A program made the translations under genes and the position numbers. Source: an uncultured Opitutia bacterium (GTDB lineage: Bacteria; Verrucomicrobiota; Verrucomicrobiia; Opitutales; Opitutaceae). Taken from it: DNA of 64,000 bases. A model generated the notes under the pieces. It was not told where the DNA came from. It ran no database searches and saw nothing but the letters and a program-made list of their open reading frames with translations. Of the stretch, positions 1 to 64,000 are shown one piece after another. Location of the stretch: contig CAIMFY010000083.1 of assembly GCA_903840415.1 (NCBI GenBank), positions 1 through 64,000 of the forward strand. The letters run 5' to 3'. Positions within the stretch are counted from its first letter, which is position 1. The number at the start of each line of letters is the position of its first letter.

Positions 1-73
1 GCTTTGCTTCCACGGTGATCGTCATAGTGTGCAAATGCACACGTTTAGGCGCAATGGCAAGATCTTCCGCCAT
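1..73 (-). CDS. possible 5' end of a gene running off the left edge
   Basis: An ATG at 73 on the minus strand opens a reading frame of 24 codons that is still open at base 1 (it begins MAEDLAIAPKRV). No Shine-Dalgarno sequence is visible upstream and the product cannot be recognised from so few residues. The 246 bases between this start and the MFS gene (74-319) contain no gene I can support. They hold only AT-rich stretches that could carry promoters for the leftward gene. Confidence 0.25.
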   Translation of the reverse strand, partial: MAEDLAIAPKRVHLHTMTITVEAK

Positions 74-319
74 CAAGTACGGCAAAGTTTCGCGTTAAAT
101 GCCCACAAAAGCCCATAAAATCGGCAGCTGCTGGCAACCCTTACCGCCGTGATGACCAGCGTTTCGGATGCCGTCAAAAACCATCGCGAATTTAATAATC
201 GTTGTCGTCCTTATCCTGAGTCGGGAGCAACGTCGCGGCGCTGACGGAACGCACGAAACTACTGATCTATTCTTACAGTTTCTTGGGCTTTTTGAGGTCT
301 ACCGGCTCTGAAAATTTTC

Positions 320-1669
320 TCACTCGGCCGGCAGCGGTTGGTCTTTCGTCTCGGGTAGGAACGGTAGCACCGCGATGCCCAGCAGCAGCACGAGGCTCAT
401 CCACAGACCCGCGGTGCGAAAGCCCTCGATGTTACCCCCGAGGCTTTTCGTGATGCGGCCGACGGTGAACGGTGCCGTCGCGGCGAGCAGCCGGCCGACG
501 TTGTAGCAGAAACTCGTGCCCGTGCTGCGCAGGCTGATCGGAAACAGCTCCGGCAGATACACCGCGAAGACGCCGAAGACCGAGAGTTGCCCAAAGCCCA
601 TAATTGGGAGCATCCAATACATCTGATCGCGTTCGCGCATGAATTTGAAGACGAGCACCGTCGAGAGAAACGAGAGCAGCAGCGCGAGCGCGAAGGCGGG
701 GCGGCGGCCCCACGTCTGCGCGAGTTTCGCGAGCGTGAGCATGCCGAGGAAGCCGCCGATGTTTTGGAGGAGCAGGCCGGTCGCCTGCCAGTAAGCTTTT
801 TCGCCAGCGAGAGCCTCGCCGGTGAGCCCGCGGGCCGCGGCGCCGCGCGCGATGATGTCGCCCACGATCTGCGGGTGAAAATTGCCGATGCCCCACAGGC
901 CGATGATGCCGGCGCTGCACGCGATAAGCGCGAGCCACGCATTCCGGCTCCACTTCGAATCGATCAGCAACGCCGCGTAGGAACCGAATTTGATCCCGCG
1001 CACCTTGCCTTCGGCGCGCGCCTGCACCCACTTCGTTGGCTCTTTCAGCCGCGACATCACCAACACCGAGAGCAGCGCCGGCAGCGCGCCGATCAGAAAC
1101 AGCGTCTGCCATGGCGCGAGATTGAACGGCAGCAGGTGTTGCCGGCCCAGCGCGCCGACACCCATGCCAAGCATTCCGGCGATCAAGTTGCCCCACGTCG
1201 ACAAGGCCTGCAGCAAACCCAGCGCCGGCGCCCGCGTGTGATCCGGCACGGAGTCGGCGACTAGCGCGACGGCCAAGCCGAACACGCCGCCGACGCCGAG
1301 CCCGGTGATGAAACGAAACACGCAGAAATCGGTGAACCCCGTCGAAAACGCGTTCAGCCCTGTGCTCAGCGAGTAGAGCAGAATCGTCCACGTGAGCATC
1401 CGCGCCCGCCCAAACCGATCACCCAGCGCGCCGAAAATCAGCCCGCCGATCGCCCAGCCGATAAGGAAGACGGAGGTCGTGTACGAGCCATATTCAGTCG
1501 CCTTGGTTTTGTCAGACAACAGCGCGTCCATCGCGCCACCACGCGTGAGGTTGAAGACTTGCTGATCGAGGCAGTCGAACATCCAGGCCAGCGAGGCGAC
1601 GATGAAGACGAACCAGTGCTCACGCGTGAAAGAGCGCCACCAAGGTTGGACAGGGGTAGTTGGGGTCAT
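320..1669 (-). CDS. MFS transporter, sugar/organic-acid type
   Basis: A 449-residue integral membrane protein with the length and spacing of a 12-helix major facilitator. Residues 20-40 form the first helix with an acidic 'FDCLDQQVFNL' segment. The loop between helices 2 and 3 carries 'GALGDRFGRAR', the MFS signature (G-x-L-x-D-R-x-G-R-R type). A second copy of this kind of motif, 'AQTWGRRPAF', sits in the second half. It probably imports a sugar acid or carboxylate by proton symport. The substrate cannot be read from sequence. The next gene upstream on the same strand is a Gfo/Idh/MocA oxidoreductase, 51 bp away, which suggests co-expression in a carbohydrate pathway. The start is the ATG at 1669. 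Confidence 0.85.
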   Translation of the reverse strand: MTPTTPVQPWWRSFTREHWFVFIVASLAWMFDCLDQQVFNLTRGGAMDALLSDKTKATEYGSYTTSVFLIGWAIGGLIFGALGDRFGRARMLTWTILLYSLSTGLNAFSTGFTDFCVFRFITGLGVGGVFGLAVALVADSVPDHTRAPALGLLQALSTWGNLIAGMLGMGVGALGRQHLLPFNLAPWQTLFLIGALPALLSVLVMSRLKEPTKWVQARAEGKVRGIKFGSYAALLIDSKWSRNAWLALIACSAGIIGLWGIGNFHPQIVGDIIARGAAARGLTGEALAGEKAYWQATGLLLQNIGGFLGMLTLAKLAQTWGRRPAFALALLLSFLSTVLVFKFMRERDQMYWMLPIMGFGQLSVFGVFAVYLPELFPISLRSTGTSFCYNVGRLLAATAPFTVGRITKSLGGNIEGFRTAGLWMSLVLLLGIAVLPFLPETKDQPLPAE

Positions 1670-1720
1670 GAAGAAAGGGCAAAGGTGAAACTCAGGAAAT
1701 CAGGAAACGAACAAATTCTT

Positions 1721-2776
1721 TCACAGTTTCACCGGCCGGCCGCTGGCCGCGGAATCGTAGATCGCTTCGACGAAGGCTACCCCCTTGCGGCCCTCGCGGC
1801 CGTCGAGCGCGGGCGCGCGGCCCGCACGGATCGCCTCGACGAAATCCTGCAACTGCCGGCGGTGACCCTCGACGGAGATCGCGCCGGGCTCGCTCGCGCC
1901 GGAGCCGAGGGCGTTGGTCGCGCCGGCCGCCCGGATCGCATCGTCGCCGGGGCGCGCATCACGAAATTCCCAGCGCACGATGCGATCATCCTCGAGCGCA
2001 ATGGAGCCGTGCTCGCCGCAGAGCTCGTGGCGGCGCGACCAACCGGGCCACACCGCGGTGCTGGCCTCGAACGCGCCGAGCGCACCGTTCGCGTATTTCA
2101 GCGTGGCCACCGCGGTATCCTCCACCTCGATATTCGGGTAAACGCGACGTGTGTTCCACGCGAACACTTCCGCCGGCATCTCCGCAAACCACTGGAGCAA
2201 ATCGAGGCCGTGGATGCCTTGCGCCATGACGGCGCCGCCACCGTCGTTGGCCAGCAACCCGCGCGGCGGCGTGTAATACTGCGCGGTGCGGTGCCACTTC
2301 ACGTAGGCGCTCGCGAGCACGAGCCGGCCCAGCCGGCCGGCGTCGATCGCCGCCTTTACGGTGCGAGCGCCGTCGCCGAAGCGGGCTTGGAAAATCGGGG
2401 CGATGCGCACGCCGGCGGTGTCGGCGGCGTGGAGGATTTCGTCGATGCGTGCCGTCGAAATTTCGATCGGTTTTTCGATGACGACGTGTTTGCCGGCGCG
2501 GATGGCAGCGAGGGCGGGCTCAAGGTGAGCGCCACTCGGCGTCGTGATGCAGACGACCTGGATGTCAGGCCGTGCGACCAGCGCCGCGAGATCAGTCGTG
2601 GCGAAAGGCGCCTGGTGTTTCGCAGCGAAGGCGCGGGCTTTTTCGGCGTTGCGCGTCGCGACGCCGACCAGTTTCCCGCCCGCTATCGCGGCGATCGCCT
2701 GAGCGTGAAATTCGGCGACCATGCCGATGCCGACGATGCCAAAGCCGAGCGGAGATTGAGGGGAGGAGACTGCCAT
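1721..2776 (-). CDS. Gfo/Idh/MocA family NAD(P)-dependent oxidoreductase
   Basis: A cytoplasmic dehydrogenase of about 351 residues. The N-terminal Rossmann fold has 'GIVGIGMVAEFHAQAI' as its dinucleotide-binding glycine motif. The family hallmark 'EKPIEIST' (catalytic Lys of the EKP motif) follows near residue 100, then the C-terminal alpha/beta substrate domain. Family members oxidise or reduce sugars, inositols and their derivatives. I chose the ATG at 2776 (MAVSSPQSP) because the longer open frame to 2833 relies on a TTG and adds 19 residues without homology to the fold. It lies directly upstream of the MFS gene on the same strand, so the pair probably takes up and oxidises one sugar or sugar acid. 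Confidence 0.85.
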   Translation of the reverse strand: MAVSSPQSPLGFGIVGIGMVAEFHAQAIAAIAGGKLVGVATRNAEKARAFAAKHQAPFATTDLAALVARPDIQVVCITTPSGAHLEPALAAIRAGKHVVIEKPIEISTARIDEILHAADTAGVRIAPIFQARFGDGARTVKAAIDAGRLGRLVLASAYVKWHRTAQYYTPPRGLLANDGGGAVMAQGIHGLDLLQWFAEMPAEVFAWNTRRVYPNIEVEDTAVATLKYANGALGAFEASTAVWPGWSRRHELCGEHGSIALEDDRIVRWEFRDARPGDDAIRAAGATNALGSGASEPGAISVEGHRRQLQDFVEAIRAGRAPALDGREGRKGVAFVEAIYDSAASGRPVKL

Positions 2777-2886
2777 GCTGGGAGCGACGTTTGCGCGGCC
2801 GTCAGCAAGACCAACGGGAGCGGCGGATGACAAGCGTGCAGCGCGGATTATTTCACACCATCACCTCGCGTCGGCCGAAACCGCCG

Positions 2887-3684
2887 TTAGCGCCGGACGC
2901 CAGTTTTCGCCCCGGCGAATTTCCGCAGATATTTCAGCGCGACCTCAAACTCGTGTGGCAGCGGCGCCGTGAGGGTGAGCGGCTCCCGTGTCACCGGATG
3001 GGTGAGCGTCAGCTCGCTCGCGTGGAGCGCGAGCCGCGCGATCATCGGCTTCTCCTCGTCGCGGCCCTTGTAGCGGCGCTTCAAGTCGGATAGGAGCAAC
3101 TTGATCTCGGGCGCGCCGTAAAATGGATCGTTGAGGATCGGCGCGCCGGCGGCGGCGAGGTGCACGCGCAGCTGATGCGTGCGACCGGTCAGCGGGTGGC
3201 ATTCGACGAAGGCGAAGCGGCCGAAGCGCTCCAGCGTGCGAAACTCCGTCGCGCAATCCTTGCCGCCGCGGCCCTTGAAAACGCGCATCCGGCCTTTCTG
3301 GCGATCGTCCTCGCCGAGCGCGAGGTCGACGAGGAACGCATCCGGCAGCGCGCCCGCCGCGTCGCGAATCGGCGCAACGACTTTCATCGCCTCGTCGATC
3401 GGCAGCACGACGACGACGGCGTGATATTTCTTCTGCACGGTCTTCGATTGAAACTGGCCGCTGACAAAATCGAGCGCGGGTTTCGACTTCGCGCAGAGCA
3501 GCAGACCGCTGGTGTCGGCATCAAGGCGATGGACGTTGGCGACTCCGTGGCCGAATTTCGCGTGGACGAGGCCCATCAGATTTTCACGTTGTTTGTCCCA
3601 GCGGTCAGGCGCGACGAGGAGGCCGCTCGGTTTGTCGAACGCGATGAGCGATTCATCCTCGAAAATGATCGGCGGGAGCGGCAT
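2887..3684 (-). CDS. RluA-family pseudouridine synthase
   Basis: About 265 residues that isomerise uridine to pseudouridine in rRNA or tRNA. The N-terminal 'FEDESLIAFDKPSGLLVAP' is the standard RluA-family opening. 'VHRLDADTSGLLL' carries the catalytic Asp (HRLD motif), and 'ECHPLTGRTHQLRVHLA' is the conserved RTHQIR motif. There is no S4 domain before it, so it belongs to the short RluA/TruC/RsuA-like type. The open frame continues upstream to 4179 but that extension overlaps the opposite-strand gene beginning at 3861 and is low-complexity arginine-rich. The ATG at 3684 (MPLPPIIFEDE) is therefore the start. The target uridine is unknown. Confidence 0.9.
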   Translation of the reverse strand: MPLPPIIFEDESLIAFDKPSGLLVAPDRWDKQRENLMGLVHAKFGHGVANVHRLDADTSGLLLCAKSKPALDFVSGQFQSKTVQKKYHAVVVVLPIDEAMKVVAPIRDAAGALPDAFLVDLALGEDDRQKGRMRVFKGRGGKDCATEFRTLERFGRFAFVECHPLTGRTHQLRVHLAAAGAPILNDPFYGAPEIKLLLSDLKRRYKGRDEEKPMIARLALHASELTLTHPVTREPLTLTAPLPHEFEVALKYLRKFAGAKTGVRR

Positions 3685-3860
3685 GGGCCCTGAAGTGGCG
3701 CGAGCTTCCCGCCCGTGCGCAAACCAAATCACGGAGCTGCCGCCGAGGTCGCCTCGCACCACCACCGGCGGCGAGCTAAATTTGGGTAAGAGTCGAGCCG
3801 CCGCACAAATTCGCTTGCGGCGCCGCAACCGCACGCGCTGCCTGAGATTCACGTGCCGCC

Positions 3861-5450
3861 ATGACCGCCTGGTCCAAAAGCTTCCATACCTTTGGCGCGG
3901 GCCTCCAGACCGCCGCCGCCGAATGGCGGTTACGCCAGAAACGCGGCGCGACCGAGGCCCAAGCGCGGGCGTTTCGCAGGCTCGTGCAAAAGCTCGCAGC
4001 CACGAGCTACTGGCGCGAAGCCGGCCTCGAGCCGGCGATGACCTACGATGCGTTCGCAGCGCGCCTCGCCCCGCGCACCTATGAGCAACTCGCGCCCGCG
4101 ATCGATCGGATGAAGCGCGGCGAGGCCGACGTGCTCTGGCCGGGGCGCTGTTCACTGTTCGCAGTTTCATCTGGCACAACGGCGGGCCGCTCCAAATATC
4201 TTCCTATTACCGAAGAGATGCTCGCGCACTTTCGGCGGACCGGATTCGAGTCGCTCCTCTACTACACGGTGCGAGTGCGCCACGCGGGCGTCTTCCGCGG
4301 CCGACACCTGTTCCTTGGCGGAGCCACCGCCCTTGAGCCCATCGCCGAGGCGAAACCCCACGCGGCTTTTGCCGGCGACTTGAGCGGCATCACTGCGCTA
4401 AACCTCCCGCGCTGGGTCGAACAACATCTCTACGAGCCCGGCACCAAGATCGCGCAGATGACGAACTGGTCGCAAAAAATCGACGCGATCGTCGCGCGCA
4501 CTCGCGGCCTCGACATCTCTCTGCTCGCGGGCCTCCCGAGCTGGGTCACGATCCTCGCCGCGGCGTTGCGCGAGGATTCCACGCATGGCAAACGGCGCAT
4601 CTCCAGCTTGCAAGGTCTCTGGCCCAACCTCGAGTGCTTCATCCACGGCGGCGTGCCGATCGCACCGTTCCACGACGAACTCCGCGCCGCGCTGGGACCG
4701 ACCGTGAATTTTCACGAGGTCTATGCGGCCTCGGAAGGATTTGTCGCCGCGCAGGACATCCATGCCGCCGCCGGCCTTCGGCTCATGACGAACGTGGGCA
4801 TCTTGTTCGAATTCCTCCCAATGGATCAATTCGACGAGACGCGGCTCGACCAACTCGCCCATAAAATCGTGCCGCTCGCCGACGTGAAGCCCGGCGTCGA
4901 CTATGCGCTGCTGCTCACGACTCCCGCCGGCCTCGCACGTTACGTCATCGGCGATGTCGTGCGGTTCACCTCAACCGAGCCGCCCCGCCTCATTTACGTC
5001 GGGCGGACGAAGCTGCAGTTGAGCGCCTTCGGCGAACACGTGATCGAGAAGGAAGTGACCGAGGCGCTCCTCGCCGTCTGCTCGCGCCACAGCTGGACGA
5101 TTGCGAATTTTCACGTCGCCCCACTCTTTGCCAATTCGCTCACCGGCCAAGCGCGCGGCCGCCACGAATGGTGGATCGAATTAAAGCCCGGCACCATCAC
5201 TACCCCGATCGGGCCGCAGATCGCAGCCGAACTCGACATCGAACTCCAGCGGCTCAACGCCGACTACGCCGCCAAGCGCAGCGGCGGCGGGCTCGCGGCG
5301 CCATTCGTGCGGCTCGTCATGCCCGGAGTTTTCCAGCACTGGCTAACATTCCACGGCCAGTGGGGCGGCCAGCATAAGACTCCCCGTTGCCGCAGCGATC
5401 GCGTGGTCGCCGACGAACTCGCGCAAGTCACGAACTTCGCCGTCGACTGA
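3861..5450 (+). CDS. GH3 auxin-responsive-promoter family protein (ANL-fold acyl-adenylating enzyme)
   Basis: 529 residues across the full GH3 family length. 'FAVSSGTTAGRSKYLPIT' (about residue 105-120) is the ATP/AMP-binding P-loop-like motif of acyl-acid amido synthetases. 'NFHEVYAASEGF' is the second adenylate-binding motif (Y-x-A/S-S-E-G), and 'YVIGDVVRFT' is the third. Plant members join amino acids to jasmonate or auxin. Bacterial homologues are widespread but mostly of unknown substrate. The gene stands alone between a divergent pseudouridine synthase and a possible small RNA. The family assignment is strong. The acid and amine substrates are unknown. Confidence 0.85.
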   Translation: MTAWSKSFHTFGAGLQTAAAEWRLRQKRGATEAQARAFRRLVQKLAATSYWREAGLEPAMTYDAFAARLAPRTYEQLAPAIDRMKRGEADVLWPGRCSLFAVSSGTTAGRSKYLPITEEMLAHFRRTGFESLLYYTVRVRHAGVFRGRHLFLGGATALEPIAEAKPHAAFAGDLSGITALNLPRWVEQHLYEPGTKIAQMTNWSQKIDAIVARTRGLDISLLAGLPSWVTILAAALREDSTHGKRRISSLQGLWPNLECFIHGGVPIAPFHDELRAALGPTVNFHEVYAASEGFVAAQDIHAAAGLRLMTNVGILFEFLPMDQFDETRLDQLAHKIVPLADVKPGVDYALLLTTPAGLARYVIGDVVRFTSTEPPRLIYVGRTKLQLSAFGEHVIEKEVTEALLAVCSRHSWTIANFHVAPLFANSLTGQARGRHEWWIELKPGTITTPIGPQIAAELDIELQRLNADYAAKRSGGGLAAPFVRLVMPGVFQHWLTFHGQWGGQHKTPRCRSDRVVADELAQVTNFAVD

Positions 5451-5473
5451 CGGCACGAAATCGTCACCCACGC

Positions 5474-5489
5474 TGGCACGCGTAGTGCT
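5474..5489 (+). promoter_or_regulatory. sigma-54 (RpoN)-like -24/-12 promoter
   Basis: The sequence TGGCACG-CGTA-GTGCT matches the sigma-54 consensus TGGCACG-N4-TTGCW at 11 of 12 defined positions, including the invariant GG and GC with the correct 10-base separation. Transcription would begin near 5500, two bases before the first hairpin of the candidate RNA described next. No coding gene follows on the plus strand, so the promoter would serve that RNA. The match is seen directly. Promoter activity is inference. Confidence 0.45.
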
Positions 5490-5499
5490 TTATTTACGC

Positions 5500-5598
5500 A
5501 TCCTGCGTCAGCAGGGTTTTGGGTAACGTGAACCGGCTGCGAGGCCGGATTAGAAATCCTGGGGCCGGCGTTAAGGGGTTATCGCCGGCCCCTAATTT
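5500..5598 (+). ncRNA. candidate structured small RNA (copy A of a shared architecture)
   Basis: Between the convergent GH3 and TlpA-like genes lies a non-coding stretch with three hairpins. Hairpin I is CCTGC-GTCA-GCAGG (5502-5515). The linker GTTTTGGGTAAC follows (5516-5527), then hairpin II CCGGC/GCCGG (5533-5548). Hairpin III has a 10-bp GC stem (5561-5570 with 5583-5592), then TAA/TTA pairs closing a GGGG loop (5575-5578), and is followed by a weak TAATTT tail. The same order of 5' hairpin, TTTTGGG(G)TAAC linker and GGGG-loop hairpin recurs at 13480-13560. It could be a small RNA with its terminator, or merely a bidirectional terminator region. It matches no RNA family I recognise. Confidence 0.4.
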
Positions 5599-5617
5599 CT
5601 ACCAGCGCCGCGCGGCA

Positions 5618-6181
5618 TCAATTCAGCAGCGCCGTGACTTTCTTTTCGTAAATATCCGTCGGCTCCGCGCCCATCTTGCGATCGCGAATCTGTCCCGCCC
5701 GGTCGATGAGAAACGTCGTCGGAATCGCATCCATTCCGCCAAACGCCGCCACCATCGCATCGTCGCCCATCACCATCTGGTAGTTCACGCCGAATTTCTT
5801 CACGAACTCCTCCACCACCTGCGGGCCCGCCTGATCGAGCGACACCCCGACGATCACCAGTCCCTCCTTCCCATACTTGCGCTGCAGATCGACATAACCC
5901 GGAATTTCGGTGCGACAAGGTCCGCACCAAGTCGCCCAGAAATCCACAACCACGATCTTACCCTTGAACTGCTCGGAGCTGATCGTCTGGCCGTGCACGT
6001 CTTTTAGAGCCCACGTCGGCGCTGGCCCCAGCACCGGCAACACGCCGGCCACCACCGGCGTCGCCACCGCCGCATCCGCGTTGGCCTTCGGCGGCGCCAC
6101 GTTCCGCGAGCAGGCTGTGCATCCGAGGCTGACCGCAGCCATGACCGCGGAAATTTTCCGAGCGGAAAAGGAAAGCTTCAT
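5618..6181 (-). CDS. TlpA-like thioredoxin-fold lipoprotein
   Basis: 187 residues from the ATG at 6181 (MKLSFSARK). A hydrophobic signal ends in 'SLGCTAC', a plausible lipobox, so the protein is probably anchored in a membrane facing the periplasm. After a short Ala/Pro linker, 'FWATWCGPCRTEIPGY' contains the CxxC redox centre of the TlpA/ResA family. 'IPTTFLIDRAGQI' has the cis-proline loop. Such proteins reduce disulphides, often in cytochrome c maturation or for general periplasmic thiol homeostasis. It lies 78 bp downstream of a LysR-type regulator on the same strand. No cytochrome maturation genes are adjacent, so its partner is unknown. Confidence 0.85.
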   Translation of the reverse strand: MKLSFSARKISAVMAAVSLGCTACSRNVAPPKANADAAVATPVVAGVLPVLGPAPTWALKDVHGQTISSEQFKGKIVVVDFWATWCGPCRTEIPGYVDLQRKYGKEGLVIVGVSLDQAGPQVVEEFVKKFGVNYQMVMGDDAMVAAFGGMDAIPTTFLIDRAGQIRDRKMGAEPTDIYEKKVTALLN

Positions 6182-6259
6182 AAAGGGACGCGCACCGTAG
6201 GAATAAGCGCCACCACCGCAAATGTTCTGACCGCTTTGATCCACTCCAGCGCCGCTGGC

Positions 6260-7159
6260 TCAGGAATCGCGCATCTCCGGCAGGTCGAGCCCGAGCGTCT
6301 CGATGAACTTCTTCATCGCCGGCGTCAGCACGCGGCCCTTGCGGTGGAGAATCGCCAGCGGACGGGTGAAGGACCGGCCCTTGAATTGCAGCACGGCGAG
6401 CGTCCCCTGTTTCTGCTCCTGCGTCACGGTCGCCTGCGGCACGATCGCAATGCCGTGGTCAATTTCGACGGCGCGCTTCACCGTCTCGATGTTATCGAAC
6501 TCCATCACCGGCTCGATCTCGAGCTTGTGCTCGCGGAAAATCTGGTCGACCGCCTTGCGCGTCGGGATGTCCGGATCAAAGCCGATGAATTTCTGGTCCG
6601 CCAGATCCTTGATTTCGATTTCGGTGCGCTTCGCGAGCGGATGCTGCGGATGCGTGATGAGCACAAGGTGATCGTTGCGAAACGGCAGGATCTCAATCTG
6701 ACGCTGGCGCACAGGAAACGCGATCAGGCCGAAGTCGACCGAGTTATGGAGGATATCCTCGTAAACCAAATTGGAGCGGCGGTATTCGACGCGCACGTTG
6801 ACCGAAGGAAAGTCGTGAAGAAATTTCTTGATGAACGGCGGCAGTTCGTGGAGCCCGATCGAGTAGATGGTCGAGATGCGAATCGTTCCGCTGATCACCT
6901 TCTTCATCTCCTGCAATTCGGAGAGCAGTTTCTCGTAGGTGTGCAGCATCTCCTTCGCCGCATCGTAAACCCGCTGACCCTCGCGCGTGAGTTGAAATTG
7001 TTTCTGACTGCGGTCGATGAGCAGCGTCTTGAAATGCCGTTCCATCGCGCGCGCCTGCTGACTGACGGCCGACTGCGTGATGCCGTTCAGCTTCGCCGAT
7101 TTTGAAAAACTCTTGGTTTCAACGAGGTCGGCGAAGATTTTGAAGTTTTCAATTTGCAT
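6260..7159 (-). CDS. LysR-family transcriptional regulator
   Basis: 299 residues with the standard two-part LysR layout. The N-terminal winged helix is 'FADLVETKSFSKSAKLNG', with recognition helix 'ITQSAVSQQARAME' and then 'LLIDRSQKQFQLTREG'. The C-terminal half (from about residue 90) is the periplasmic-binding-protein-like inducer domain of the CysB/CysL type. It is transcribed divergently from yggS across a 91-bp gap, the usual layout for LysR autoregulation with a divergent target. Whether yggS or the downstream tlpA-like gene is the target cannot be decided from sequence. Confidence 0.88.
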   Translation of the reverse strand: MQIENFKIFADLVETKSFSKSAKLNGITQSAVSQQARAMERHFKTLLIDRSQKQFQLTREGQRVYDAAKEMLHTYEKLLSELQEMKKVISGTIRISTIYSIGLHELPPFIKKFLHDFPSVNVRVEYRRSNLVYEDILHNSVDFGLIAFPVRQRQIEILPFRNDHLVLITHPQHPLAKRTEIEIKDLADQKFIGFDPDIPTRKAVDQIFREHKLEIEPVMEFDNIETVKRAVEIDHGIAIVPQATVTQEQKQGTLAVLQFKGRSFTRPLAILHRKGRVLTPAMKKFIETLGLDLPEMRDS

Positions 7160-7250
7160 GGCTAGTTCACTTTCTTGTCGGCAGACTAGAAGCCAATAGC
7201 CCGTCGTAAACCCTTAAGTAGTTTTCCTAACTGGGTCATTTTCCAAACCT

Positions 7251-7958
7251 ATGTTCATCACCTTCAACGAATTCTCGCAGCGAGCCGACAAGATCCGCGC
7301 AGAGATTGCCAAGGTGTGCGCCGCCGCCGGCCGCGATCCACGCGAAGTGGAGCTAATGGCCGTGACCAAAACTCATCCTGCCGCCGCCGTCGATTACGCG
7401 GCGCGTTACGGCTTGCGAGCCGTCGGAGAGAACCGTGTGCAAGAGGCCGCCGACAAAAAACCGCTGGCGACCGCGACCATCGCTTGGGAGCTCATCGGCC
7501 ACCTCCAGTCGAACAAGGCCCGGCTCGCGGTCGGCTGTTTTGACCGCGTGCAGAGCGTGGACAGCGAAAAACTCCTCCTCCACCTCGATCGCGCCGCCGG
7601 CGAACTCGGCAAGACACTCCCCATTCTCCTCCAAATCAACGCCGGCGACGATCCCGCCAAATTCGGCGCCGATCTGGCCGATGCGCCTCGGCTCGTCGAG
7701 GCGGCGCTCGCGAAGAAAAATATTTGCGTCGACGGTCTCATGACCATCGCCCCGCTCGGTGCGACGCCTGCCGAGACCGCCGCGCACGCTGCGCGGACCT
7801 TCGCCAACCTCCGCACCCTGCGCGACGATCTTGCGGCGCGCCTCGGCACGCCGCTCCGCGAACTCTCCATGGGCATGAGCGGCGATCTCGCCGCCGCCGT
7901 CGCAGCCGGCAGCACACTCGTGCGAGTGGGCACGGCACTCTACGGCGCGCGCGAGTGA
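7251..7958 (+). CDS. yggS: YggS/PROSC family pyridoxal-phosphate homeostasis protein
   Basis: 235 residues folding as the single alanine-racemase-like TIM barrel of the YggS family. 'LMAVTKTHP' places the PLP-binding lysine at about residue 40. 'YGLRAVGENRVQEA', 'WELIGHLQSNKA' and the C-terminal 'LSMGMSGDLAAAV...GSTLVRVGTALYG' are the conserved family blocks and phosphate-binding loop. The family buffers free PLP and influences amino-acid and keto-acid pools, with no known catalysis. Its stop overlaps the start of the next gene (GTGA), which implies translational coupling with the SirB1-like protein. Confidence 0.92.
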   Translation: MFITFNEFSQRADKIRAEIAKVCAAAGRDPREVELMAVTKTHPAAAVDYAARYGLRAVGENRVQEAADKKPLATATIAWELIGHLQSNKARLAVGCFDRVQSVDSEKLLLHLDRAAGELGKTLPILLQINAGDDPAKFGADLADAPRLVEAALAKKNICVDGLMTIAPLGATPAETAAHAARTFANLRTLRDDLAARLGTPLRELSMGMSGDLAAAVAAGSTLVRVGTALYGARE

Positions 7959-8923
7959 ACGATCCGTTGCGCGGAAAAAATCCGCGCAAGAAATATATTT
8001 CTCGTGGCGCGGGTTTCGCGATTGCGCCGCGGGAAAATCTTTTTTCGCTTCGCGGCGTGGAAACGGAACCGCTCACTGCCGCCCGCCGGGAAGCACTGCG
8101 AAGTCTCCTCGACGATCCGAACCCCGGCGTGCGCCGCGCCCTCCTCGCCCACTTCGCGCAACTCGGCCCGGCCGCCGCCCTGTTTCTGCAATCCGTCGCG
8201 CGCGGCCCGAATCGCGGTCTGGCGCGCCACGCCGCCTGGTTTCTGGCCGAACTGAAATTTGCCGATCCCATCGCGGAATTCCGCGGTTTCATCCGCTCGC
8301 TCCACTACGAACTCGAAAGCGGCGCCCTGCTCCTCGCCCGCACCGTCACGCCGCGCCTCGACGTCGGCGCCTGTTGTCTCGAACTCGACGCAATCGCCAC
8401 GCGCTGCCGCGAACTCATCGCCGAGCCCTCCAGCCCGCGGGAAAAATGCCGCATCATGAATCGCGTGCTGTTCCACGAGTGGGGCTTTCACGCCAACGTC
8501 GAGCACTACACCGATCCCAAGAACAGTTTTCTCGATCAGGTGCTGGAGCGCCGCACCGGGATTCCGGTTTCGCTTAGCATCGTTTACTTGCTCGTCGCCG
8601 AACGCCTCGGCCTCGAGCTCGAGCCCATCGGCCTACCCGGCCATTTCATCGTCGGTTGCTTCACCGACGAATTGCCCTTCTTCATCGATCCGTTCGATCG
8701 TGGAATTTTTCGCGATCCGGACGAAATTCTTTCCTCGCTGCGGGCGAGCCAGATCGTGCCAAAGCTGAGCGACCTGGCGCCCACGCCGGTGCGGGAAGTC
8801 CTCTGCCGTTGCTGCCGCAATCTCGTGAACCACTACCGGGACACCGGCGACTCCGAGCGCGCGAAGCTCTTCCGCAGTTTCGTCGAAGAGTTCGAGGAAA
8901 CTTACGAACGCAACGTGACGTGA
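7955..8923 (+). CDS. SirB1-like transglutaminase-fold / TPR protein
   Basis: 322 residues from the GTG at 7955, whose GTGA overlaps the yggS stop. A longer frame from 7724 would overlap yggS by more than 230 bp and is unlikely. The core 'WGFHANVEHYTDPKNSF' followed by 'RTGIPVSLSIVYLLVAERLG' and 'PIGLPGHFIVG' is characteristic of the SirB1_N domain, a transglutaminase-like fold. A short helical tail ('LVNHYRDTGDSERAKLF') resembles the TPR part of the family. The first 90 residues contain HEAT-like helical repeats. The biochemical role of SirB1 proteins is not established. Confidence 0.82.
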   Translation: MNDPLRGKNPRKKYISRGAGFAIAPRENLFSLRGVETEPLTAARREALRSLLDDPNPGVRRALLAHFAQLGPAAALFLQSVARGPNRGLARHAAWFLAELKFADPIAEFRGFIRSLHYELESGALLLARTVTPRLDVGACCLELDAIATRCRELIAEPSSPREKCRIMNRVLFHEWGFHANVEHYTDPKNSFLDQVLERRTGIPVSLSIVYLLVAERLGLELEPIGLPGHFIVGCFTDELPFFIDPFDRGIFRDPDEILSSLRASQIVPKLSDLAPTPVREVLCRCCRNLVNHYRDTGDSERAKLFRSFVEEFEETYERNVT

Positions 8924-9010
8924 TTTTCGATTTTTGATGGTCGATTTTGGATTTTGCGCGCCGCGCGCGGGTCTGTCTCAATCGAAAATCTGAAATCGAA
9001 CATCGAAAAC
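8923..9010. repeat. imperfect inverted repeat of the ATCGAAAATC type
   Basis: The left arm (8923-8956, reading ATTTTCGATTTTTGATGG and onward) and right arm (8980-9010, AATCGAAAATCTGAAATCG and onward) are imperfect reverse complements. They are built from the same GATTTTCGAT unit and separated by a GC-rich spacer of about 23 bases. From general experience, low-GC units of this kind recur between genes in many verrucomicrobial and planctomycete genomes. That statement is recall, not a search. Here the right arm runs into the reading frame of the shikimate dehydrogenase gene. Confidence 0.6.
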
Positions 9011-9919
9011 CCCGAAGCCGTCCTCACTCTCCGCGATCTCACGGCGTGGTCGTTTGGCGGCACGGCCCTCGCCGTCCTCGGGCACCCGATCGGGCACTCG
9101 GTGAGCCCGTCGATGCACAACGCCGCCCTCGCGGCGCTGGCGCGCACCGACGCCGCGTTCGCCGCGTGGAGCTATTTCCGCTTCGACATCGCGCCCGCCG
9201 ATTTGCCCGCGGCGCTTGAGCTCTTTCACGCGAAAAAATTCCACGGCCTCAACCTAACCGTCCCGCACAAAGTGATCGCGTTTGATCGTGTCGCGGAAGT
9301 CGACGCCGCGGCCCGATCGCTCGGCGCCGTCAACACTCTGCGCTGGAACGAGCGCGGCTGGCATGGCTTCAACACCGACGGTTACGGTCTCGCCGCCGCA
9401 GTCCGCGAAACCCTCGGTCGCGACCTCGCGAAAGCCCACGTGATCTTGCTCGGCGCCGGTGGCGCCGCTCGCGGCGCCGCCGTCGAATGCCTCCAGCGCG
9501 GCTGCGCCTCGCTCTGGATCGCCAACCGCACGCCGGAAAATCTCGCTGCACTCCTCGCGCTCCTCACGCCGATCGCCGGCGGGATTCCGCTCCGCGGTTT
9601 TTCGCCCGCCGCGCCGCCGGCCGATCTGCCGGCCAGCGCACTCCTGATCAACGCCACAAGCGCCGGCCTCCGCGCCACCGATCCCGCTCCGACCGATCTT
9701 GCGACGCTGCCGCGGCCGGCGGCGGTGTTCGACATGATCTACAACCCGCCGCTGACCGCGCTGCTTCGCTCTGCCGCCACGCTCGGCGTGCCCTACGCCA
9801 ACGGCCTCGCGATGCTCGTCCACCAAGGCGCCAAATCCCTCGAAATCTGGAGCGGCGCTTCGCCTGCCATCACCGCACCCACGATGGCCGCCGCGGCGCG
9901 TGCCGCGTTGGGCGTTTGA
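8954..9919 (+). CDS. aroE: shikimate dehydrogenase
   Basis: NADP-dependent reduction of 3-dehydroshikimate in chorismate synthesis. Recognisable blocks are 'GHPIGHSVSPSMHNAAL' (substrate binding), 'NLTVPHK' with the catalytic Lys, 'GAVNTL', 'FNTDGYG' with the catalytic Asp, 'LLGAGGAARGAA' and 'ANRTPEN' (NADP site), and 'GLAMLVHQGAKSLEIW' at the C-terminus. No ATG lies upstream in this frame. The only candidate is TTG at 8954, giving 321 residues, and residues 9-20 (SIENLKSNIENP) are encoded by the ATCGAAAATC repeat. Homology appears to begin at about 'LTLRDLTAWSF', so the true start may be an unusual codon inside or after the repeat. It precedes the prepilin peptidase gene by 34 bp. Confidence 0.9.
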   Translation: MRAARGSVSIENLKSNIENPEAVLTLRDLTAWSFGGTALAVLGHPIGHSVSPSMHNAALAALARTDAAFAAWSYFRFDIAPADLPAALELFHAKKFHGLNLTVPHKVIAFDRVAEVDAAARSLGAVNTLRWNERGWHGFNTDGYGLAAAVRETLGRDLAKAHVILLGAGGAARGAAVECLQRGCASLWIANRTPENLAALLALLTPIAGGIPLRGFSPAAPPADLPASALLINATSAGLRATDPAPTDLATLPRPAAVFDMIYNPPLTALLRSAATLGVPYANGLAMLVHQGAKSLEIWSGASPAITAPTMAAAARAALGV

Positions 9920-9953
9920 CTTTACCGCCAGCGAAATCCGCAATCCGCCTTCG

Positions 9954-10865
9954 ATGTCCGCCTCCCTCGCCGAAACCGCCGCCGCGTTTCCGTGGTTTTT
10001 CCCCACGTTCGTTTTTGCGATCGGCGCGTGTGTCGGCAGTTTTCTCAATGTCGTCATCTTCCGCGTGCCGAAGGAGGAATCGATCGTCACACCGGGCTCG
10101 CACTGCGGCTGCGGCCAGCCGATCAAGTGGCACGACAATATTCCGATCGTTTCGTGGTTGTTGCTGCGCGGACGAGCGCGGTGCTGCGGGCGGAAATTTT
10201 CCTTTCGTTATCCGTTCGTCGAGTTGCTGACGGCGGTGCTCTTCGTCGCGTGTTGGCTGAAACTTTCCCCGGCCGTCGCGGTGTGCGGTTGGATTTTTCT
10301 GAGTTGCCTCGTCGCCGCGACGTTCATCGATCTCGATCACTTTATCATTCCCGACGTGTTCACGATCGGACTGGGCGTCGTGGGGGTGCTGCTCTCGCTT
10401 GCCGTGCCAGCACTTCACGTAGCGCCCAGCGAGATGCTGCTGCTCGACACGCTGCGGGCCGGCACCGCTTCGGTGCTCGGCTTGCTCGTCGGGTCCGGTT
10501 TGGTGTTGTGGATCTTGCTGCTGTCGGAAGCGATTTTGAAAAAGGAAGCGATGGGTTTCGGCGACGTGAAATTTGTCGGCGCCATCGGCGCCTTCTGCGG
10601 CTGGCAAGGCGCGGTGTTTTCCATATTTGGCGGGGCACTGGTCGGCACCGCGTGGTTTGCGGTCGCATGGCTGTGGCAGAAAATCTCGGGCAAGGCGTCG
10701 CCGGTCGCGCCACCCTCCGAAAACGCCGCCGGTGAAGCGGTGCCGCTGGCGTTCGGCGCGCAGGTCCCCTTCGGACCGATGCTCGCCATCGCGGGCGCGC
10801 TGCACTTCTTGTTTTTCCGCGGCGCCCTCGCGACGTGGTTCGGAGAAGTCGCGGTGTTGTTCTAG
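9954..10865 (+). CDS. pilD: prepilin leader peptidase / N-methyltransferase
   Basis: 303 residues from the ATG at 9954 (MSASLAETAAAF). It is a polytopic inner-membrane aspartyl protease that cleaves and methylates type IV prepilins and type II pseudopilins. 'ACVGSFLNVVIFRVP' is the standard opening. The two catalytic aspartates lie in 'FIDLDHFIIPD' and 'MGFGDVKF' (GxGD). The cytoplasmic cysteine region reads 'SHCGCGQPI' and 'RARCCGRKFSFRYP', giving C-x-C and C-C instead of the usual two CxxC pairs, so zinc binding may differ. The stop codon overlaps the convergent galactokinase stop by four bases. Confidence 0.92.
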   Translation: MSASLAETAAAFPWFFPTFVFAIGACVGSFLNVVIFRVPKEESIVTPGSHCGCGQPIKWHDNIPIVSWLLLRGRARCCGRKFSFRYPFVELLTAVLFVACWLKLSPAVAVCGWIFLSCLVAATFIDLDHFIIPDVFTIGLGVVGVLLSLAVPALHVAPSEMLLLDTLRAGTASVLGLLVGSGLVLWILLLSEAILKKEAMGFGDVKFVGAIGAFCGWQGAVFSIFGGALVGTAWFAVAWLWQKISGKASPVAPPSENAAGEAVPLAFGAQVPFGPMLAIAGALHFLFFRGALATWFGEVAVLF

Positions 10866-12007
10866 GGCGTAAACAGTTCCGCCCCATCGCCGGTTTGCGC
10901 GTGGAGGATATCGGGGGCGGCGCCGAATTTTTCCGCATAGGCGGCCGCGACTAAATTGGCTTCGTCATCACCAAACGCTACCGAGGTGAGCGCCATCACG
11001 GCGCCGCCAAATCCGCCGCCGGTCAACCGCGCTCCGAAGACCGCGGGTTGAGAAGTCAGGGTAGTGACGAGAAAATCGAGCTCAGGCGTGCTGTTTTCGA
11101 ACCACATCTGCGAACTGCGGTGCGACGCGGTGAGTAATTTTCCGACCGCCGCCAGATCGCCCACACGCAAGGCGGCTACGGTGGCGGAGACGCGTGCGAT
11201 TTCCTCGACGATGTGGCGCGCGCGCTTGAACACGATCGGAGAAAATTTCCGCTCCGCCACCAGCAGCGCCGCGGGATTAGTTTCGACGAGCAAGCCGACG
11301 CTGAGCGCCTGCGCCGCCTCCATGCACTCGCGGTGGCGCGCCGCGTAGAGACCATCCACGAGGGCGTGTTTCGTGTGCGTGTTGAAAATCCAAAAATGCG
11401 CGCCGCCGGGCAGTGGCACCGTCTCAAAACGCGGGCCGCGGCAGTCGATGAAGACAAGGTGGTCTTTTTTGCCGAAGCCCGACACGCCTTGATCGAGGAT
11501 ACCGCACGGCACGCCGACAAAATGATTTTCGGCATGCTTCCCGACCTTCACGAGGATTTCACGCGACGGCTGTTGCGCCGTCGCCGCCAGGAATGCGAGA
11601 CCCGAGGCAAGTTCGATCGCCGCGCTGCTGCTGAGGCCCGCGCCGACCGGCAAATCCGACATCGCCAGATAATCGAAACCCGCCGGCGCGCGCAGCGAGA
11701 ATTCGGGTAGCGCCGCGAGCACGCCGAGCGGATAATTCACCCAAGCCGCCGCACCGGCTTGCTTTTTCATCCGATCGGCCGGCAACGCCACGACCTCGCT
11801 GAGTTGATCACTCGCGAAGCGGCGCTGGCCATCGTCGCGCAACGCTAGTCCCACCCACACACCGCGATCGATCGCGGCGCCGAGCACGGGGCCGCCGTTG
11901 TAGTCGGTGTGATTGCCGATGAATTCGATCCGGCCCGGCGCCCGAGCGATCCAGTGCGGCGCGCGGCCAAAGGAGGCGCGAAATTTTTCGATCAGCCAGG
12001 GTTTCAT
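10862..12007 (-). CDS. galK: galactokinase (GHMP kinase)
   Basis: 381 residues from the ATG at 12007. It phosphorylates galactose at C1 in the Leloir pathway. 'APGRIEFIGNHTDYNGG' is the galactokinase signature, with Asn in place of the Glu found in the usual 'IGEHTDYN'. 'PVGAGLSSSAAIELASG' is the GHMP ATP-binding loop. The C-terminal 'ARLTGGGFGGAVMAL' is GHMP motif 3. A strong terminator for the upstream HU gene separates it from that gene, so it has its own promoter or relies on readthrough. No other gal genes are adjacent. Confidence 0.9.
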   Translation of the reverse strand: MKPWLIEKFRASFGRAPHWIARAPGRIEFIGNHTDYNGGPVLGAAIDRGVWVGLALRDDGQRRFASDQLSEVVALPADRMKKQAGAAAWVNYPLGVLAALPEFSLRAPAGFDYLAMSDLPVGAGLSSSAAIELASGLAFLAATAQQPSREILVKVGKHAENHFVGVPCGILDQGVSGFGKKDHLVFIDCRGPRFETVPLPGGAHFWIFNTHTKHALVDGLYAARHRECMEAAQALSVGLLVETNPAALLVAERKFSPIVFKRARHIVEEIARVSATVAALRVGDLAAVGKLLTASHRSSQMWFENSTPELDFLVTTLTSQPAVFGARLTGGGFGGAVMALTSVAFGDDEANLVAAAYAEKFGAAPDILHAQTGDGAELFTP

Positions 12008-12024
12008 GCGAAGATGCACTCAAT

Positions 12025-12049
12025 AAAAAACCCGCCGGAAGTCGGCGGG
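12025..12049 (-). terminator. intrinsic terminator downstream of the HU gene
   Basis: On the minus strand a perfect 7-bp stem (CCCGCCG with CGGCGGG, five-base loop) is followed by six T residues. It lies 33 bases after the HU stop codon and immediately before the galactokinase start, so it separates the two genes transcriptionally. Confidence 0.85.
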
Positions 12050-12082
12050 TCGAGCGGGAAGCACATGGGAACGGGAAGGGCG

Positions 12083-12358
12083 TCAGGCGCTAGCGCGCAA
12101 TTCGGTTCCGGCCCGGAACCGCACGGTTTTCATCGCGCGGATTTTCATCGGTTGCTTGGTGTGGGGGTTAAAGCCCCGGCGCGCCGGCCGCGTAGCAATC
12201 GCAAACGTGCCAAACCCGACCAGCGAAACTTCCTTGTCCCGCTTGAGTCCGCGTTTCACCGCCGCGAACACAGCGTCCGCGGCCCGTTCCGCTCCGGCCT
12301 TGGATGTTCCCTCGCCCAACAGTTTCTGCACTTCATCAACGAGGGCGGCTTTGTTCAT
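12083..12358 (-). CDS. HU-family DNA-binding protein
   Basis: 91 residues from the ATG at 12358 (MNKAALVDEVQ). 'VSLVGFGTFAIATRPARRGFNP' and 'KQPMKIRAMKTVRFRAG' are the two conserved HU/IHF beta-arm blocks, including the arm-tip proline context ('RGFNPHTKQP'). It packages and bends DNA without strong sequence preference. The in-frame extension upstream of 12358 has no homology and was discarded. It is followed by an intrinsic terminator. Confidence 0.93.
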   Translation of the reverse strand: MNKAALVDEVQKLLGEGTSKAGAERAADAVFAAVKRGLKRDKEVSLVGFGTFAIATRPARRGFNPHTKQPMKIRAMKTVRFRAGTELRASA

Positions 12359-12481
12359 CAGGGTGGAGGCGCGAAGGAAGGAGCAACGCGCTGGGCGGTC
12401 AAATCGAATCCCGTCGACATCGCGATGCGAGGACGTCGTCAGCGCGCACCCGCCGCTCCGCGACTTACTCAAGTTTGCCGA

Positions 12482-13366
12482 TCAATGACCCGTTACGATG
12501 ACGGTCGCAGGCGCGTCGGGCGCAAAGCTCAAGCGCGCACCCGGCGTGACGTGCAACAGGGATACCATCGCGAGCCCCAAAAATCCGCCGATGCCGTCCG
12601 GGGCCGTCGAACGCAACTCTCCGACCTGCCGCGGCCCGAGAAACAGCGGCGCTGGTAGGCCGGGAATTTTCGAGACTGTCACCGCGACTCGCACGAGCCG
12701 CCGCCGCACCTGCCCCATCGTTTTCAGCCGAGCCATCACCTCCTGACCGAGGTAGCAGCCCTTGGTATATGAAATCGCGTCACCCTCGATTCCCCCTTCA
12801 TTGGGCAAATCGCCCGGTCCGAGATCGGTTGGAACGGCGGGGATGCCCGCCTCGATGCGCCGCCGCACAACTTCATCAGCGGAAAGTTCACGCACACCCT
12901 CTAACCGAGCATGCACCGCAGTCCGCACACTCGTCGGAAAAAGCCATTCAACGCTTTCCGTCGTGCCGCGCCGGCCACGAAACAGAAAACCCTCGTGCGC
13001 TTCCGCAGCGAGTTGCGCCCACGCGCCTCCACCAAAAACCGTCACCGCCGACCAATCCGCTGAGGCATCCTCCAAAACCACATCATCAGCGATCACAAAA
13101 GCCTCCAGTCGCTCCCGAATCGTCGCCGCCAGCGAAAAATAACTGGCAATCCAAAACTCACCCGTCATCCCCGCGAAAACGAAGCTGTCGGCGCGCACTT
13201 TGCCCTTCACATCGAGCCACAGCCCATACACGGCATCGTTAGTCGGCAGCTTCCGCAGATCGTTCGTAAACTGCCCTTGCAGAAAATCTGCGGCGTCGCC
13301 ACCTGTCACGCGCAGCCAAGCGGCCGGTTTCCACTCGAAAAACGCCGACTGAGGTAAAAAATGCAT
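12482..13366 (-). CDS. ygfZ: YgfZ/GcvT-like folate-binding protein
   Basis: 294 residues related to the T-protein of glycine cleavage. 'DFLQGQFTNDLRKL' is the N-terminal family block. 'KGCYLGQEVMARL' is the YgfZ signature containing the conserved Cys needed for tetrahydrofolate-dependent maintenance of certain iron-sulphur enzymes such as MiaB. It acts in the cytoplasm. It is transcribed away from the DAHP synthase, and the 286-bp gap between them carries a promoter and hairpins pointing toward the latter. Confidence 0.9.
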   Translation of the reverse strand: MHFLPQSAFFEWKPAAWLRVTGGDAADFLQGQFTNDLRKLPTNDAVYGLWLDVKGKVRADSFVFAGMTGEFWIASYFSLAATIRERLEAFVIADDVVLEDASADWSAVTVFGGGAWAQLAAEAHEGFLFRGRRGTTESVEWLFPTSVRTAVHARLEGVRELSADEVVRRRIEAGIPAVPTDLGPGDLPNEGGIEGDAISYTKGCYLGQEVMARLKTMGQVRRRLVRVAVTVSKIPGLPAPLFLGPRQVGELRSTAPDGIGGFLGLAMVSLLHVTPGARLSFAPDAPATVIVTGH

Positions 13367-13429
13367 AGTGGTTAAAAACCTGTTATTGAAATACTTGAAA
13401 ACAAAGTGACAGATTTTGCAAACTCGCCC

Positions 13430-13457
13430 TTGACGATGCGGCCCTGTGCGCTATCTC
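13430..13457 (+). promoter_or_regulatory. sigma-70 type promoter ahead of the DAHP synthase leader
   Basis: TTGACG (13430-13435) and TATCTC (13452-13457) are separated by 16 bases. They share five and four bases respectively with the -35 and -10 consensus. A start point near 13464 would give a leader of about 190 bases containing the two hairpins at 13480-13560. There is no closer promoter-like pair to the DAHP synthase start that I can see. Confidence 0.4.
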
Positions 13458-13479
13458 TTCACCCATCAGTTTAACACTT

Positions 13480-13560
13480 CTCCCCGCCTAGCGGGGAGTT
13501 TTGGGGTAACTAAGAAAGCAAAGGCCGGCCGCTTAGGGGTAAGCGGCCGGCCACTTTTTT
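13480..13560 (+). terminator. tandem hairpins, strong terminator-like leader (copy B of the shared RNA architecture)
   Basis: The first hairpin pairs CTCCCCGC (13480-13487) with GCGGGGAG (13491-13498) and is followed by TTTT. After the linker TTTTGGGGTAAC, a second hairpin with a perfect 13-bp stem (13523-13535 with 13540-13552) closes a GGGG loop and is followed by six T residues (13555-13560). The second is a textbook intrinsic terminator, yet it lies about 90 bases before the DAHP synthase start and downstream of the only visible promoter. It therefore acts either as an attenuator or as the end of a ~95-base small RNA. Confidence 0.7.
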
Positions 13561-13652
13561 GCCCATCGCGATCGACTTCGCAAACACAAGGACCGGGAAT
13601 GACGGAAGCTGGGCTTGCGCGCCGCGCGCCCCGATCGCCAAGCTGGCGATTC

Positions 13653-14708
13653 ATGCAGAGAACTTCCGACCTCAATGTCGTTGAGACCCGCGCCCTGCCC
13701 TCACCCGGCGCGTTGCTGGCTGAACAGCCCAAGACCGAGGCCCAGGCCGAATTTGTGACGCGCGCGCGCCGCGAAATCCACCGACTCATCTTTACCGACG
13801 ACCGGCGCTTTCTCCTGATCGTCGGCCCGTGTTCGATCCATGATATTGAGGCGGGCCGCGACTATGCGCGGAAGCTCGCCGCGCTCTCCCGCGAAGTCGC
13901 CGACCGCGTGATGATCGTCATGCGCGTGTATTTCGAGAAACCCCGCACCACCGTCGGATGGAAGGGCCTCATCATGGATCCCCACCTCGACGGATCGCAC
14001 GACATCGCCGCCGGGCTGCGCCTCGGCCGGACCTTTCTGTGCGACGTGCTCGATCTCGGATTGCCCACGGCCACGGAGTTTCTCGATCCGATCACGCCGC
14101 AATACGTCGCCGATCTCGTGTGCTGGGGCGCCATCGGTGCGCGCACGGCTGAATCGCAGACGCATCGCCAGATGGCCAGCGGTCTCTCGATGCCACTCGG
14201 ATTCAAGAACGGCACCGACGGTTCCATAGCCACGGCGATCAACGCCATCAAGGCCGCCGCGCAGCCGCACACGTTTCTCGGCATCAACCTTGACGGCGCC
14301 GCCTCCGCGATCGTCACGCGCGGCAATCCCGATTGCCACATCGTCCTCCGTGGCGGCGCCACCGGTCCCAACTACTCGTCCGCCCACATCGCCCAGACCG
14401 AGCAACTCCTCGCGAAAGCCGGCCTCCCGCGCTCCGTTCTGGTCGACTGCTCGCATGACAACTCCGCAAAACAGCCCGAGCGTCAACCCGAAGTCCTGCG
14501 CGAATTGCTTGCCCAAATCACCGCCGGCAACGCCTCGATCATGGGCGCAATGCTCGAGAGCAACCTCGTCGCCGGCAGCCAAACCTTTCCCCAACCCCGC
14601 GAAAAACTCCGCTATGGCGTGAGCATCACCGACGGCTGCATCGACTGGTCGTCCACGGAGAAACTCGTCCGCGAACTTCACACCGCCCTCGGCCCGCGTT
14701 TTAAGTGA
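13653..14708 (+). CDS. 3-deoxy-7-phosphoheptulonate (DAHP) synthase, class I
   Basis: 351 residues from the ATG at 13653. It condenses phosphoenolpyruvate and erythrose-4-phosphate in the first step of aromatic amino-acid synthesis. 'LIVGPCSIHD', 'EKPRTTVGWKGLIMDPHLDG', 'GARTAESQTHRQMASGL' and 'LVDCSHDNSAKQPERQ' are the AroF/AroG/AroH family blocks containing PEP-binding Arg/Lys residues and metal-binding Cys, His and Asp. The length matches the enteric-type, feedback-inhibited enzymes. The open frame extends upstream to 13446 but that part covers the terminator hairpins and is not expected to be translated. Confidence 0.93.
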   Translation: MQRTSDLNVVETRALPSPGALLAEQPKTEAQAEFVTRARREIHRLIFTDDRRFLLIVGPCSIHDIEAGRDYARKLAALSREVADRVMIVMRVYFEKPRTTVGWKGLIMDPHLDGSHDIAAGLRLGRTFLCDVLDLGLPTATEFLDPITPQYVADLVCWGAIGARTAESQTHRQMASGLSMPLGFKNGTDGSIATAINAIKAAAQPHTFLGINLDGAASAIVTRGNPDCHIVLRGGATGPNYSSAHIAQTEQLLAKAGLPRSVLVDCSHDNSAKQPERQPEVLRELLAQITAGNASIMGAMLESNLVAGSQTFPQPREKLRYGVSITDGCIDWSSTEKLVRELHTALGPRFK

Positions 14709-17700
14709 CCGCGGAAACGACTGCCACTGGCAGACTGTCCGCACTGACCACCATCGGCGGCGGCAAGAGCGAATAGAGCACCGGGGTCACCAGTCGCGAG
14801 AGCAGCAGCGAACTGATCAGCCCACCGATGATCACAACGGCGAGCGGCGAATAAAGTCCGCTGCCCTGCAACGCCAACGGCAAGAGCGCTCCGACCGCCG
14901 TGAGCGTCGTCAACACGACTGGCAGGAAACGAATTTCGCCCGCGCGCTCGATTGCCTCGCGCAGCGGCACGCCCTGCTCACGCAGCTGGTTTGTGAAATC
15001 CACGAGGAGGATCGAATTTTTGATCTCGATGCCGATGAGGGCCACGAAGCCGATCGCCGCCATGAACGAGAGCGAGTAGCCGGTGACCGCGAGCCCCAGA
15101 ATGCCGCCGATGAAGCCGAGCGGGATCACCGAACCCACGATGAACGTCCCGCGAAAGCTGCGGAACTCGAGCACCAGAATCGCGAGGATGCCGAAAGCCG
15201 CGATCAGGATGGCGCCGCCGAGGTTGCCAAAACTTTCGTGTCGGCTCTCGACTTCGCCGCCGAACTCCCAGCGCACGGCCGCGGGCCACGCGATTTTTTT
15301 CAATTCCTGCGCCGTCGCATCCGTCAGCTTGTCCACGTTGAAGCCGTCGCGCACGAACGCCGCCACGGCGACCGAGCGCTCCCGATTAAAGCGCTGGATA
15401 ACCGGCGGCGCCGACTCGAATTTCAACTCCGCGACCTGCGCAATCGGCACGAATTCACCCGTCGCCGCGCTCTGCACTTGAATTTTCGGCCAGTTGTCGA
15501 GGGTCGCGCGCTCGCCTCGCGGCAAAGCGACTTGAATCGCATACTGGTCGCCGTTGCTGTGCCGAAAGCGGCTCACGTCGAGACCGGCAAACGCGAGGCG
15601 CACCGCGCGATCGATCTCCGCTTCGGCCACGCCGAGCATCGACGCGACGGGTCGGTTGATTATCACGCGCAGGTCGGTGCGGCGCACGCGGAGCGGATTG
15701 TGCACGGAGTGAGTGCCATCGATCGCCCGGAGCCGCGCTTCGACCTGCGCGGCGAGCTCCGCCAGCGTGTCCAAATCCTCGGCAAACACGCGCACCACAA
15801 TCGGCGCCTCGATCGGCGGGCCGTTTTCAAATTCCTTCACCACGATGCGCGCGCCGGGAATCGCCGCGAGCTCGCGGCGCAGTCCTTCGAGCGCCGCGGG
15901 CGTCGTTTTCGGATCGTAAGATTTCAGCGCGGCAAAAATCTCCGCGATGTTTGCCTTCGCCGCCTGCGGCACTTCGTTGTAGTAAATCTGTGGGTTGAAA
16001 TTTCCGACGGTCGTGAAGTAGTTCGCGAGCTGCGGCAACTGCGCGAGCCGCGCCTCAACCTGCTGGGTGATGGCATCGGTCGCGGCGATGCTGGCGCCCT
16101 CCTCCGCCTCGATCTGAATTAAAAATTGCGGCACGCCGGCCTTCGGAAACAGCGAGAAACCGATACGCGGCACGAGCGAGAAGCTCGTCACTACAAGCAG
16201 CGCCGCTGCAGTAAGCGTCATTCCGCGGTGCTGCATGCACCAGTGAAGCAGCGGCCGGTAAGTGCGCTCGATGCCGCGCCGCAGTCCGCGCAGGAGGAAA
16301 TTTCCCTCGGTGTCCTCGTGGCCGCGCAGCCAGAGGCTCGCCAGTAGCGGAATCACGGTCAGCGAAACCACCATCGAGGCGAGCACCGTGTAAACGACCG
16401 CCAGCGGCATGCTACGAATGAACTGACCCGGTCCGCCCGGCAGCATGATGAGCGGCAGAAACGCGAAGAGCAGCGTGGCAGTCGTGCCCACCACCGCCAC
16501 GGCGATTTGCTGAGTCGCCTTGATCGCCGCCTCCACCGGGCCGTGACCAAGCCGACGGAAACGTGCGATGTTTTCCACCACCACAATCGAGTCGTCCACG
16601 AGCAACCCGAGCGCGATCACGCAGCCGACGATGCTCAATTGGTTCAGACTATAGCCGGTGTAGTAGAGCGCCGTGAGACCCATCGCCAGCGAGAGCGGGA
16701 TCGAGACCATCACCAGCACCGACGCGCGGAAGCCCAGCGGCAGCACCGTCAGCAGCACGAGTGCAAACGCGATAAGGAAATCGTCCTGCAGCCGGCCGAG
16801 CCGGTGCTCGACGTTTTTCGATTGGTCCCAGCCTATCTCGAGCCGCACATCGCCCGGCAGCGTCGGGCGAAACTTTCCGAGTTCGACGCTGAGGCGCTGG
16901 CTCAGCTCGAAAAAATTCTGCTGCGGCCGCGGCCGCACCGTCACGAAGATCGCCCGCTCCCCGTTGTAGCGGCCAAAATCTTCCTTGTCCGCCGTAGTCC
17001 ACCGCACTTCCGCCACATCTTTCAGGTGCACGACCGCGGTGCCGCTGCCGGCGACGGGCGTCATCCGCACCTCCTCGATATCCGCGTAGCTGCCGCTCGT
17101 CTTCAAGTTGAACCGGCGATCGCCGAGTTCCACGGCGCCGCCGGGGATGCTCGCGTTGTCGCCCTGAATCGCGGCGATGATCTGATTCAACGGCAGCTTG
17201 AGCTGCGACACCCGATCAAGGTCCAGCGACACGCGGACTTGCTTCTCCGGAAACGCGTGCTTGCGCACCTGCCGCACGCCGGAGACAGCTTCGAGGCGTT
17301 TGCGCAACGCCTCCGCGAGATCCTGCATCCGCGCGTAGCTGGCGTCAGGCGAGACGAGCGCGACCTGCATCACGGCGACATTGCTGGTCTCGAATTTCCG
17401 GACGTCGATATTCGCCACGCCGTCGGGGAGCGCCGCCCGCTGCACGTTCACCTGCCGCAGCACTTCGTCGTATTTTTTCTCCGGATCGGTGCCGTAGAAA
17501 AAATCGACTCCGATGACCGCGAAACCGTCTTTCACCGTCGATCGAATTTTGTCGATGTCATCGAGTTCCTTGAACGCATCCTCCAGCGGGCGCGCGACAA
17601 GTTGCTCGATGTCGGTGGCGTTGGCGCCAGGATAAGCGACGACAACTGAAAACGACGGCACCTTGAAATCCGGATCCTCGAGTCGCGGGATCGCGAGAAA

Positions 17701-17784
17701 CGAACTCACGCCCAGCGCGGCCAGACACAGGAAAACCACCAGCGTGAACTGGGAGTTCTTGACGGCGTAGTCGGTGATTTTCAT
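14701..17784 (-). CDS. RND efflux transporter, inner-membrane pump subunit
   Basis: 1027 residues, the usual length for AcrB/MexB-type pumps. After the first membrane helix, 'IPRLEDPDFKVPSFSVVVAYPGA' begins the first periplasmic loop. The TM4 proton-relay region contains 'GLLVDDSIVVVENIARF' with the paired aspartates. 'NREPxV'-like and TM10-12 segments ('IGIEIKNSILLVDF') follow. The sequence pattern fits the hydrophobe/amphiphile (HAE-1) rather than heavy-metal class. Its ATG overlaps the stop of the membrane-fusion protein gene (ATGA), forming a two-gene pump under the TetR regulator upstream. No outer-membrane factor is present locally. Confidence 0.92.
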   Translation of the reverse strand: MKITDYAVKNSQFTLVVFLCLAALGVSSFLAIPRLEDPDFKVPSFSVVVAYPGANATDIEQLVARPLEDAFKELDDIDKIRSTVKDGFAVIGVDFFYGTDPEKKYDEVLRQVNVQRAALPDGVANIDVRKFETSNVAVMQVALVSPDASYARMQDLAEALRKRLEAVSGVRQVRKHAFPEKQVRVSLDLDRVSQLKLPLNQIIAAIQGDNASIPGGAVELGDRRFNLKTSGSYADIEEVRMTPVAGSGTAVVHLKDVAEVRWTTADKEDFGRYNGERAIFVTVRPRPQQNFFELSQRLSVELGKFRPTLPGDVRLEIGWDQSKNVEHRLGRLQDDFLIAFALVLLTVLPLGFRASVLVMVSIPLSLAMGLTALYYTGYSLNQLSIVGCVIALGLLVDDSIVVVENIARFRRLGHGPVEAAIKATQQIAVAVVGTTATLLFAFLPLIMLPGGPGQFIRSMPLAVVYTVLASMVVSLTVIPLLASLWLRGHEDTEGNFLLRGLRRGIERTYRPLLHWCMQHRGMTLTAAALLVVTSFSLVPRIGFSLFPKAGVPQFLIQIEAEEGASIAATDAITQQVEARLAQLPQLANYFTTVGNFNPQIYYNEVPQAAKANIAEIFAALKSYDPKTTPAALEGLRRELAAIPGARIVVKEFENGPPIEAPIVVRVFAEDLDTLAELAAQVEARLRAIDGTHSVHNPLRVRRTDLRVIINRPVASMLGVAEAEIDRAVRLAFAGLDVSRFRHSNGDQYAIQVALPRGERATLDNWPKIQVQSAATGEFVPIAQVAELKFESAPPVIQRFNRERSVAVAAFVRDGFNVDKLTDATAQELKKIAWPAAVRWEFGGEVESRHESFGNLGGAILIAAFGILAILVLEFRSFRGTFIVGSVIPLGFIGGILGLAVTGYSLSFMAAIGFVALIGIEIKNSILLVDFTNQLREQGVPLREAIERAGEIRFLPVVLTTLTAVGALLPLALQGSGLYSPLAVVIIGGLISSLLLSRLVTPVLYSLLPPPMVVSADSLPVAVVSAVT

Positions 17785-18917
17785 CGCACCGCCGTGCCAA
17801 CCGCCACCGCTGCCGTCGCGGTCTTAACGACCGGCACCGCGATTTCCACCGGCATCCCATCGCGCAGAAATTCCGCTCCCGTCACTACGATTTGCCCCGT
17901 CCGTGACAAGGGTGTGGCCAGATAAGCGTTCGCCCCCAACAGCGCCTCCACCTGCACCTCCACCCGCCGTGCGACCAGTGAATTCGCTTCGACCACATAA
18001 AGGCTCGCTCCATCCGCCGCGCCCTCGATTAACGCGCTCGCCGCCACGATCGGCCGCGCGGCCACGGCCCGCGGATGGATCGTCACGGCGACCACAAAAC
18101 CGGACCGGGCTTCCGCCGGCGGTTCGTCCAACGTGATCTCAACTTGGGTCGTGCGCGTGGTGGGATCCGTGGCTTCGGAAATATGCGCCACGCGGCCCAG
18201 ACAACGGCCGCCCGCCGCACCCGGCAGTGCGATCTCCACCGGATCGCCGGGTCGCACGCGCTCGACGTCGCGCTCCGCCAGTCCGGCACGGGCAAGCCAG
18301 CCGTCCTCATCCGCTGCAAAACCGAGCACCGGGCGGCCAGCGGCGACAAGTTCATTCGGTTCCACCAGGCGGCGGAGCACGCGGCCGGTGGCCGGCGCGG
18401 TGATGACGGCGAAGCGCCGGTTAAACTCGGCAATGCGCATCTGCGCGCCCGCCTGATCGAGCGCCGTCCGCGCATCCTGCAGGCTCTCGATCGACACCGC
18501 GTTGCTCGCCTGCAGTTTTTCCACGCGATCAAAATTCCGCTGCGTTTTTTCCAGCGCACTGCGCGCCTGCGAAAGCTGCGCCTCGATTTCCTCGAGCCGC
18601 AACTGCGCCAGCACCTGATTTTTTTGCACAATGTCGCCCGCACGGACGAGCACCGTCTCCACCACGCCGCCCACTTTAAACGAAAGATCCGCCTCGGTCT
18701 TGCGGGCCATCACGCCGCTGACGCGCACCGGCACCGCTTCCGTGGAATACGTCACCGGCGCCACGCGCACGACGACCGGCCTCACTGCGAGACTGGTGGC
18801 CGAAACCGCCTTCGCGCAACCGGACACGGAAAACGCGCCGATGGCGGCGAAACCCAGCAGGAGCGACGCACGCCAGCGACCGGAGGTTAGTGGAGACAGG
18901 AATAAGCGGATATTCAT
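17781..18917 (-). CDS. RND periplasmic adaptor (membrane-fusion) lipoprotein
   Basis: 378 residues from the ATG at 18917 (MNIRLFLSP). The signal ends in 'FSVSGCAK', a lipobox. 'GGVVETVLVRAGDIVQKNQVLAQL' is the first half of the lipoyl domain. 'SQARSALEKTQRNFDRVEKL' starts the alpha-helical hairpin, and 'VITAPATGRVLRRLVEPNELV' completes the lipoyl domain, with beta-barrel and membrane-proximal domains following. The open frame runs further upstream to 19028 but crosses the operator palindrome. It is coupled by a four-base overlap to the pump gene and lies 135 bp downstream of the tetR-type gene. Confidence 0.9.
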   Translation of the reverse strand: MNIRLFLSPLTSGRWRASLLLGFAAIGAFSVSGCAKAVSATSLAVRPVVVRVAPVTYSTEAVPVRVSGVMARKTEADLSFKVGGVVETVLVRAGDIVQKNQVLAQLRLEEIEAQLSQARSALEKTQRNFDRVEKLQASNAVSIESLQDARTALDQAGAQMRIAEFNRRFAVITAPATGRVLRRLVEPNELVAAGRPVLGFAADEDGWLARAGLAERDVERVRPGDPVEIALPGAAGGRCLGRVAHISEATDPTTRTTQVEITLDEPPAEARSGFVVAVTIHPRAVAARPIVAASALIEGAADGASLYVVEANSLVARRVEVQVEALLGANAYLATPLSRTGQIVVTGAEFLRDGMPVEIAVPVVKTATAAVAVGTAVR

Positions 18918-19017
18918 GACGAGAAAAACGCGCCCACCACCGCCAGCCCCACCGGGTGAAGGCTGTTGGAACAGGAGGAATGCCACAGTGCGCCGCGCAT
19001 TGGCTGACACCGTGATT

Positions 19018-19040
19018 GATATTGACACTCTGTCAATATC
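19018..19040. promoter_or_regulatory. operator palindrome upstream of the RND operon
   Basis: GATATTGACA-CTC-TGTCAATATC is a perfect inverted repeat with 10-bp arms. It lies between the tetR-type gene and the adaptor gene, about 100 bp before the adaptor start. Its core TGACA-N3-TGTCA is found again at the start of the tetR-type gene, and a half-matching TGACA-CCG-TGAT lies alongside at about 19004-19015. This is most simply the binding site of the neighbouring TetR protein. Confidence 0.75.
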
Positions 19041-19052
19041 TCTCTTTATCCG

Positions 19053-19721
19053 CTAGCGTTTGGCGGCGAGTGAGCCGCGCATCAGCGCAAAGCCGTGCTC
19101 CATCATTTGCGCGGTGTTCAGCTGGAAAAACTCCTGCAACATGCACTCTTTTCGCGAGGCAATCTGGATGAGCCCGTGGGTAAAAGCCCAGATGGACACC
19201 GCCGCGGGCCGCGGATCGCCCACCGACTTTGCGATCGAACCGTCAGCGATGCCGTTGGCGAGCGCCTGCACCACCTGACCGATGCAACCCCGCCCATGCT
19301 CGTTCGCCTGCTGCTCGTTTTCCGACTCGTCATCGGGATCAAGATCCTTGGCGTGAAACTGTGAAATCAGCTCGAAATAGAGTGGTTCCTCGCGGGCAAA
19401 CGCGAAATAGGCGCGCCCCAGCGCCATGCACTGCTCAAGCCCCGTGGCGTGCGTGGCCATGACCGTCGCGAACCGCCGCTCCAAGTCCTCCAACCCCCGG
19501 CGGCAGACCGCATGAAACAGGTCTTCGCGCGTGGGAAAATAGACATAAACCAGCGACCGGCTCAACCGCGCCCGCGCCGCGATTTTGCCAAAATCCGTCT
19601 GATCCCAACCCTGCTTGGCGATGACACGCTCCGCGGCGTCCAGGATATCCTGCCGCCTCATTTCCTTTTCCTCGTCGCGTCGGGTGCGCACGGGATTATT
19701 CTTAGACACAGTGTCAGCCAT
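19053..19721 (-). CDS. TetR-family repressor of the RND operon
   Basis: Up to 222 residues. 'RRQDILDAAERVIAKQGW' then 'TDFGKIAARARLSRSLVYVYFPTREDLFHAV' is the TetR helix-turn-helix. The remaining helical domain would bind an inducer. Two starts are possible. The ATG at 19721 has no visible Shine-Dalgarno. The ATG at 19661 (MRRQDILDA) is preceded by GAGGAAAAGGAA, an excellent one, and would place the operator at 19704-19716 upstream of the coding region. I therefore suspect 19661. It heads the operon tetR-adaptor-pump and probably represses both itself and the pump. Confidence 0.88.
   Translation of the reverse strand: MADTVSKNNPVRTRRDEEKEMRRQDILDAAERVIAKQGWDQTDFGKIAARARLSRSLVYVYFPTREDLFHAVCRRGLEDLERRFATVMATHATGLEQCMALGRAYFAFAREEPLYFELISQFHAKDLDPDDESENEQQANEHGRGCIGQVVQALANGIADGSIAKSVGDPRPAAVSIWAFTHGLIQIASRKECMLQEFFQLNTAQMMEHGFALMRGSLAAKR
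19704..19716. promoter_or_regulatory. second TGACA-N3-TGTC operator at the tetR-type gene start
   Basis: On the minus strand CTGACA-CTG-TGTCTA matches the core of the perfect palindrome at 19018-19040. A TTGGCG and a TAAGAA element 17 bases apart flank it on the minus strand, and the strong Shine-Dalgarno for the ATG at 19661 lies downstream. This arrangement fits autorepression from a promoter overlapping the longer annotated start. Confidence 0.5.
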
Positions 19722-19869
19722 CGCCAAAGAAGTTGGCCGGAGTCCCGAAAAAAGCCAGCAGTTAAATAATGACAGCCGACAAGCCGCCGCATAACCGCCC
19801 CGCGTAAAAACCAATTCTTGCCTGTCATGCATCGGATGTGCGTGCTTAACGCACAACCAATTCCTCTGC

Positions 19870-20853
19870 ATGAAAACCCCCATCCGCGTCGCCGTCACCG
19901 GAGCCGCCGGCCAAATCGGCTACTCCCTCCTCTTCCGCATCGCCTCGGGTGCGATGTTCGGACCTGACCAACCGGTCATCCTTCAACTCATCGAAGCGCC
20001 GATTGAAAAGGCGCTGAAGGCGCTCGAAGGCGTCGCGATGGAGATCGACGACTGCGCGTTTCCGCTCGTGAAGGGCATTGTGCAAACTTCCGATCCCGCA
20101 GTCGGTTTCAAGGACGCCAACTGGATTCTCCTCGTCGGCGCCAAGCCCCGCGGCCCCGGCATGGAGCGCGCCGATCTCCTCAAGGACAACGGCAAGATCT
20201 TCATCGGCCAAGGCCAGATCATCGACGCCGTCGCGGCGGCCGATGCGCGCGTCGTCGTCGTCGGCAATCCTGCCAACACGAATTGCATGATCGCCGCCTC
20301 GCAGGCGAAACGCCTCCCGGCCGAGCGGTTCACCGCGATGGTCCGCCTCGATCAAAACCGCGCGCAGACGCAGCTCGCGAAAAAAGCCGGCGTCGATCTC
20401 ACGACCGTCCAAAATATTTTCATCTACGGCAACCACAGCCCGACGATGTTCCCCGCCTTCGCCCACGCCACCATCGGCGGCCAGCCGGCGACAGCGGTCA
20501 TCACCGACGCCGCGTGGTTCCAAGGCCCGTTCTGCGAAACCGTCGGCAAGCGCGGCGCCGCGATTATCGCCGCCCGTGGCGCCTCGTCAGCCGCCTCCGC
20601 CGCCAACGCCCTCGTCGATCACGTTCGCTCGCTCGTCACGCCCGGCGCGATCCACTCCGTCGCAGTGAAATCGAACGGCCTCTACGGCTTCGACGCCAAC
20701 GTCTGGGCCGGCATGCCGGTCCGCACGACGACGCCCGGCAGCTACGAAGTCATCACGACCTACGCGATGGACGATTTCGCCAAATCGAAAATCGCCACGA
20801 CGAACAAGGAACTCGCCGAAGAGCGCGCGTTCGTCGCTGAGATGATCAAGTAA
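19870..20853 (+). CDS. mdh: malate dehydrogenase
   Basis: 327 residues of the NAD-dependent cytoplasmic-type malate dehydrogenase group. '[21 protein letters not shown]' is the NAD-binding loop. '[15 protein letters not shown]' carries the substrate-binding Arg. 'VVGNPANTN' and '[14 protein letters not shown]' are family blocks (catalytic Asp and Arg), and '[11 protein letters not shown]' contains the catalytic His. It interconverts malate and oxaloacetate in the TCA cycle. A small hairpin (GTGCGT/ACGCAC) lies 13 bases before the ATG. A strong intrinsic terminator follows at 20880. Confidence 0.95.
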
Positions 20854-20879
20854 CCGGTCGAGTTCGACAGTCTGCTTTC

Positions 20880-20908
20880 GCGGCGCCCAACTCAGGCGCC
20901 GCTTTTTT
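20880..20908 (+). terminator. intrinsic terminator of malate dehydrogenase
   Basis: A perfect 8-bp stem GCGGCGCC/GGCGCCGC with a seven-base loop is followed directly by six T residues, 27 bases after the mdh stop. Confidence 0.9.
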
Positions 20909-20915
20909 GTGTCGG

Positions 20916-21614
20916 TTAAACGATCAGCCCGCTCAGCCCCTTGCTGATCCGAAACGCCTCACGCACCGCGGCGAACTGTTCGATGAGTTCCGCCGGCCCG
21001 GCTCCGCGCGGGAAGACGATCTCCAGCGTCGCGCCTGTGCAGCGCACCACCGCATCGACACTCTCAACCGAGATCGTGCAGTCACGATAGTCCGACGGAT
21101 AAGTCACCGCCAGTCCGTCATCGCAATCCAGTTCCTCGATCGCGTCGATCACCGCCTCGACGCGCGCGCCTTTTTTCAGGGCGAACGAAATCTCGGTGAA
21201 GCGTCCCGAGAAAATTTGTGCGAAGGCCTCCGACCGCAGCAATTCGGCATTCATCACACCGCGCAGCGTCGTCGTCACGGCGTAGCGCGCCGGTTCGCGT
21301 TCTTCGAGCGCGTAGAAAAGCTCCACGGAAAAATCTTTCGCGCCGAGCATCGCCAGCGGACTCGTCACACTGAGCACGACGTCCATGCGCTTGTAATCAA
21401 GCGCGGCGCGCACGTCCTGAAAAAGTTTTTCCGCTTCGTCCGCCAGCTCACGTTCGCAGATTTTCCCGAGAAACGCATTCGTCGTCGCGTTGGCGGCATC
21501 CGGCAGCGTGTGGTGTCCCTTCTTGAAACCCGCGAGCGCCTTCACCCATCCGCTGCCCCGGCCGACAAAGCTGATGCCGGCCACAACACGGGAAGGAAGT
21601 TCATCGGGCGACAT
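20916..21614 (-). CDS. conserved-looking hypothetical protein
   Basis: 232 residues from the ATG at 21614 (MSPDELPSRVV). I do not recognise the family. The sequence is soluble-looking, balanced in charge, and has no signal peptide or membrane segment. It contains a Gly-rich N-terminal region ('AGISFVGRGSGWVKAL') and alternating hydrophobic strands ('VDAVVRCTGATLEIVF'). Codon usage resembles its neighbours, which supports a real gene. It is convergent with mdh, the mdh terminator lies between them, and it is followed upstream by a small membrane protein on the same strand. Confidence 0.6.
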   Translation of the reverse strand: MSPDELPSRVVAGISFVGRGSGWVKALAGFKKGHHTLPDAANATTNAFLGKICERELADEAEKLFQDVRAALDYKRMDVVLSVTSPLAMLGAKDFSVELFYALEEREPARYAVTTTLRGVMNAELLRSEAFAQIFSGRFTEISFALKKGARVEAVIDAIEELDCDDGLAVTYPSDYRDCTISVESVDAVVRCTGATLEIVFPRGAGPAELIEQFAAVREAFRISKGLSGLIV

Positions 21615-21668
21615 AGCCCCGACAAAAAACTCTGGCGCGGCCGAACCCGCCAGCACGAAAATCGCAGC

Positions 21669-21932
21669 TCACGCCACCGCCGGCTTTGCGCTCGCCTTCT
21701 TGAACAGCGCGACGATTCCGACGAGCGCCATGATCGGCAGCCAAATCGGCGATAACACCAGCGCCAGCAGCAGTCCCACCCCCAGTATCACCGCGGCGAG
21801 CGACAACCCCACGACCGCGACCAATGCCACGACGAGCCCAAGCGCGCAACCCAACACCAGCGTCACCGGAAGCAGCTTCACCGCGGCGATGACCGCGAGG
21901 ACGACCAGTAGGATTTTCAGAAAGGTCTTCAT
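21669..21932 (-). CDS. small membrane protein, function unknown
   Basis: 87 residues from the ATG at 21932 (MKTFLKILLVV). Almost the entire chain is hydrophobic, sufficient for three transmembrane helices, and it ends in a short basic tail 'LFKKASAKPAVA'. Nothing in it points to a catalytic role. It is transcribed divergently from the mutT-like gene. The longer frame upstream of the ATG is Arg/Gly-rich shadow translation of mutT and was discarded. Confidence 0.6.
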   Translation of the reverse strand: MKTFLKILLVVLAVIAAVKLLPVTLVLGCALGLVVALVAVVGLSLAAVILGVGLLLALVLSPIWLPIMALVGIVALFKKASAKPAVA

Positions 21933-22001
21933 GCTCCAAAAACACCACTGGACGCGAAAAGTTGCAGCCCGAGCGGTTTCAGGTGTTTCGTGTATTTCGT
22001 G

Positions 22002-22400
22002 GTGAATAAAACTCCGATTCCCGTCGTCGCCGCCGTCATCGAAGACGCCGCCAGCCGCGTGCTCGTCGCCCAGCGCCCCGAGCACAAACACCTCGCGCTC
22101 AAGTGGGAGTTCCCCGGCGGTAAAGTGGAGTCCGGCGAATCGCCCGAAGTCGCCCTCACCCGCGAACTGCGCGAGGAACTCGGCGTCGAAATCGAAATCG
22201 TCCGCGCCCTTCCACGCTTCACCCACGATTACGGCGACGTGATCATTGCGATGATTCCGTTTGTGTGCCGACTCGCGCCCACGAGCGCCCCGCCCCACCC
22301 GCACGAACACCTCGCCGTGCGCTGGATCGCGCCGGCCGCCCTCGACTCGCTGGATCTCGCCGCCGCCGATTGGCCGGTGGTGCAAAGTTACCGCGCCTAA
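22002..22400 (+). CDS. mutT: MutT-like Nudix hydrolase (8-oxo-dGTP diphosphatase)
   Basis: About 132 residues. The Nudix box reads 'GGKVESGESPEVALTRELREELGVE' in overlapping parts, with the G-x5-E-x7-RE-x2-EE catalytic pattern intact around residues 33-56. 'VAQRPEHKHLALKWEFPGG' precedes it as in MutT. It cleanses oxidised nucleotides. Both possible starts are GTG: 22002 (MNKTPIPVV), which I prefer, or 21990, which would add four residues encoded by a 'GTGTTTCGTGTATTTCGTG' motif. Its stop overlaps the convergent acyl-CoA dehydrogenase stop by four bases. Confidence 0.88.
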   Translation: MNKTPIPVVAAVIEDAASRVLVAQRPEHKHLALKWEFPGGKVESGESPEVALTRELREELGVEIEIVRALPRFTHDYGDVIIAMIPFVCRLAPTSAPPHPHEHLAVRWIAPAALDSLDLAAADWPVVQSYRA

Positions 22401-24298
22401 ACGATTCCGCGCTCCAACCACAGGTGCTCGCCGGCGACGATTTGTTGCGCAAGCTCGTAGCCGGGTTGGTCGGAGTTCTCCGCGACGCCGCGGAAATTCT
22501 GCGCGATGCGCGCCTGCGCCTGCGCCGCAAAATCGTCCACCAGCGCGCAGACCTTCGCCTCCGGTTCGCCGTCCGCGAGCAGCTTTTGCGCATAAACGCA
22601 GCTCGCCGCGATCGCGAACAGGTCGGCGCCGATGTCGGCCAGGCGTCCCAGAAGCACCTGGCGTTTCTCCAGCTTCGGGCCGAATTTCACCATCTGGTGA
22701 AATAGGGTCCGCGCCATTTTCCGGCCGAGCGACGCGACGCGCGCGAAATGCTCCGCCAGCCGCGGATGCATGTCCGGAGGCAAGCCGCCCGCCGGGAGCC
22801 ACTGCGCCGGATACCAACCGAGATAAAATCCCGCCGCCTTCGCCGCGCTCGCGATTCGCTCATGCCACGGCCGCTCGGAATTGAGCGCCACGCCCGCGAT
22901 CTTCAGGTGCGGATCGAGCGCTTCGCGCATGATGAACAGCCGCATGATCTCCGACGAACCCTCAAAGATCGTCGTCACACGGTTGTCGCGCATCAGGCGC
23001 TCGACCGGGAAGGGTTTCTCGCCGCGCGCTTTCAGCGATTCGACGGTCTCGTAACCGCGCCCGCCGCGGATCTGCATCACGTCGTCGAGACACATCCACG
23101 CTTTTTCCGTCGCCCAGAGTTTGCACATCGCCGCCTCGAGGCGGATGTCGGCCTTCTTGTCGCGGTCGACGATGCGCGAAGTCACCAGCAACATTCCTTC
23201 CATGGCAAACGCGTGCGCCGCGATGCGCCGGACCTTTTCCGCGATCGCCGCGTGCTGGCCGATGGGCAAGCCCCATTGAATACGCTCGGCGCACCATTCG
23301 CGCGCGATCGCCAGGGAACGCTTCGCCATGCCGATGCTCGACGCGGGGATCGACAGCCGCCCGGCGTTGAGCGTGCTCAGCGCCACTTTCAACCCGCGCC
23401 CTTCGCCGCCGATGATGTGGGCGCGCGGCACCCGCACATTCGTGAACCGGATCACGCCGTTGTAGAGCGCGCGCAACCCCATGAATTGGCAGCGATGCAC
23501 GAGGGCGATGCCGGGCGAGTTCGCCTCGACGACAAACGTCGTGATCTGCGTGCGCGGTTTGCCGCCGACAATCTTGGGCGCCGTTTTGGCTGCGACGATG
23601 AGCAGGCCGGCGCAGGTGCCGTTGGAGCACCACAGCTTTTCGCCGTTGAGCACAAAATCGTCGCCGTCCGGCTCCGCCGTCGTCTTTAGCCGCGCCGGAT
23701 CGGAGCCGACCCCGTGCTCCGTCAGCGCAAACGCCGATACTTCGCCACCGGCGACGCGCGGGAGAAATTTCCGTTTCTGCTCCTCCGTCCCGAACAGCAT
23801 CAGCGGCTGCGGCACGCCGACCGACTGGTGCACCGACACGTGCGCAAACGTGTTCATGCAGTGGCTCGCGATGGCGAGGCACGCGCGGCAATACGTCGTC
23901 TGCGAGAGCCCCAGCCCGCCATATTCGCGCGGTACCTTGATGCCGTAGGCGCCGAGCGCCGCGAGCCCGTTCCGGACCGCCACAGGAATCTCGCCCGTGC
24001 GATCGATCAGATCGGCGTCGACGTGGGCGCGCAAAAAGGCCGCGAGCGCCGCGAGAAATTTCTCCGCGCGCTCTTGTTCTTCCGCCGCCGGCGCCGTGAG
24101 CGGATAGAGTTTGTCCGGCCGAAAACGCCCCATGAACAGGTGCGCGACAAAGCTCAGGTCGTCGTGCGATTCGCGGGCGGCCTCCGTGACTTGGAGCGCG
24201 GCCCTCTGGCCCTCGCTCATTTTCGACATGTCGATGACAGAGCGTCCGTCGTCGGATTTTTGCGGCGACACCGCCGGCTGGGAGAAAATTTCGGCCAT
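22397..24298 (-). CDS. acyl-CoA dehydrogenase (long, ACAD9/VLCAD-like architecture)
   Basis: About 633 residues from the ATG at 24298. An extra N-terminal region of roughly 70 residues precedes the three-domain acyl-CoA dehydrogenase core. 'FALTEHGVGSDPARLKTTAE' is FAD/substrate signature 1. 'RIQWGLPIGQHAAIAEKVRRI' is in the C-terminal helical domain, and 'TTIFEGSSEIMRLFI' includes the catalytic base Glu of the 'FEG' motif. A further 170-residue helical extension follows, as in very-long-chain enzymes. It performs the first oxidation of fatty acid beta-oxidation. No other beta-oxidation gene is adjacent. Confidence 0.9.
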   Translation of the reverse strand: MAEIFSQPAVSPQKSDDGRSVIDMSKMSEGQRAALQVTEAARESHDDLSFVAHLFMGRFRPDKLYPLTAPAAEEQERAEKFLAALAAFLRAHVDADLIDRTGEIPVAVRNGLAALGAYGIKVPREYGGLGLSQTTYCRACLAIASHCMNTFAHVSVHQSVGVPQPLMLFGTEEQKRKFLPRVAGGEVSAFALTEHGVGSDPARLKTTAEPDGDDFVLNGEKLWCSNGTCAGLLIVAAKTAPKIVGGKPRTQITTFVVEANSPGIALVHRCQFMGLRALYNGVIRFTNVRVPRAHIIGGEGRGLKVALSTLNAGRLSIPASSIGMAKRSLAIAREWCAERIQWGLPIGQHAAIAEKVRRIAAHAFAMEGMLLVTSRIVDRDKKADIRLEAAMCKLWATEKAWMCLDDVMQIRGGRGYETVESLKARGEKPFPVERLMRDNRVTTIFEGSSEIMRLFIMREALDPHLKIAGVALNSERPWHERIASAAKAAGFYLGWYPAQWLPAGGLPPDMHPRLAEHFARVASLGRKMARTLFHQMVKFGPKLEKRQVLLGRLADIGADLFAIAASCVYAQKLLADGEPEAKVCALVDDFAAQAQARIAQNFRGVAENSDQPGYELAQQIVAGEHLWLERGIV

Positions 24299-24516
24299 AG
24301 AGAGCACGGCACGAGGCCGCGTTAAGGGTTGCCGCGGCGGGGTTGGGGTTGAGCCGCGGAGATTTTGTGACCGAAGACTTATTCGAGTCCGCAGGTCAGG
24401 TCAACGACCTCGCCTTACGCCGCACGGACTAAACGCCGGATGCGGCGGGCGAGGATCAGCGCTAAGCGGTCCTGCCGCGCTCGACACGATGCGGCGTCTG
24501 CGTTTCGTTTCACTCG

Positions 24517-27225
24517 ATGCCGCTCACTCCGCTCGACCCCGCCAACGTCGGCCGTCTGCCCGCTCCCGGCGACAATGTCGCGATCGCCGTGCGCCGGCTC
24601 GAAGCCGGCACGATCCTCGCATTCGCCGACGGTGCGCGGGTGCTCGCTCACACCGTGCTCGAAGGGCACCGCTTCGCCGCCCGTTCCATCGCCGTGAGCG
24701 AGCCGCTGCTCTCGTGGGGACTGCCTTTCGGGATCGCGCTCGCTGCGATCGCACCCGGCGATTATGTCTGCAACCAGTCGATGCTCGACGCGCTCGGTGT
24801 GCGCCAACTCGACGGTGCGATCCTGCCAGCGAAACCAAACTTCGCGGATTGCCTCGTGCCTTTTTCGTTCGACGAGAAAAACTTTTCTCCCAGTCCACCG
24901 ACGGAACGCAGCGAAACCCAGCACACCTTCTCCGGCTATCGCCGGGCCGGCGCGCGCGGCGTCGGCACGCGCAACACCATCGTGATCCTCGGCACGACCT
25001 CGCGCACGGCGAGTTTCGCGCGCCAACTCGCCGCGCGGCTCCAACCGCTCGCCCGCGTGCATCCGTCGCTCGATGGCCTCGTGACCATCGCGCACACCGA
25101 GGGCGGCGGCAACACCGAGCCCAACAACGCGAATGAAATTCTCCGCGCGCTCGCCGGCTTCATCGTGCATCCGAACGTAGGCGCCGTTCTCGCCGTCGAC
25201 TACGGCGTCGAACCGATCACGAACGCGCGCCTCGAAAATTTCATGCGCACCCACGTCTATCCGCTCGACGACGTGCCGCATCATTTTCTGTCGATCCGCG
25301 GCGGACTAGCCGCCGCGCTCGCCGAGGGAGAAAAAATTGTCCGCGGCTGGCTGCCGATGATCGCCGCGCTGCCCCGCACCACCGAGCCGCTGAGCGGACT
25401 CCGCATCGCGCTCCAATGCGGCGGCTCGGATGCGTTTTCCGGCGTCTCCGGCAATCCGCTCGCTGGCACGCTCGTGCATGAAGTCATCCGCCACGGAGGC
25501 ACCGCCGTGCTCACCGAGACTGACGAAGCCGTCGGCGCCGAGGCCTACCTCCTGAAAAATATCCGTGACCTCGCCACAGCGCGTGCGTTCCTCGGCAAGA
25601 TCGAATCGTTTCGCGAACGCCTGCGCTGGCACGGCATCACCCCCGAAAGCAATCCCTCCGCCGGCAACAAATTTCGCGGCCTCTACAACATCGCCCTGAA
25701 ATCCCTCGGTGCCGTGCACAAAAAAGATCCGCGCACACGGATCGATTTTGTCACCGATTATGCGCTGCCGCTGGCCGCGCCGGGTTTCTATTTCATGAAC
25801 GGCCCCGGCAACGACCTTGAAGGCGTCGCCGGGCAGATCGCCGCCGGCTGCAATCTCGTCCTCTTCGTCACAGGCAACGGTTCGATCACGAATTTCCCGT
25901 TTGTGCCGACACTAAAGGTCACGACGACCACGCGCCGCCACCAGCTGCTCATTCACGAAATGGACATCAACGCCGGCCGCTACCTCGACGGCGAAGCGAT
26001 GCCCACCCTCACCGCCGAGTATTTCGATCTACTGCTTGCCACGGCTTCGGGTCAGCGCACGAAAGGCGAGCACGCGGGCCACTCGCAAGTTTCTATCTGG
26101 CGCAACTGGTCGCAGACCGACGCCACCCGCGTCGCCGAGATTCGCGCCCGGCCCGCCCCCGACGGAAAGCCGCTGCAGCTCGCGTCCGGTATCGCGCCGG
26201 ATTCGCCCACGCTTTCGGCCATCCAAAGCGAAACCGGATTCGCCACCGAGCGCGTCGGACTCGTGCTCCCGACCAGTCTGTGCTCCGCGCAAATCGCCCG
26301 CCTTGCCGCCGACCGGCTCAACGCTAAAAAAATCGGCGCGGCGCTCGGCATATCCCGCTTTGTCGCACTCGCCCACACCGAGGGCTGCGGCTTCGGCGGC
26401 GAGACGATGTATCACCTGCTCCACCGGACTTATCGCGGCTACCTCACGCATCCCAACGTCGCCGCCGCGCTCCTCCTTGAGCATGGCTGCGAAAAAGTTC
26501 CCAACGACGTCATGCGTCGGCAACTGGAGGCCGCGGGCGTGCCGCCGGCGCGTTTCGGCTGGGCCAGCGTTCAACTCGACGGCGGCATCGATAAAGCGGT
26601 CGCCAAAACCGAGGCTTGGTTCGTGGAGAAAATTGCCGCGCTCCCAGTCGCAGTCATCACCACCGCTGATCTCGGCGCGCTCAACCTCGCACTCATGACG
26701 GCTGCACCAGTGTCCATTTTCACCGCCGCGACACTCGCCACCGTCACCCGCACCATTGTCAGCGCCGGCGGCTCTGTCCTGCTGTCCGAAAGCGATCCGC
26801 TGCTCGCGAATGAATTTTTTCGTGCAGCCGTTTTCGCCCTGCATGCGCCGCACGCCACGCTAGCCTACGGCCAGCCGATCGCCACGCACGGCCTCCACAT
26901 CGTCGCCACTGAAACCGATCACTGGACGGAAAATCTCACCGGTCTCGGCGGCTGCGGCGCCCATCTCGCGCTTACCGTCGTCAGCGGCCACGCCCGGCAA
27001 GGGCACCCGTTGCTGTCAGTGATTCAAGTCGCCGAAGCCAGCGAGTGCGGCGCGTTGCCCGCCGACGACATCGATCTGTTTCTCTCCGGCGACGACGCCG
27101 CCGATCGGTTCGCGATCGAACGTCTCCTCGTCGCCGTGGCGCAGCGCCAAATCGTGCCCGCCGCGAACACCCACGGCTTCGTCGATTTCCAGCTCACGCG
27201 CGGATTGCTCGGTGTGACGACGTAG
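24517..27225 (+). CDS. UxaA-type altronate/galactarate dehydratase with a duplicated domain
   Basis: 902 residues, nearly twice the usual ~500 of UxaA. Residues 1-105 resemble the SAF-like N-terminal domain. 'YRRAGARGVGTRNTIVIL' starts the main dehydratase part. 'IAHTEGGGNTEPNN' and 'ALQCGGSDAFSGVSGNPLAG' are the family's metal- and substrate-binding blocks, and 'GPGNDLEGVAGQIAAGCN' is the C-terminal UxaA block. From about residue 580 a second region repeats the first ('LVLPTSLCSAQIAR', 'LAHTEGCGFGGETM', 'LTHPNVAAALLLEHGCEK'). The family dehydrates altronate or galactarate to 2-keto-3-deoxy sugar acids. Substrate here is not determined. Confidence 0.85.
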   Translation: MPLTPLDPANVGRLPAPGDNVAIAVRRLEAGTILAFADGARVLAHTVLEGHRFAARSIAVSEPLLSWGLPFGIALAAIAPGDYVCNQSMLDALGVRQLDGAILPAKPNFADCLVPFSFDEKNFSPSPPTERSETQHTFSGYRRAGARGVGTRNTIVILGTTSRTASFARQLAARLQPLARVHPSLDGLVTIAHTEGGGNTEPNNANEILRALAGFIVHPNVGAVLAVDYGVEPITNARLENFMRTHVYPLDDVPHHFLSIRGGLAAALAEGEKIVRGWLPMIAALPRTTEPLSGLRIALQCGGSDAFSGVSGNPLAGTLVHEVIRHGGTAVLTETDEAVGAEAYLLKNIRDLATARAFLGKIESFRERLRWHGITPESNPSAGNKFRGLYNIALKSLGAVHKKDPRTRIDFVTDYALPLAAPGFYFMNGPGNDLEGVAGQIAAGCNLVLFVTGNGSITNFPFVPTLKVTTTTRRHQLLIHEMDINAGRYLDGEAMPTLTAEYFDLLLATASGQRTKGEHAGHSQVSIWRNWSQTDATRVAEIRARPAPDGKPLQLASGIAPDSPTLSAIQSETGFATERVGLVLPTSLCSAQIARLAADRLNAKKIGAALGISRFVALAHTEGCGFGGETMYHLLHRTYRGYLTHPNVAAALLLEHGCEKVPNDVMRRQLEAAGVPPARFGWASVQLDGGIDKAVAKTEAWFVEKIAALPVAVITTADLGALNLALMTAAPVSIFTAATLATVTRTIVSAGGSVLLSESDPLLANEFFRAAVFALHAPHATLAYGQPIATHGLHIVATETDHWTENLTGLGGCGAHLALTVVSGHARQGHPLLSVIQVAEASECGALPADDIDLFLSGDDAADRFAIERLLVAVAQRQIVPAANTHGFVDFQLTRGLLGVTT

Positions 27226-27532
27226 GGTCCACGCTCACACTCGGGAAAATGCCGCCCGATGAACTTGCCTCGAAATAATGGGCACAGATTGAAACGGCAG
27301 TTTTGACTGCCCCGATCCACTCAAGCCGAACTCCGCGCCCGAGGTTTGACGGTGCATCGCATGTCCCGTCTTAAAGACGAGAGTCCCAATTCGCTCCAAG
27401 CAGTGCTATTATCAACTTTGAGTAGGTTGCCTGAATTACCCTGATCGTCGGGCGTTCCAATTCTACTCCGGGCGATTCCCAAAAACTGCTGCGCTCGGCA
27501 CCCTCAATTCGTTAAGATAGGATCCTCTGCTT
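27226..27532. other. 307-bp intergenic region
   Basis: No gene is supported. A short hairpin GGCAG-TTTTGA-CTGCC lies at about 27294-27309 and may mark the end of the dehydratase transcript, though no T run follows. The 100 bases before the next gene are less GC-rich than the surroundings and could hold its promoter. Confidence 0.5.
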
Positions 27533-28759
27533 ATGAAATCGTTGATTCTTTTCACCTGCCTAGTGGTGATGACGGGTGGCGTGCTTCACGCTCAGACGAA
27601 AGTGAAGCGCAACGCCGATGGCACCGTCAACCTGGAGAGCGAGATGCCGGCGGATGCGCACAAACTCGTCCTCGGCAACGCCGCGCCCGATTTTCATTTA
27701 AGAGCCATCGACGGAAAATTCTATTCGCTCGCCGATTTTCCCGCCAGCAACGCGCCGCTGCTCATGGTCGTGTTTCTTTCGAATCATTGCCCGTATTCCC
27801 ATGCAGCCGAAACTCGTCTCATCCCGCTCGCCAAGGAATTCGCCGGCCAGGGTCTCGCCGTCATCGCGATCAACCCGAATAGCCCCGAAGGCATCGACAT
27901 TGGCGAACTCGGCTACAGCAAATACAACGACAGCTTCGAGGAGATGATTCTCTATGCGAAGGAGAAAGGCTTCCCCTTTCCTTACGCCTACGACGGCGAC
28001 ACTCAAGAGGTCGCGAAAGCCTATGGCTGCCTCGCCACGCCGCACGTCTTCCTCTTCGATGCGCAACGCAAGCTCCGCTACGTCGGCCGCGTCGACGATT
28101 CGCGCTTCGAGGATCTCACGACCGTGAAGTCCCATGATGCTCGCAACGCAGTCGTCGAACTGCTGGCCGGGAAACCCGTCACGATTGCGTCCACGACGGT
28201 GACGGGCTGCTCGACCAAATGGAATTCCAAGAAGGGCGACATCGCCCTGGCCGATCAAAGATGGAAAGCCGAACCCGTGGATCTGGCCCCGATCGATGCG
28301 ACGGGCGTCGCAAAGCTGGCGAAGAATTCGTCCAACCGCTTTCGGTTGATCAACGTGTGGGCGACGTGGTGTGCCCCGTGTGTCGCCGAATTCCCCTCGC
28401 TGGTTTCGCTAGCCCGCCGGCTGGGCAACCGCGACTTCGAATTCGACACCATCTGCATGGACGATCCGAAGATGCTGCCGCAGGCCAAGGCGTTTCTCGA
28501 AAAACAGCACGCCGCACCGCCCGGGAAGCTCAAGCGGGTGCTCAAATCCGAGGGTCGCACAGGCACCAATTATCTCTACACCGAGGCGAGCACCGACGCG
28601 CTCGTAAAGGCACTCGATCCGGAGTGGCCCGGTCCGCTGCCTCACACCGTGCTGATCGCTCCGGGCGGCAAGATCGTCTACCGCCACAATGGTCCCGTTG
28701 ATCCCGATGAATTGCTCGCAAAGATTATCGCCGAACTCGGTCCTTACTACACGCCGTAA
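27533..28759 (+). CDS. secreted protein with two thioredoxin-fold domains
   Basis: 408 residues with an N-terminal signal peptide ending near 'GGVLHAQT'. Residues ~45-190 form an AhpC/TSA-like redoxin domain whose active site reads 'LSNHCPYSHAAETRL', keeping a single cysteine in place of CxxC. Residues ~255-400 form a TlpA-like domain with 'INVWATWCAPCVAEFP', a full CxxC. The fusion suggests a periplasmic thiol-disulphide or peroxide-linked function in which the two domains may relay electrons. Such tandem redoxins occur near secreted enzymes in verrucomicrobia and planctomycetes. The partner is unknown. It has its own upstream non-coding region. Confidence 0.82.
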   Translation: MKSLILFTCLVVMTGGVLHAQTKVKRNADGTVNLESEMPADAHKLVLGNAAPDFHLRAIDGKFYSLADFPASNAPLLMVVFLSNHCPYSHAAETRLIPLAKEFAGQGLAVIAINPNSPEGIDIGELGYSKYNDSFEEMILYAKEKGFPFPYAYDGDTQEVAKAYGCLATPHVFLFDAQRKLRYVGRVDDSRFEDLTTVKSHDARNAVVELLAGKPVTIASTTVTGCSTKWNSKKGDIALADQRWKAEPVDLAPIDATGVAKLAKNSSNRFRLINVWATWCAPCVAEFPSLVSLARRLGNRDFEFDTICMDDPKMLPQAKAFLEKQHAAPPGKLKRVLKSEGRTGTNYLYTEASTDALVKALDPEWPGPLPHTVLIAPGGKIVYRHNGPVDPDELLAKIIAELGPYYTP

Positions 28760-28905
28760 CCGGAGAAGCCCTGACGGTGCGCCGGAGATTTCACCGGTGC
28801 AGTCGTAGCCGGCCAGCGGGTGGCCGAGTCCGGAGTCTGAGATTAGGAAGCGGCAACGAACGTCGGCTCGATTGCTCTCCGCCGCGCGCAACCGCACCAG
28901 TCACA

Positions 28906-30096
28906 TCACTTCGGCGCGCCGCTCAACGGCGGCGGCAGTCCGACCGCGCCGATGTCGCCGTGGGTGAGCGTTTCCCATACCATGTGGTTCAGGTCAGCAC
29001 CGGTGGGACGATTCGTCAGAATCACTTTTGCCATTTTTGGCAGGTCGATGCCGGCCCGGTTATGAAAATGGTTGAACGCAATTTCCCAGGTGGGCTCGAG
29101 GTTGAACTCCAGATATTGGGGCGGCTTCACGTTGTTCGGCGCGAGGAATTGCGCTTGGTATTCCATCGCGGCAACGATGCGCGCGCCTTGTTCGGTGTAG
29201 AGGTCGAGGCCTTGCTGGCGCGCGGTCTCGGCCGCGTTGACGAGGGACGCGAACGTCATGTTGGCGTGGTGCGGATCGCGGGCGGTTTCCTGGAGCACAC
29301 CGTCGACGAATGGCGGATAGTGACCCTTGTTGCCCCACGGGGCCGAAGCGGGCAGCGCACTCGGCGGCACGAGCGGTGAGGGACCGTCGGATTTCAGGTA
29401 AATGACGCATGGCACGCGACCGCGCCACATGCGCACACCGTCCGCGAAAATGATGCGATCATCGTTGAAGACCCCGATGTTGATCAACGCCTCGGCCATC
29501 GCGACTTCCTTGTTGCCGTTTTCGTCGCAGCCGTCGATGAGCGACGGCACGTATTGCGTGACGAGCATTTTTTGGAAACGCGCGATCTCCTCCTTCGCCC
29601 AAAACGTGCTCGTGTAGCGAATGATTTCCGCAGCACGCGGCCAGACCGCCGCGGCCCACGCGGCCTGCACAGGGCCGTTGTCGCTGAGGTGGCCGCCGGT
29701 GAGCGTGCTGGACCACGCGTTCATGATGCGGATGGCGTTGCGCGCGTAGGTTTCGTTGCCGGTGACGACCCAGGCGAGCGCCTGCGAGTAGGCGGCGGTG
29801 GCGTCGCGTCGCTCATCCTTGCAGCCGAGGTCGGGTTTAGAATACGGCCCGCACTCGACGGTCGCACGCGGGACCGGCTTGTAATTTAGATCGGCAAGCG
29901 GACTCTTGAGCAATGCAGCAAACGCCGTTTTCTGCGGCTCGACGCCGTCGGCCACGCGTTGCTTGATGAGGTCGAGCTGCGCGCGATTAAGCAGGATGCC
30001 GGGATGGCGAAACGGCACGCCGGAAGTGTCGGTCTTGGCGAGAGCGGGCGCGAGCAGGCCGCCGAGAGCGAGAGCGAACAAGGGGAGAAAGCGCAT
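28906..30096 (-). CDS. secreted alginate-lyase-superfamily protein
   Basis: 396 residues with a signal peptide cleaved after 'APALAK'. 'FRHPGILLNRAQLDLIKQRV', 'AWVVTGNETYARNAIRIMNAWSS' (overlapping blocks) and 'NKEVAMAEALINIGVF' match the alpha6/alpha-toroid alginate lyase domain (PF05426 type, related to PL5). Most members attack uronic-acid polysaccharides by beta-elimination, but many environmental homologues have unproven substrates. The tyrosine/histidine catalytic set cannot be assigned with certainty. It is divergent from the isomerase-like gene at 30208, and the two probably share a regulatory gap of 111 bp. Confidence 0.8.
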   Translation of the reverse strand: MRFLPLFALALGGLLAPALAKTDTSGVPFRHPGILLNRAQLDLIKQRVADGVEPQKTAFAALLKSPLADLNYKPVPRATVECGPYSKPDLGCKDERRDATAAYSQALAWVVTGNETYARNAIRIMNAWSSTLTGGHLSDNGPVQAAWAAAVWPRAAEIIRYTSTFWAKEEIARFQKMLVTQYVPSLIDGCDENGNKEVAMAEALINIGVFNDDRIIFADGVRMWRGRVPCVIYLKSDGPSPLVPPSALPASAPWGNKGHYPPFVDGVLQETARDPHHANMTFASLVNAAETARQQGLDLYTEQGARIVAAMEYQAQFLAPNNVKPPQYLEFNLEPTWEIAFNHFHNRAGIDLPKMAKVILTNRPTGADLNHMVWETLTHGDIGAVGLPPPLSGAPK

Positions 30097-30207
30097 GGGT
30101 TTTCACAGGTAATAGCAGCGCGCCGGTCATTTGAGACAGTGACCCCGCTTGTCCCAATCGCGTTGGGCCGCGCTATTACATTTTGCATTAACCCCTCCGC
30201 CGTCCCC

Positions 30208-31197
30208 ATGAACTCTGGATTTTCCCGTCGTGATTTTCTCAAAGGCGCCGCGTTGCTTCCGCTCGCGGCCACGCTTCCGGGCGCTGCGGCGCTGGCCGCC
30301 GTCGAACCGATCAAGCGCGTCGGAGGCGCTTCGCTCAAAGTGTCGTGCAACGCCTACTCGTTCGCCAAGCTGCTTGGCACCGGCGGCACCGGACCGTTGA
30401 AGCTGATCGAACTCGCCGAAGTCTGCGCCAAGATGGGCTTCGATGCGTTCGATCCGACCGGATATTATTTTCCCGGCTACGAGAAGAACGGGCGCGGCGT
30501 GCCGACAGACAAACTGCTCTACGCGCTGAAACGCCGCGCCTTTGATCTCGGTCTCGGCATCAGCGGCACCGGTATCGGCAACAATTTTACCATCGCCGAC
30601 AAAGCCGCGCGCGCCGTCGATGTGCAGCGGATTAAGAACTGGGCCGAAGTCGCCGCAAAGCTCGGCGCACCCGTGCTGCGCGTCTTCGCCGACACCCAGA
30701 TGCGCGCCGAAAATTGGCAATCGGTCTCGAAGGGCGCGAAGCGCGAAGAAGTCGAAACGTGGATCGCTGACGACATCCGCGCCTGCGCCGAACACGCCGG
30801 AAAATTCGGCGTGATCATCGGCGTGCAGAATCACGGCGATTTCCTCAAGACCGCCGACGACCAGCTCAACCTCATCCGCCGGATCGATTCGCCGTGGTGC
30901 GGCGCGATCGTTGACACCGGTTACTACCGCACCGCCGACAATTATGCCGAGATGGCCAAGGCCGCGCCCTACGCCGTGAACTGGCAGGTGAAACAAGGCA
31001 CGGAGGGCGTGGAGAAAGAGGCCGAGGCGCCGACGGATTTGAAGCGGCTGCTAAAAATCGTCCGCGCCTCCGGCTACCGCGGCTACCTGCCGATCGAGAC
31101 GCTTTCGCCGCGCAGCGGCGGCGGCGGTTACGATCCTTACAAGGTCGTGCCGAAGTTTCTGGGCGAGCTGCGCGCAGCCATCGCGGAAACGGCCTGA
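30208..31197 (+). CDS. Tat-exported sugar isomerase/epimerase-like TIM-barrel protein
   Basis: 329 residues from the ATG at 30208. The N-terminus 'FSRRDFLKGAALLPLAATLPG' is a classic twin-arginine signal. The mature part is a xylose-isomerase-like TIM barrel ('KLIELAEVCAKMGFDAFDPTGY', 'GVIIGVQNHGDFLKT', 'GAIVDTGYYRT', 'GYLPIETL') with metal-binding Glu/His/Asp positions typical of the AP_endonuc_2 family. Export is unusual for isomerases elsewhere but common for these proteins in verrucomicrobia and planctomycetes, where they sit beside DUF1080 enzymes. It starts a co-directional run with the DUF1080 gene 11 bp downstream. Confidence 0.85.
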   Translation: MNSGFSRRDFLKGAALLPLAATLPGAAALAAVEPIKRVGGASLKVSCNAYSFAKLLGTGGTGPLKLIELAEVCAKMGFDAFDPTGYYFPGYEKNGRGVPTDKLLYALKRRAFDLGLGISGTGIGNNFTIADKAARAVDVQRIKNWAEVAAKLGAPVLRVFADTQMRAENWQSVSKGAKREEVETWIADDIRACAEHAGKFGVIIGVQNHGDFLKTADDQLNLIRRIDSPWCGAIVDTGYYRTADNYAEMAKAAPYAVNWQVKQGTEGVEKEAEAPTDLKRLLKIVRASGYRGYLPIETLSPRSGGGGYDPYKVVPKFLGELRAAIAETA

Positions 31198-31208
31198 GAA
31201 TTTATCCC

Positions 31209-32192
31209 ATGAAAAAACTCCTGACGCTCTTGGCGGTTCTCTGCGCATTGACTCGCGGTGCTTTCGCCGCGGTCGAAGAACCGATCGACAGCCGTTTCAA
31301 AGCCACCAAACCCGATCTCGCGATGGGCGACTGGCAGGGCACGCCCGGTTACGTCGCGCAGGTTTTTCCGACCGACGACGGAAAATATCAGGCAAATGTT
31401 TTCAAGCAGTTCGACGAAGTGGATGCGAAGCCGCTAGCCATTATGAAAGGCGATCTGGCCTCGCTGAGCGGCGGCGGATGGAGCGGCGCGATCGCCGGCG
31501 GGCACTTCAAGGCCGGGAAGGACAGCGACCGTTTCGATCTGCAACACATCACACGCGTCTCGCCGACGCTGGGCGCGAAACCGCCGCAGGGCGGAATCGT
31601 GCTCTTCGACGGAGCGAATCTCGAGGCGTGGGCGAAGAAGCAGGGCAAGGACTGGCTCAAGGAAGACGGTCCGGCCAAATGGAAACTTCTCGCCGACGGT
31701 TCGGTGGAAGTCGTGCCGGCCAGCGACTGCATCATCACGCACAAAAAATTTGGCGATTTCCGGGTGCATCTGGAATTTCGCACGATCGGTTATCCGACGA
31801 ACAGCGGCGTTTATCTGCAAACCCGCTATGAGTTGAACATCAACGAAACCTACGGGAAGCTCGAAGGTGGGCCCAATGCCGGGTTCGACAATTGCACCGA
31901 CGATGCCCGGCCCCGCATCCGCGCCTGCTATCCGCCGCTCTCCTGGCAGACGTTTGACATCGACTTCCACGCGCCGCGGTTCGACGCGAGCGGCAAAAAG
32001 ATCGCTCCCGCCCGCGCGACGGCGCTGTTCAACGGCGTGAAAATCTACGACGAGCAGGAATTGACCAAACCGAAGCTGAGCGCCGGCCGCCTCGGCGAAG
32101 CGCCGACCGGCCCGCTGATGCTGCAGGAACACGGGATGCCGCTCCAGTTCCGCAACATCTGGGTCGTGGAAACCAAGAGCACCGGTCTTTGA
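31209..32192 (+). CDS. secreted DUF1080 protein (3-keto-disaccharide hydrolase-like)
   Basis: 327 residues with a signal peptide ending 'TRGAFAAV'. The C-terminal two thirds ('GGIVLFDGANLEAWAKK', 'DFRVHLEFRTIGYPTNSGVYLQTRYELNI', 'PLMLQEHGMPLQFRNIWV' as separate blocks) is the DUF1080 concanavalin-like beta-sandwich. It ends in the signature 'I-x-LQ-x-H-G-x-x-(V/L)-x-F-RN-I-x-(I/V)'. Family members hydrolyse 3-keto-glycosides produced by Gfo/Idh-type oxidation. The first 110 residues are a separate, unrecognised module. It is probably co-transcribed with the isomerase-like gene, which fits extracytoplasmic sugar processing. Confidence 0.87.
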   Translation: MKKLLTLLAVLCALTRGAFAAVEEPIDSRFKATKPDLAMGDWQGTPGYVAQVFPTDDGKYQANVFKQFDEVDAKPLAIMKGDLASLSGGGWSGAIAGGHFKAGKDSDRFDLQHITRVSPTLGAKPPQGGIVLFDGANLEAWAKKQGKDWLKEDGPAKWKLLADGSVEVVPASDCIITHKKFGDFRVHLEFRTIGYPTNSGVYLQTRYELNINETYGKLEGGPNAGFDNCTDDARPRIRACYPPLSWQTFDIDFHAPRFDASGKKIAPARATALFNGVKIYDEQELTKPKLSAGRLGEAPTGPLMLQEHGMPLQFRNIWVVETKSTGL

Positions 32193-32261
32193 CCATCGCT
32201 CCTTGTCCAAATCGCGCGTGGTCGTGCTATTACTCTCTATCACCCCGAGATCAAAAACCCC

Positions 32262-32621
32262 ATGAACAAAAACCGATTCCTTGCGATGGCGTGCGTATCT
32301 GCCGCCATGCTTTTCTCCGCCACCGCGTTCGCCCAATCGCCGGGCCCGAAAGCGCGCCTCTTCGCGAAATACGACACCAATAAAAACGGCGTCATCGACG
32401 GCGACGAGGTCGCCGCCGTTCGCGCCGCCTACGCCGCCGATCCGAAGGGCGAGTTTGCCGTTTACGACACGAACCACGACGGCAAGTTGAGCGACGAGGA
32501 AATCGCCGCCATCAAACCACCCGGCGGCAAGAAGGGTGGCGGCAAGGATGCGGCCGCGAAAAAGACGCCGCCCGCGACCGATCAGGCCGCCGCGACCGAG
32601 AAAAAAGACGCCGCCAAGTAA
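32262..32621 (+). CDS. small secreted EF-hand protein
   Basis: 119 residues with a signal peptide ending 'SATAFAQS'. Two canonical calcium loops are visible: 'DTNKNGVIDGDE' (about residues 38-49) and 'DTNHDGKLSDEE' (about 69-80), each with acidic residues at positions 1, 3, 5 and 12. The tail is Lys/Ala-rich and low-complexity ('KKGGGKDAAAKKTPP'). It probably binds calcium in the periplasm or outside the cell. It lies between the DUF1080 gene and the TonB-dependent receptor. Confidence 0.85.
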   Translation: MNKNRFLAMACVSAAMLFSATAFAQSPGPKARLFAKYDTNKNGVIDGDEVAAVRAAYAADPKGEFAVYDTNHDGKLSDEEIAAIKPPGGKKGGGKDAAAKKTPPATDQAAATEKKDAAK

Positions 32622-32697
32622 CGCCACATCGCGCCATGCGGGCGCGCGTGATTAGCCCGCAATCCCTCACCAACCGTAACCCCGAAACCTGCACCCC

Positions 32698-34926
32698 ATG
32701 ACTTCGCCCCACCGCTGCCTGCCCTTTCTTTTCGCGTCGGCTCTGGCCTTAATCCCGGCTGCTTTCGCGCAAACCGGCGCACCCGCCGCCAAACCCGATA
32801 AGCTCGACGAACCGATTCAACTCTCGGCCTTCGAGATCACAGAGAACTCCGACACCTCCTACATCGCGTCCGAGAGTGTCACCGGCACGCGCGTGGCGAC
32901 GAAGATCGCCGACCTGCCGTATGCGGTGAGCGTGATCACGAGCGAGTTCATGAACGACTTCGATATCTTCAGTCTGACGGGAGATTTGAACGGCGTCGCG
33001 GCGTCGCTCAACAACGTCAACGACGAAGGCACCTACAGTCTCCGCGGTCTCACGACGAACAACAATTTCTACCTGCGCAACGGTTTCTACCGCCTCGGCA
33101 TGGTCGATCGCGTTAACACCGATCGCATCGAAGTGATCAAGGGTCCCAACGCGGCCCTTTACGGCGCAACCAATCCCGCCGGCATGATCAACATCGTCAG
33201 CAAGCAGCCCAAGACCCGCGCCTCCCAAAGCCTCGCGTTCACCGCCGGGCCCTACGACAGCCGTCGCGTGGAACTCAACGTCGACCAACCCTTGGGTTCG
33301 GTGGCAGGAGTCAGTTTCTATAATCTGCTCAGCGTCCAAGGCACGCAGGCCGGCACACCGGCCTCCGCACCCTCCGGCAGCCAGAGCCGCATCATCGACG
33401 ATGTGCTGAAGGCCAAGTTCAAAGACAGCAGCGTCCTGACCGCCGAGTTTGAGTTTTCGCGCGTGGATGTGGTGCCCGGCTACTCCTCGTCGATTCCGAA
33501 CCAGACGCTGGTGGACGGCAAAACCCTCACGGCCGTGACGCGGCCGGATTTGGTTACGTTCAATCAGGATGGCCCGGTCGCCTTCAAGAATCGTTCGTCT
33601 TATTCGGGCTACCTGACCTACGAAAAAAGTTTCAATTCCGTCTGGTCCAGCCGCGTTAACGGCTACTGGTATCGCCGGCCGGAGATTCAGTTCAACGTCA
33701 GCTCCAGCTCCACCTTTAATCCTTTCACCAACGCGTTCACGGCCCGCTCCGTGGTGATGGACGAAATGAACCAGGACGGCGGCGCATTTCAAATCGACAC
33801 GCTCGCCCAATATGCGCTGTTCGAAGGCAAAGTGAAAAGCCGGACGCTCTTCACGGTCGATTATTCGCAGAACTGGCGCATGCGGGAAGTGTGGGGTTTC
33901 AACAGCAAGCTCTACTCGATCCCGACCATGTCGATTCTCAACCCCAACTACACCGTGCCGCCGTTCAGCGCCTTCACCATCGTCACGCGCTACGACAAGA
34001 CCCGCGCCGACAACCTCGGCTTCTTCGCGAGCCAGCAGTTTCGGGCCTTTAACGATCGCCTCATCAGCTTCATCAGCCTGCGCCACGACGACGTCGTCTA
34101 TAATTTCAACTTCGGCAATCAATACAACGCCAGTGGCGGCGCCCTCAAGACGCCCGGCCAAGTCTTGCACTATTCCAGCCGGGCGTGGTCGCCTGCCGTC
34201 GGCGTGAATTACAAGCTGACGAACAACGTGGCCTTCTACAGCAGCTACAGCCAGTCCTTCGCGCCCCAACTGCAAGTGGCCAAGCTCGGCACGCCGCCGT
34301 TGGATAACGAACGCGCGAAAGGCTACGACTACGGCTTCAAAGTGGCCCTCCTTGACAACCGACTCCAGTTCACGACCGGCGGTTTTTACATCAATCGCTC
34401 TGGCGTCAAAGCGACCGTCACCGATCCCGTGACCGGCTTGAGCGACACTGTAGCCGCCGGCACCCAGAACGCCAAAGGCGCCGAAATCGAAGGCTCCTGG
34501 CGCGCCACCTCCAATCTCACCGTGCTGGCCAACTACAGCTACACTAACGCGAAGATCACCTACAACGGCAACACCCTCACCGACATCGGCCAGCCCCCCG
34601 CCGGCGTGCCGGTCGATCAGGCTTATCTCGCCGTCGCCTACAACTTCACCGGCGCGCTCAAAGGCTTGAGCGTCCACCCCAGCGTGAACTACACCGGCGT
34701 CTCGTTTCCGAATTCCACGGCGACCGATGTGACGCGCAACATCGACGCGCCCAGCAATTACATCGTGAACTTGGGCTTCAGTTACGCTTGGAAACAGGAA
34801 GGCATGCGCCTCAAGCACACGATTCGCGTCAGCGCGCGAAACCTGCTGGACCGCAACTTCCAGACACCGGGCGGCAGCCTCGGCGCCAAGCGCGGGATTT
34901 ATTTCGCCTACTCGCTGAATCATTGA
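32698..34926 (+). CDS. TonB-dependent outer-membrane receptor
   Basis: 742 residues with a signal peptide ending 'PAAFAQT'. 'IQLSAFEITENSDTSYIAS' is the TonB-box/extension typical of Opitutaceae receptors. The plug domain follows ('KIADLPYAVSVITSEFM', 'YSLRGLTTNNNFYLRNGF', 'RIEVIKGPNAALYGATNPAG'), then a 22-strand barrel. The C-terminus is 'KRGIYFAYSLNH'. The plug resembles siderophore receptors of the FhuA/FoxA type, but in this phylum many such proteins import sugars, so the ligand is uncertain. The sigma factor and FecR-like genes immediately downstream suggest it may be part of a signalling set, although no N-terminal STN signalling domain is present. Confidence 0.9.
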   Translation: MTSPHRCLPFLFASALALIPAAFAQTGAPAAKPDKLDEPIQLSAFEITENSDTSYIASESVTGTRVATKIADLPYAVSVITSEFMNDFDIFSLTGDLNGVAASLNNVNDEGTYSLRGLTTNNNFYLRNGFYRLGMVDRVNTDRIEVIKGPNAALYGATNPAGMINIVSKQPKTRASQSLAFTAGPYDSRRVELNVDQPLGSVAGVSFYNLLSVQGTQAGTPASAPSGSQSRIIDDVLKAKFKDSSVLTAEFEFSRVDVVPGYSSSIPNQTLVDGKTLTAVTRPDLVTFNQDGPVAFKNRSSYSGYLTYEKSFNSVWSSRVNGYWYRRPEIQFNVSSSSTFNPFTNAFTARSVVMDEMNQDGGAFQIDTLAQYALFEGKVKSRTLFTVDYSQNWRMREVWGFNSKLYSIPTMSILNPNYTVPPFSAFTIVTRYDKTRADNLGFFASQQFRAFNDRLISFISLRHDDVVYNFNFGNQYNASGGALKTPGQVLHYSSRAWSPAVGVNYKLTNNVAFYSSYSQSFAPQLQVAKLGTPPLDNERAKGYDYGFKVALLDNRLQFTTGGFYINRSGVKATVTDPVTGLSDTVAAGTQNAKGAEIEGSWRATSNLTVLANYSYTNAKITYNGNTLTDIGQPPAGVPVDQAYLAVAYNFTGALKGLSVHPSVNYTGVSFPNSTATDVTRNIDAPSNYIVNLGFSYAWKQEGMRLKHTIRVSARNLLDRNFQTPGGSLGAKRGIYFAYSLNH

Positions 34927-34940
34927 AACGTCCGGCGATC

Positions 34941-34965
34941 ATCCCTCTGCTGTTCGCCGAGGGAT
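34941..34965 (+). promoter_or_regulatory. hairpin overlapping the sigma-factor ribosome-binding site
   Basis: ATCCCTC (34941-34947) pairs perfectly with GAGGGAT (34959-34965). The GAGGG in the second arm is the only Shine-Dalgarno for the sigma gene at 34973. Folding would hide it, which suggests translational limitation of the sigma factor. There is no T run, so it is not a terminator. Confidence 0.45.
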
Positions 34966-34972
34966 TCCCGCG

Positions 34973-35521
34973 ATGACACTCCTCCTGCCCCACGACGAAA
35001 CCGATAGCCGCAAGCGGCTCATGATGCTGATGACGCGGCATCAGCGGCAAATCTTCGCCTACATCTACACCCTCGTGCCCGACCGGCACGACGCGGAGGA
35101 TCTACTCCAGGAGACGAGCCTCGTCATCTGCGAAAAATTTGATGATTTCACCCCCGGCACCGACTTCGTCGCCTGGGCCTGCCAGATCGCGTGGTGGCGC
35201 ATTCGCTATTCGCGGCAGAAATTCGCACGGGCCAAAGTCGTGTTTGACGACGAGGTGTTTGCCGCGGTCGCGCAAACCGCCGGCGAGATGGCCGTTGAAC
35301 TGGACGAGCGGCATGAGGCGCTCGCCGGCTGCCTGAAAAAACTCCCCGCCCGCGACCGCGAACTCGTGCTCACGCGCTATGAACCCGGCAGCGGCGTGGC
35401 TGAGGCCGCGCGCCTCTCTGGTCGCTCGATGGACGCAGCCTACAAGGCGCTCAATCGTCTGCGCAAACTTTTGCACGACTGCGTAACCAACCAGCTCGCT
35501 CACCCGGAGGCCCACCTATGA
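34973..35521 (+). CDS. ECF-type RNA polymerase sigma factor (Rhodopirellula/Verrucomicrobium type)
   Basis: 182 residues. Region 2 is 'RHQRQIFAYIYTLVPDRHDAEDLLQET' with 'FVAWACQIAWWRIR' completing the -10-binding part. Region 4 is 'LKKLPARDRELVLTRYEPGSG' followed by the helix-turn-helix 'VAEAARLSGRSMDAAYKALNRLRK'. The sequence pattern matches the sigma-70 subgroup expanded in planctomycetes and verrucomicrobia. Its stop overlaps the start of the FecR-LamG gene (ATGA), the standard coupling of such sigma factors to a membrane-bound regulator. Confidence 0.92.
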   Translation: MTLLLPHDETDSRKRLMMLMTRHQRQIFAYIYTLVPDRHDAEDLLQETSLVICEKFDDFTPGTDFVAWACQIAWWRIRYSRQKFARAKVVFDDEVFAAVAQTAGEMAVELDERHEALAGCLKKLPARDRELVLTRYEPGSGVAEAARLSGRSMDAAYKALNRLRKLLHDCVTNQLAHPEAHL

Positions 35522-37122
35522 GCCTCACCGATCGCGAAATCCTCGAGTTGAACGAACTCTGCGGCGCGGTCGTCGACGGCACGCTGACCGACGCGCAACG
35601 CGCCCGCCTCTCCACCTGGATCGGCGGTTCAGAGGCCGCGCGGCGTTTCTATGTGCGCGCCCTCGGCCAGTCCGCGAGCCTGCACACCTACGCCGCCGAG
35701 CTCCACACCGAGGCGCCCGATCTGCTTCCTCCGCCGATGCGGCGCCAAAAATTCTTCCGGCTCGCCCTTTGGTGGGGCACCGTGCTGCCCGCGGCGGCGG
35801 CGCTCGTGCTCGGATTGTGGTTTGCGAACCGACCTGCGATCGTCGAGGCCGCGCCGGCGCACGACTTGGTGGCGCGACTCAGCGGATCGAAAAACGCGCA
35901 GTGGTCCACCGGCGCGTTCCTCGCCGGCGATCGGATCGGCCGGAACCAGCGACTCGAACTCACCGCCGGCCTTGCCGAAATCACATTCGATTCCGGCGCC
36001 CGCGTCGTGCTCGAAGGACCGGCCTCGCTCGACGTGAATTCCGCGTGGGACGGCACGCTACGCCACGGCACGCTCAAGGCCAGCGTCCCGCCCGAAGCGA
36101 TCGGTTTTCGGATTTCGAATCCGGCGGTCGAGGTGGTCGATCTCGGCACCGAGTTCACGATGATCGCCGACGGTCAGGGCGCGGCGGAAGTGCTCGTGCT
36201 GAAAGGCGAGGTCGAGGCCGCCCCCCGCGCCACCGCCGATCAGGACACCATTCTCCTCCACGAAAACGAGTCCCGCCGTTTTGCCTCGTCCGGTGTGAGC
36301 GACGTCAGTGATCGCGACAAGAAATTCGCTCTCTTCAACCAACCGCTCGCGCTCGATCGGTTCAGTCCGACGATCAATTGCATCCACTGGTCTTTCGACG
36401 AGGAGGGCGGCGCGGTTGCCCACGCCGATGTGCGCGGCACGCCGGCGGACGCGTTCGATGCGAAGCTCGAGCCAGGAACCGCCGCGGTGCGGACCAATGG
36501 GCGCCGCTCCCATGCCTTGCGCTTCGATGGGCAGGTTTTTGCGCGGGCGGCGTTGCCCGGTCTCTCCGGCCCCGCGACGCACACGATCGCTTTTTGGGTG
36601 AAGATTCCGGAAGAGGCGCAGTTGTCCGACGCCTACTCGATGGTGACGTGGGGCCTGCAGAGCAAAAAACTCGGCAACCGCCATGTCGGCATCAACTGGA
36701 ACAAGGATCCGGCGCAGGGCCCGCTCGGCGCGCTCCGCACGGATTTTCGCGGCGGCTGGGCGATGGGCACGACCTCGCTACGCGACGGCCACTGGCATCA
36801 CGTGACGGTTGTCTTTGCTCCAGCGTCCGACGTGGCACCGGTGCAAGTGCGGCAATACGTCGATGGCCGGCTTGAGAGCAGCACGATCACCCCGGACACG
36901 ATGCACGCCACCGCGCGCGCCGCCGATCGCGAGGCGATGGCTGCGCTCACGGATGTGCTTTGGCTCGGTTGCCGACTCGGCATCGACGGCCTGCGGAAGG
37001 GCCGTTTCCGCGGCGAAATCGACGAACTCTTCATCGCCGATCGCGGGCTGGAGCCCACGGAAATTGTGTCGTTGATGACTGACAACCGGCTACCTGCCTC
37101 CGCGCTCGCGGCGGTGCCTTGA
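35518..37122 (+). CDS. FecR-domain / LamG-domain membrane protein, probable anti-sigma regulator
   Basis: 534 residues. A cytoplasmic N-terminus of about 80 residues ('LNELCGAVVDGTLTDAQRARL') would contact the sigma factor. One transmembrane helix follows at roughly residues 85-105 ('LPAAAALVLGLWFA'). The FecR domain is at about 110-255 ('ITFDSGARVVLEGPA', 'VEVVDLGTEFTMIAD', 'VLVLKGEVEA'). The C-terminal ~230 residues are a LamG/concanavalin-like sandwich ('GRRSHALRFDGQVFARA', 'DGHWHHVTVVF'). By analogy with FecR it would transduce an external, possibly carbohydrate, signal to the sigma factor. Confidence 0.88.
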   Translation: MSLTDREILELNELCGAVVDGTLTDAQRARLSTWIGGSEAARRFYVRALGQSASLHTYAAELHTEAPDLLPPPMRRQKFFRLALWWGTVLPAAAALVLGLWFANRPAIVEAAPAHDLVARLSGSKNAQWSTGAFLAGDRIGRNQRLELTAGLAEITFDSGARVVLEGPASLDVNSAWDGTLRHGTLKASVPPEAIGFRISNPAVEVVDLGTEFTMIADGQGAAEVLVLKGEVEAAPRATADQDTILLHENESRRFASSGVSDVSDRDKKFALFNQPLALDRFSPTINCIHWSFDEEGGAVAHADVRGTPADAFDAKLEPGTAAVRTNGRRSHALRFDGQVFARAALPGLSGPATHTIAFWVKIPEEAQLSDAYSMVTWGLQSKKLGNRHVGINWNKDPAQGPLGALRTDFRGGWAMGTTSLRDGHWHHVTVVFAPASDVAPVQVRQYVDGRLESSTITPDTMHATARAADREAMAALTDVLWLGCRLGIDGLRKGRFRGEIDELFIADRGLEPTEIVSLMTDNRLPASALAAVP

Positions 37123-37154
37123 GGCCTTCGGCTCACGACGTTCCTCTTTATCCC

Positions 37155-38135
37155 ATGCGCATCATCCCCACCGGTCTCTTCCTCGCGCTCGCTGCGCTCG
37201 CCACGGCCGCGCCCGACAAAAAAATTCTCTTCTTCACGAAGTGCTCGAACTATGAGCACAGCATCGTGCATGAGCGCGCCGGCCAGCCGAGTTTCGGCGC
37301 ACAAGTCCTCGCCGAACTGGGGCCGAAGCACGGCATCGTGTTCACGTTTTCGAAGGATGGCAGCAAGTTCACGCCCGAATACCTCGCGCAGTTCGACGCC
37401 TTCTTCTTCTACACCAGCGGCGATTTGCTCTCGCCCGGCAAGGACGGCAACCCACCGATGACGCCCGCCGGCAAGCAGGCGCTGCTCGACGCCGTCAAAG
37501 GCGGCAAGGGCTTCATCGGCACGCACTCGGCGGCCGACACGTTTCACACCGGCGAAACCGCCGCGACCGACACCAACCAGCCGCGCACCTGGCGCTACCG
37601 CAACCTCGGCGACAAAGCCGATCCCTATACGCAGATGGTCGGCGGCGAACTCATCGTGCATGGCACGCAGCAAATCGGCCGCGTGATCGTGACGGATAAC
37701 AAGTTTCCGGGCTTCGAAAATCGCGGAGCAAGTTTCGAGCGGCTGGAGGAATGGTATTCGATGACGAATTTTGCGCCCGACATGCACGTGCTGCTGGTGC
37801 AGGACACGAGCGCGATGCGCGATCCGAACGCGAACGGCAAAGACTGGCCCCCCGCCGGTTGGGACACGCCCTACAAGCGCCCGCCGTATCCCTCGACGTG
37901 GGCGCATCTCTACGGCAAAGGCCGCGTCTTCTACACTTCGATCGGACACCGAGAGGACACGTGGATGAGTGCGCAATTCCAAGAGATTCTCGTCGGCGGC
38001 ATCGACTGGGCGCTGGGCCGGGTCGAGGCCGACATCACTCCGAACCTCGCGCAAGTTGCGCCCCGTGCGAGTGAACTTCCGCCCGTGTCCGGACCAGTCG
38101 CCGGCCTGCCTAGAGTCCCTGCCGCCAAGAAATAA
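37155..38135 (+). CDS. secreted ThuA-like protein
   Basis: 326 residues from the ATG at 37155 (MRIIPTGLF). The signal peptide ends 'ALATAAPD'. The mature part is a glutamine-amidotransferase-like ThuA fold: 'ILFFTKCSNYEHSIVHE', 'FDAFFFYTSGDLL', 'GGKGFIGTHSAADTFH' and 'HLYGKGRVFYTSIGH'. Trehalose-utilisation ThuA proteins act in formation or handling of 3-keto sugars, which matches the DUF1080 gene in the same run. The gene begins 32 bp after the FecR-LamG gene. Confidence 0.88.
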   Translation: MRIIPTGLFLALAALATAAPDKKILFFTKCSNYEHSIVHERAGQPSFGAQVLAELGPKHGIVFTFSKDGSKFTPEYLAQFDAFFFYTSGDLLSPGKDGNPPMTPAGKQALLDAVKGGKGFIGTHSAADTFHTGETAATDTNQPRTWRYRNLGDKADPYTQMVGGELIVHGTQQIGRVIVTDNKFPGFENRGASFERLEEWYSMTNFAPDMHVLLVQDTSAMRDPNANGKDWPPAGWDTPYKRPPYPSTWAHLYGKGRVFYTSIGHREDTWMSAQFQEILVGGIDWALGRVEADITPNLAQVAPRASELPPVSGPVAGLPRVPAAKK

Positions 38136-38142
38136 ATCACCG

Positions 38143-39141
38143 ATGAAATTCCCCTCTACGTTTCTCTGCGTCGCCCTGTTGGCTGGCTCGGTCGCTGTCG
38201 CGCAAGACGCGCCCAAACGCCCGCGCATCCTCGGGGTCTCGCATGCCGCGTTCTACGTGAGCGATATGGCGAAGGCGCGTGCGTTTTACGAAGGACTGTT
38301 CGGCTTCCAGTCCCCGTTCTCGATCCCGCGCAAGAACCCGAACGAACAGCTCGTCTGGATCAAAATCAACGATCGCCAGACGATCGAGTTGTTCCCCGGT
38401 TCCGAGGTCGCGCCGGATGTCGACCGGCTCTATCACATCGGACTGGAAGTCGACGACGCGGAGGCGATGCGCGTTTACCTCCAGTCGAAGGGCATTGCCG
38501 TGCCACCGAAAACTCCCATCGGAAAAGTCGGCAACAAGAATTATTTCATCAAGGATCCGAACGGCAACACCGTCGAGATTGTGGAGTATCCGCCGGATGG
38601 CTGGACGATGCGCGAGAAGGGAAAATTCATGTCCGATGCGCGCGTCTCGACCCACATGCCGCACGTCGGCGTGATGGTGGGCCAGCTCGAAGCCTCGCTG
38701 AAATTCTACGGGGAAATCCTTGGCTTCACCGAAACGTGGCGCGGTGGCGCCGGCAAGATTCTGAGCTGGGTGAACCTGAAGGTGCCGGATGGCACGGATT
38801 ACGTTGAATTCATGCTCTACAACAAAGTCCCGACGCGTGAGACGTTGCTGACAAAGCATCACATCTGCCTCGAGGTGCCCGACATCGTGAAAGCCTCGGC
38901 CCTTCTCCAGAGCCGGCCACTGCCCGAAGGCTGCAAGCAACCGGACGCGATGAAAACCGGCGTGAATGGCAAGCGGCAGATCAACTATTTTGATCCCGAT
39001 GGCACGCGGGTAGAAATCATGGAGCCAAATACTTTCGACGGGAAACCTGTGCCACCGTCGATCGCGCCGCCGCCCGCGCCTTTGCCGCCCTACGTGCCCG
39101 AGAGTGCGACGGCGAAAGCGGCTAAAATATCGAAGCTCTAA
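38143..39141 (+). CDS. secreted protein with two VOC (glyoxalase-like) domains
   Basis: 332 residues from the ATG at 38143, seven bases after the ThuA stop. The signal peptide ends 'GSVAVAQD'. Two vicinal-oxygen-chelate modules are visible. The first covers about residues 28-150 ('GVSHAAFYVSDMAKARAFYEG', 'HIGLEVDDAEAM', 'NYFIKDPNGNTVEIVEY') and the second about 175-300 ('MPHVGVMVGQLEASLKFYGE', 'HHICLEVPDIV', 'INYFDPDGTRVEIMEP'). Each has His and Glu metal-ligand positions. The tail is proline-rich. Substrate is unknown. It ends the sugar-related run. Confidence 0.85.
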   Translation: MKFPSTFLCVALLAGSVAVAQDAPKRPRILGVSHAAFYVSDMAKARAFYEGLFGFQSPFSIPRKNPNEQLVWIKINDRQTIELFPGSEVAPDVDRLYHIGLEVDDAEAMRVYLQSKGIAVPPKTPIGKVGNKNYFIKDPNGNTVEIVEYPPDGWTMREKGKFMSDARVSTHMPHVGVMVGQLEASLKFYGEILGFTETWRGGAGKILSWVNLKVPDGTDYVEFMLYNKVPTRETLLTKHHICLEVPDIVKASALLQSRPLPEGCKQPDAMKTGVNGKRQINYFDPDGTRVEIMEPNTFDGKPVPPSIAPPPAPLPPYVPESATAKAAKISKL

Positions 39142-39373
39142 ATTCAGAGTTCCTGGCCCAGCCCCGGTGAAAACGTCCGCTTTGGGTCGCAGTGGGCGGG
39201 TGAAAGGGTGTACTTTAAGAGCGCAGTTGCCGTGGGCGCCGATGCGTGGCGCCTTCTACCTCGTCTCCACGACGCCAAGACTTGCAATCGCCGCCGGGCG
39301 ACGCATGTTGCGTGGTTCTGTTCTTTGATTGGTTCGCACTCGTTCGAGTAGCCCGATCACTTTCCCATTTTTT

Positions 39374-39730
39374 GGGGGTGTTCTGGATTCTACCCTTGGT
39401 TGGAGTGCGCCGCTGCCTGTCGAGAGTCGTGGGTCTCTCGTTAAATCCCCTGCGACAAAAATAATAGGCAACAACGAAGAAATGCCCCTGGCCGCCTAAT
39501 TAGGCAGCCACGTTTGCCCGGCGACACCTGCTAGCCGGAACGAACGTCGACAGCAGGCATAGCGCGTGGAGCCGTCCGCGGACTGCGCGCCGTATCTTCC
39601 TCCGGGGACTGGCTGGAATCTTAGCGCGTGTGACGGCTTGGTTCTGGCGAGATTAAAGTCACGCTATACATGGTAGACGCGGTGCGCGAAGGTCAGGGGG
39701 ACCCGGGTTCAAATCCCGGCACCTCCACCA
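39374..39730 (+). ncRNA. ssrA: tmRNA (transfer-messenger RNA)
   Basis: The 5' end GGGGGTG pairs with CACCTCC before the terminal ACCA, including the G3-U70 wobble that identifies tmRNA to alanyl-tRNA synthetase. The 5' end continues as TTCTGGATTC (D-arm analogue), and the 3' end has the T arm CCGGG-TTCAAAT-CCCGG. The tag frame begins at GGC 39467 and reads GNNEEMPLAA, stopping with TAA at 39497-39499. The overall length of about 357 bases is normal. It rescues ribosomes stalled on broken mRNAs. The 232 bases between the VOC gene and the 5' end hold no gene and must contain its promoter. Its 3' end is duplicated at 48645, marking an integration site. Confidence 0.93.
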
Positions 39731-39757
39731 TTTTTAGTCCAAGTCAGGCCGAGCCCC
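39682..39757 (+). repeat. island boundary direct repeat, ssrA copy (att-like)
   Basis: 76 bases comprising the last 49 of tmRNA and 27 beyond it. They match 48645-48720 at 73 positions. The differing bases are at 39686 (G/T), 39699 (G/T) and 39717 (C/A). This copy keeps the T-stem perfectly paired, as a functional tmRNA requires. Confidence 0.88.
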
Positions 39758-39765
39758 CCTGTCGA

Positions 39766-39832
39766 GGGCCGCATTAGTTGGCACGAATTGCCAACTAATG
39801 CGGTCCTCGCGTTTGTGCCAACTTATGCGGTC
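39766..39832. repeat. inverted plus direct repeat, IS-end-like
   Basis: GGGCCGCATTAGTTGGCA (39766-39783) and TGCCAACTAATGCGGTCC (39789-39806) form an 18-bp inverted repeat with one wobble and a five-base spacer. A third copy TGCCAACTTATGCGGTC follows at 39816-39832. Multiple short end-repeats of this kind are seen at the termini of IS21-family elements. No istA or istB gene is present, so this would be a leftover end. The repeat is seen. The IS assignment is inference. Confidence 0.6.
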
Positions 39833-40032
39833 AAAAGCCTGAAGACGCGGCGTTTTGGGTCCGAGATCCAAAAGACTGTCCCGGTAAGCATGTCGCGGAC
39901 GCCTAGCTTAGTGGCATAGCGAGATTCCAACTTCCGAACAACAGCGCCTGAGATCTGAATTACCACGTCGAGAATTTAAAAATCATCAACGCGACCACCG
40001 GCAAAGAGTATCGCAGCCTTTTGAGTGCGGGT

Positions 40033-40110
40033 GATAATCACCGGGAGTGTGCAATAATCACCGGGACTCAGCGTTAATAAGTCCGGGAGTCTGCGCGATA
40101 ATCACCAGGA
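40033..40110 (+). repeat. four tandem degenerate repeats of about 21 bp
   Basis: Units related to RATAATCACCGGGA begin at about 40033, 40053, 40076 and 40097. The last unit runs into the terminator hairpin. The units diverge too much and are too few for a CRISPR array. They resemble the reiterated transposase-binding sites at IS21-type ends, again without a transposase gene. Confidence 0.55.
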
Positions 40111-40137
40111 GCAGAAACTCAGTTCCTGCTCCTTTTT
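40107..40137 (+). terminator. intrinsic terminator in the island
   Basis: AGGAGCAG (40107-40114) pairs with CTGCTCCT (40126-40133), and an inner AACT/AGTT pairing extends the stem. A T5-A-T-T5 tract follows. No gene on the plus strand ends just before it, so it is probably the remnant of a deleted gene or mobile-element end. Confidence 0.7.
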
Positions 40138-40298
40138 ATTTTTACTCATCCAAACTTCAAAGTAGTCGGCAGCATTAATAAGACGTGGGGAAGGGCACGG
40201 GATGGTCAATCTGCTATCACACAACGTAACGCTTAATATCCACCTCGCGTTGCCACTCGAATTTCAGCGCCCGCGCTAGAATGTCCACCTCACACACA

Positions 40299-40760
40299 TC
40301 ACCTACTATGCGTGCTAGCACCCTCGCTTTGGGAAGGTAGGTCATCAGTCCGGGGAATGTCTGGTGGGGAGTGCGGGGACACATCTAGCAGGTCCGGGCA
40401 CGAACCGGCAATCGATACGAAACGCCGGCGGCGGGATGTAGGGTTATCGACTAACAAAATTCCCCCGTAGTAAACCCACCCACCTCGGTCGTATTTTTCG
40501 ACCCGGTAGGTATCGATCAGCGTCTTGTCGAGGATCTTGGCGAAACCGTCCTCGTTTTGGCGACCGTAGAGCGTGGACAAGAAGTGCTCGGGCAGGAGCT
40601 GGGCGGTGCTGGCACCGAGCTGAATGAGGAGCATCTCGTAGTCGGCGGGCTTGTAGGCGCGGAGGGCGTCTTCCCATTTCGCGGCCTTGGCGAGCTTGGG
40701 GTCTATGCGCTTGGCCTCGTAGGCGAACTTATCGTTGAGGAACTCTTCGACTTGGCTTGT
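40299..40760 (-). pseudogene. 5'-truncated gene remnant, unrecognised
   Basis: An open frame on the minus strand begins directly after a TAA at 40763-40761 and runs 153 codons to 40299. No start codon occurs in its first ~40 codons, although these look coding: an acidic/basic helix 'QVEEFLNDKFAYEAKRIDPK' is followed by 'KWEDALRAYKPADYE'. The segment 'LGASTAQLLPEHFLSTLYG' and 'GWVYYGGILLVDNP' also looks like folded protein, after which the frame turns Ser/Pro/Arg-rich and non-protein-like. I do not recognise the family. It is most simply a fragment of a larger gene truncated at both ends. Confidence 0.45.
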
Positions 40761-41105
40761 TTACTTCTTCACTGGTGACCTTCGTAGCCGATACTGAGAT
40801 ACAGACCACGAACTCGGTCTATCAGCTTGAGCACCTTTCGCTCGAGCAGTGTCTGCTATTCGCAGATTGAACTCAGCACGTGCCGCCAATTGCGGGGGAG
40901 GGTTGATCGTTGGATGACGTAAGCTGTCGCAGAACCGCTTAAGTCTGTTGACCTCAATTTGACGCTCCGTGCATTGGGATTTTTTGCGCGCAGAGATTAT
41001 CGATCGGGCCATCGCCCCCAGCGACTTGCCCATGCCGCAGTGGCGTCGCCTCAAGTCGCTCACCCAATGCTTGACAAATACTAATACGTCTGACACGTCC
41101 AATTC
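40761..41105. other. 345-bp region without a supported gene
   Basis: Short frames on both strands are interrupted. A plus-strand stretch at about 40975-41075 reads like a protein fragment ('FLRAEIIDRAIAPSDL', 'PQWRRLKSLTQCL') but has no start. A TTGACA at 41071-41076 lies 30 bases before the antitoxin gene and is a plausible -35 element, although no good -10 follows at the right distance. Confidence 0.4.
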
Positions 41106-41327
41106 ATGGTGACCAATACTCGTAATTTTCTTCGTAGTTTCGTCTCCTTCAAAGCCAAGGCCCGCAAGGGGGAAACGGTTCGAGTGCAGGACAAGGAGGG
41201 AGAATTTCTTTTCACGGCCGCATCCCCACGCAAGTCCCTGCTGGGCGCCGCCAAGGGCAAGATCGTGTTCCATGACGACCTCACGAAGCCGACGCTCCCG
41301 AATGAAAGCTGGAAACCTTCGTTGTGA
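41106..41327 (+). CDS. antitoxin of a PIN-toxin pair (Phd/VapB-like)
   Basis: 73 residues. 'TRNFLRSFVSFKAKARKGETVRVQD' resembles the N-terminal DNA-binding part of type II antitoxins of the Phd/YefM or VapB kind, with an unstructured toxin-wrapping tail ('DDLTKPTLPNESWKPSL'). The family is assigned mainly by context. Its stop overlaps the GTG start of a PIN-domain toxin (GTGA), the usual toxin-antitoxin coupling. Confidence 0.75.
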   Translation: MVTNTRNFLRSFVSFKAKARKGETVRVQDKEGEFLFTAASPRKSLLGAAKGKIVFHDDLTKPTLPNESWKPSL

Positions 41328-41722
41328 TCCCACGCCTAAAATATCTGCTGGATACCCACGCCTTTCTCTGGGCGGCAACCGATGAGGACCGGCTGAGCAA
41401 TCGGGCCGCGCGGGCGATATCCACCACCCCTTACGCGCAGTTGGCTATCGCCGATGTTACCCTACAGGAAATCGGACTCCTGCTCCATGCCGGGCGCATC
41501 GCGTTTAATGGATCACCGGCGACCGTGCTCGGCAACATGCTTAACTACGTCACTGTGCTTCCGATCACTTTGGAAATCGCCATCACCGCGCCGGCGTTGA
41601 CCCTGCCTCACGGCGATCAATTTGACCGGATCATCACGGCCACGGCAAAAGTTCATCGGTTGCCTCTGGTCACGAAGGACGCCAACATTAGCGACTCAGC
41701 CGTGGTTTCCATCGTTTGGTAA
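41324..41722 (+). CDS. PIN-domain toxin (VapC-like ribonuclease)
   Basis: 132 residues from the GTG at 41324. 'YLLDTHAFLWAATDEDRLS' carries the first PIN acidic residue, and the 'LQEIGLL' helix carries the conserved Glu. 'HGDQFDRIITATAKVHRLPLVTKD' (in overlapping blocks) carries the C-terminal Asp pair. It would cleave RNA, often tRNA, when freed from the antitoxin. It is translationally coupled to the upstream antitoxin. Such modules stabilise islands against loss. Confidence 0.88.
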   Translation: MIPRLKYLLDTHAFLWAATDEDRLSNRAARAISTTPYAQLAIADVTLQEIGLLLHAGRIAFNGSPATVLGNMLNYVTVLPITLEIAITAPALTLPHGDQFDRIITATAKVHRLPLVTKDANISDSAVVSIVW

Positions 41723-41732
41723 AGCGATCTCT

Positions 41733-42122
41733 CTACGCTTCTTCCGGCGCCGCTATACTCCTGAGAGCTTTTGATGCCTTTTCGCCATTAGCTAACAACG
41801 CCCGGAGCTGCTGCGCATCGAGCCGAACTTCGCAACGAGTCCATGAGATTTTGTCAGGGGTGTGCGTCGGTTCAGGACGGCGCCGGTTCTCCTCCACGAC
41901 ATCTTCCAGTGGTGGTAGGGGCGGGAAAGGGCCGACCGTCAAGGTCAGTCCGAGCAAATTGCAAATTCGCTCATACTTTCGAATGCTAAAATCGCCGAAC
42001 ATGCCGTTCTCAACCCGCGAAATTACCGCCCGGCCCATGCCGAGGCGCTTGGCGAGTTGTGTCTGCGTTAACCCGGTTCGCCATCTGGCCGCGGGACGGG
42101 CCGCTGTTACCGAGATTGTCAT
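41733..42122 (-). CDS. XRE-family helix-turn-helix protein, N-terminus replaced
   Basis: Up to 129 residues. 'RTGLTQTQLAKRLGMGRAVISRVENG' is a complete XRE helix-turn-helix, followed by 'FSIRKYERICNLLGLTLTVGP' as in HipB/HigA-like regulators, then a Pro-rich, charged tail. The first ~14 residues (MTISVTAARPAA) are encoded by DNA belonging to a TonB-receptor fragment read in another frame. The usual 15-20 residues before the helix-turn-helix are therefore missing. It may be translated from a chance start or be a pseudogene. It abuts the PIN toxin tail to tail. Confidence 0.6.
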   Translation of the reverse strand: MTISVTAARPAARWRTGLTQTQLAKRLGMGRAVISRVENGMFGDFSIRKYERICNLLGLTLTVGPFPPLPPLEDVVEENRRRPEPTHTPDKISWTRCEVRLDAQQLRALLANGEKASKALRSIAAPEEA

Positions 42123-42435
42123 TGAATCCGATTGCCGGAGCGAGTTGCGGGATGGCCTGCCGGATGTCAGCCAGTCGGTTCACTCCCAGTTCCTCAAGCT
42201 CGAGTTGAGTAATTGTGAACACCGGCACGGCCGGAGCTTCGCCAGCACCAAGGCGCAGGCGAGACCCCGTGACTTCGACCGCTTCGAGTTGCACGGGATC
42301 TTCCGTTGGGGTGGGTGCAGACGTGGCTGTTATTGGAGCGGCCGGCGTGGTTGAGGAGACCGGCGTGGACTGGGCGGACAAGGCGATCGGAGCGAGCAAC
42401 AATCCGGCAAAGATTCGGAGTCGGTGTGGTGTCAT
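42078..42435 (-). pseudogene. 5' fragment of a TonB-dependent receptor gene
   Basis: From the ATG at 42435 (MTPHRLRIFAG) a signal peptide ends 'PIALSAQS', then comes a Thr/Pro/Ala linker. The typical Opitutaceae plug start follows: 'VQLEAVEVTGSRLRLG', 'VPVFTITQLELEELGVNRLADIRQAIPQ', 'SGPSRGQM' in sequence. Homology stops near 42080, where helix-turn-helix DNA begins. The frame itself closes at 42010. About 120 of some 900 expected residues remain. It is divergent from the LuxR-type gene at 42533, an arrangement common for intact receptor/regulator pairs in this family. Confidence 0.75.
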
Positions 42436-42532
42436 GGCAGGGCAAACTGAGCAGGTCCAACGCGCACACAACCTGACAAAGGTTAGGTTTGGCACCCGGG
42501 CGTTCTGTGTTTTGCCTACAGGTCTGCGGACC

Positions 42533-43702
42533 ATGACCACGTCCACTTCATTGCAAGAACCCGGAGGCACCCTGCTGTCGGCACGGGCTCGACGCGTGCT
42601 GCTCGGCTTGCACCGAGCTGTGGATTTCGCGGAATTGTGGACGGCACTCCAACGCGTGCTCGAAACGATCGCCCCCCACGATACGCTCGTGATGTCCGTC
42701 AACTATCTCGACTGGCGCAGCGAATCGACGACGCGCCGTCTCAGTTCGGCGAAATCGCGCATCGTCGATCCTGAAGAGCGAGCCAGCATCGTGAAGGCCG
42801 AAGGGCGGGCGTTCTTCGGCCCTTTCCTTGAACGTCACCGCGGCATCCCCTGCTACCGGCACACTGATGTGATGGCCGACGCGAAGAAGATTCCTGCCAC
42901 ACCCTACTACAAACGTTACATGATTCCGTTGGGGTGGCGCTACTCGGCGCATCTTTTATTCTGGCGCGGAGACCAAGTTGAGACGTCGTTCGCGCTCCGC
43001 CGTCGTCCTGAACAGGGCGATTTCACTTCCGAGGAGATGGCTATGCTGCAGACCCTGCACCCATACTTCGTCGTAGCCTTTGAGCGGGTTCGCATCTTTG
43101 AGGGGGAACGCAGGCGCCGCCGACTGCTCGAAAATTTTTACCGGGCCAAACCCGAAGCGGTGGTGTTCCTCGATTGGAATCTCAACGCTGTCTACGCCAG
43201 CCAAGAGGCGCTCGCGATGTGTGCCGCGTGGAATTTTGGGCCCGAAAAAGCGCGCGCTTTTACACCACAGTCCGTATTTAAAATTCCTCCGGAAATCGTC
43301 ACCGCCTGCATCCGCCTCAAGCCGATCTGGGAAGTTAAAGCCACCGTCACGCCGAGCCGTGAACCTGCGCCCCTCGACACCGAAGTCTCATCCGGACTTT
43401 ACCGCGCAGTTATTACGCTCCGACGCGAAAGCGCCGGCGCCCTCACTAAACCAATTTTCGTCATTCACCTTCTCAGCCCAGAGGCGGCCTTGCTCGGCAC
43501 CGGCCAGGCGCCCGAGCGCCTGCGGGCTCAACTCACACCGACCGAACGAACGCTGGCTGATCTCGTTTGCGCCGGATTGAGTAACAAGGAAATCGCTCAC
43601 AAACTCAGCCGGAGCGAAGGCAGCGTGAAGGTGCAACTCAGCGGAATCTTCCAGAAGATTGGCGTGACCAGCCGCTCCCGATTGATGGTCGCGCTGCGGT
43701 AG
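42533..43702 (+). CDS. LuxR-type transcriptional regulator
   Basis: 389 residues from the ATG at 42533. The C-terminal 65 residues are a LuxR/GerE helix-turn-helix ('LTPTERTLADLVCAGLSNKEIAHKLSRSEGSVKVQLS' in overlapping blocks). The first 300 residues form a GAF/PAS-like sensory region ('FAELWTALQRVLETIAPHDT', 'WRYSAHLLFWRGDQVETSFALRR'). It is divergent from a TonB-receptor fragment, which was probably its original target. It appears intact, although the receptor is broken. A histidine-kinase fragment begins immediately after its stop on the opposite strand. Confidence 0.82.
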   Translation: MTTSTSLQEPGGTLLSARARRVLLGLHRAVDFAELWTALQRVLETIAPHDTLVMSVNYLDWRSESTTRRLSSAKSRIVDPEERASIVKAEGRAFFGPFLERHRGIPCYRHTDVMADAKKIPATPYYKRYMIPLGWRYSAHLLFWRGDQVETSFALRRRPEQGDFTSEEMAMLQTLHPYFVVAFERVRIFEGERRRRRLLENFYRAKPEAVVFLDWNLNAVYASQEALAMCAAWNFGPEKARAFTPQSVFKIPPEIVTACIRLKPIWEVKATVTPSREPAPLDTEVSSGLYRAVITLRRESAGALTKPIFVIHLLSPEAALLGTGQAPERLRAQLTPTERTLADLVCAGLSNKEIAHKLSRSEGSVKVQLSGIFQKIGVTSRSRLMVALR

Positions 43703-43950
43703 CCCGGCCCATTGTCCCGGTAACACAGGGTGATGAACTCAGCGCCACTCTCGGCCTCAAAACCGATGGCGACGGAACCTTCTGACGGTTGGGCGCATTT
43801 CACGGTGTTGGTAGCAAGCTCGTTGATGACCATTGCGAGCGGTCCGGCCTGCCGAGGGGATACTTTGATTTCGTTGGGCTTGATCGTGACCATATCTAAG
43901 CGTTTCTTGTTGGCAGCTGCACGCCTCGCAAGATTCCAAGTCGAACTCAA
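43703..43950 (-). pseudogene. histidine-kinase ATPase-domain fragment
   Basis: About 80 codons read 'SPRQAGPLAMVINELATNT' and 'ITLCYRDNGPGY', the N box and G1 box of the HATPase domain in HWE/HisKA_2-type sensor kinases. The upstream kinase part is missing, and homology ends exactly at the LuxR gene's 3' end, after which the frame becomes the antisense of that gene. This marks a second recombination junction inside the island. Confidence 0.7.
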
Positions 43951-44056
43951 GCTGTTGCTAAACCCAACCTCTAGGCAACATGAGGGTTCTTTGGGATAAA
44001 CGAAATTGCATCTAAAAATATTCGACGGCCGGTGTGAGACTAACCAGTAGTTGCAT

Positions 44057-44509
44057 ATGCCCCATACCCCAAACGCAGTTTCGCTCCATTCGTCTTCGCG
44101 AGTTCTTCTTTGGGTGAGCCTCGCTCTATCCGTGCCACTCTTTTCCGGCTGCGTAGGAGTCGGAATCGCCTTAGGGACGGCTGGCCTAATTGGCCTCGGC
44201 CCGGAACGGGATCACATTCGTGGTGAAATCGACGGCACTCTCTCCTACGACTACCCTAAGGTTGTGGCTTGTGCTGCAAATGTTCTCGCGGAATTACAGT
44301 TCACGGACGTTCGGAAAACCGAAGATGAGAAAAAGGCCACCACTGATTTTTCCGCTCATACGATGCAGGGTCGGTCGATCACGATTGGGGTCAGCAAAGA
44401 GGGAGTCAATCTGACCAAAGTAAAGGTGCACATGGAAATCTTTGGAGACCGCGACACCTCTACTGCGGTCCTAGCGAAAATTCGGCAGAAGCTGGAGAAT
44501 CCGTCGTGA
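44057..44509 (+). CDS. DUF3568-like lipoprotein
   Basis: 150 residues from the ATG at 44057. The signal peptide ends at 'LFSGCVG', a lipobox. The mature part begins with a Gly-rich hydrophobic stretch ('VGIALGTAGLIGLG') and continues as a small alpha/beta domain ('YDYPKVVACAANVLAELQFTDVRKTE' in two blocks, 'RSITIGVSKEGVNLTKVKVHMEIFGD'). This pattern fits the DUF3568 group of short periplasmic lipoproteins of unknown function. It stands alone with non-coding DNA on both sides. Confidence 0.75.
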   Translation: MPHTPNAVSLHSSSRVLLWVSLALSVPLFSGCVGVGIALGTAGLIGLGPERDHIRGEIDGTLSYDYPKVVACAANVLAELQFTDVRKTEDEKKATTDFSAHTMQGRSITIGVSKEGVNLTKVKVHMEIFGDRDTSTAVLAKIRQKLENPS

Positions 44510-44929
44510 ACCCGGGCTAGGCGGCACGCAAAAAATTTAGCAAAGGAGTAACGAACGTGACCTGCCGGCCCGGCAGTATGGACCTTTTTGAATAATAGTC
44601 GCAACGGCCCCCGATGCTCAGCTGCGAAAACGGGGCGTGCCAATCCAAGGTCTCAGAAACAACCTGGTCCGTGAGATTGCCCCAGCCTAGTCTGCCTGAA
44701 TGCCCGTGATCCTCTGCCGCGAATTCCTCGTCGAGGATGTCGCGGCCGAGCCATCCCAAACCTGGTCAAGTGGGAGCTGGGAGTGAAAGATTTTTTTCCA
44801 GCCATCCCGAGTGCTGCACGGCGCTCCACTTCCCTCGCCCACCCGCCGCCACTACCCGCGCCGCTGTGACTTGCCCCAACTTGACCGTTTCCAATCCGTC
44901 GCGAGCTGATGGGGCAGCTAGTGTTGCAC
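44510..44929. other. 420-bp region without a supported gene
   Basis: Short open frames exist on both strands (for example 44517-44759 minus) but none has a recognisable motif or a convincing ribosome-binding site. A T7 tract lies at about 44791-44797. The section from about 44800 is GC-rich, proline/arginine-coding in all frames, and looks like degenerate intergenic repeat sequence. Confidence 0.4.
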
Positions 44930-45196
44930 CTACCGACGGTTTTTCAGGAAGGATTCGATTGCATCGTGCGTTCCACAGAGGTGGAACACGAGCGCGGGTC
45001 CCTCCCGCTGAAAGATCAGCCTCAAATCCAAACCACAGCGACATTCCATGAACGGCTGGATTCGTCTCAACCCCACCCCAGCATGCAGATGAGGGCGACC
45101 ATAAGCGTCACCGGCGGTCCTCATTGCCGCGAAAACCTCGGCGCGTCTTGCAACTGGAATGCTTGCCAGGAAGCGCGGTGTGGCCAGCAACTTCAC
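44930..45196 (-). CDS. RelE-like toxin
   Basis: 88 residues. 'MKLLATPRFLASIPVARRAEVFAAM' (first block) and 'GLRRIQPFMECRCGLDLRLIF', then 'GPALVFHLCGTHDAIESFLKN', fit the compact RelE/ParE beta-sheet fold with basic active-site residues. It would cut mRNA on the ribosome. Its ATG overlaps the stop of the RelB/DinJ-like antitoxin gene upstream, giving antitoxin-first order. This is the second toxin-antitoxin pair of the island. Confidence 0.75.
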   Translation of the reverse strand: MKLLATPRFLASIPVARRAEVFAAMRTAGDAYGRPHLHAGVGLRRIQPFMECRCGLDLRLIFQREGPALVFHLCGTHDAIESFLKNRR

Positions 45197-45495
45197 GGCG
45201 TGAGGTCCGCCAGCTCGGTGATTTCGCGCAATTGACCGGTCCGCCGCGCGCGGTTGGTTTCGCGACGCAGCCGTGCAACCGCCTTGATGCTCTGGGAGGG
45301 AGTAACGCCGTATTCTGAAGCAAAGTAGCCTTCATCCGACTCGGTGACCGCAAACGGCAGTCCGCGCCGATGGACGAGTTGAGTCAGGGCCATGGAGACA
45401 AATGAGCCGGCGTCGAGCCCAAGTCCCTTCAGCACGTTGTCGCTCTTTTTTTTCAAGTCCCGATCAATGCGGGTGCGGAGTTGGATCGTTGCCAT
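45193..45495 (-). CDS. RelB/DinJ-like antitoxin
   Basis: 100 residues. 'TIQLRTRIDRDLKKKSDNVLKGLGLDAGSFVSMALTQLVHRRGLPF', read as consecutive blocks, is the ribbon-helix-helix DNA-binding domain of the RelB/DinJ family, including its 'LGLD...VSMAL' core. The C-terminal half would bind the toxin. It overlaps the RelE-like gene by four bases (ATGA) and would autorepress the pair. Confidence 0.85.
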   Translation of the reverse strand: MATIQLRTRIDRDLKKKSDNVLKGLGLDAGSFVSMALTQLVHRRGLPFAVTESDEGYFASEYGVTPSQSIKAVARLRRETNRARRTGQLREITELADLTP

Positions 45496-45635
45496 GACTC
45501 AAAAGTGTTCAATCTGGCTCACCGTGTCAAGGACGGGCGACTCTGGCCGAAAATCCGTCCCGCGGCAAAGCGCCGATCGCAGTTTCAACGCCAACCCCAT
45601 CGCCATCATCATGAAAGCCAGGAAGACGGCGAAGC

Positions 45636-46121
45636 TTAGACATGCATAGAAGAGGCCCGACCCCCGAGCCAGAGCAGCTTGATGAGGAAGGCCCGGCAGC
45701 GGGTTTCGCGTGGATAAGCTGACGCCATGTAGCCCAGGACTAGATCCCAGAAGACCCGCCAGAGCGTCGCCACCGAGGCGATGGCCGAGGCCGCAGCCCA
45801 CTCATGGGTAAGAATGCACATGCCGGAGATCGGCCACGGGAGCACCGACATCGGTTCGGTCAACAACAGCCCCAAGTAGAACCAGGGGTTGATGAACCGC
45901 AGCGACGGTGTGCCGATCTGAAGAAGCGGGGTGTCGCCAATCCAGATGATCCCATCCGGGTTGGTGTAACCCATCAAAACGAACTCCCGGCGCTGTCGTT
46001 GGTAGATCGGCTTGAGGCCGTCTTCATTGACCATCCGCAGGCAGAAGAGAAGGAACGCCGAGACCAAAAACCTGGCCCAGAATTCTGCCGAAATCGCATA
46101 CGTCCAAGGATTGTTTTCCAT
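45636..46121 (-). CDS. membrane protein of the AAA/RecA-like island operon, unknown
   Basis: 161 residues. Hydrophobic segments at about 13-29 ('FWARFLVSAFLLFCLRM'), 78-105 ('FYLGLLLTEPMSVLPWPISG' region) and 112-132 suggest three membrane helices, with a soluble stretch 'LMGYTNPDGIIWIGDTPLLQIGT' between. I do not recognise the family. It lies 27 bp after the RecA-like gene on the same strand. In the region between its stop and the antitoxin gene (45496-45635) another frame encodes a hydrophobic stretch ('FYACLSFAVFLAFMMMAMG') that could be a continuation after a frameshift or a tiny protein. Confidence 0.5.
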   Translation of the reverse strand: MENNPWTYAISAEFWARFLVSAFLLFCLRMVNEDGLKPIYQRQRREFVLMGYTNPDGIIWIGDTPLLQIGTPSLRFINPWFYLGLLLTEPMSVLPWPISGMCILTHEWAAASAIASVATLWRVFWDLVLGYMASAYPRETRCRAFLIKLLWLGGRASSMHV

Positions 46122-46148
46122 AGTGATAAAGAGCTGCGGGGTTATTCC

Positions 46149-46730
46149 TCAGCGCGGCACGAACCCGCGAAGATTGAGGTGATAGCCATTGGTCCAACTG
46201 GCCCGCACCCGCGCCGTGTTCGGATCCAGCGGATCGGCGAGAACTCTTACCGTGGACCGACAAAAGGGATGCACGGAGCCGAGCCCGACGAAAATGAGCG
46301 CCGACTTGTGCTCCACCGCGACGTGGTGGAGTTCCCGCAATTGTTCATGGCAAAGCCCGAAGTCCAGGACCTCGTCGTAGGTCATGCCCACCCAGACGAT
46401 GACGAGCAGGAAGAAGCGCAGCCGGGGCCGCAGGATCTTCAGGATGGCGGCCGGGGTCGGTGCGGTTATGAGGCAACTCCAAGGTCCGGGCGGCCTGCCC
46501 GACCGGTCTCCGCTCGAGTCGTCGGTAGCGCCGACAAAGCACGGGATCGTGGCGTTCGCGGCGATGACACGCTCGGTCAGGCGGGCAACTCCGATGGAGT
46601 TGCCGATGATTTCGGAGGGGCCGGAGGCGGTCTGGTAGCCGCCACCCAGGACGCGATCGAGATCGGGTAGGCCCGTTGAAAGAAAATTCGGACGGGGCAC
46701 AGGTTTGTATTCAGGTTGATATTCTTGCAT
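46149..46730 (-). CDS. RecA/RadA-like fold protein with degenerate nucleotide site (tentative)
   Basis: 193 residues. 'FLSTGLPDLDRVLGGGYQ' strongly resembles the opening of RadA/KaiC/RecA-type domains ('TGI-x-ELD-x-VLGGG'). The expected Walker A loop is replaced by 'IIGNSIGVARLTERVIA', without the GKT/S core. 'RLRFFLLVIVWVGM' could be the Walker B strand, and 'HHVAVEHKSALIFVGL' a later core strand. If so, it is a nucleotide-binding-deficient RecA-like protein. It starts six bases after the AAA ATPase frame ends, implying one operon. No close family comes to mind, and the assignment is tentative. Confidence 0.5.
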   Translation of the reverse strand: MQEYQPEYKPVPRPNFLSTGLPDLDRVLGGGYQTASGPSEIIGNSIGVARLTERVIAANATIPCFVGATDDSSGDRSGRPPGPWSCLITAPTPAAILKILRPRLRFFLLVIVWVGMTYDEVLDFGLCHEQLRELHHVAVEHKSALIFVGLGSVHPFCRSTVRVLADPLDPNTARVRASWTNGYHLNLRGFVPR

Positions 46731-46735
46731 GTCGA

Positions 46736-47859
46736 TTAGAGCTGCAGCAGGAAGGACTCGCCTATCGCGGGTCCCTCGGAAGCGAGCAGGTGTTCGGTGA
46801 AAGCGTTTTCGACATACCGAAAATTGAGGCCGCTCGCGACGGCGGCGGTCGGATCAATGAGGGTTGGCGGCAGGCCCAATTCGGCGACGAGGGCGCGGAA
46901 GTCCGCGGCCTGATAGGGCTCCAAGACGAGCCAGTGGTCGTTGAACCGGTTGACTAACTCCGGGGGGAACCAGACCGGTGCGGCGGATCGCAGCACTAGC
47001 GTCCATGGCGGAATTTTCCGGTGAAAACCCCATCGCACTGCGGCACCCCCCACGCGTCCTGCCAGGTGCCGGAGCCGACGATGAAGACGCTGCGGCGCAA
47101 TTTTTCGGTGTGCTCGGGCGTCCAGGGCTTGTCCTCAGTGGAGACGGCGACGTCGCGATCGAGGATGGCGAAGAGTTCGCCGAAAATGGCTAAACTCCAG
47201 GGATCGTTGTGGAGTCGAAATTTATCGAGTTCGTCCAGATGGAGGATGGCGCGCGGGTGCGGGCCGATGAAATCCCGCATTCTCTCCAGGGTGCCCTGCC
47301 GCCTAGCACCCTGGACGATCCAGTCGCCCACGGTAAGCCGCAACACGGGGCATCCCACTTCCTGGGCGAAGAGCCGGACCAAGTGGTTTTTTCCGACGCC
47401 GGTCGGACCGACGATCAGCGGGATGAGACGGGGAGCAATGGTTCCGCTGCGGGGCCCGTCCAAAAACACGCGGGCCATCGCGTGCAGCCTTTTGAGGGCA
47501 CGCTGCTGGGCGGCGGTCAGGTAGCGAGCCGGTGCCGGCGGAGTGGACTTCTGCTTCACGCCGGAGAACTCCAGGCCGATCTCGGCTCCGTAGGTGAGGA
47601 CGAGTGATCGCTCGGTCTCACCGCACGCGTGCTCCAAGGCGTGGCGGCAGATCGTCTGCGCCAGCATCAGGCTGCGTTCGTGGAGCCGGGAGGCGCGACA
47701 CGCGGTCACGAGGGCGGCCGGTCGGGTGAGCACCGTGGCCGACAGGCGCTGGAGCAGCTGGCGCCGGCGCTCCGGATCATCGTCGAGCTGGCGCAAGTCG
47801 CGTTCGAGGGCCCACAGGAGGGCTGGGCCGGAAAGATATTCGAGCAGTTGTTCGCGCAT
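46736..47859 (-). pseudogene. AAA+ ATPase with a frameshift in a homopolymer
   Basis: The first frame (47859-46996, 287 residues) contains Walker A 'LIVGPTGVGKNHLVRLFA' and Walker B 'AILHLDELDKF', then 'RRSVFIVGSGTWQDAWG', and soon stops. The C-terminal lid region continues in another frame to 46736 ('WFPPELVNRFNDHWLVLEPYQ', 'ADFRALVAELGLPP'). One extra base in the six-C run at 47046-47051 (minus strand G6) would join the two into about 374 residues. The N-terminal ~100 residues are an unrecognised helical domain. This could be a true pseudogene, a phase-variable gene, programmed frameshifting or a sequencing error. It heads a minus-strand operon with the RecA-like and membrane proteins. Confidence 0.7.
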
Positions 47860-48007
47860 GCGGGAGAGCTGCGCGGAGTGCCGGGACCGAAATCGCCTCC
47901 GGCCATACTCCGTTGAACGCGCCGCGATCAGTCACTCTTCCCAAAATGGAAGTCCGCCGTCGCGTTCGGCGTTGCCCTGCACGGTCCGGCGACTTTGAGT
48001 ATCATTT

Positions 48008-48340
48008 ATGTCCTCACCGAAAATTAAAGCCGCGGCTCCGTTGACGTTCGATTTGCCAGTTTCGCTGATCGCGAAACTCGAAAAAGCCCGCCGTGGCCAC
48101 CAACTGGGCAGTGCCAGCGAGGTGGTGCGTCTGGCGCTCGCACACTTTGATCTCGGCGCGTTTCAATCCACCCGCGAACCTCACCGGCAAATATCCGTTC
48201 GGATCGCGGGCAAACAGCGGACGGAACTGCGCCAGGCCGCCAAGCGAAAAGACGTGAGCGTCGGTGAATTGATCCGCGCGGCGCTGGAGCAGTTGCCGGA
48301 CAAGGCGAAGAGTGGCTCACCCGCGCGCCAACGGAAATAA
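48008..48340 (+). CDS. protein with two ribbon-helix-helix domains
   Basis: 110 residues. The first half 'LTFDLPVSLIAKLEKARR...SASEVVRLALAHF' and the second 'RQISVRIAGKQRTELRQAAKRKDVSVGELIRAALEQL', given as shortened blocks, each look like a CopG/ParD ribbon-helix-helix unit. The two could form a pseudo-dimer within one chain. It would bind DNA. It is divergent from the AAA operon across 148 bp, so it is a natural candidate regulator of that operon. No partner toxin follows it. Confidence 0.65.
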   Translation: MSSPKIKAAAPLTFDLPVSLIAKLEKARRGHQLGSASEVVRLALAHFDLGAFQSTREPHRQISVRIAGKQRTELRQAAKRKDVSVGELIRAALEQLPDKAKSGSPARQRK

Positions 48341-48644
48341 CGATCGGATGCGAGAAAGTGATTATCGCGCTCTTTTAGTGTGACTACCTGATCGGGCGGG
48401 ACGCGCGTGGTCACACTTCGCAGTTTCGTCGAGTGCTCCGCAAGGTTCCAGCCAACAAGCCAAGTCTAGATGACAAGCTTGAGCAGAAGTGGCGCACCAA
48501 TGGAAACTCCGGTATAAATAATGTTCAAAACTAGCTAATATCACCCGCTAAATACCACCTAAATGGGCCATTTTTTGGTGTTTTCAATGATTCTTAAAAT
48601 TAATCAAAAGTAGCTTAAACACTTTATAATAAGCATTTTAATAC
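48341..48644. other. AT-rich island end next to the right repeat
   Basis: 304 bases without a gene. GTGTGAC and GTCACAC form a 7-bp inverted repeat at about 48378-48416. From about 48510 the base composition becomes strongly AT-rich, unlike anything else in the window, and includes short repeated elements (CCGCTAAATACCACCTAAAT region). AT-rich arms beside an att core are typical binding regions for integrase and bending proteins. Confidence 0.5.
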
Positions 48645-48720
48645 GTGCTCGAAGGTCAGGGTGACCCGGGTTCAAATCCAGGCACCTCCACCATTTTTAG
48701 TCCAAGTCAGGCCGAGCCCC
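48645..48720 (+). repeat. island boundary direct repeat, distal copy (att-like)
   Basis: 76 bases matching the ssrA end at 39682-39757 with three differences. The change at 48680 (A for C) breaks one T-stem pair, so this copy could not serve as a tmRNA end. From 48672 the repeat also encodes, on the minus strand, the last residues and stop codon of the dipeptide epimerase. Confidence 0.88.
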
Positions 48721-49712
48721 GGCGTGTCGGGATAGATCACGCGGCCATCCGGATCGACGTGCACGCCTTCGGCCACATCATCCGCGAGGAGCAGCGCACC
48801 GTCCATGTCGACGTAATCGAGCAGGGGCACCAGTTGTCCGATCGCCGAAATGCCGACGGTGGACTCGGTCATGCAGCCGACCATCACGGACAGTCCGTGC
48901 TCCCGCGCCCGCGCGATCATCCGGCGGGCAGGAGTGAGGCCGCCGCATTTGGTGAGCTTGATATTCACGCCGTGAAACAGTCCGGCGCAGCGATCGATGT
49001 CGCCTTCGCTCTGGCAACTTTCGTCGGCGATGATCGGCAGGGCAGAATGCGCGAACACCTCGCGGTGTCCCGCGGTATTTTCCGGCGACAGGGGCTGCTC
49101 AATGAATTCCACGCCCTGCTCCCGCAGCGGCGACGAAAGCCGGATCGCGGTGGCGGCGTCCCAGGCGCAATTGGCATCGACGCGGAAGGTCGCAGTCGTA
49201 ACGGCGCGCAGCGCGCGGACGATCGCCAGATCGTCTGGTGTGCCGAGCTTGATTTTGTAGATCGGAAAATTTGGAAACTCCTGGAGCTTGCGGACCATCT
49301 CGTCCACCGGGGCGATCCCGATGGTATAATCGCTCCGCGGCAGCCGGCTAAGCTCGAGTCCCCAGAGCTGCCAGACCGGGCGGCCGAGGCAGCGGCCCCA
49401 CAGATCGTGCGCCGCCTGATCAAGGGCGCAAAGCGCAAACGAATCCTCGCGCAGCAGTGGCGCCATGCGTTCCCAAAAGGTGGCGGGATCATCCACGTGG
49501 TCGGCTTCGATCTGCGGGCGGATGCATTCGAGGCTCGCTGCCATGGTGTGGCCGGAGTTGTGGTAGAAACCGACGGTGGACGCTTCCCCGAAACCGCGAT
49601 GCGGGCCGTCGCGCAGTTCCACGATGAGGTTGTGCTGCACATCGTGAGAGCCGTGAGCGATCGTGAAGGTGTGGCGCAGGCGCAGAGCGACGACGTGGAG
49701 GATCAGTTCCAT
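48672..49712 (-). CDS. L-Ala-D/L-Glu (dipeptide) epimerase, enolase superfamily
   Basis: 346 residues from the ATG at 49712 (MELILHVVA). 'YKIKLGTPDD' gives the KxK catalytic pair, 'FRVDANCAW' the first metal Asp, 'GVEFIEQPL' the Glu, 'IADESC' the second Asp, and 'NIKLTKCGG' the opposite-face Lys. This set matches muropeptide-recycling dipeptide epimerases. Its last 17 codons lie in the ssrA-type direct repeat, so before the island inserted, this gene and ssrA overlapped tail to tail. It is 20 bp downstream of the PLP enzyme, probably co-transcribed. Confidence 0.9.
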   Translation of the reverse strand: MELILHVVALRLRHTFTIAHGSHDVQHNLIVELRDGPHRGFGEASTVGFYHNSGHTMAASLECIRPQIEADHVDDPATFWERMAPLLREDSFALCALDQAAHDLWGRCLGRPVWQLWGLELSRLPRSDYTIGIAPVDEMVRKLQEFPNFPIYKIKLGTPDDLAIVRALRAVTTATFRVDANCAWDAATAIRLSSPLREQGVEFIEQPLSPENTAGHREVFAHSALPIIADESCQSEGDIDRCAGLFHGVNIKLTKCGGLTPARRMIARAREHGLSVMVGCMTESTVGISAIGQLVPLLDYVDMDGALLLADDVAEGVHVDPDGRVIYPDTPGLGLTWTKNGGGAWI

Positions 49713-49732
49713 AAAGACGAAACAGGCACGGT

Positions 49733-50851
49733 TCAGAGATGGCGCTGGAGCGCATCGAAGAGGCGTTGAATTTGCGGCGGCTCTTGTGTGGCGAGGACGG
49801 CAATGCGCAGGGCGCCGTGCGGGCCGAGCCCGGCATAACGCGGCAGGTAGGGCACCAACACGCCGTCTTCTCGCAACGCTTCGTGGAGCCGCTGCATGGC
49901 GGCACCGTCTGCCAAAACGAGAGGGATGATCGGTGTGGGCAGATCCTCCACGGGCAGGCCGAGGTCGCGCAGACCGCGGCGCATCGTGGCGATGTTGGTA
50001 GCGAGCCGGGAACGAAGTTCGGGTTCGAGCCGCGCGATGCGCAACGCCGCGGCGGTCGCGGCGGCCACCGGCGTGGGCAGCGGCGTGGAACCGGCGAACC
50101 AAGACGATGCGGCGCGCAGACGGGCGATCTCCTCAAACGTGCCCGGGAGCAGGCCGCCGTAACCGCCCAGCGCCTTGCTCGCGGTGCCCGTCACCAGCAG
50201 GCGCGGGTGCGCCGAGAGCGCCTGATGTTCGGCAGTCCCGCGCCCATGAGAGCCGAGCACGCCGAAGCCGTGGGCGTCATCCACCACCAAGCGCGCGTCG
50301 TCGTATTCCGCCAGCACGTCGCAGTAAGCCGGCAAAGGCGCCAGCCTTCCGCTGACTGGAAAGACGCCATCGGTAAGCACGACTGGACGCTCGCCCGACT
50401 GCAACGTGGCGCGGACTTGGGCGCGAAGGCTCGCTGCGTCGCGATGATCGAAAAAGTGCGTTGGGCGACCGACGAGCCGGGCCGCGTCGCGTAACGCAAA
50501 GTGCGCATCGCGATCCAAGTAAAGCCGGTCGGTTAGCCGGTGATGCACGTCGAGGAGCACCGAGGCGCCCAGCCAGCCGCTTGGCAGCAGCCACGCGGCC
50601 TCCGTGCCAAAAAACCGCGCGGCCTCGGCCTCGGCTTCGAGCAGCGGCGGACTGTCGCCGAAACCCAGGCGCGACGTGGCCGGATGCAGCCCATACTGCC
50701 GCATCGCGCGTTCAACGGCATCGACGAGTTCACCGCGGCGTTGAATATCCAGGTAACCGGTCCCACCAAAGTGAAGATAACGCCGACCATCGACGCCGAC
50801 CTCCGGACCGGTGGGTGTATCGAAGATACGGGTGGGCGCGGTTGGAGGCAT
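49733..50851 (-). CDS. alpha-oxoamine synthase-like PLP enzyme (BioF/KBL group)
   Basis: 372 residues of fold-type I PLP enzyme. 'LHFGGTGYLDIQRR' is the family opening, 'VVDDAHGFGVLGSHGRG' contains the Asp contacting the PLP nitrogen and the adjacent His, and 'LLVTGTASKALGGYGG' contains the Schiff-base Lys. Relatives condense an amino acid with an acyl-CoA (8-amino-7-oxononanoate synthase, 2-amino-3-ketobutyrate ligase). No biotin genes are adjacent, and the next gene is a dipeptide epimerase, so the substrate may be a peptidoglycan-derived amino acid. That is inference only. Confidence 0.85.
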   Translation of the reverse strand: MPPTAPTRIFDTPTGPEVGVDGRRYLHFGGTGYLDIQRRGELVDAVERAMRQYGLHPATSRLGFGDSPPLLEAEAEAARFFGTEAAWLLPSGWLGASVLLDVHHRLTDRLYLDRDAHFALRDAARLVGRPTHFFDHRDAASLRAQVRATLQSGERPVVLTDGVFPVSGRLAPLPAYCDVLAEYDDARLVVDDAHGFGVLGSHGRGTAEHQALSAHPRLLVTGTASKALGGYGGLLPGTFEEIARLRAASSWFAGSTPLPTPVAAATAAALRIARLEPELRSRLATNIATMRRGLRDLGLPVEDLPTPIIPLVLADGAAMQRLHEALREDGVLVPYLPRYAGLGPHGALRIAVLATQEPPQIQRLFDALQRHL

Positions 50852-51035
50852 GATGGGAGGGAAAGATTAGTTCGCGGTGGGCGATGCCGTCGATGGGAAA
50901 TCGAAGGCGCGACCCGTGAGCAGACCTTGAGCGAAATCGGAATCGGCCCGGCCCTGAAACCGATTCCATTTCACACCACCTCGTCGCCCGCTTTTCGCTC
51001 GCCGCTGAATTGAACTGCGCGTTTGCTCCGCGCCA

Positions 51036-52415
51036 ATGCTGAACTACCTCTGGCTCGCATTGGTCGCACTCGCTGCACTCATCGGGGCTGCGACGGGCCG
51101 CCTGAAGGAAGTAACGGAGGGCGCGTTCCAGATGGCGGATACCGCCGTGATGAAAATTGCGCTCCCGCTTGTCGGCGTGATGGCGCTGTGGCTCGGCCTC
51201 ATGCGGCTCGCGGAGCGCAGCGGGCTCGTGCAGCAAATCGCCCGCGCGCTGCGCCCGCTCATGCGCCGGCTTTTTCCCGACGTGCCCCCGGAGCATCCGG
51301 CGATGGGCTCCATGCTGATGAACATGGCCGCCAACATGCTCGGGCTCGCCAACGCCGCCACCCCGCTCGGCCTGCGCGCGATGCGCGATCTGGAGACGCT
51401 GAACAAGGTGCCTGGCACGGCAACGAACGCCATGTGCACCTTTCTCGCGATCAACACCGGCAGCATCCAATTGATCCCGACGACCGCCATCGCGATCCTC
51501 GCCGCGCAGCACGCGCAAAACCCGACCGCGATTGTCGGCACGGCGCTCCTCTCCTCGCTCTGTGCGACGACCGCGGGTGTGGCGACGGCCAAGTGGCTCG
51601 GAACGTGGCGGCTGTTTCGCGTCGTGCCGGAAACGGCGAACGGTGCGGCCGCCGCGCCCGCGGTCGCCGCCGCTCCTGCCGTGGTCCTCGTCGAGCCGAC
51701 GCCATTGACGGCGTGGGGCCGCGCGGCGCTGGGGTCACTGGTAGTGGCATTCGTGGCCGTATTTGCCTGGATCGTGTTTGCGCCGGCGGACTACCACGCC
51801 GCGACCTCGGCCCTGCACACGCGCCTCTTCCCGAGCAACGTCCCGCCGCCCGTCTGGCAGGACACCTCGGCGCAAAACGTCTTCCTCCGCATCATCGGCA
51901 CGCTCTCACTGCTAGCCGTGCCATTCATGCTAGTGTCGTTTCCAGTCTACGCGGCGCTGCGCCGGGTGAAAGTTTACGAGGAGTTCGTAGAGGGCGCAAA
52001 GGAGGGCTTTCAGGTCGCGCTGCGCATCATCCCCTTCCTCGTGGCCATTCTCGTGGCCATCGGAATGTTTCGCGGCGCCGGCGGCATCGAGGCGCTGAAG
52101 AGCGTGCTGGCGCCATTGCTCACGCCGCTGGGCCTCCCGCCCGACCTGTTGCCGATGGTGCTCGTGCGGCCGTTGAGTGGCAGTGCCTCCATGGGGCTGT
52201 TCACCGAACTGGTGCAACGGCTGGGCCCGGACTCGTTGACGACGCGCATGGCTGGCACGATTTTCGGCAGCACGGAAACAACGTTCTATGTCATTGCCGT
52301 CTACTTCGGATCCGTCGCGGTGCGCCGAGCGCGTCACGCCGTCGTGGCGGGCCTGATGGCAGACTTCGTGGGCGTGGTCGCCTCGGTTGCGATCTGCCGG
52401 TTGATGTTCAGTTGA
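51036..52415 (+). CDS. SpmA-SpmB fusion membrane protein
   Basis: 459 residues joining two nucleoside-recognition (Gate) domains that Bacillus encodes as separate spore-maturation proteins. The SpmA half (1-200) contains 'PAMGSMLMNMAANMLGLANAATPLG' in overlapping blocks. The SpmB half (about 285-459) contains 'GFQVALRIIPFLVAILVAIGMFR' and 'VRPLSGSASMGLFTE', then 'GSTETTFYVIAVYFGSV'. An Ala-rich linker joins them. The organism is not expected to sporulate, and fused homologues in Gram-negative bacteria have unknown transport roles. It is followed 65 bp later by the DUF1893 gene. Confidence 0.88.
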   Translation: MLNYLWLALVALAALIGAATGRLKEVTEGAFQMADTAVMKIALPLVGVMALWLGLMRLAERSGLVQQIARALRPLMRRLFPDVPPEHPAMGSMLMNMAANMLGLANAATPLGLRAMRDLETLNKVPGTATNAMCTFLAINTGSIQLIPTTAIAILAAQHAQNPTAIVGTALLSSLCATTAGVATAKWLGTWRLFRVVPETANGAAAAPAVAAAPAVVLVEPTPLTAWGRAALGSLVVAFVAVFAWIVFAPADYHAATSALHTRLFPSNVPPPVWQDTSAQNVFLRIIGTLSLLAVPFMLVSFPVYAALRRVKVYEEFVEGAKEGFQVALRIIPFLVAILVAIGMFRGAGGIEALKSVLAPLLTPLGLPPDLLPMVLVRPLSGSASMGLFTELVQRLGPDSLTTRMAGTIFGSTETTFYVIAVYFGSVAVRRARHAVVAGLMADFVGVVASVAICRLMFS

Positions 52416-52480
52416 GCCTGACTGTGACGGCCTACATCGGCAATTAAACGGCTAGCCGCACTCTGGATTCACACTGCTCG

Positions 52481-52900
52481 ATGAACGATCTCGCTCAAGC
52501 TCGCCAACAACTCGATGCGGATAAACTCGCCTTCGTCCTCGTGAAAGAGGGGAACGTCCTCGCCACCAGCGATGATTATGGCGTGCGGGAGTTGCTCGCC
52601 GCCGTGGATCGGCTCGGGGCAACGGTCCGCGGGGCGAGTCTCGCGGACAAGGTCGTGGGCAACGCCGTGGCGCTCATTGTCGTGCATGCCGGGATCTGCG
52701 CAGTCAGCACGCGGGTGGCGAGCGAGTCGGCCGTGAAAACCCTGCAGCGATACGGCGTGCCGCTCCACGCCGGGACCATCGTGCCGCAGATTTTGAATCG
52801 CCGTAGCGACGGTCCGTGCCCGATGGAGAAAGTGACGATGCCTTTTGCGGAAGTGGGTCCCGGATTGGCAGCGTTGCGCGAGTTCATGGGGGCGCGGTGA
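52481..52900 (+). CDS. DUF1893 protein
   Basis: 139 residues, cytoplasmic. 'LVKEGNVLATSDDYGVRELLAAV', 'GASLADKVVGNAVALIVV' and 'PQILNRRSDGPCPMEKVTM' (in blocks) match the DUF1893 family, a small deaminase-like fold with a conserved Cys-Pro-Met-Glu near the end. The biochemical role is unknown. Its position after the SpmAB fusion suggests co-expression. Confidence 0.85.
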   Translation: MNDLAQARQQLDADKLAFVLVKEGNVLATSDDYGVRELLAAVDRLGATVRGASLADKVVGNAVALIVVHAGICAVSTRVASESAVKTLQRYGVPLHAGTIVPQILNRRSDGPCPMEKVTMPFAEVGPGLAALREFMGAR

Positions 52901-53082
52901 GCCGGAGTGTCGCCGCCATCGTGATTCCGCCGCCAGTCGATGCGGTCGGTGCAAGCGAACGCGTAGCCAATTAACGCCGCGCATTCGCCAATCGATGCAA
53001 TGTCGCGCCGGGTGAGCGGTTCTACACTGGACGCCATCCCAGATGCCCCGCCGCTCACCTGCGGGCCGTCGTCCCCTTTCCC

Positions 53083-54105
53083 ATGGCATCGTTTTCGACC
53101 GGTCGGCGCCCCAGTGCGCGCGAGACGGCCGCCGCTAGCGGCGTGCTGGTTGCGTTGCTCGCGATCGCGGCGTGGCTCTGGAGCGTGCAGGCCCATTTCT
53201 CTCCTGCCGTGACTGTCGCGGCCAGCGCCGCGCTGGCAGCAGAGTCGGGGCGAAAATCTGTCGCCGCGCCGGCCAATCTGATTGCAACGTGGCCCGCCGG
53301 ACTGCGGGCGATGGGGCCGATGGAATCGTTTTCGCCCGATACGCTTTCCGACAAAATTGACGGCAAGGCGGAACTCTATCTCTCCGCCGGCTTCGTCGCG
53401 ATGCGCTGCCAACGCATCACCTCCGCGGCTGCATCGGACGCATGGTTCGAGGCTTCCATCTACGACATGGGCCAGCCCGAAAACGCGTTCTCCGTCTACA
53501 GCTCCCAGAAACGCACCGCGACGCAGGAAGCGGGCATCGGCGACTACGGCTACCGCGCCGGCAACCAAATCTGTCTCGTGCATGGACAATATTATCTCGA
53601 ACTCGTCGCAGCCGACGATCGCGAGCCGACACTGCAATCCGCCGCCGAACTCGCCCGCACGTTCATCGCCGCCACCGCCGTCGCCCGCCACGCCAACATG
53701 GCGAAGGACGAAGCGCTTTTCCCGTCCGACGGTATGATCGCTGGCAGCGTGATGCTTCTCAGCGCCGACGTTTTCGGCTTCGATCAGTTGAACAACACCT
53801 ACACCGCGCGCTACCGCGAGGGTAAGGACGACGCCACGCTGTTCCTCTCGCGCCGCGCCAGCCCCGCCGAAGCCGCGCAACTCGCCACGGCGCTCTGCGA
53901 TTTCTTCGTGAAAGACTGCGGCGGCAAGGAAACCGTTGCTCCGACTACGCCGCGCGGCGCGGTGATCATCGATTCGGGCGGCGCGTTTGACGGGGTCTTC
54001 GTCTCGGGCGCGCTGCTCGGCGGCGTGCATCAAGCCGCCAGCCGCGACGCCGCCGAACGCTGGATACAGCGCCTTCACGCCCGCCTCCCCACTCCCACGC
54101 CATGA
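53083..54105 (+). CDS. DUF6599-type protein with N-terminal membrane anchor
   Basis: 340 residues. One hydrophobic segment at about 17-40 ('AASGVLVALLAIAAWLW') would anchor the protein with the rest outside the cytoplasm. The main body ('KIDGKAELYLSAGF', 'ASIYDMGQPENAFSVYSSQKR', 'AGNQICLVHGQYYLELVA') matches, from memory, the DUF6599 family often encoded next to DUF362 and polyferredoxin genes. It overlaps the next gene by four bases (ATGA). Function is unknown, but the neighbourhood points to a redox role. Confidence 0.75.
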   Translation: MASFSTGRRPSARETAAASGVLVALLAIAAWLWSVQAHFSPAVTVAASAALAAESGRKSVAAPANLIATWPAGLRAMGPMESFSPDTLSDKIDGKAELYLSAGFVAMRCQRITSAAASDAWFEASIYDMGQPENAFSVYSSQKRTATQEAGIGDYGYRAGNQICLVHGQYYLELVAADDREPTLQSAAELARTFIAATAVARHANMAKDEALFPSDGMIAGSVMLLSADVFGFDQLNNTYTARYREGKDDATLFLSRRASPAEAAQLATALCDFFVKDCGGKETVAPTTPRGAVIIDSGGAFDGVFVSGALLGGVHQAASRDAAERWIQRLHARLPTPTP

Positions 54106-55103
54106 TCCCGCCCCATCAATCTCCGCTCGATCCTGCCGCGAACCGCCGCGAGTTTCTCCGCCGCGGACTGCAGGCTGGCGCCGCCGTCGCGCTGACCGGC
54201 GGACTCGCCTCGTTGCTGTGGAATCGCCACCCGCCCGGCGACTTCAACCGCGAGGCCGCCTCCGCGCTGCTGCCCGATTTTTCGGACAAGAATGCCGGCC
54301 CGAAGATGGCCATTGTCACCGGACAGAACCGCACCGCGATGGTGCGCCGCGCGCTGGAGGCAATGGGAGGCATCAGCCGCTTCATCAAGCGTGGCGATCG
54401 AGTGATGCTGAAGGTCAACGCCGCCTTCGCGACGCCCGCGATCCTCTCCGCCACCACGCATCCCGAGCTCGCCGCCGAGCTCGTGCGGCTCTGCCTCGGC
54501 GCCGGCGCCGCCTCCGTGCTCGTCACCGACAACCCCATCAACGATCCCGAAAGTTGCTTCAACCTCACCGGCATTGGGCCCGCCGTGCGCGCGGCCGGCG
54601 CCGAGCTCGTGTTGCCACGCGCCGCGCAATTCGCCCCCGGCACGCTGCCGGGCGCTCGATTGATCCGCGACTGGCCGATTCTCCACGAGCCGTTTCGCGG
54701 CATCACGAAACTCATCGGTGTCGCGCCCGTGAAACAGCACAACCGCGCCGGTGCCTCGATGACGATGAAGAATTGGTATGGCCTGCTCGGCGGCCGGCGG
54801 AATCAGTTTCACCAGGACATCAACGGCATTATCGTCGAGCTCGCGATGCTCGTGCGGCCGACCTTCGTCGTGCTCGACGGCACCGCCAGCATGATGGCGA
54901 ATGGCCCCACCGGCGGTTCGCTCGCCGATCTCAAACCCACCCAGACGCTCGTCGTCAGCACCGATGGCATCGCGGCTGATGCCTTCGGCGCCACGCTGCT
55001 CGACAAAACGTTCCGTGATCTGCCCTACATCGCGGGCGCCACCGAACGCGGCCTCGGCACCGCGGATTTCGCGTCGCTCAACCCGGTGCGCGCCGCCGTC
55101 TAG
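54102..55103 (+). CDS. DUF362 protein with twin-arginine signal
   Basis: 333 residues. 'NRREFLRRGLQAGAAVALTGG' is a Tat signal, indicating folded export. The mature part is a DUF362 domain: 'RRALEAMGGISRFIKRGDRVMLKVN', 'PELAAELVRLCLGAGAASVLVTDN' and 'KNWYGLLGGRRNQFHQDIN' in shortened blocks. Many DUF362 proteins carry ferredoxin domains or sit beside them. This one has no CxxC clusters of its own, and the adjoining gene supplies them. It is two bases upstream of the polyferredoxin gene. Confidence 0.85.
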   Translation: MIPPHQSPLDPAANRREFLRRGLQAGAAVALTGGLASLLWNRHPPGDFNREAASALLPDFSDKNAGPKMAIVTGQNRTAMVRRALEAMGGISRFIKRGDRVMLKVNAAFATPAILSATTHPELAAELVRLCLGAGAASVLVTDNPINDPESCFNLTGIGPAVRAAGAELVLPRAAQFAPGTLPGARLIRDWPILHEPFRGITKLIGVAPVKQHNRAGASMTMKNWYGLLGGRRNQFHQDINGIIVELAMLVRPTFVVLDGTASMMANGPTGGSLADLKPTQTLVVSTDGIAADAFGATLLDKTFRDLPYIAGATERGLGTADFASLNPVRAAV

Positions 55104-55105
55104 CG

Positions 55106-57055
55106 ATGAAAATCACCACCGCCCGCCGCCTCACGCAAATTTTTTTCTTCACGCTCTTCGTGTGGCTCTGTCTCGCGGCCACGGTCGGGCCGTTGTGGTG
55201 GCAGTGGCGCGGCTGGCCCATCGCGTGGTTCCTGCAACTCGATCCGCTGGTCGCGCTAGGCACCGTGCTCACGACGCACTCGTTTCATCCGTCGCTTGCC
55301 TGGGCGCTCGTCACGATCGGGCTGACGATTTTGTTTGGCCGCGTGTTCTGCGGATTCGTCTGCCCGTTCGGCGCGCTCCACCAATTTGTCAGCTGGCTTG
55401 GCCGCCTCGGTGGCCGCCCGAAGGACAAGATGGCCGCCAACACCTACCGCCCCGCGCAGGTCATCAAATACTACGTGCTCCTCGCGCTGCTCGCGGCGGC
55501 CGCAGGCAACCTCCTGCTCACCCTCGTGCGCGCCAGTCGTGATTCCACGTGGATCGCGCTCGTCGTGGCGGCGGTCGCTGTGCTCGCGCTGTTCTGGCTG
55601 ACGCTGCGCAAAGTCATCGCGAGTTTTCGTCGCGCCGTTTTATTTGGAGCATTGCTCGTGCTCGTCTGGTTCGGCGCGGCAGCGCTGCTCTCCGTCGAAC
55701 GCCTGACGCTGGCGACACTCCAAATCGGCTGGCTCGATCCGATTCCGCTCGTTTATCGCTCGTTCAATCTCGTCGTCCTGCCCGCCACCGACCTCGCCGT
55801 GGAAAAATGGTTTCCGAGCGGCCGCTTCTACACCGGCGTCGGATTGATCGGCGCGTTGTTTGTGGCGCTCGTGTTGCTGAATCTCGTCGTGCCGCGGTTT
55901 TTTTGCCGCATCCTGTGCCCGCTCGGCGCGCTGCTCGGCGTGATTGGCCGCGGCACGTTGTGGAGCATCGGCAAAACCGGCGCGAAATGCACCGAGTGCG
56001 CGCTCTGCGACGTCGACTGCGAGGGCGCGTGCAATCCCATGGGCCCGATTCGCGTCAGCGAATGCCTGATGTGCATGAACTGCCTCGACAATTGCCCAAG
56101 TGTGCGACCGATCGCCTATCTCCCGCGTCCTTCGTCGGGCGGCGAAATTTCCGCGTCCGGCGTGACGCGCCGCGGCTTCGTGGCCACGCTGATCGCCGGT
56201 GCCGCGGCGGTGCCGCTCGCGCGCCTCGACGGCTCTACCAAGTCCGACTGGTCGCCGAGCCTCATTCGCCCGCCGGGCTCGGTCGCTGAGGAAGAGTTTC
56301 TCGCGCGCTGTCTCAAGTGCGGCGAGTGCATGCGCGTCTGCCCGACCAACGTCCTCCAACCCTCTGGTTTCGCCCACGGCTGGGAATCCGTCTGGACGCC
56401 CGTCCTCAACAACCGCATCGGCACCAGCGGCTGCCAACTCAACTGCATCGCCTGCGGTCATGCGTGCCCTACCGCCGCGATTCGCCCGCTCACGCTCGAC
56501 GAGAAACAAGGCGCCGGTGATTTCACCGAGCACGGGCCGGTGCGCATCGGCCTCGCCTACGTCGATCGTGGACGCTGCCTGCCGTGGGCGATGGAGCGCC
56601 CGTGCATCGTCTGCGAGGAAAACTGCCCCGTCACCCCGAAGGCAATCTACGTGAGCGAAATCGAATCGACCGTGCGCGACGGCACCTTCGCGATCGCCTC
56701 GATCGACGGCGCGACGGTGCGCGTCAGCGGCACGCCGCTGACGCCGGGGCGTTTCGCTTCCGGCGACTACACCTGCAAACTCCCCGACGAAACGCGCAGC
56801 CGCCGCATCGTCGCCAACACCGCCGATTCGCTTACGCTCGACACCGCGCCCACCGCCGAAGAACCGCCGCCGCCCGGTGCCCTGCTCGAGGTGCAGGTGC
56901 GCCTGCAACGCCCCGTCATCGATCCGGCGCGGTGCATCGGCTGCGGCGTCTGCGAGCACGAATGCCCGATGACCGGACTGCGAGCGATTCGCGTCACCGC
57001 CGACAACGAAACGCGTAGCGCCAACCGCTCCATCCTCCTGAAAGGCAGCCGCTGA
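55106..57055 (+). CDS. NapH/NapG-like membrane polyferredoxin fusion
   Basis: 649 residues. The N-terminal half is a NapH/RdxA/CcoG-like membrane part with about five to six helices and the 'FCGFVCPFGALHQFV' and 'FFCRILCPLGALLGV' signatures. Cytoplasmic-type 4Fe-4S motifs follow ('CTECALCDVDCEGAC', 'CLMCMNCLDNCPS'). A second Tat-like hydrophobic segment ('RRGFVATLIAGAAAVPLARL') opens a NapG-like half with at least four further cysteine clusters ('CLKCGECMRVCPTN', 'CQLNCIACGHACPT', 'CIVCEENCPV', 'CIGCGVCEHECPM'). It should pass quinol electrons across the membrane to exported redox partners. Confidence 0.88.
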   Translation: MKITTARRLTQIFFFTLFVWLCLAATVGPLWWQWRGWPIAWFLQLDPLVALGTVLTTHSFHPSLAWALVTIGLTILFGRVFCGFVCPFGALHQFVSWLGRLGGRPKDKMAANTYRPAQVIKYYVLLALLAAAAGNLLLTLVRASRDSTWIALVVAAVAVLALFWLTLRKVIASFRRAVLFGALLVLVWFGAAALLSVERLTLATLQIGWLDPIPLVYRSFNLVVLPATDLAVEKWFPSGRFYTGVGLIGALFVALVLLNLVVPRFFCRILCPLGALLGVIGRGTLWSIGKTGAKCTECALCDVDCEGACNPMGPIRVSECLMCMNCLDNCPSVRPIAYLPRPSSGGEISASGVTRRGFVATLIAGAAAVPLARLDGSTKSDWSPSLIRPPGSVAEEEFLARCLKCGECMRVCPTNVLQPSGFAHGWESVWTPVLNNRIGTSGCQLNCIACGHACPTAAIRPLTLDEKQGAGDFTEHGPVRIGLAYVDRGRCLPWAMERPCIVCEENCPVTPKAIYVSEIESTVRDGTFAIASIDGATVRVSGTPLTPGRFASGDYTCKLPDETRSRRIVANTADSLTLDTAPTAEEPPPPGALLEVQVRLQRPVIDPARCIGCGVCEHECPMTGLRAIRVTADNETRSANRSILLKGSR

Positions 57056-57092
57056 TTTCTTTTCTCCGTCAAAACTCAACCGCCGAAAAATC

Positions 57093-58280
57093 ATGAATAC
57101 TCCATCCGCCCAATTCTCCCGTCGGCAATTCCTCCAAACCACCGGGGCCGTCGGCGTGGGCTCGCTGTTGTTCCGCTCACCGCTGCTGGCCGCTGACGAA
57201 ACGCCGCCGAAAGTCGCGAAGAAAAAATTCGGCCGGACCGGCGTCGAGGTCTCGCACGTCGGCGCCGGCCTCATGTTCGACACCCGCAATGCCGAAGTCA
57301 TCCTTCGCACTGCCCACAACCACGGCGTAAATTACTGGGACACTGCCGCCGGCTACGAGCGCATGGGCAGCGAGACCGGCATCGGCACGTTCTTTGAGAA
57401 GAACCCCGAGGTGCGGAAGGACATCTTCCTCGTCACGAAAGGCCGCGGCGATCTCGCGAAGTCGCTCGACGGCTCGCTCAGCCGGATGAAGACCGACCAT
57501 GTCGATTTGTTCTTCGTGCACGGCATCGACAACATCAGCGCCGTCGACCGGCCGGAGGTGAAGGCGTTTGCCGAAAAAGCGAAGCAGGACGGCAAGATAA
57601 AGTTCTTCGGCTTCAGCTCGCACAACAACATGGCGGCCTGCCTCAGCGGCGGCGCCAAGCTCGGCTGGATCGACGGCGCGATGATCACCTACAACTACCG
57701 CGAGATGCACAAGCCGGAGATGAAGGCGGCGCTCGACGCGTGCGAGCAGGCCGGCATCGGCGTCACCGCCATGAAAACGCTCGGTGGGCGCAGCGGTTCC
57801 GATACACCCGAACAGGCCGCCCTGCTCGCCCCGATCAGCGCCCGTGGTTTCACCCCGGCCCAAGCCAAGCTCAAGGCCGTGTTGGAAAACCCGCAGATCG
57901 CCGTCGCCTGCGTGCAGATGCCCAACATGAAATTCTGCCGCGAAAACATCGCCGCCGCCCTCGATCGCAAGGAGCTCGGCTCCCTCGCACGCGCCGCGCT
58001 CGACTGCCACGCTCAGGCGACGGCGGATCGCTACTGCGGCGGTTGCAACCACCTGTGCGGCGCCGCGGTGGCTGGCGCGGTGCCGGTGCGCGACGTGATG
58101 CGGCACCTCTTGTATTACCACAATTACGCGGAGCTCGATGCCCGCGCGATGTTCGCCGAATTGCCCGCCTCCCAGCGCGCCCAACTCACGCAAATCGACT
58201 ACGAGGCGGCAGAGCGCGTGTGCCCGCATCGCCTGCCGATCGCCCAACTCATGCGCGAAGCCTCCGCGCTGCTCGCCTGA
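57093..58280 (+). CDS. Tat-exported aldo/keto reductase with C-terminal Cys cluster
   Basis: 395 residues. 'FSRRQFLQTTGAVGVGSLLF' is a Tat signal. The TIM-barrel core 'KFGRTGVEVSHVGAGLMFD', 'NYWDTAAGYERMGSE' (catalytic Asp and Tyr) and 'DHVDLFFVHGID' (catalytic His region) follow. After the barrel, 'CGGCNHLCGAA' and 'ERVCPHRLPIA' form a C-x2-C-x3-C plus CP cluster similar to the ferredoxin-like tail of other AKRs of this type. It closes the DUF6599-DUF362-polyferredoxin operon, 37 bp after the polyferredoxin gene. The tail could receive electrons from it. Confidence 0.87.
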   Translation: MNTPSAQFSRRQFLQTTGAVGVGSLLFRSPLLAADETPPKVAKKKFGRTGVEVSHVGAGLMFDTRNAEVILRTAHNHGVNYWDTAAGYERMGSETGIGTFFEKNPEVRKDIFLVTKGRGDLAKSLDGSLSRMKTDHVDLFFVHGIDNISAVDRPEVKAFAEKAKQDGKIKFFGFSSHNNMAACLSGGAKLGWIDGAMITYNYREMHKPEMKAALDACEQAGIGVTAMKTLGGRSGSDTPEQAALLAPISARGFTPAQAKLKAVLENPQIAVACVQMPNMKFCRENIAAALDRKELGSLARAALDCHAQATADRYCGGCNHLCGAAVAGAVPVRDVMRHLLYYHNYAELDARAMFAELPASQRAQLTQIDYEAAERVCPHRLPIAQLMREASALLA

Positions 58281-58298
58281 CAACCGCGCCCGGTCGGC

Positions 58299-60146
58299 CT
58301 AGCGGTGCCGCCCTTCGAGCAACCGGGCGAGAGCGATCACCGTGGCATCATCGAGGTATTCATGGCCGGCCATCGGCGTGCCGGGCACGCCAAACTTGAT
58401 GATCCGCGCCAGCGCGAACAACCGGTTCGGTTCGTCCGCGCTGATTCGTCGCCACGGGTCGCGGGAGAAATCCGGCGGCTTGATCGAAAGCGACGCCGCA
58501 AGCGGGCCGTCGCCGTGGGCTTCGGGGCCGTGGCAGGCGGCGCAGAGTTGCGAAAAAGTTTTCTGCGCACGGGACTCTGGGTACGGTTGCATCAACGCTT
58601 CCGCGGACGGCATCCAAGCCGTGGCTGCGTCCATCCGAACCGCCAATGTCTCCGCGCCGAGCGATGCCAGATAGGCGACCAGCGATTCACCACGAGCATC
58701 TCCCGGTCGAAATAAATGCGCGTAGCTCGGCATCCGCGATCCTGGCGCCAACGCGCGCGGCGCCATTAGGTGCAGTCGCTGCCACTCGGGCGAACGCCGG
58801 TTGCCCACGTTCATCAAATCCGGACCTTGGCGGCGAAGTCCGAGCAGCGGCGGCGTTTCGGCCAGACTTTCCGCCAACGGTCGCACCGGCCCCCACCACA
58901 GAATTTCCTGCGGCACGCCGGGTCGGAGATATTGCGAGTGGCAGGTGATACAGCCTTCGGCGATGTAGATCTCGCGGCCGCGGCCGATCATTTCGTCGTC
59001 GGCCCGCGCCGGAGGCGAAGTCAGGCCGAGCACCACAACACATCCCAGCGCCGCTGCTGTTGCCGCCGTTCGCCGGTGCGCGACGAGCGCCGAGAAAACC
59101 ACAAGCACCGCGAGCCCGACAAACCACGGCGGAATCGCGTGTAAATCCTGCGCCATCCCAATGCCAAGCGCCGAACCGATCCAACCTGACACTGCAAAAA
59201 TTCCCGCCGCCAGCCACGGACGAGCGCGACATGCCGGATAATAAACCAACGCCACCGAGTAGGCTGAAACTCCCACGGTGTAGAGCACGCGCGCTCCGGC
59301 GATCGTTTCGCCGCTCCCCCCGATGATGAAATCAGCCGCCGCCAGCGCGACCACTGCCACAGCCGCGGTGGCGCCGATCAATCCGGCATCGAGCGCGATC
59401 CCGGCAAGGATGGCGCCCACCAGATGCGTGCCCGCATTGCCATAAAGAATCCAGGCGCCGCTCCACGTTTGCGCGCGCAGGTTGGGCGTGTGCTGCAATA
59501 TATAAAATCCCGCTGAGTCGAGCCACACGAGCGCCAGAAAAATCGCGCCCCACCGCCACCCGCCCCGTCGATCGCCGGCGGTCGCATCCACGACTCCCGA
59601 ACGCATCCAGCCCGTCGCCACCAACCCCACGAGAGCAAAGCCGATCGCCGCAGAAGTCTGAAACGCAGGCGTCGTGGCGAAGACCGCGGGCAAGTTGGCC
59701 AGAGCGTAGGCCAGCCCAGTGCCGAGACCGCAGCAGAGCCCCAGCCGGCGAACTCCGACGACCGCGCGCAGCCCAGACGAAAGCGTGACGGTCGTCCAAC
59801 CCAAGCTCAGCCCAACCCCGGCGACCACCACCCACATTCCCGGTCGTCCCACCGCGAGCGCCGCGATAGCCGACATCGCGCAGCCGGCGAAGCCCGCCGC
59901 CAGCCCGCGACAAAACCGCGCGAGCTGAAATTGTCGCGCGGCGAGAAAACCGCCCGCGACGCCGCTCGCCCCGAGCACGGTAAGCAAAGGTCGCAGCGCG
60001 AATTCATCGCCAAACAACGGCCGCGCCAACTCCAGCAGTGCGAATTCCGCGAACACTAAAAAATATCCGTAGGTCGCCGCGATCGCGACGACGGCGGCCA
60101 AAAACGCGGAGCGGCGCGATGAATCCGGTTGAGCGTCAGCGGGCAT
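58299..60146 (-). CDS. multi-helix membrane domain fused to a di-heme CcoO-like cytochrome c
   Basis: 615 residues. Residues 12-360 contain about ten to twelve membrane helices with MFS-like spacing and no cofactor motif. Then 'GREIYIAEGCITCHSQYLRPG' (heme CxxCH at 399-403) strongly resembles the CcoO subunit of cbb3 oxidases, and 'RMPSYAHLF' provides a likely Met ligand (472). A second heme site 'FSQLCAACHGPEAHGDGPLA' (535-539) resembles CcoP-type cytochromes. A permease-like domain fused to CcoO- and CcoP-like hemes is not an arrangement I know. Its start overlaps the 3' end of the oxidase-like gene by 11 bases. Confidence 0.8.
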   Translation of the reverse strand: MPADAQPDSSRRSAFLAAVVAIAATYGYFLVFAEFALLELARPLFGDEFALRPLLTVLGASGVAGGFLAARQFQLARFCRGLAAGFAGCAMSAIAALAVGRPGMWVVVAGVGLSLGWTTVTLSSGLRAVVGVRRLGLCCGLGTGLAYALANLPAVFATTPAFQTSAAIGFALVGLVATGWMRSGVVDATAGDRRGGWRWGAIFLALVWLDSAGFYILQHTPNLRAQTWSGAWILYGNAGTHLVGAILAGIALDAGLIGATAAVAVVALAAADFIIGGSGETIAGARVLYTVGVSAYSVALVYYPACRARPWLAAGIFAVSGWIGSALGIGMAQDLHAIPPWFVGLAVLVVFSALVAHRRTAATAAALGCVVVLGLTSPPARADDEMIGRGREIYIAEGCITCHSQYLRPGVPQEILWWGPVRPLAESLAETPPLLGLRRQGPDLMNVGNRRSPEWQRLHLMAPRALAPGSRMPSYAHLFRPGDARGESLVAYLASLGAETLAVRMDAATAWMPSAEALMQPYPESRAQKTFSQLCAACHGPEAHGDGPLAASLSIKPPDFSRDPWRRISADEPNRLFALARIIKFGVPGTPMAGHEYLDDATVIALARLLEGRHR

Positions 60147-61404
60147 CGATGTTCTTCGCCTCCTCTCGTCGGAGTGACCGCCACCACCACGACAGCGCTA
60201 CCGCCAGCAGCACGACCCCGGCCAGCAGCCGCGCGCCGTAGATCGCCTGCGTCCACGGCGCCGACAGAAAAAGTTCACCCAGATGCCCCGTCTCCTCCAC
60301 ACCGAGCGCCAGCAACACCGCGCAGTGCGCGAGGCACGCGCCCTGCCACACCCAGAAATAGCGCGGCCGATCCACGCCGCGCAATTCCACCAGCACCGCG
60401 AGATTAGCGCTCGTCACGAGCCCGGCCATCGCGAGATGCGCGTGCGCCACCATGGCGTTGGTGTATTTCAGCCGCTCCGAAATCCCGGGCAGAAAAGTCC
60501 AAAGCCCCGAGCCCACGAGCGCCACCCACCACGCCCATGCCGCGCCCCACCAGCGCCGCGCCGCCGGCTCGCCCCGGCCGCCGGAAAAATAAATCCACGT
60601 GAGCGGCAGCCAGCCGAGCAGCGTCGCCAGACCGGCCACCTGCGCGGCTTCGTGGTGCGAAGCGTTGCCATGCTCGATCCCGATGCACAACGCGACCGAG
60701 AAAACGAAATAGCCCCAATACCAAGCGCGCCGATCGCGGCGGGTGATGGCCAGCACTTCGGCGAGAAAACCGTAGATCGCCACGATCCCGAGAGTCGACG
60801 CCAGCAGGCGTGCCCCGGTGGCGCCGCCACTGTCGGGATTCACGCTCGGATAAACCTCGCGGCCCGCCGACCAGTGCAACGCATTCGGCACGATCAGCAG
60901 GCCGGCCAGCAGGAGTATCCGCGCCGCCAAGCCACCGCGGCTGAACTCCGATCGCCGCCACCAGACATGGGTGGCCAGCAGACTCCAGAGCAGCAGCATC
61001 GCGATCGGCAGCAGCGGCCGCGACCAGCCGTGCCACTCGAGAAAAGGTTTTCCGCTCGATCCGCCGCCAAGCCATGCAACGCCACCCAGCAAGAGCGCCA
61101 GCGACCACACTCTAAGTGCGAGCCGCGCCTGGCCTACCGCGTGCGGATGGCGGACATCCCAGCACCACGCGAGCAGCACGCCGACCAAGGGAAGCGCGCA
61201 GGATCCGTAGAGCTGCCAGTCAAGATGCAGGGGAATCCAGCGCCCGTAGGTCAGCGGCGCCAGCGAATCGTTGAGCGCGGGCCAGACGAGAAGCGCCGCG
61301 AGCAGCACGCCGATCGCATTGCCGGCGGCGAGCCAGCCCAGCGTGTGCCGCGCCACCACGCGCGCCATCTGCGGCTGGATTCCGTCGTGATGCTCCGGCT
61401 TCAC
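60136..61404 (-). CDS. divergent heme-copper-oxidase-like subunit I
   Basis: 422 residues with about twelve helices. 'YGRWIPLHLDWQLYG' (His60) matches the TM2 heme ligand region of CcoN ('GRLRPLHTN'). 'KYTNAMVAHAHLAMAG' (His321, His323) matches the TM10 His-x-His. 'GIEHGNASHHEAA' (His245, 250, 251) lies where CcoN has its copper His pair. The TM6 region expected to hold the third copper ligand and its 'HNAVGF' motif instead reads 'PDSGGATGARLL'. So heme b sites may be kept while the active site is altered. It could be a divergent oxidase, an NO-reductase-like enzyme or a non-catalytic heme carrier. Confidence 0.65.
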   Translation of the reverse strand: MKPEHHDGIQPQMARVVARHTLGWLAAGNAIGVLLAALLVWPALNDSLAPLTYGRWIPLHLDWQLYGSCALPLVGVLLAWCWDVRHPHAVGQARLALRVWSLALLLGGVAWLGGGSSGKPFLEWHGWSRPLLPIAMLLLWSLLATHVWWRRSEFSRGGLAARILLLAGLLIVPNALHWSAGREVYPSVNPDSGGATGARLLASTLGIVAIYGFLAEVLAITRRDRRAWYWGYFVFSVALCIGIEHGNASHHEAAQVAGLATLLGWLPLTWIYFSGGRGEPAARRWWGAAWAWWVALVGSGLWTFLPGISERLKYTNAMVAHAHLAMAGLVTSANLAVLVELRGVDRPRYFWVWQGACLAHCAVLLALGVEETGHLGELFLSAPWTQAIYGARLLAGVVLLAVALSWWWRSLRREEAKNIDAR

Positions 61405-62078
61405 GCGTCAGACACTTTTCCGTTGCGCACCCGCAACCACCGGTGACACGCCTCGGCAAATCGCCGCTCGTGAGTCGCGAGCACGACGGCGATGCCGTTC
61501 CGGACCGCTAGCTCTTTCAACAGGGAAAAAATCAGATCGCCGGTCGCCTCGTCCAACGAGCCGGTCGGTTCGTCCGCCAGCAACAGCCGCGGCTCGTTCA
61601 TCAGCGCGCGGCAGATGGCCACGCGCTGGCGTTCTCCGCCCGATAAATCCTGAATGCGGTGCTTCAGCCGATGCGCAATCCCCACCTGTTCAGCGAGGGT
61701 GCGGATTCGCGCCGTGGTCTGCGCCGTCGGACGACCGACGGCCAGCGCCGGCACGCGCAAGTTTTCCTCGACCGTCAAATCGGCGATGAGGTTGTGCAGT
61801 TGAAAGACAAACCCGAGATGCCGCCGCCGCAGTTCCAGCCGATCCGATTCCCGCCGCGGATCGTGTCCGCAGACGTGCAGTTCGCCGCGATCAGGCACAT
61901 CGAGCCCACCGATCAGGTGCAACAGCGTGCTCTTGCCGGAGCCCGACGCACCCCACAGGGCCACCATCTCGCCCGCGCGCACCTCGAGCGAAGCGCCCTG
62001 CAACACCGGCACGCGGCCCTCGTCGTAGGCCTTCCACACCTCTTGGACGGTGACGAGAATTTCCCGGGCCTCACTCAT
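61401..62078 (-). CDS. ABC transporter ATP-binding protein (MacB/LolD type)
   Basis: 225 residues from the ATG at 62078 (MSEAREILV). Walker A 'ALWGASGSGKSTLLHLIGG', Q-loop 'LGFVFQLHNLI', signature 'DLSGGERQRVAI' and Walker B 'LLLADEPTGSLD' are complete, with the H-loop in 'VLATHERR'. It energises the FtsX-type permease whose gene overlaps its start by eight bases. Such pairs extract lipids or lipoproteins, export peptides, or support complex assembly. Here the downstream overlap with the oxidase-like gene suggests a role in building that complex. Confidence 0.92.
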   Translation of the reverse strand: MSEAREILVTVQEVWKAYDEGRVPVLQGASLEVRAGEMVALWGASGSGKSTLLHLIGGLDVPDRGELHVCGHDPRRESDRLELRRRHLGFVFQLHNLIADLTVEENLRVPALAVGRPTAQTTARIRTLAEQVGIAHRLKHRIQDLSGGERQRVAICRALMNEPRLLLADEPTGSLDEATGDLIFSLLKELAVRNGIAVVLATHERRFAEACHRWLRVRNGKVSDA

Positions 62079-63183
62079 AGCGCAACGCCTCCGCCGGTTG
62101 AATACTCGATGCATACCGCGCCGGATAGATCGCCCCGCCCACGGCGGTGACGAGCGCGGTCACGACGATGCCGATCACCACGCCGGGTCCGACCGTCGCC
62201 TGCACGTAACCTTGAAACTGCGGGAGGTGCGGCAACCCAGCCAGCACCGCCAACCCCAAGGCAAAGCCAAGGGCGAGCCCGGCCAGAGCCACCGCCATCG
62301 CCTCGCCAAAAATTAGCACCGCCACCTGCCCCTCGGAAAATCCACACACCCGCAGCACCGCGATTTCGCGGATGCGACTGAAGACGGAGAGCAACATCGT
62401 GTTGGCGACGCCCAAGCCGCCGAGGAGAAACGCGCAGAGTCCCACGGCCCACGCGGTAGTCTTCATCACGCGAAACGAGTGATAGCTCTGGTTGAATTCG
62501 CGATTCTCGAGCGCGATGAGCCCCGGATGCGCTGCTTCCACCGCGCGCTTGAAGTCCGCGCCCGCCGACTGATCGCGCAGTTTCACCGCCACCACCGAGC
62601 AGACTCCACCGCGGTGGAAAAATTCCTGCGCCGCCCCGAGCGGCATGAAAACGCCGCCGTCCTCGAACCCATTCTCCGTTTTCAAAATCCCCGCCACGCG
62701 CCACGTCGTCGCGCCGATGGGCACGTCGTCACCGAGGCGGGCCGACAGGAATTCCGCGGCCCGGGCGCCGAGGAAAATCTCGCCCAGACGACGGCCAAAC
62801 TCCGCGCGATTGCCCGCGATCCATTCCGCGCGCTCCAGTCGCGGATCCTCAGCCGTGACGCCGAAGCAGGTGATCACCGGAAACCCAGGAGACGAGACGA
62901 TGCCAAACAGAAGCGGATGCGCCGACTCGACGTTGGGCAGCGCCCGGATCGCCGCCCGATCCTCATCGCGCACCGCGCTGAAAAATAGATCGGACACGTT
63001 TTTTTCCAGCACCAGATAATGACTGTCGGTGGCGAGGATGCGCTCGAACATCCCGATGGCGCCGTTGACGATACCGAGAATCGTGAGCATGGCCGCCACG
63101 CCAAAGCCAATGCCCGCGATTCCGATCAACGCCCGCAACCGGTGCCGGCGAAGATTCACGACGATGAGGGACAGAAATCGCAT
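62071..63183 (-). CDS. FtsX/MacB-like ABC permease
   Basis: 370 residues. One N-terminal helix ('LRALIGIAGIGFGVAAMLTI') is followed by a periplasmic MacB-core domain of about 220 residues and three C-terminal helices ('AVGLCAFLLGGLGVANTMLL', 'AVLIFGEAMAVALAGLALG', 'GVVIGIVVTALVTAVGGA'), the standard four-helix layout. 'IREIAVLRVCGFSEGQV' is the coupling segment to the ATPase. It is encoded directly before its ATPase and two bases after the polyprenyl synthase gene, all in one minus-strand operon. Confidence 0.9.
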   Translation of the reverse strand: MRFLSLIVVNLRRHRLRALIGIAGIGFGVAAMLTILGIVNGAIGMFERILATDSHYLVLEKNVSDLFFSAVRDEDRAAIRALPNVESAHPLLFGIVSSPGFPVITCFGVTAEDPRLERAEWIAGNRAEFGRRLGEIFLGARAAEFLSARLGDDVPIGATTWRVAGILKTENGFEDGGVFMPLGAAQEFFHRGGVCSVVAVKLRDQSAGADFKRAVEAAHPGLIALENREFNQSYHSFRVMKTTAWAVGLCAFLLGGLGVANTMLLSVFSRIREIAVLRVCGFSEGQVAVLIFGEAMAVALAGLALGFALGLAVLAGLPHLPQFQGYVQATVGPGVVIGIVVTALVTAVGGAIYPARYASSIQPAEALRYE

Positions 63184-63184
63184 C

Positions 63185-64000
63185 TCAGGCGGCGATGAAC
63201 AGCCGATAGCGCGTCAGCAACAGCCGTTCATGCCAGTCCGCCAGATAAGTCCACCGAGGATCGCGCTGGCAGAGTTGTCGCACCTGCGTGTCGGCGCGCG
63301 CCAGCAACCGCTCGATCCGGCGGCGCGTGAGTGGGGCGCCGAGGGCGATAGTCAGGTTGGGTCGGTTCAAGGCGGCATCGCGCCCCGGAGTTTTTCCGCT
63401 GCCGCCTTTCGGCACCGACACGTCGAGCAAGTCGTCCATCGCCTGATAGGCGAGCGCCCAATAAACGCCGAGCGCCCGCAACGCCCGTCGTTCGCGCTGC
63501 CATGCTCCTGACGGCAGCAGCGGCAGGCTCAGGGCGAGCCACAGGAGCGCGCCGGTTTTGCGCCACGCGATGCGGCCGACTTCGCGCGGAGCACCTTGCC
63601 CGTGACCAAAACGCAAATCCCACGCCTGACCACTGAGAATCCCCGCGGCGCCCAAGGCGGATTCGACGAGTGCACAGGCCTGTTCACGCACCTCGACCGA
63701 CTCCGACAAATAGGCCCGCTGCACCAACGCGTAGGCGCGGTTGATCAATCCCAGCGCCGCCAAGATCGCGGTGGCTTCCCCGTGCGTGCGGTGCAGACAA
63801 GGCAAGCCGCGTCGCTGCTCCGCATCGTCCATGCACGGCAGATCATCGAGAATGAGCGAGGCCTGATGCCAATATTCCAAGGCGCAGGCGAGTTGCTCCG
63901 CGGCCGCCGGGCGCAACCCGTGGTTGTGGGCCGCCGCCATAATCAGCCCCGCGCGGACCATCCGGCCCGGATGGGCCACCGCTTTTTCCAATGCTTCGCG
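63185..64000 (-). CDS. polyprenyl diphosphate synthase, 5' end beyond the window
   Basis: At least 271 codons, still open at the right edge ('REALEKAVAHPGRMVRAGLI'). 'SLILDDLPCMDDAEQRRG' is the first aspartate-rich motif and 'AYQAMDDLLDV' the second, though the latter lacks one of the usual three Asp residues. The length and the early motif fit short-chain (C15-C20) trans-prenyl synthases. It would supply an isoprenoid for quinones, carotenoids, hopanoids or heme side chains. It shares an operon with the FtsX/ABC and oxidase-like genes. Confidence 0.85.
   Translation of the reverse strand, partial: REALEKAVAHPGRMVRAGLIMAAAHNHGLRPAAAEQLACALEYWHQASLILDDLPCMDDAEQRRGLPCLHRTHGEATAILAALGLINRAYALVQRAYLSESVEVREQACALVESALGAAGILSGQAWDLRFGHGQGAPREVGRIAWRKTGALLWLALSLPLLPSGAWQRERRALRALGVYWALAYQAMDDLLDVSVPKGGSGKTPGRDAALNRPNLTIALGAPLTRRRIERLLARADTQVRQLCQRDPRWTYLADWHERLLLTRYRLFIAA

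Follow-up and report, generated by a model that had tools for sequence, protein, structure and literature searches.

A heme-copper-oxidase-fold protein without its copper site, paired with a permease-cytochrome fusion: a possible isoprenoid redox complex

The heme-copper superfamily is taken to be defined by its catalytic copper or iron. What, then, is made by a locus of an uncultured Opitutia bacterium where a subunit I-like protein (P1) keeps its heme ligands without this metal site, next to a permease-cytochrome fusion (P2)? A widespread, cluster-encoded family with heme ligands, a dismantled metal site, and a CcoO-MFS fusion would show that the oxidase scaffold can be re-used for another redox job. 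For Verrucomicrobiota and Acidobacteriota, it also ties cytochromes to YceI lipocalins and to a dedicated synthesis of isoprenoids, in a way that can be tested. Both reading frames lie where the initial annotation had placed them within the window, i.e., the whole 64,000-nucleotide stretch of DNA analysed (Table 1).

Table 1. Coordinates of the P1/P2 locus and its features in the window.
Feature	Position	Strand	Remarks
P1, heme-copper-oxidase-fold subunit, 12 TM	60136..61404	-	422 aa, GTG start
P1 H60 codon, TM2 low-spin heme ligand position	61225..61227	-	89/89 homologues
P1 GGATG motif, residues 193-197, just ahead of the residue that aligns with the TM6 copper His	60814..60828	-	
P1 H250 codon, TM7-TM8 loop His	60655..60657	-	85/89
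P1 H321 codon, TM10 proximal heme ligand position (high-spin heme)	60442..60444	-	89/89
P1 H323 codon, second low-spin heme ligand position	60436..60438	-	77/89
P2, MFS permease-CcoO-CcoP fusion	58299..60146	-	615 aa
P2 MFS-fold domain, residues ~8-357	59076..60125	-	Z 30.0 to 9dwy, model 13-357
P2 CcoO/FixO-like mono-heme domain, residues 389-480	58707..58982	-	CxxCH, Met472; Pfam FixO 1.7e-25
P2 CcoP-like single-heme cytochrome c domain, residues 526-608	58323..58571	-	CxxCH, Met592
LolD-like ABC ATPase	61401..62114	-	overlaps P1 start by 4 nt
FtsX/MacB-type ABC permease	62071..63183	-	
Isoprenyl diphosphate synthase, third divergent genome copy	63185..64000	-	continues beyond window end

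On the evidence of its predicted structure, P1 is a heme-copper oxidase fold protein. AlphaFold (AF2) returns the 12-TM fold of subunit I (pLDDT 93.2, pTM 0.92), and the model (VIA) aligns with CcoN (9g6b_A, Z 27.9, rmsd 4.2, 401 residues) and, in a tie, with cNOR (4xyd_A, Z 27.6); Foldseek relates it to a cbb3 chain (2.7e-9). Searched against the PDB, the A3 profile of the P1 family has two CcoN chains as its best matches (9g6b_A, E 0.0021; 3mk7_A, 0.23) and matches no NorB chain. Sequence similarity to COX1/CcoN is found by three routes. Hhalign links the family profile to 17 ccoN sequences at 93.1% and to seven CcoN-like proteins at 98.2%; P1 of the window matches TIGR00780 (ccoN) at 7.7e-4 with 19.7 bits, far under the curated cut-off; and its homologue in genome G099 matches PF00115 at 2.9e-8, scoring 33.6 bits alone and 41.4 bits with in-frame neighbours, and passes the cut-off (34.8) only when these neighbours are included. 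PF00115 has no match to P1 of the window itself in Pfam. Kinship with the aa3/caa3 oxidases was rejected by sequence (hhalign 0.1%), though the fold is common to both. The fold comparisons leave the 422-residue protein within the superfamily.

The homologues of P1 make up a distinct family, found in Verrucomicrobiota, Acidobacteriota, and Bdellovibrionales, with cultured and named hosts such as Terriglobus roseus, Edaphobacter modestus, Acidipila rosea, and Haloferula luteola; no match was found on plasmids. The ligand pattern is kept by 89 full-length homologues from several phyla and is beyond chance. Profile alignment to CcoN bears out the TM2 His and the TM10 HxH of the initial annotation: H60 and H323 occupy the positions of the low-spin bis-His pair, and H321 that of the proximal ligand of the high-spin heme. 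H323 is missing in 12/89 homologues through two losses (quick tree), which implies that the low-spin heme is dispensable in places or otherwise bound.

The three-His CuB/FeB site of TM6 and TM7 is not found, as no alignment puts three His at the copper positions. Profile alignments to CcoN thus give no sign that a standard copper centre had been overlooked through misplaced ligands. The TM6 stretch of P1 (residues 190-201) reads PDSGGATGARLL and lacks the His, as first described. At residue 198, the counterpart of the TM6 copper His in the alignment, 80 of 87 sequences have A, S, or T and three have His, the total of non-His residues being 84/87. An HH pair had been assigned to TM7; the pair exists (H250/H251), but in the model it sits in the loop that joins TM7 to TM8 (helices 223-242 and 253-273). 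The first TM7 copper His of CcoN maps by hhalign to residue 246, H250 lying about four residues beyond, and the position of the TM7 copper His pair is not conserved in the family. H251 is present in 63/89 homologues, and H250 could be one metal ligand. A cross-link Tyr in TM7 is a feature of the cbb3 (C) family; at its position (residue 240), Tyr occurs in 11/87 sequences, and P1 of the window has a Cys.

Across the membrane, the conserved residues of the family are mainly on the outer side. Positions with at least 90% conservation amount to 38/139 in the outer TM halves and 17/80 in the outer loops, versus 15/145 (W, G, P, and L only) in the inner TM halves and 2/58 in the inner loops. No protonatable residue reaches 90% conservation in the cytoplasmic TM half, and hence no cbb3-type proton path is recognised. 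For comparison, 20 conserved polar residues are found in the inner half of 17 ccoN sequences, a set made of close relatives only.

P2 had been described as a permease joined to CcoO-like and CcoP-like heme domains in one chain. This architecture holds: 12 MFS helices in the model and a short hydrophobic helix (361-374) are joined to both heme domains. The N-terminal part aligns with 9dwy over 326 residues (rmsd 3.2). Its best Foldseek match is at 4.2e-6 among 113 matches at or below 0.001, and the 50 listed are, by title, transporters of the MFS fold. The Pfam MFS profile leaves P2 of the window unmatched and reaches homologue L042 at 9.7e-4, under the cut-off. The mono-heme CcoO domain is genuine, both its CxxCH His and Met472 being present in 74/74 P2 rows; two CxxCH motifs are found in 73/74 rows of the A4 alignment, and Met592 in 72/74. 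CcoP of cbb3 oxidases is defined as di-heme; the C-terminal domain of P2 in the window has a single CxxCH. The P1 and P2 genes overlap by 11 nt. Natural P1-P2 fusions, suggested at loci L043, L044, and L046, are doubtful as proteins: the single open frame is real, but the supposed linker contains the c6 gene in a different frame.

P1 and P2 belong to a conserved cluster that also encodes an FtsX/LolD-type ABC transporter, a YceI lipocalin, an additional and divergent isoprenyl-diphosphate synthase, and a small membrane protein, the latter being absent from the window. The pair had been reported to overlap both an ABC transporter and a polyprenyl synthase gene. The overlap is real for the ABC ATPase and P1, but the synthase does not overlap the pair and is located upstream of the ABC permease. 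Counted in tight windows, over loci with enough flank, the synthase is present in 63/74 (missing in 11), the ABC permease in 71/82 (missing in 11), the ABC ATPase in 75/86, an MFS domain in 80/86, a CcoO domain in 77/79, and a CcoP-like domain in 73/79; the full set of seven genes or domains is found in 36/63 loci only. YceI is upstream in 56/73 tight windows, is found anywhere in the stretch around the locus in 65/73, and is not found in 8/73; in nine of the 17 loci without an upstream copy, the gene is present after P2 or more divergent. It directly follows P2 in five Acidobacteria loci, of which L094 is confirmed by Pfam.

The cluster synthase is an extra paralogue, scoring 119.5 bits versus 209 and 202 for the other two copies of the source genome. 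The second Asp-rich motif occurs in 53/53 synthases picked by the first one. Two loci (L086 and L091) encode a chorismate-binding enzyme such as takes part in menaquinone synthesis, and the futalosine-pathway marker PF02621 is missing from the source genome. No NO gene is present among the identified recurrent neighbours (eight of 13 recurrent clusters).

Our preferred, still tentative, reading is that P1 and P2 form a cbb3-derived membrane cytochrome complex having an isoprenoid lipid as redox partner. Its architecture and the loss of the copper site are very probable; the isoprenoid-redox role, suggested by the gene neighbourhood, is possible but rather doubtful. Its origin would be a cbb3-type oxidase core (CcoN/CcoO) whose active site lost its copper half; on the extracytoplasmic side, the hemes of P1 would exchange electrons with the two c hemes. 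The partner would be a quinone-like lipid, with its prenyl chain provided by the cluster synthase, and YceI and the ABC transporter might carry it. The complex would thereby oxidise or reduce this lipid, instead of converting O2 to water. According to passages of PMC9113575, YceI structures contain isoprenoids, e.g., ubiquinone-8, and the LcoA-BcnA system couples a YceI gene to a membrane cytochrome. The extra synthase, the two chorismate-binding enzymes, and the conserved outer face favour this reading. Against it stand the loci without the synthase, the ABC permease, or YceI, the two loci with P2 remote from P1, the losses of H323, the three sequences with His198, and the missing PF02621. 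A heme-bearing electron conduit, one of the roles first put forward, draws support from the fold, from the conservation of the heme ligands, and from the c-heme partner. The novelty also suggested for the complex agrees with searches of open-licence PMC papers, which listed none describing the cluster; the P1/P2 cluster looks like an undescribed redox machine.

Alternatively, though this is unlikely, P1 may be a divergent O2 or NO reductase fed by the c hemes, with a rebuilt site in which H250/H251 and another residue near TM6 serve either a metal or a high-spin heme on its own. The invariant H321 would suit it, as would the presence of at least one His at 250/251 in 89/89 homologues, and electrons could arrive through the CcoO-like domains, as they do in cbb3. 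The three His198 sequences (start of TM6), which have a single origin on the quick tree, all carry N250, and thus positions 198 and 250 may share a site. That no protonatable residue reaches 90% conservation in the cytoplasmic half argues against such a reductase; in cNORs, protons are also taken from outside. The missing TM6 His and unconserved cross-link Tyr also weigh against it, the source genome already has three further PF00115 proteins, and the isoprenoid genes would be left unexplained. In its favour, replacement of one metal-site His by Asn is also seen in putative NO dismutases, as stated in a passage of PMC3413370.

Redox-coupled transport is quite improbable. Here, the MFS part would move a small solute or metal, which the heme chain would oxidise or reduce at the outer face. 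The extensive match to the MFS fold is consistent with this, as are the polar D210, Q218, and H241 of the MFS part, each invariant (74/74) together with W228. However, an MFS match near P1 is missing in 6/86 loci: L035, L036, L040, and L070 retain the CcoO domain, and in L071 and L073 (Opitutaceae-type) the whole P2 is ~9 kb downstream of P1, not adjoining it. CcoA-like copper import was rejected, as the CcoA importer motifs named in a passage of PMC6362234 are not conserved, being found anywhere in the MFS part in 16/74 (MxxxM) and 7/74 (HxxxM) rows. An equally improbable option is a non-catalytic scaffold or assembly factor, the P1 hemes being structural or a stage of heme delivery. The decayed active-site ligands and the double loss of H323 fit this role, but not the invariance of H60 and H321, the near-constant pair of CxxCH motifs, or the strongly conserved outer face. 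A normal cbb3 oxidase, its ligands wrongly placed in the initial annotation, would agree with the closeness of CcoN in fold and sequence and with the genuine CcoO domain, but is virtually ruled out by profile alignments of 87-89 sequences, which contain neither a three-His site nor a conserved cross-link Tyr, and by the single heme motif of the CcoP-like part.

Viewed as a cbb3-derived complex possibly acting on an isoprenoid lipid, P1/P2 shares with cbb3 oxidases the CcoN fold, the TM2/TM10 heme ligand positions, and a real CcoO domain. Furthermore, P1 has SGKxFLDW where CcoN has SKEY..E, a region that we take to be near the CcoO interface. The pair differs from cbb3 oxidases by the absence of the TM6 copper His in 84/87 sequences, by a TM7 His pair and a cross-link Tyr that are not conserved, by a cytoplasmic half in which no protonatable residue is conserved, by the fusion of CcoO to an MFS permease, and by the single heme motif of the CcoP-like part. 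NnrS is a heme protein of ~400 aa with 12 TM, to which P1 is similar in size and helix number; kinship was rejected, as PF05940 (NnrS) has no match at E 10 in the Pfam search and the hhalign probability is 1.4% (seven of nine fetched NnrS sequences being usable). The CcoA copper importer is also an MFS protein tied to cbb3 oxidases, but the MFS part of P2 lacks conserved CcoA motifs and is fused to cytochrome c. NorBC has the same fold as P1, whereas among PDB chains the P1 profile matched CcoN but not NorB. Putative NO dismutases, thought to be functional, tolerate replacement of a metal-site His, according to a passage of PMC3413370; compared with both these and NorBC, P1 has lost more of the metal site. 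LcoA-BcnA, described in a passage of PMC9113575 as a cytochrome b561 and a YceI lipocalin in lipid-peroxyl defence, similarly couples a membrane cytochrome gene to an isoprenoid-binding YceI lipocalin. In contrast, P1 is a heme-copper-oxidase-fold protein unrelated to cytochrome b561, and its cluster adds an isoprenyl synthase, an ABC transporter, an MFS domain, and c hemes.

We hold with high confidence that P1, the oxidase-like protein of the window, and P2, the permease-cytochrome chain encoded next to it, combine a heme-copper oxidase fold with kept heme ligand positions, absent metal-site His, a c-heme partner and a conserved gene order. The role is proposed tentatively, and with less assurance than evens: the P1-P2 hemes would exchange electrons with an isoprenoid carried by a YceI protein. 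Taken as one statement, architecture and isoprenoid role fall just short of an even chance. The ABC ATPase gene overlaps the P1 start by 4 nt with its 3' end, and the P1 3' end overlaps the P2 start by 11 nt; translation is therefore probably coupled. The window's cluster lacks c6, a small membrane protein gene of the homologous clusters. The genes convergent toward P2 were not noticed among the gene clusters that recur beside P1 homologues.

Features of the P1-P2 locus and a further CcoN-like gene of the same genome
Feature	Position	Strand	Remarks
DUF362 protein, NapH/NapG-like polyferredoxin, Tat-signal aldo/keto reductase	54102-58280	plus	convergent toward P2
P2	58299-60146	minus	intact ORF, 615 aa
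P1	60136-61404	minus	intact ORF, 422 aa, GTG start
ABC ATPase	61401-62114	minus	same strand as P1 and P2
FtsX/MacB-type permease	62071-63183	minus	
Isoprenyl diphosphate synthase	63185 to past window end	minus	
YceI protein	about 64096-64839, same contig		next gene beyond window; Pfam 9.2e-17
L003, CcoN-like protein	G000:C9:49216-50433		478 aa, PF00115 95 bits

Single-sequence searches of Pfam and the PDB gave no useful match for P1; in NCBIfam, a bifunctional CcoN/CcoO model weakly matches its N-terminal part (9.2e-4). The ccoN model matches it at 7.7e-4, far under the curated cut-off, and one homologue matches PF00115 at 2.9e-8 (33.6 bits alone, 41.4 with its in-frame neighbours, cut-off 34.8). 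In an hmmsearch of PDB sequences with the family profile (87 homologues), the two leading hits are CcoN chains (9g6b_A, E 0.0021; 3mk7_A, 0.23); the only other one is a short match to a chlorophyll-binding protein (0.56). By hhalign, the family scores 93.1% against 17 ccoN sequences (391 columns) and 98.2% against 7 CcoN-like ones (388 columns); kinship with NnrS (1.4%, 7 sequences) and, by sequence, with caa3 (0.1%, 21 sequences) is rejected. The AlphaFold2 model of P1, built on an 87-row alignment, displays twelve TM helices (pLDDT 93.2, pTM 0.92). Foldseek matches it best to 9g83_t (2.7e-9), which belongs to a cbb3 supercomplex and which we take to be CcoN, and VIA-align gives Z 27.9 (rmsd 4.2 over 401) to CcoN 9g6b_A, tied with 27.6 to cNOR 4xyd_A and 27.5 to CcoN 3mk7_A. 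From the fold matches and profile comparisons, P1 is a member of the heme-copper oxidase superfamily, by sequence nearest to its C family; the subunit-I-like nature seen in the initial annotation is borne out, and the placement outside the superfamily that would have refuted it is not.

The same genome also encodes L003, a second CcoN-like protein poor in ligands, whose TM2 is without His (GRIVAMQESIFIYGW) and whose TM10 has a single one (VIGHAAIAFTG). In genomes G091 and G407, weak PF00115 matches of similar size adjoin a strongly matching PF00115 gene.

Ligand positions were read in 89 homologues, retained from 99 loci (L030-L128) after exclusion of L053, L096 and L103 (stop inside the match), near-duplicates L050, L052, L072, L116 and L120, and partial L088 and L127; the alignment holds 87 (without L077 and L128). 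The ccoN TM2 His maps by hhalign to H60 and the TM10 pair to H321/H323, the very residues earlier assigned to hemes. H60 and H321 are invariant (89/89 each), and H323 is kept in 77/89 and lost in 12/89, a loss that counts against the favoured reading. The TM6 copper His maps to residue 198, which is Ala in 61, Ser in 14, Thr in 5 and His in only 3 of 87 sequences, as expected from the missing TM6 ligand noted at first; the three His also count against the reading. The first TM7 copper His maps to residue 246, Gly in 49 sequences. Position 195 holds Ala, Pro or Thr, position 240, that of the cross-link Tyr, holds Tyr in 11/87, and the rest of the TM6 helix (197-217) has His only at its inner end, at 216, in four sequences. 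The three-His metal site is therefore, judging from the aligned sequences, absent from P1, and no standard copper centre is restored by hhalign. At least one His stands at 250/251 in 89/89 homologues (H250 in 85, H251 in 63). All three His198 sequences (L078, L079, L084) carry N250, a hint that residue 198 shares one pocket with the 250/251 loop. A quick tree shows one change of His198 and two each of H250 and H323; one H323 change marks a group of 11, which, one record labelled Rhodanobacteraceae excepted, are Acidobacteriaceae or Acidobacteriota where classified.

With the modelled helices and the N-in topology usual in the superfamily, conservation reaches at least 90% at 38/139 positions of outer TM halves, 17/80 of outer loops, 15/145 of inner TM halves and 2/58 of inner loops. 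In the inner half, only Trp, Gly, Pro and Leu are conserved to this degree, whereas the ccoN set has 20 conserved polar residues there; as its 17 sequences are close relatives, the contrast is indicative only. The main rival to electron exchange with an isoprenoid, a rebuilt gas-reducing site in P1, appears unlikely; against the missing three-His site it may be weighed that a replaced metal-site His does not necessarily make a dead enzyme, as PMC3413370 describes for putative NO dismutases.

P2 was modelled with AF2 (pLDDT 90.4, pTM 0.76). Residues about 8-357 show an MFS fold: they superpose on 9dwy with Z 30.0 (rmsd 3.2, 326 residues), and the Foldseek result is in line with this; this part of the window's P2 has no match in Pfam, and a homologue matches MFS_1 under the cut-off (9.7e-4). 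After the MFS part comes a hydrophobic helix (361-374) that would place the cytochromes on the outer side. Next to a CcoO domain (FixO 1.7e-25 in Pfam; 3mk7_B 8.5e-19 in the PDB), a single-heme CcoP-like domain ends the chain, and the three-part architecture first proposed for P2 thus holds. Among 74 homologues, selected from 86 by an MFS part and a length of 540-700 aa, 73 have two CxxCH motifs; one axial Met is found in 74/74 and the other in 72/74. At L043, L044 and L046, P1 and P2 lie in a single uninterrupted frame, which may reflect loss of a stop codon, overprinting of a gene, or an artefact; these are discounted as fusions because c6 lies within the linker in another frame.

In the phylum of the window, 20/387 genomes, its own included, have a family member at 1e-30. 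A genome contig scan matched 171 stretches, 121 encoding a relative; the best 80 of these 121, used as 79 loci, belong, going by record titles, to Verrucomicrobiota, Acidobacteriota (including Terriglobus roseus, Edaphobacter modestus and Acidipila rosea), two Bdellovibrionales and one record labelled Rhodanobacteraceae. The latter branches among Acidobacteriaceae on the quick tree and may be mis-binned or reflect gene transfer. Neighbours were tallied over 94 loci (99 less five duplicates) in the close flank, counting only loci with enough of it: synthase 63/74, permease 71/82, ATPase 75/86, c6 76/88 (weak DUF4345 match, 9.6e-5, under cut-off), MFS 80/86, CcoO 77/79, CcoP-like 73/79 and YceI 56/73. 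A cluster-YceI profile recovers YceI in 9 of the 17 loci without one in the close flank, giving 65/73; in five Acidobacteria loci it directly follows P2 (L091 and L094 confirmed by Pfam). Several observations count against the favoured reading: c6 left out, all seven genes or domains co-occur in only 36/63 loci, 6/86 have no MFS part close to P1, isoprenoid genes are missing from some loci, and at L071 and L073 P2 does not adjoin P1 but follows about 9 kb farther downstream. In some Bdellovibrionales and Acidobacteriota loci, the synthase immediately precedes P1 and the ABC genes are absent.

Other recurrent neighbours, checked on examples, are a two-component system (39 loci), a metallo-beta-lactamase-fold protein (28) and an MMPL exporter (7); four further small clusters recur as well. 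A small secreted-looking protein of about 170 aa is encoded in 30 loci, including L087 and L125, near the YceI gene, mostly upstream and on the other strand; no Pfam family matches the copy at L087. Metallo-beta-lactamase-fold and/or MMPL-like exporter genes follow P2 at L042, L090, L091, L099, L109, L127 and L128, as judged from the sequences and, for L099, by Pfam; these are lipid-type genes again. A chorismate-binding enzyme, found by motif with a Pfam match, occurs at L086 and L091.

The window's genome has three PF00348 genes, and the cluster copy (119.5 bits, against 209.4 and 201.7) is an extra, divergent isoprenyl diphosphate synthase paralogue. Seven of nine genomes examined hold three such genes, and G283 and G360, without a cluster copy, hold two. 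The second Asp-rich motif is present in all 53 synthases that were picked by the first one, and position -5 holds Ala in 52 of them and Ser in the other. By the usual chain-length rules, this suggests a product longer than farnesyl for the cluster synthase.

Under the proposed electron exchange, c and b hemes would form a chain that faces outward and serves the YceI-borne isoprenoid, the ABC transporter would load or extract the lipid, and the MFS domain would move the lipid or a co-substrate. A search of the open full-text literature found no description of the P1/P2 system. Related components are known: according to PMC9113575, the ligand in YceI structures is octaprenyl phosphate, octaprenylphenol or ubiquinone-8, while lipid peroxyl radicals are countered jointly by the membrane cytochrome LcoA and BcnA, a protein of the YceI family.
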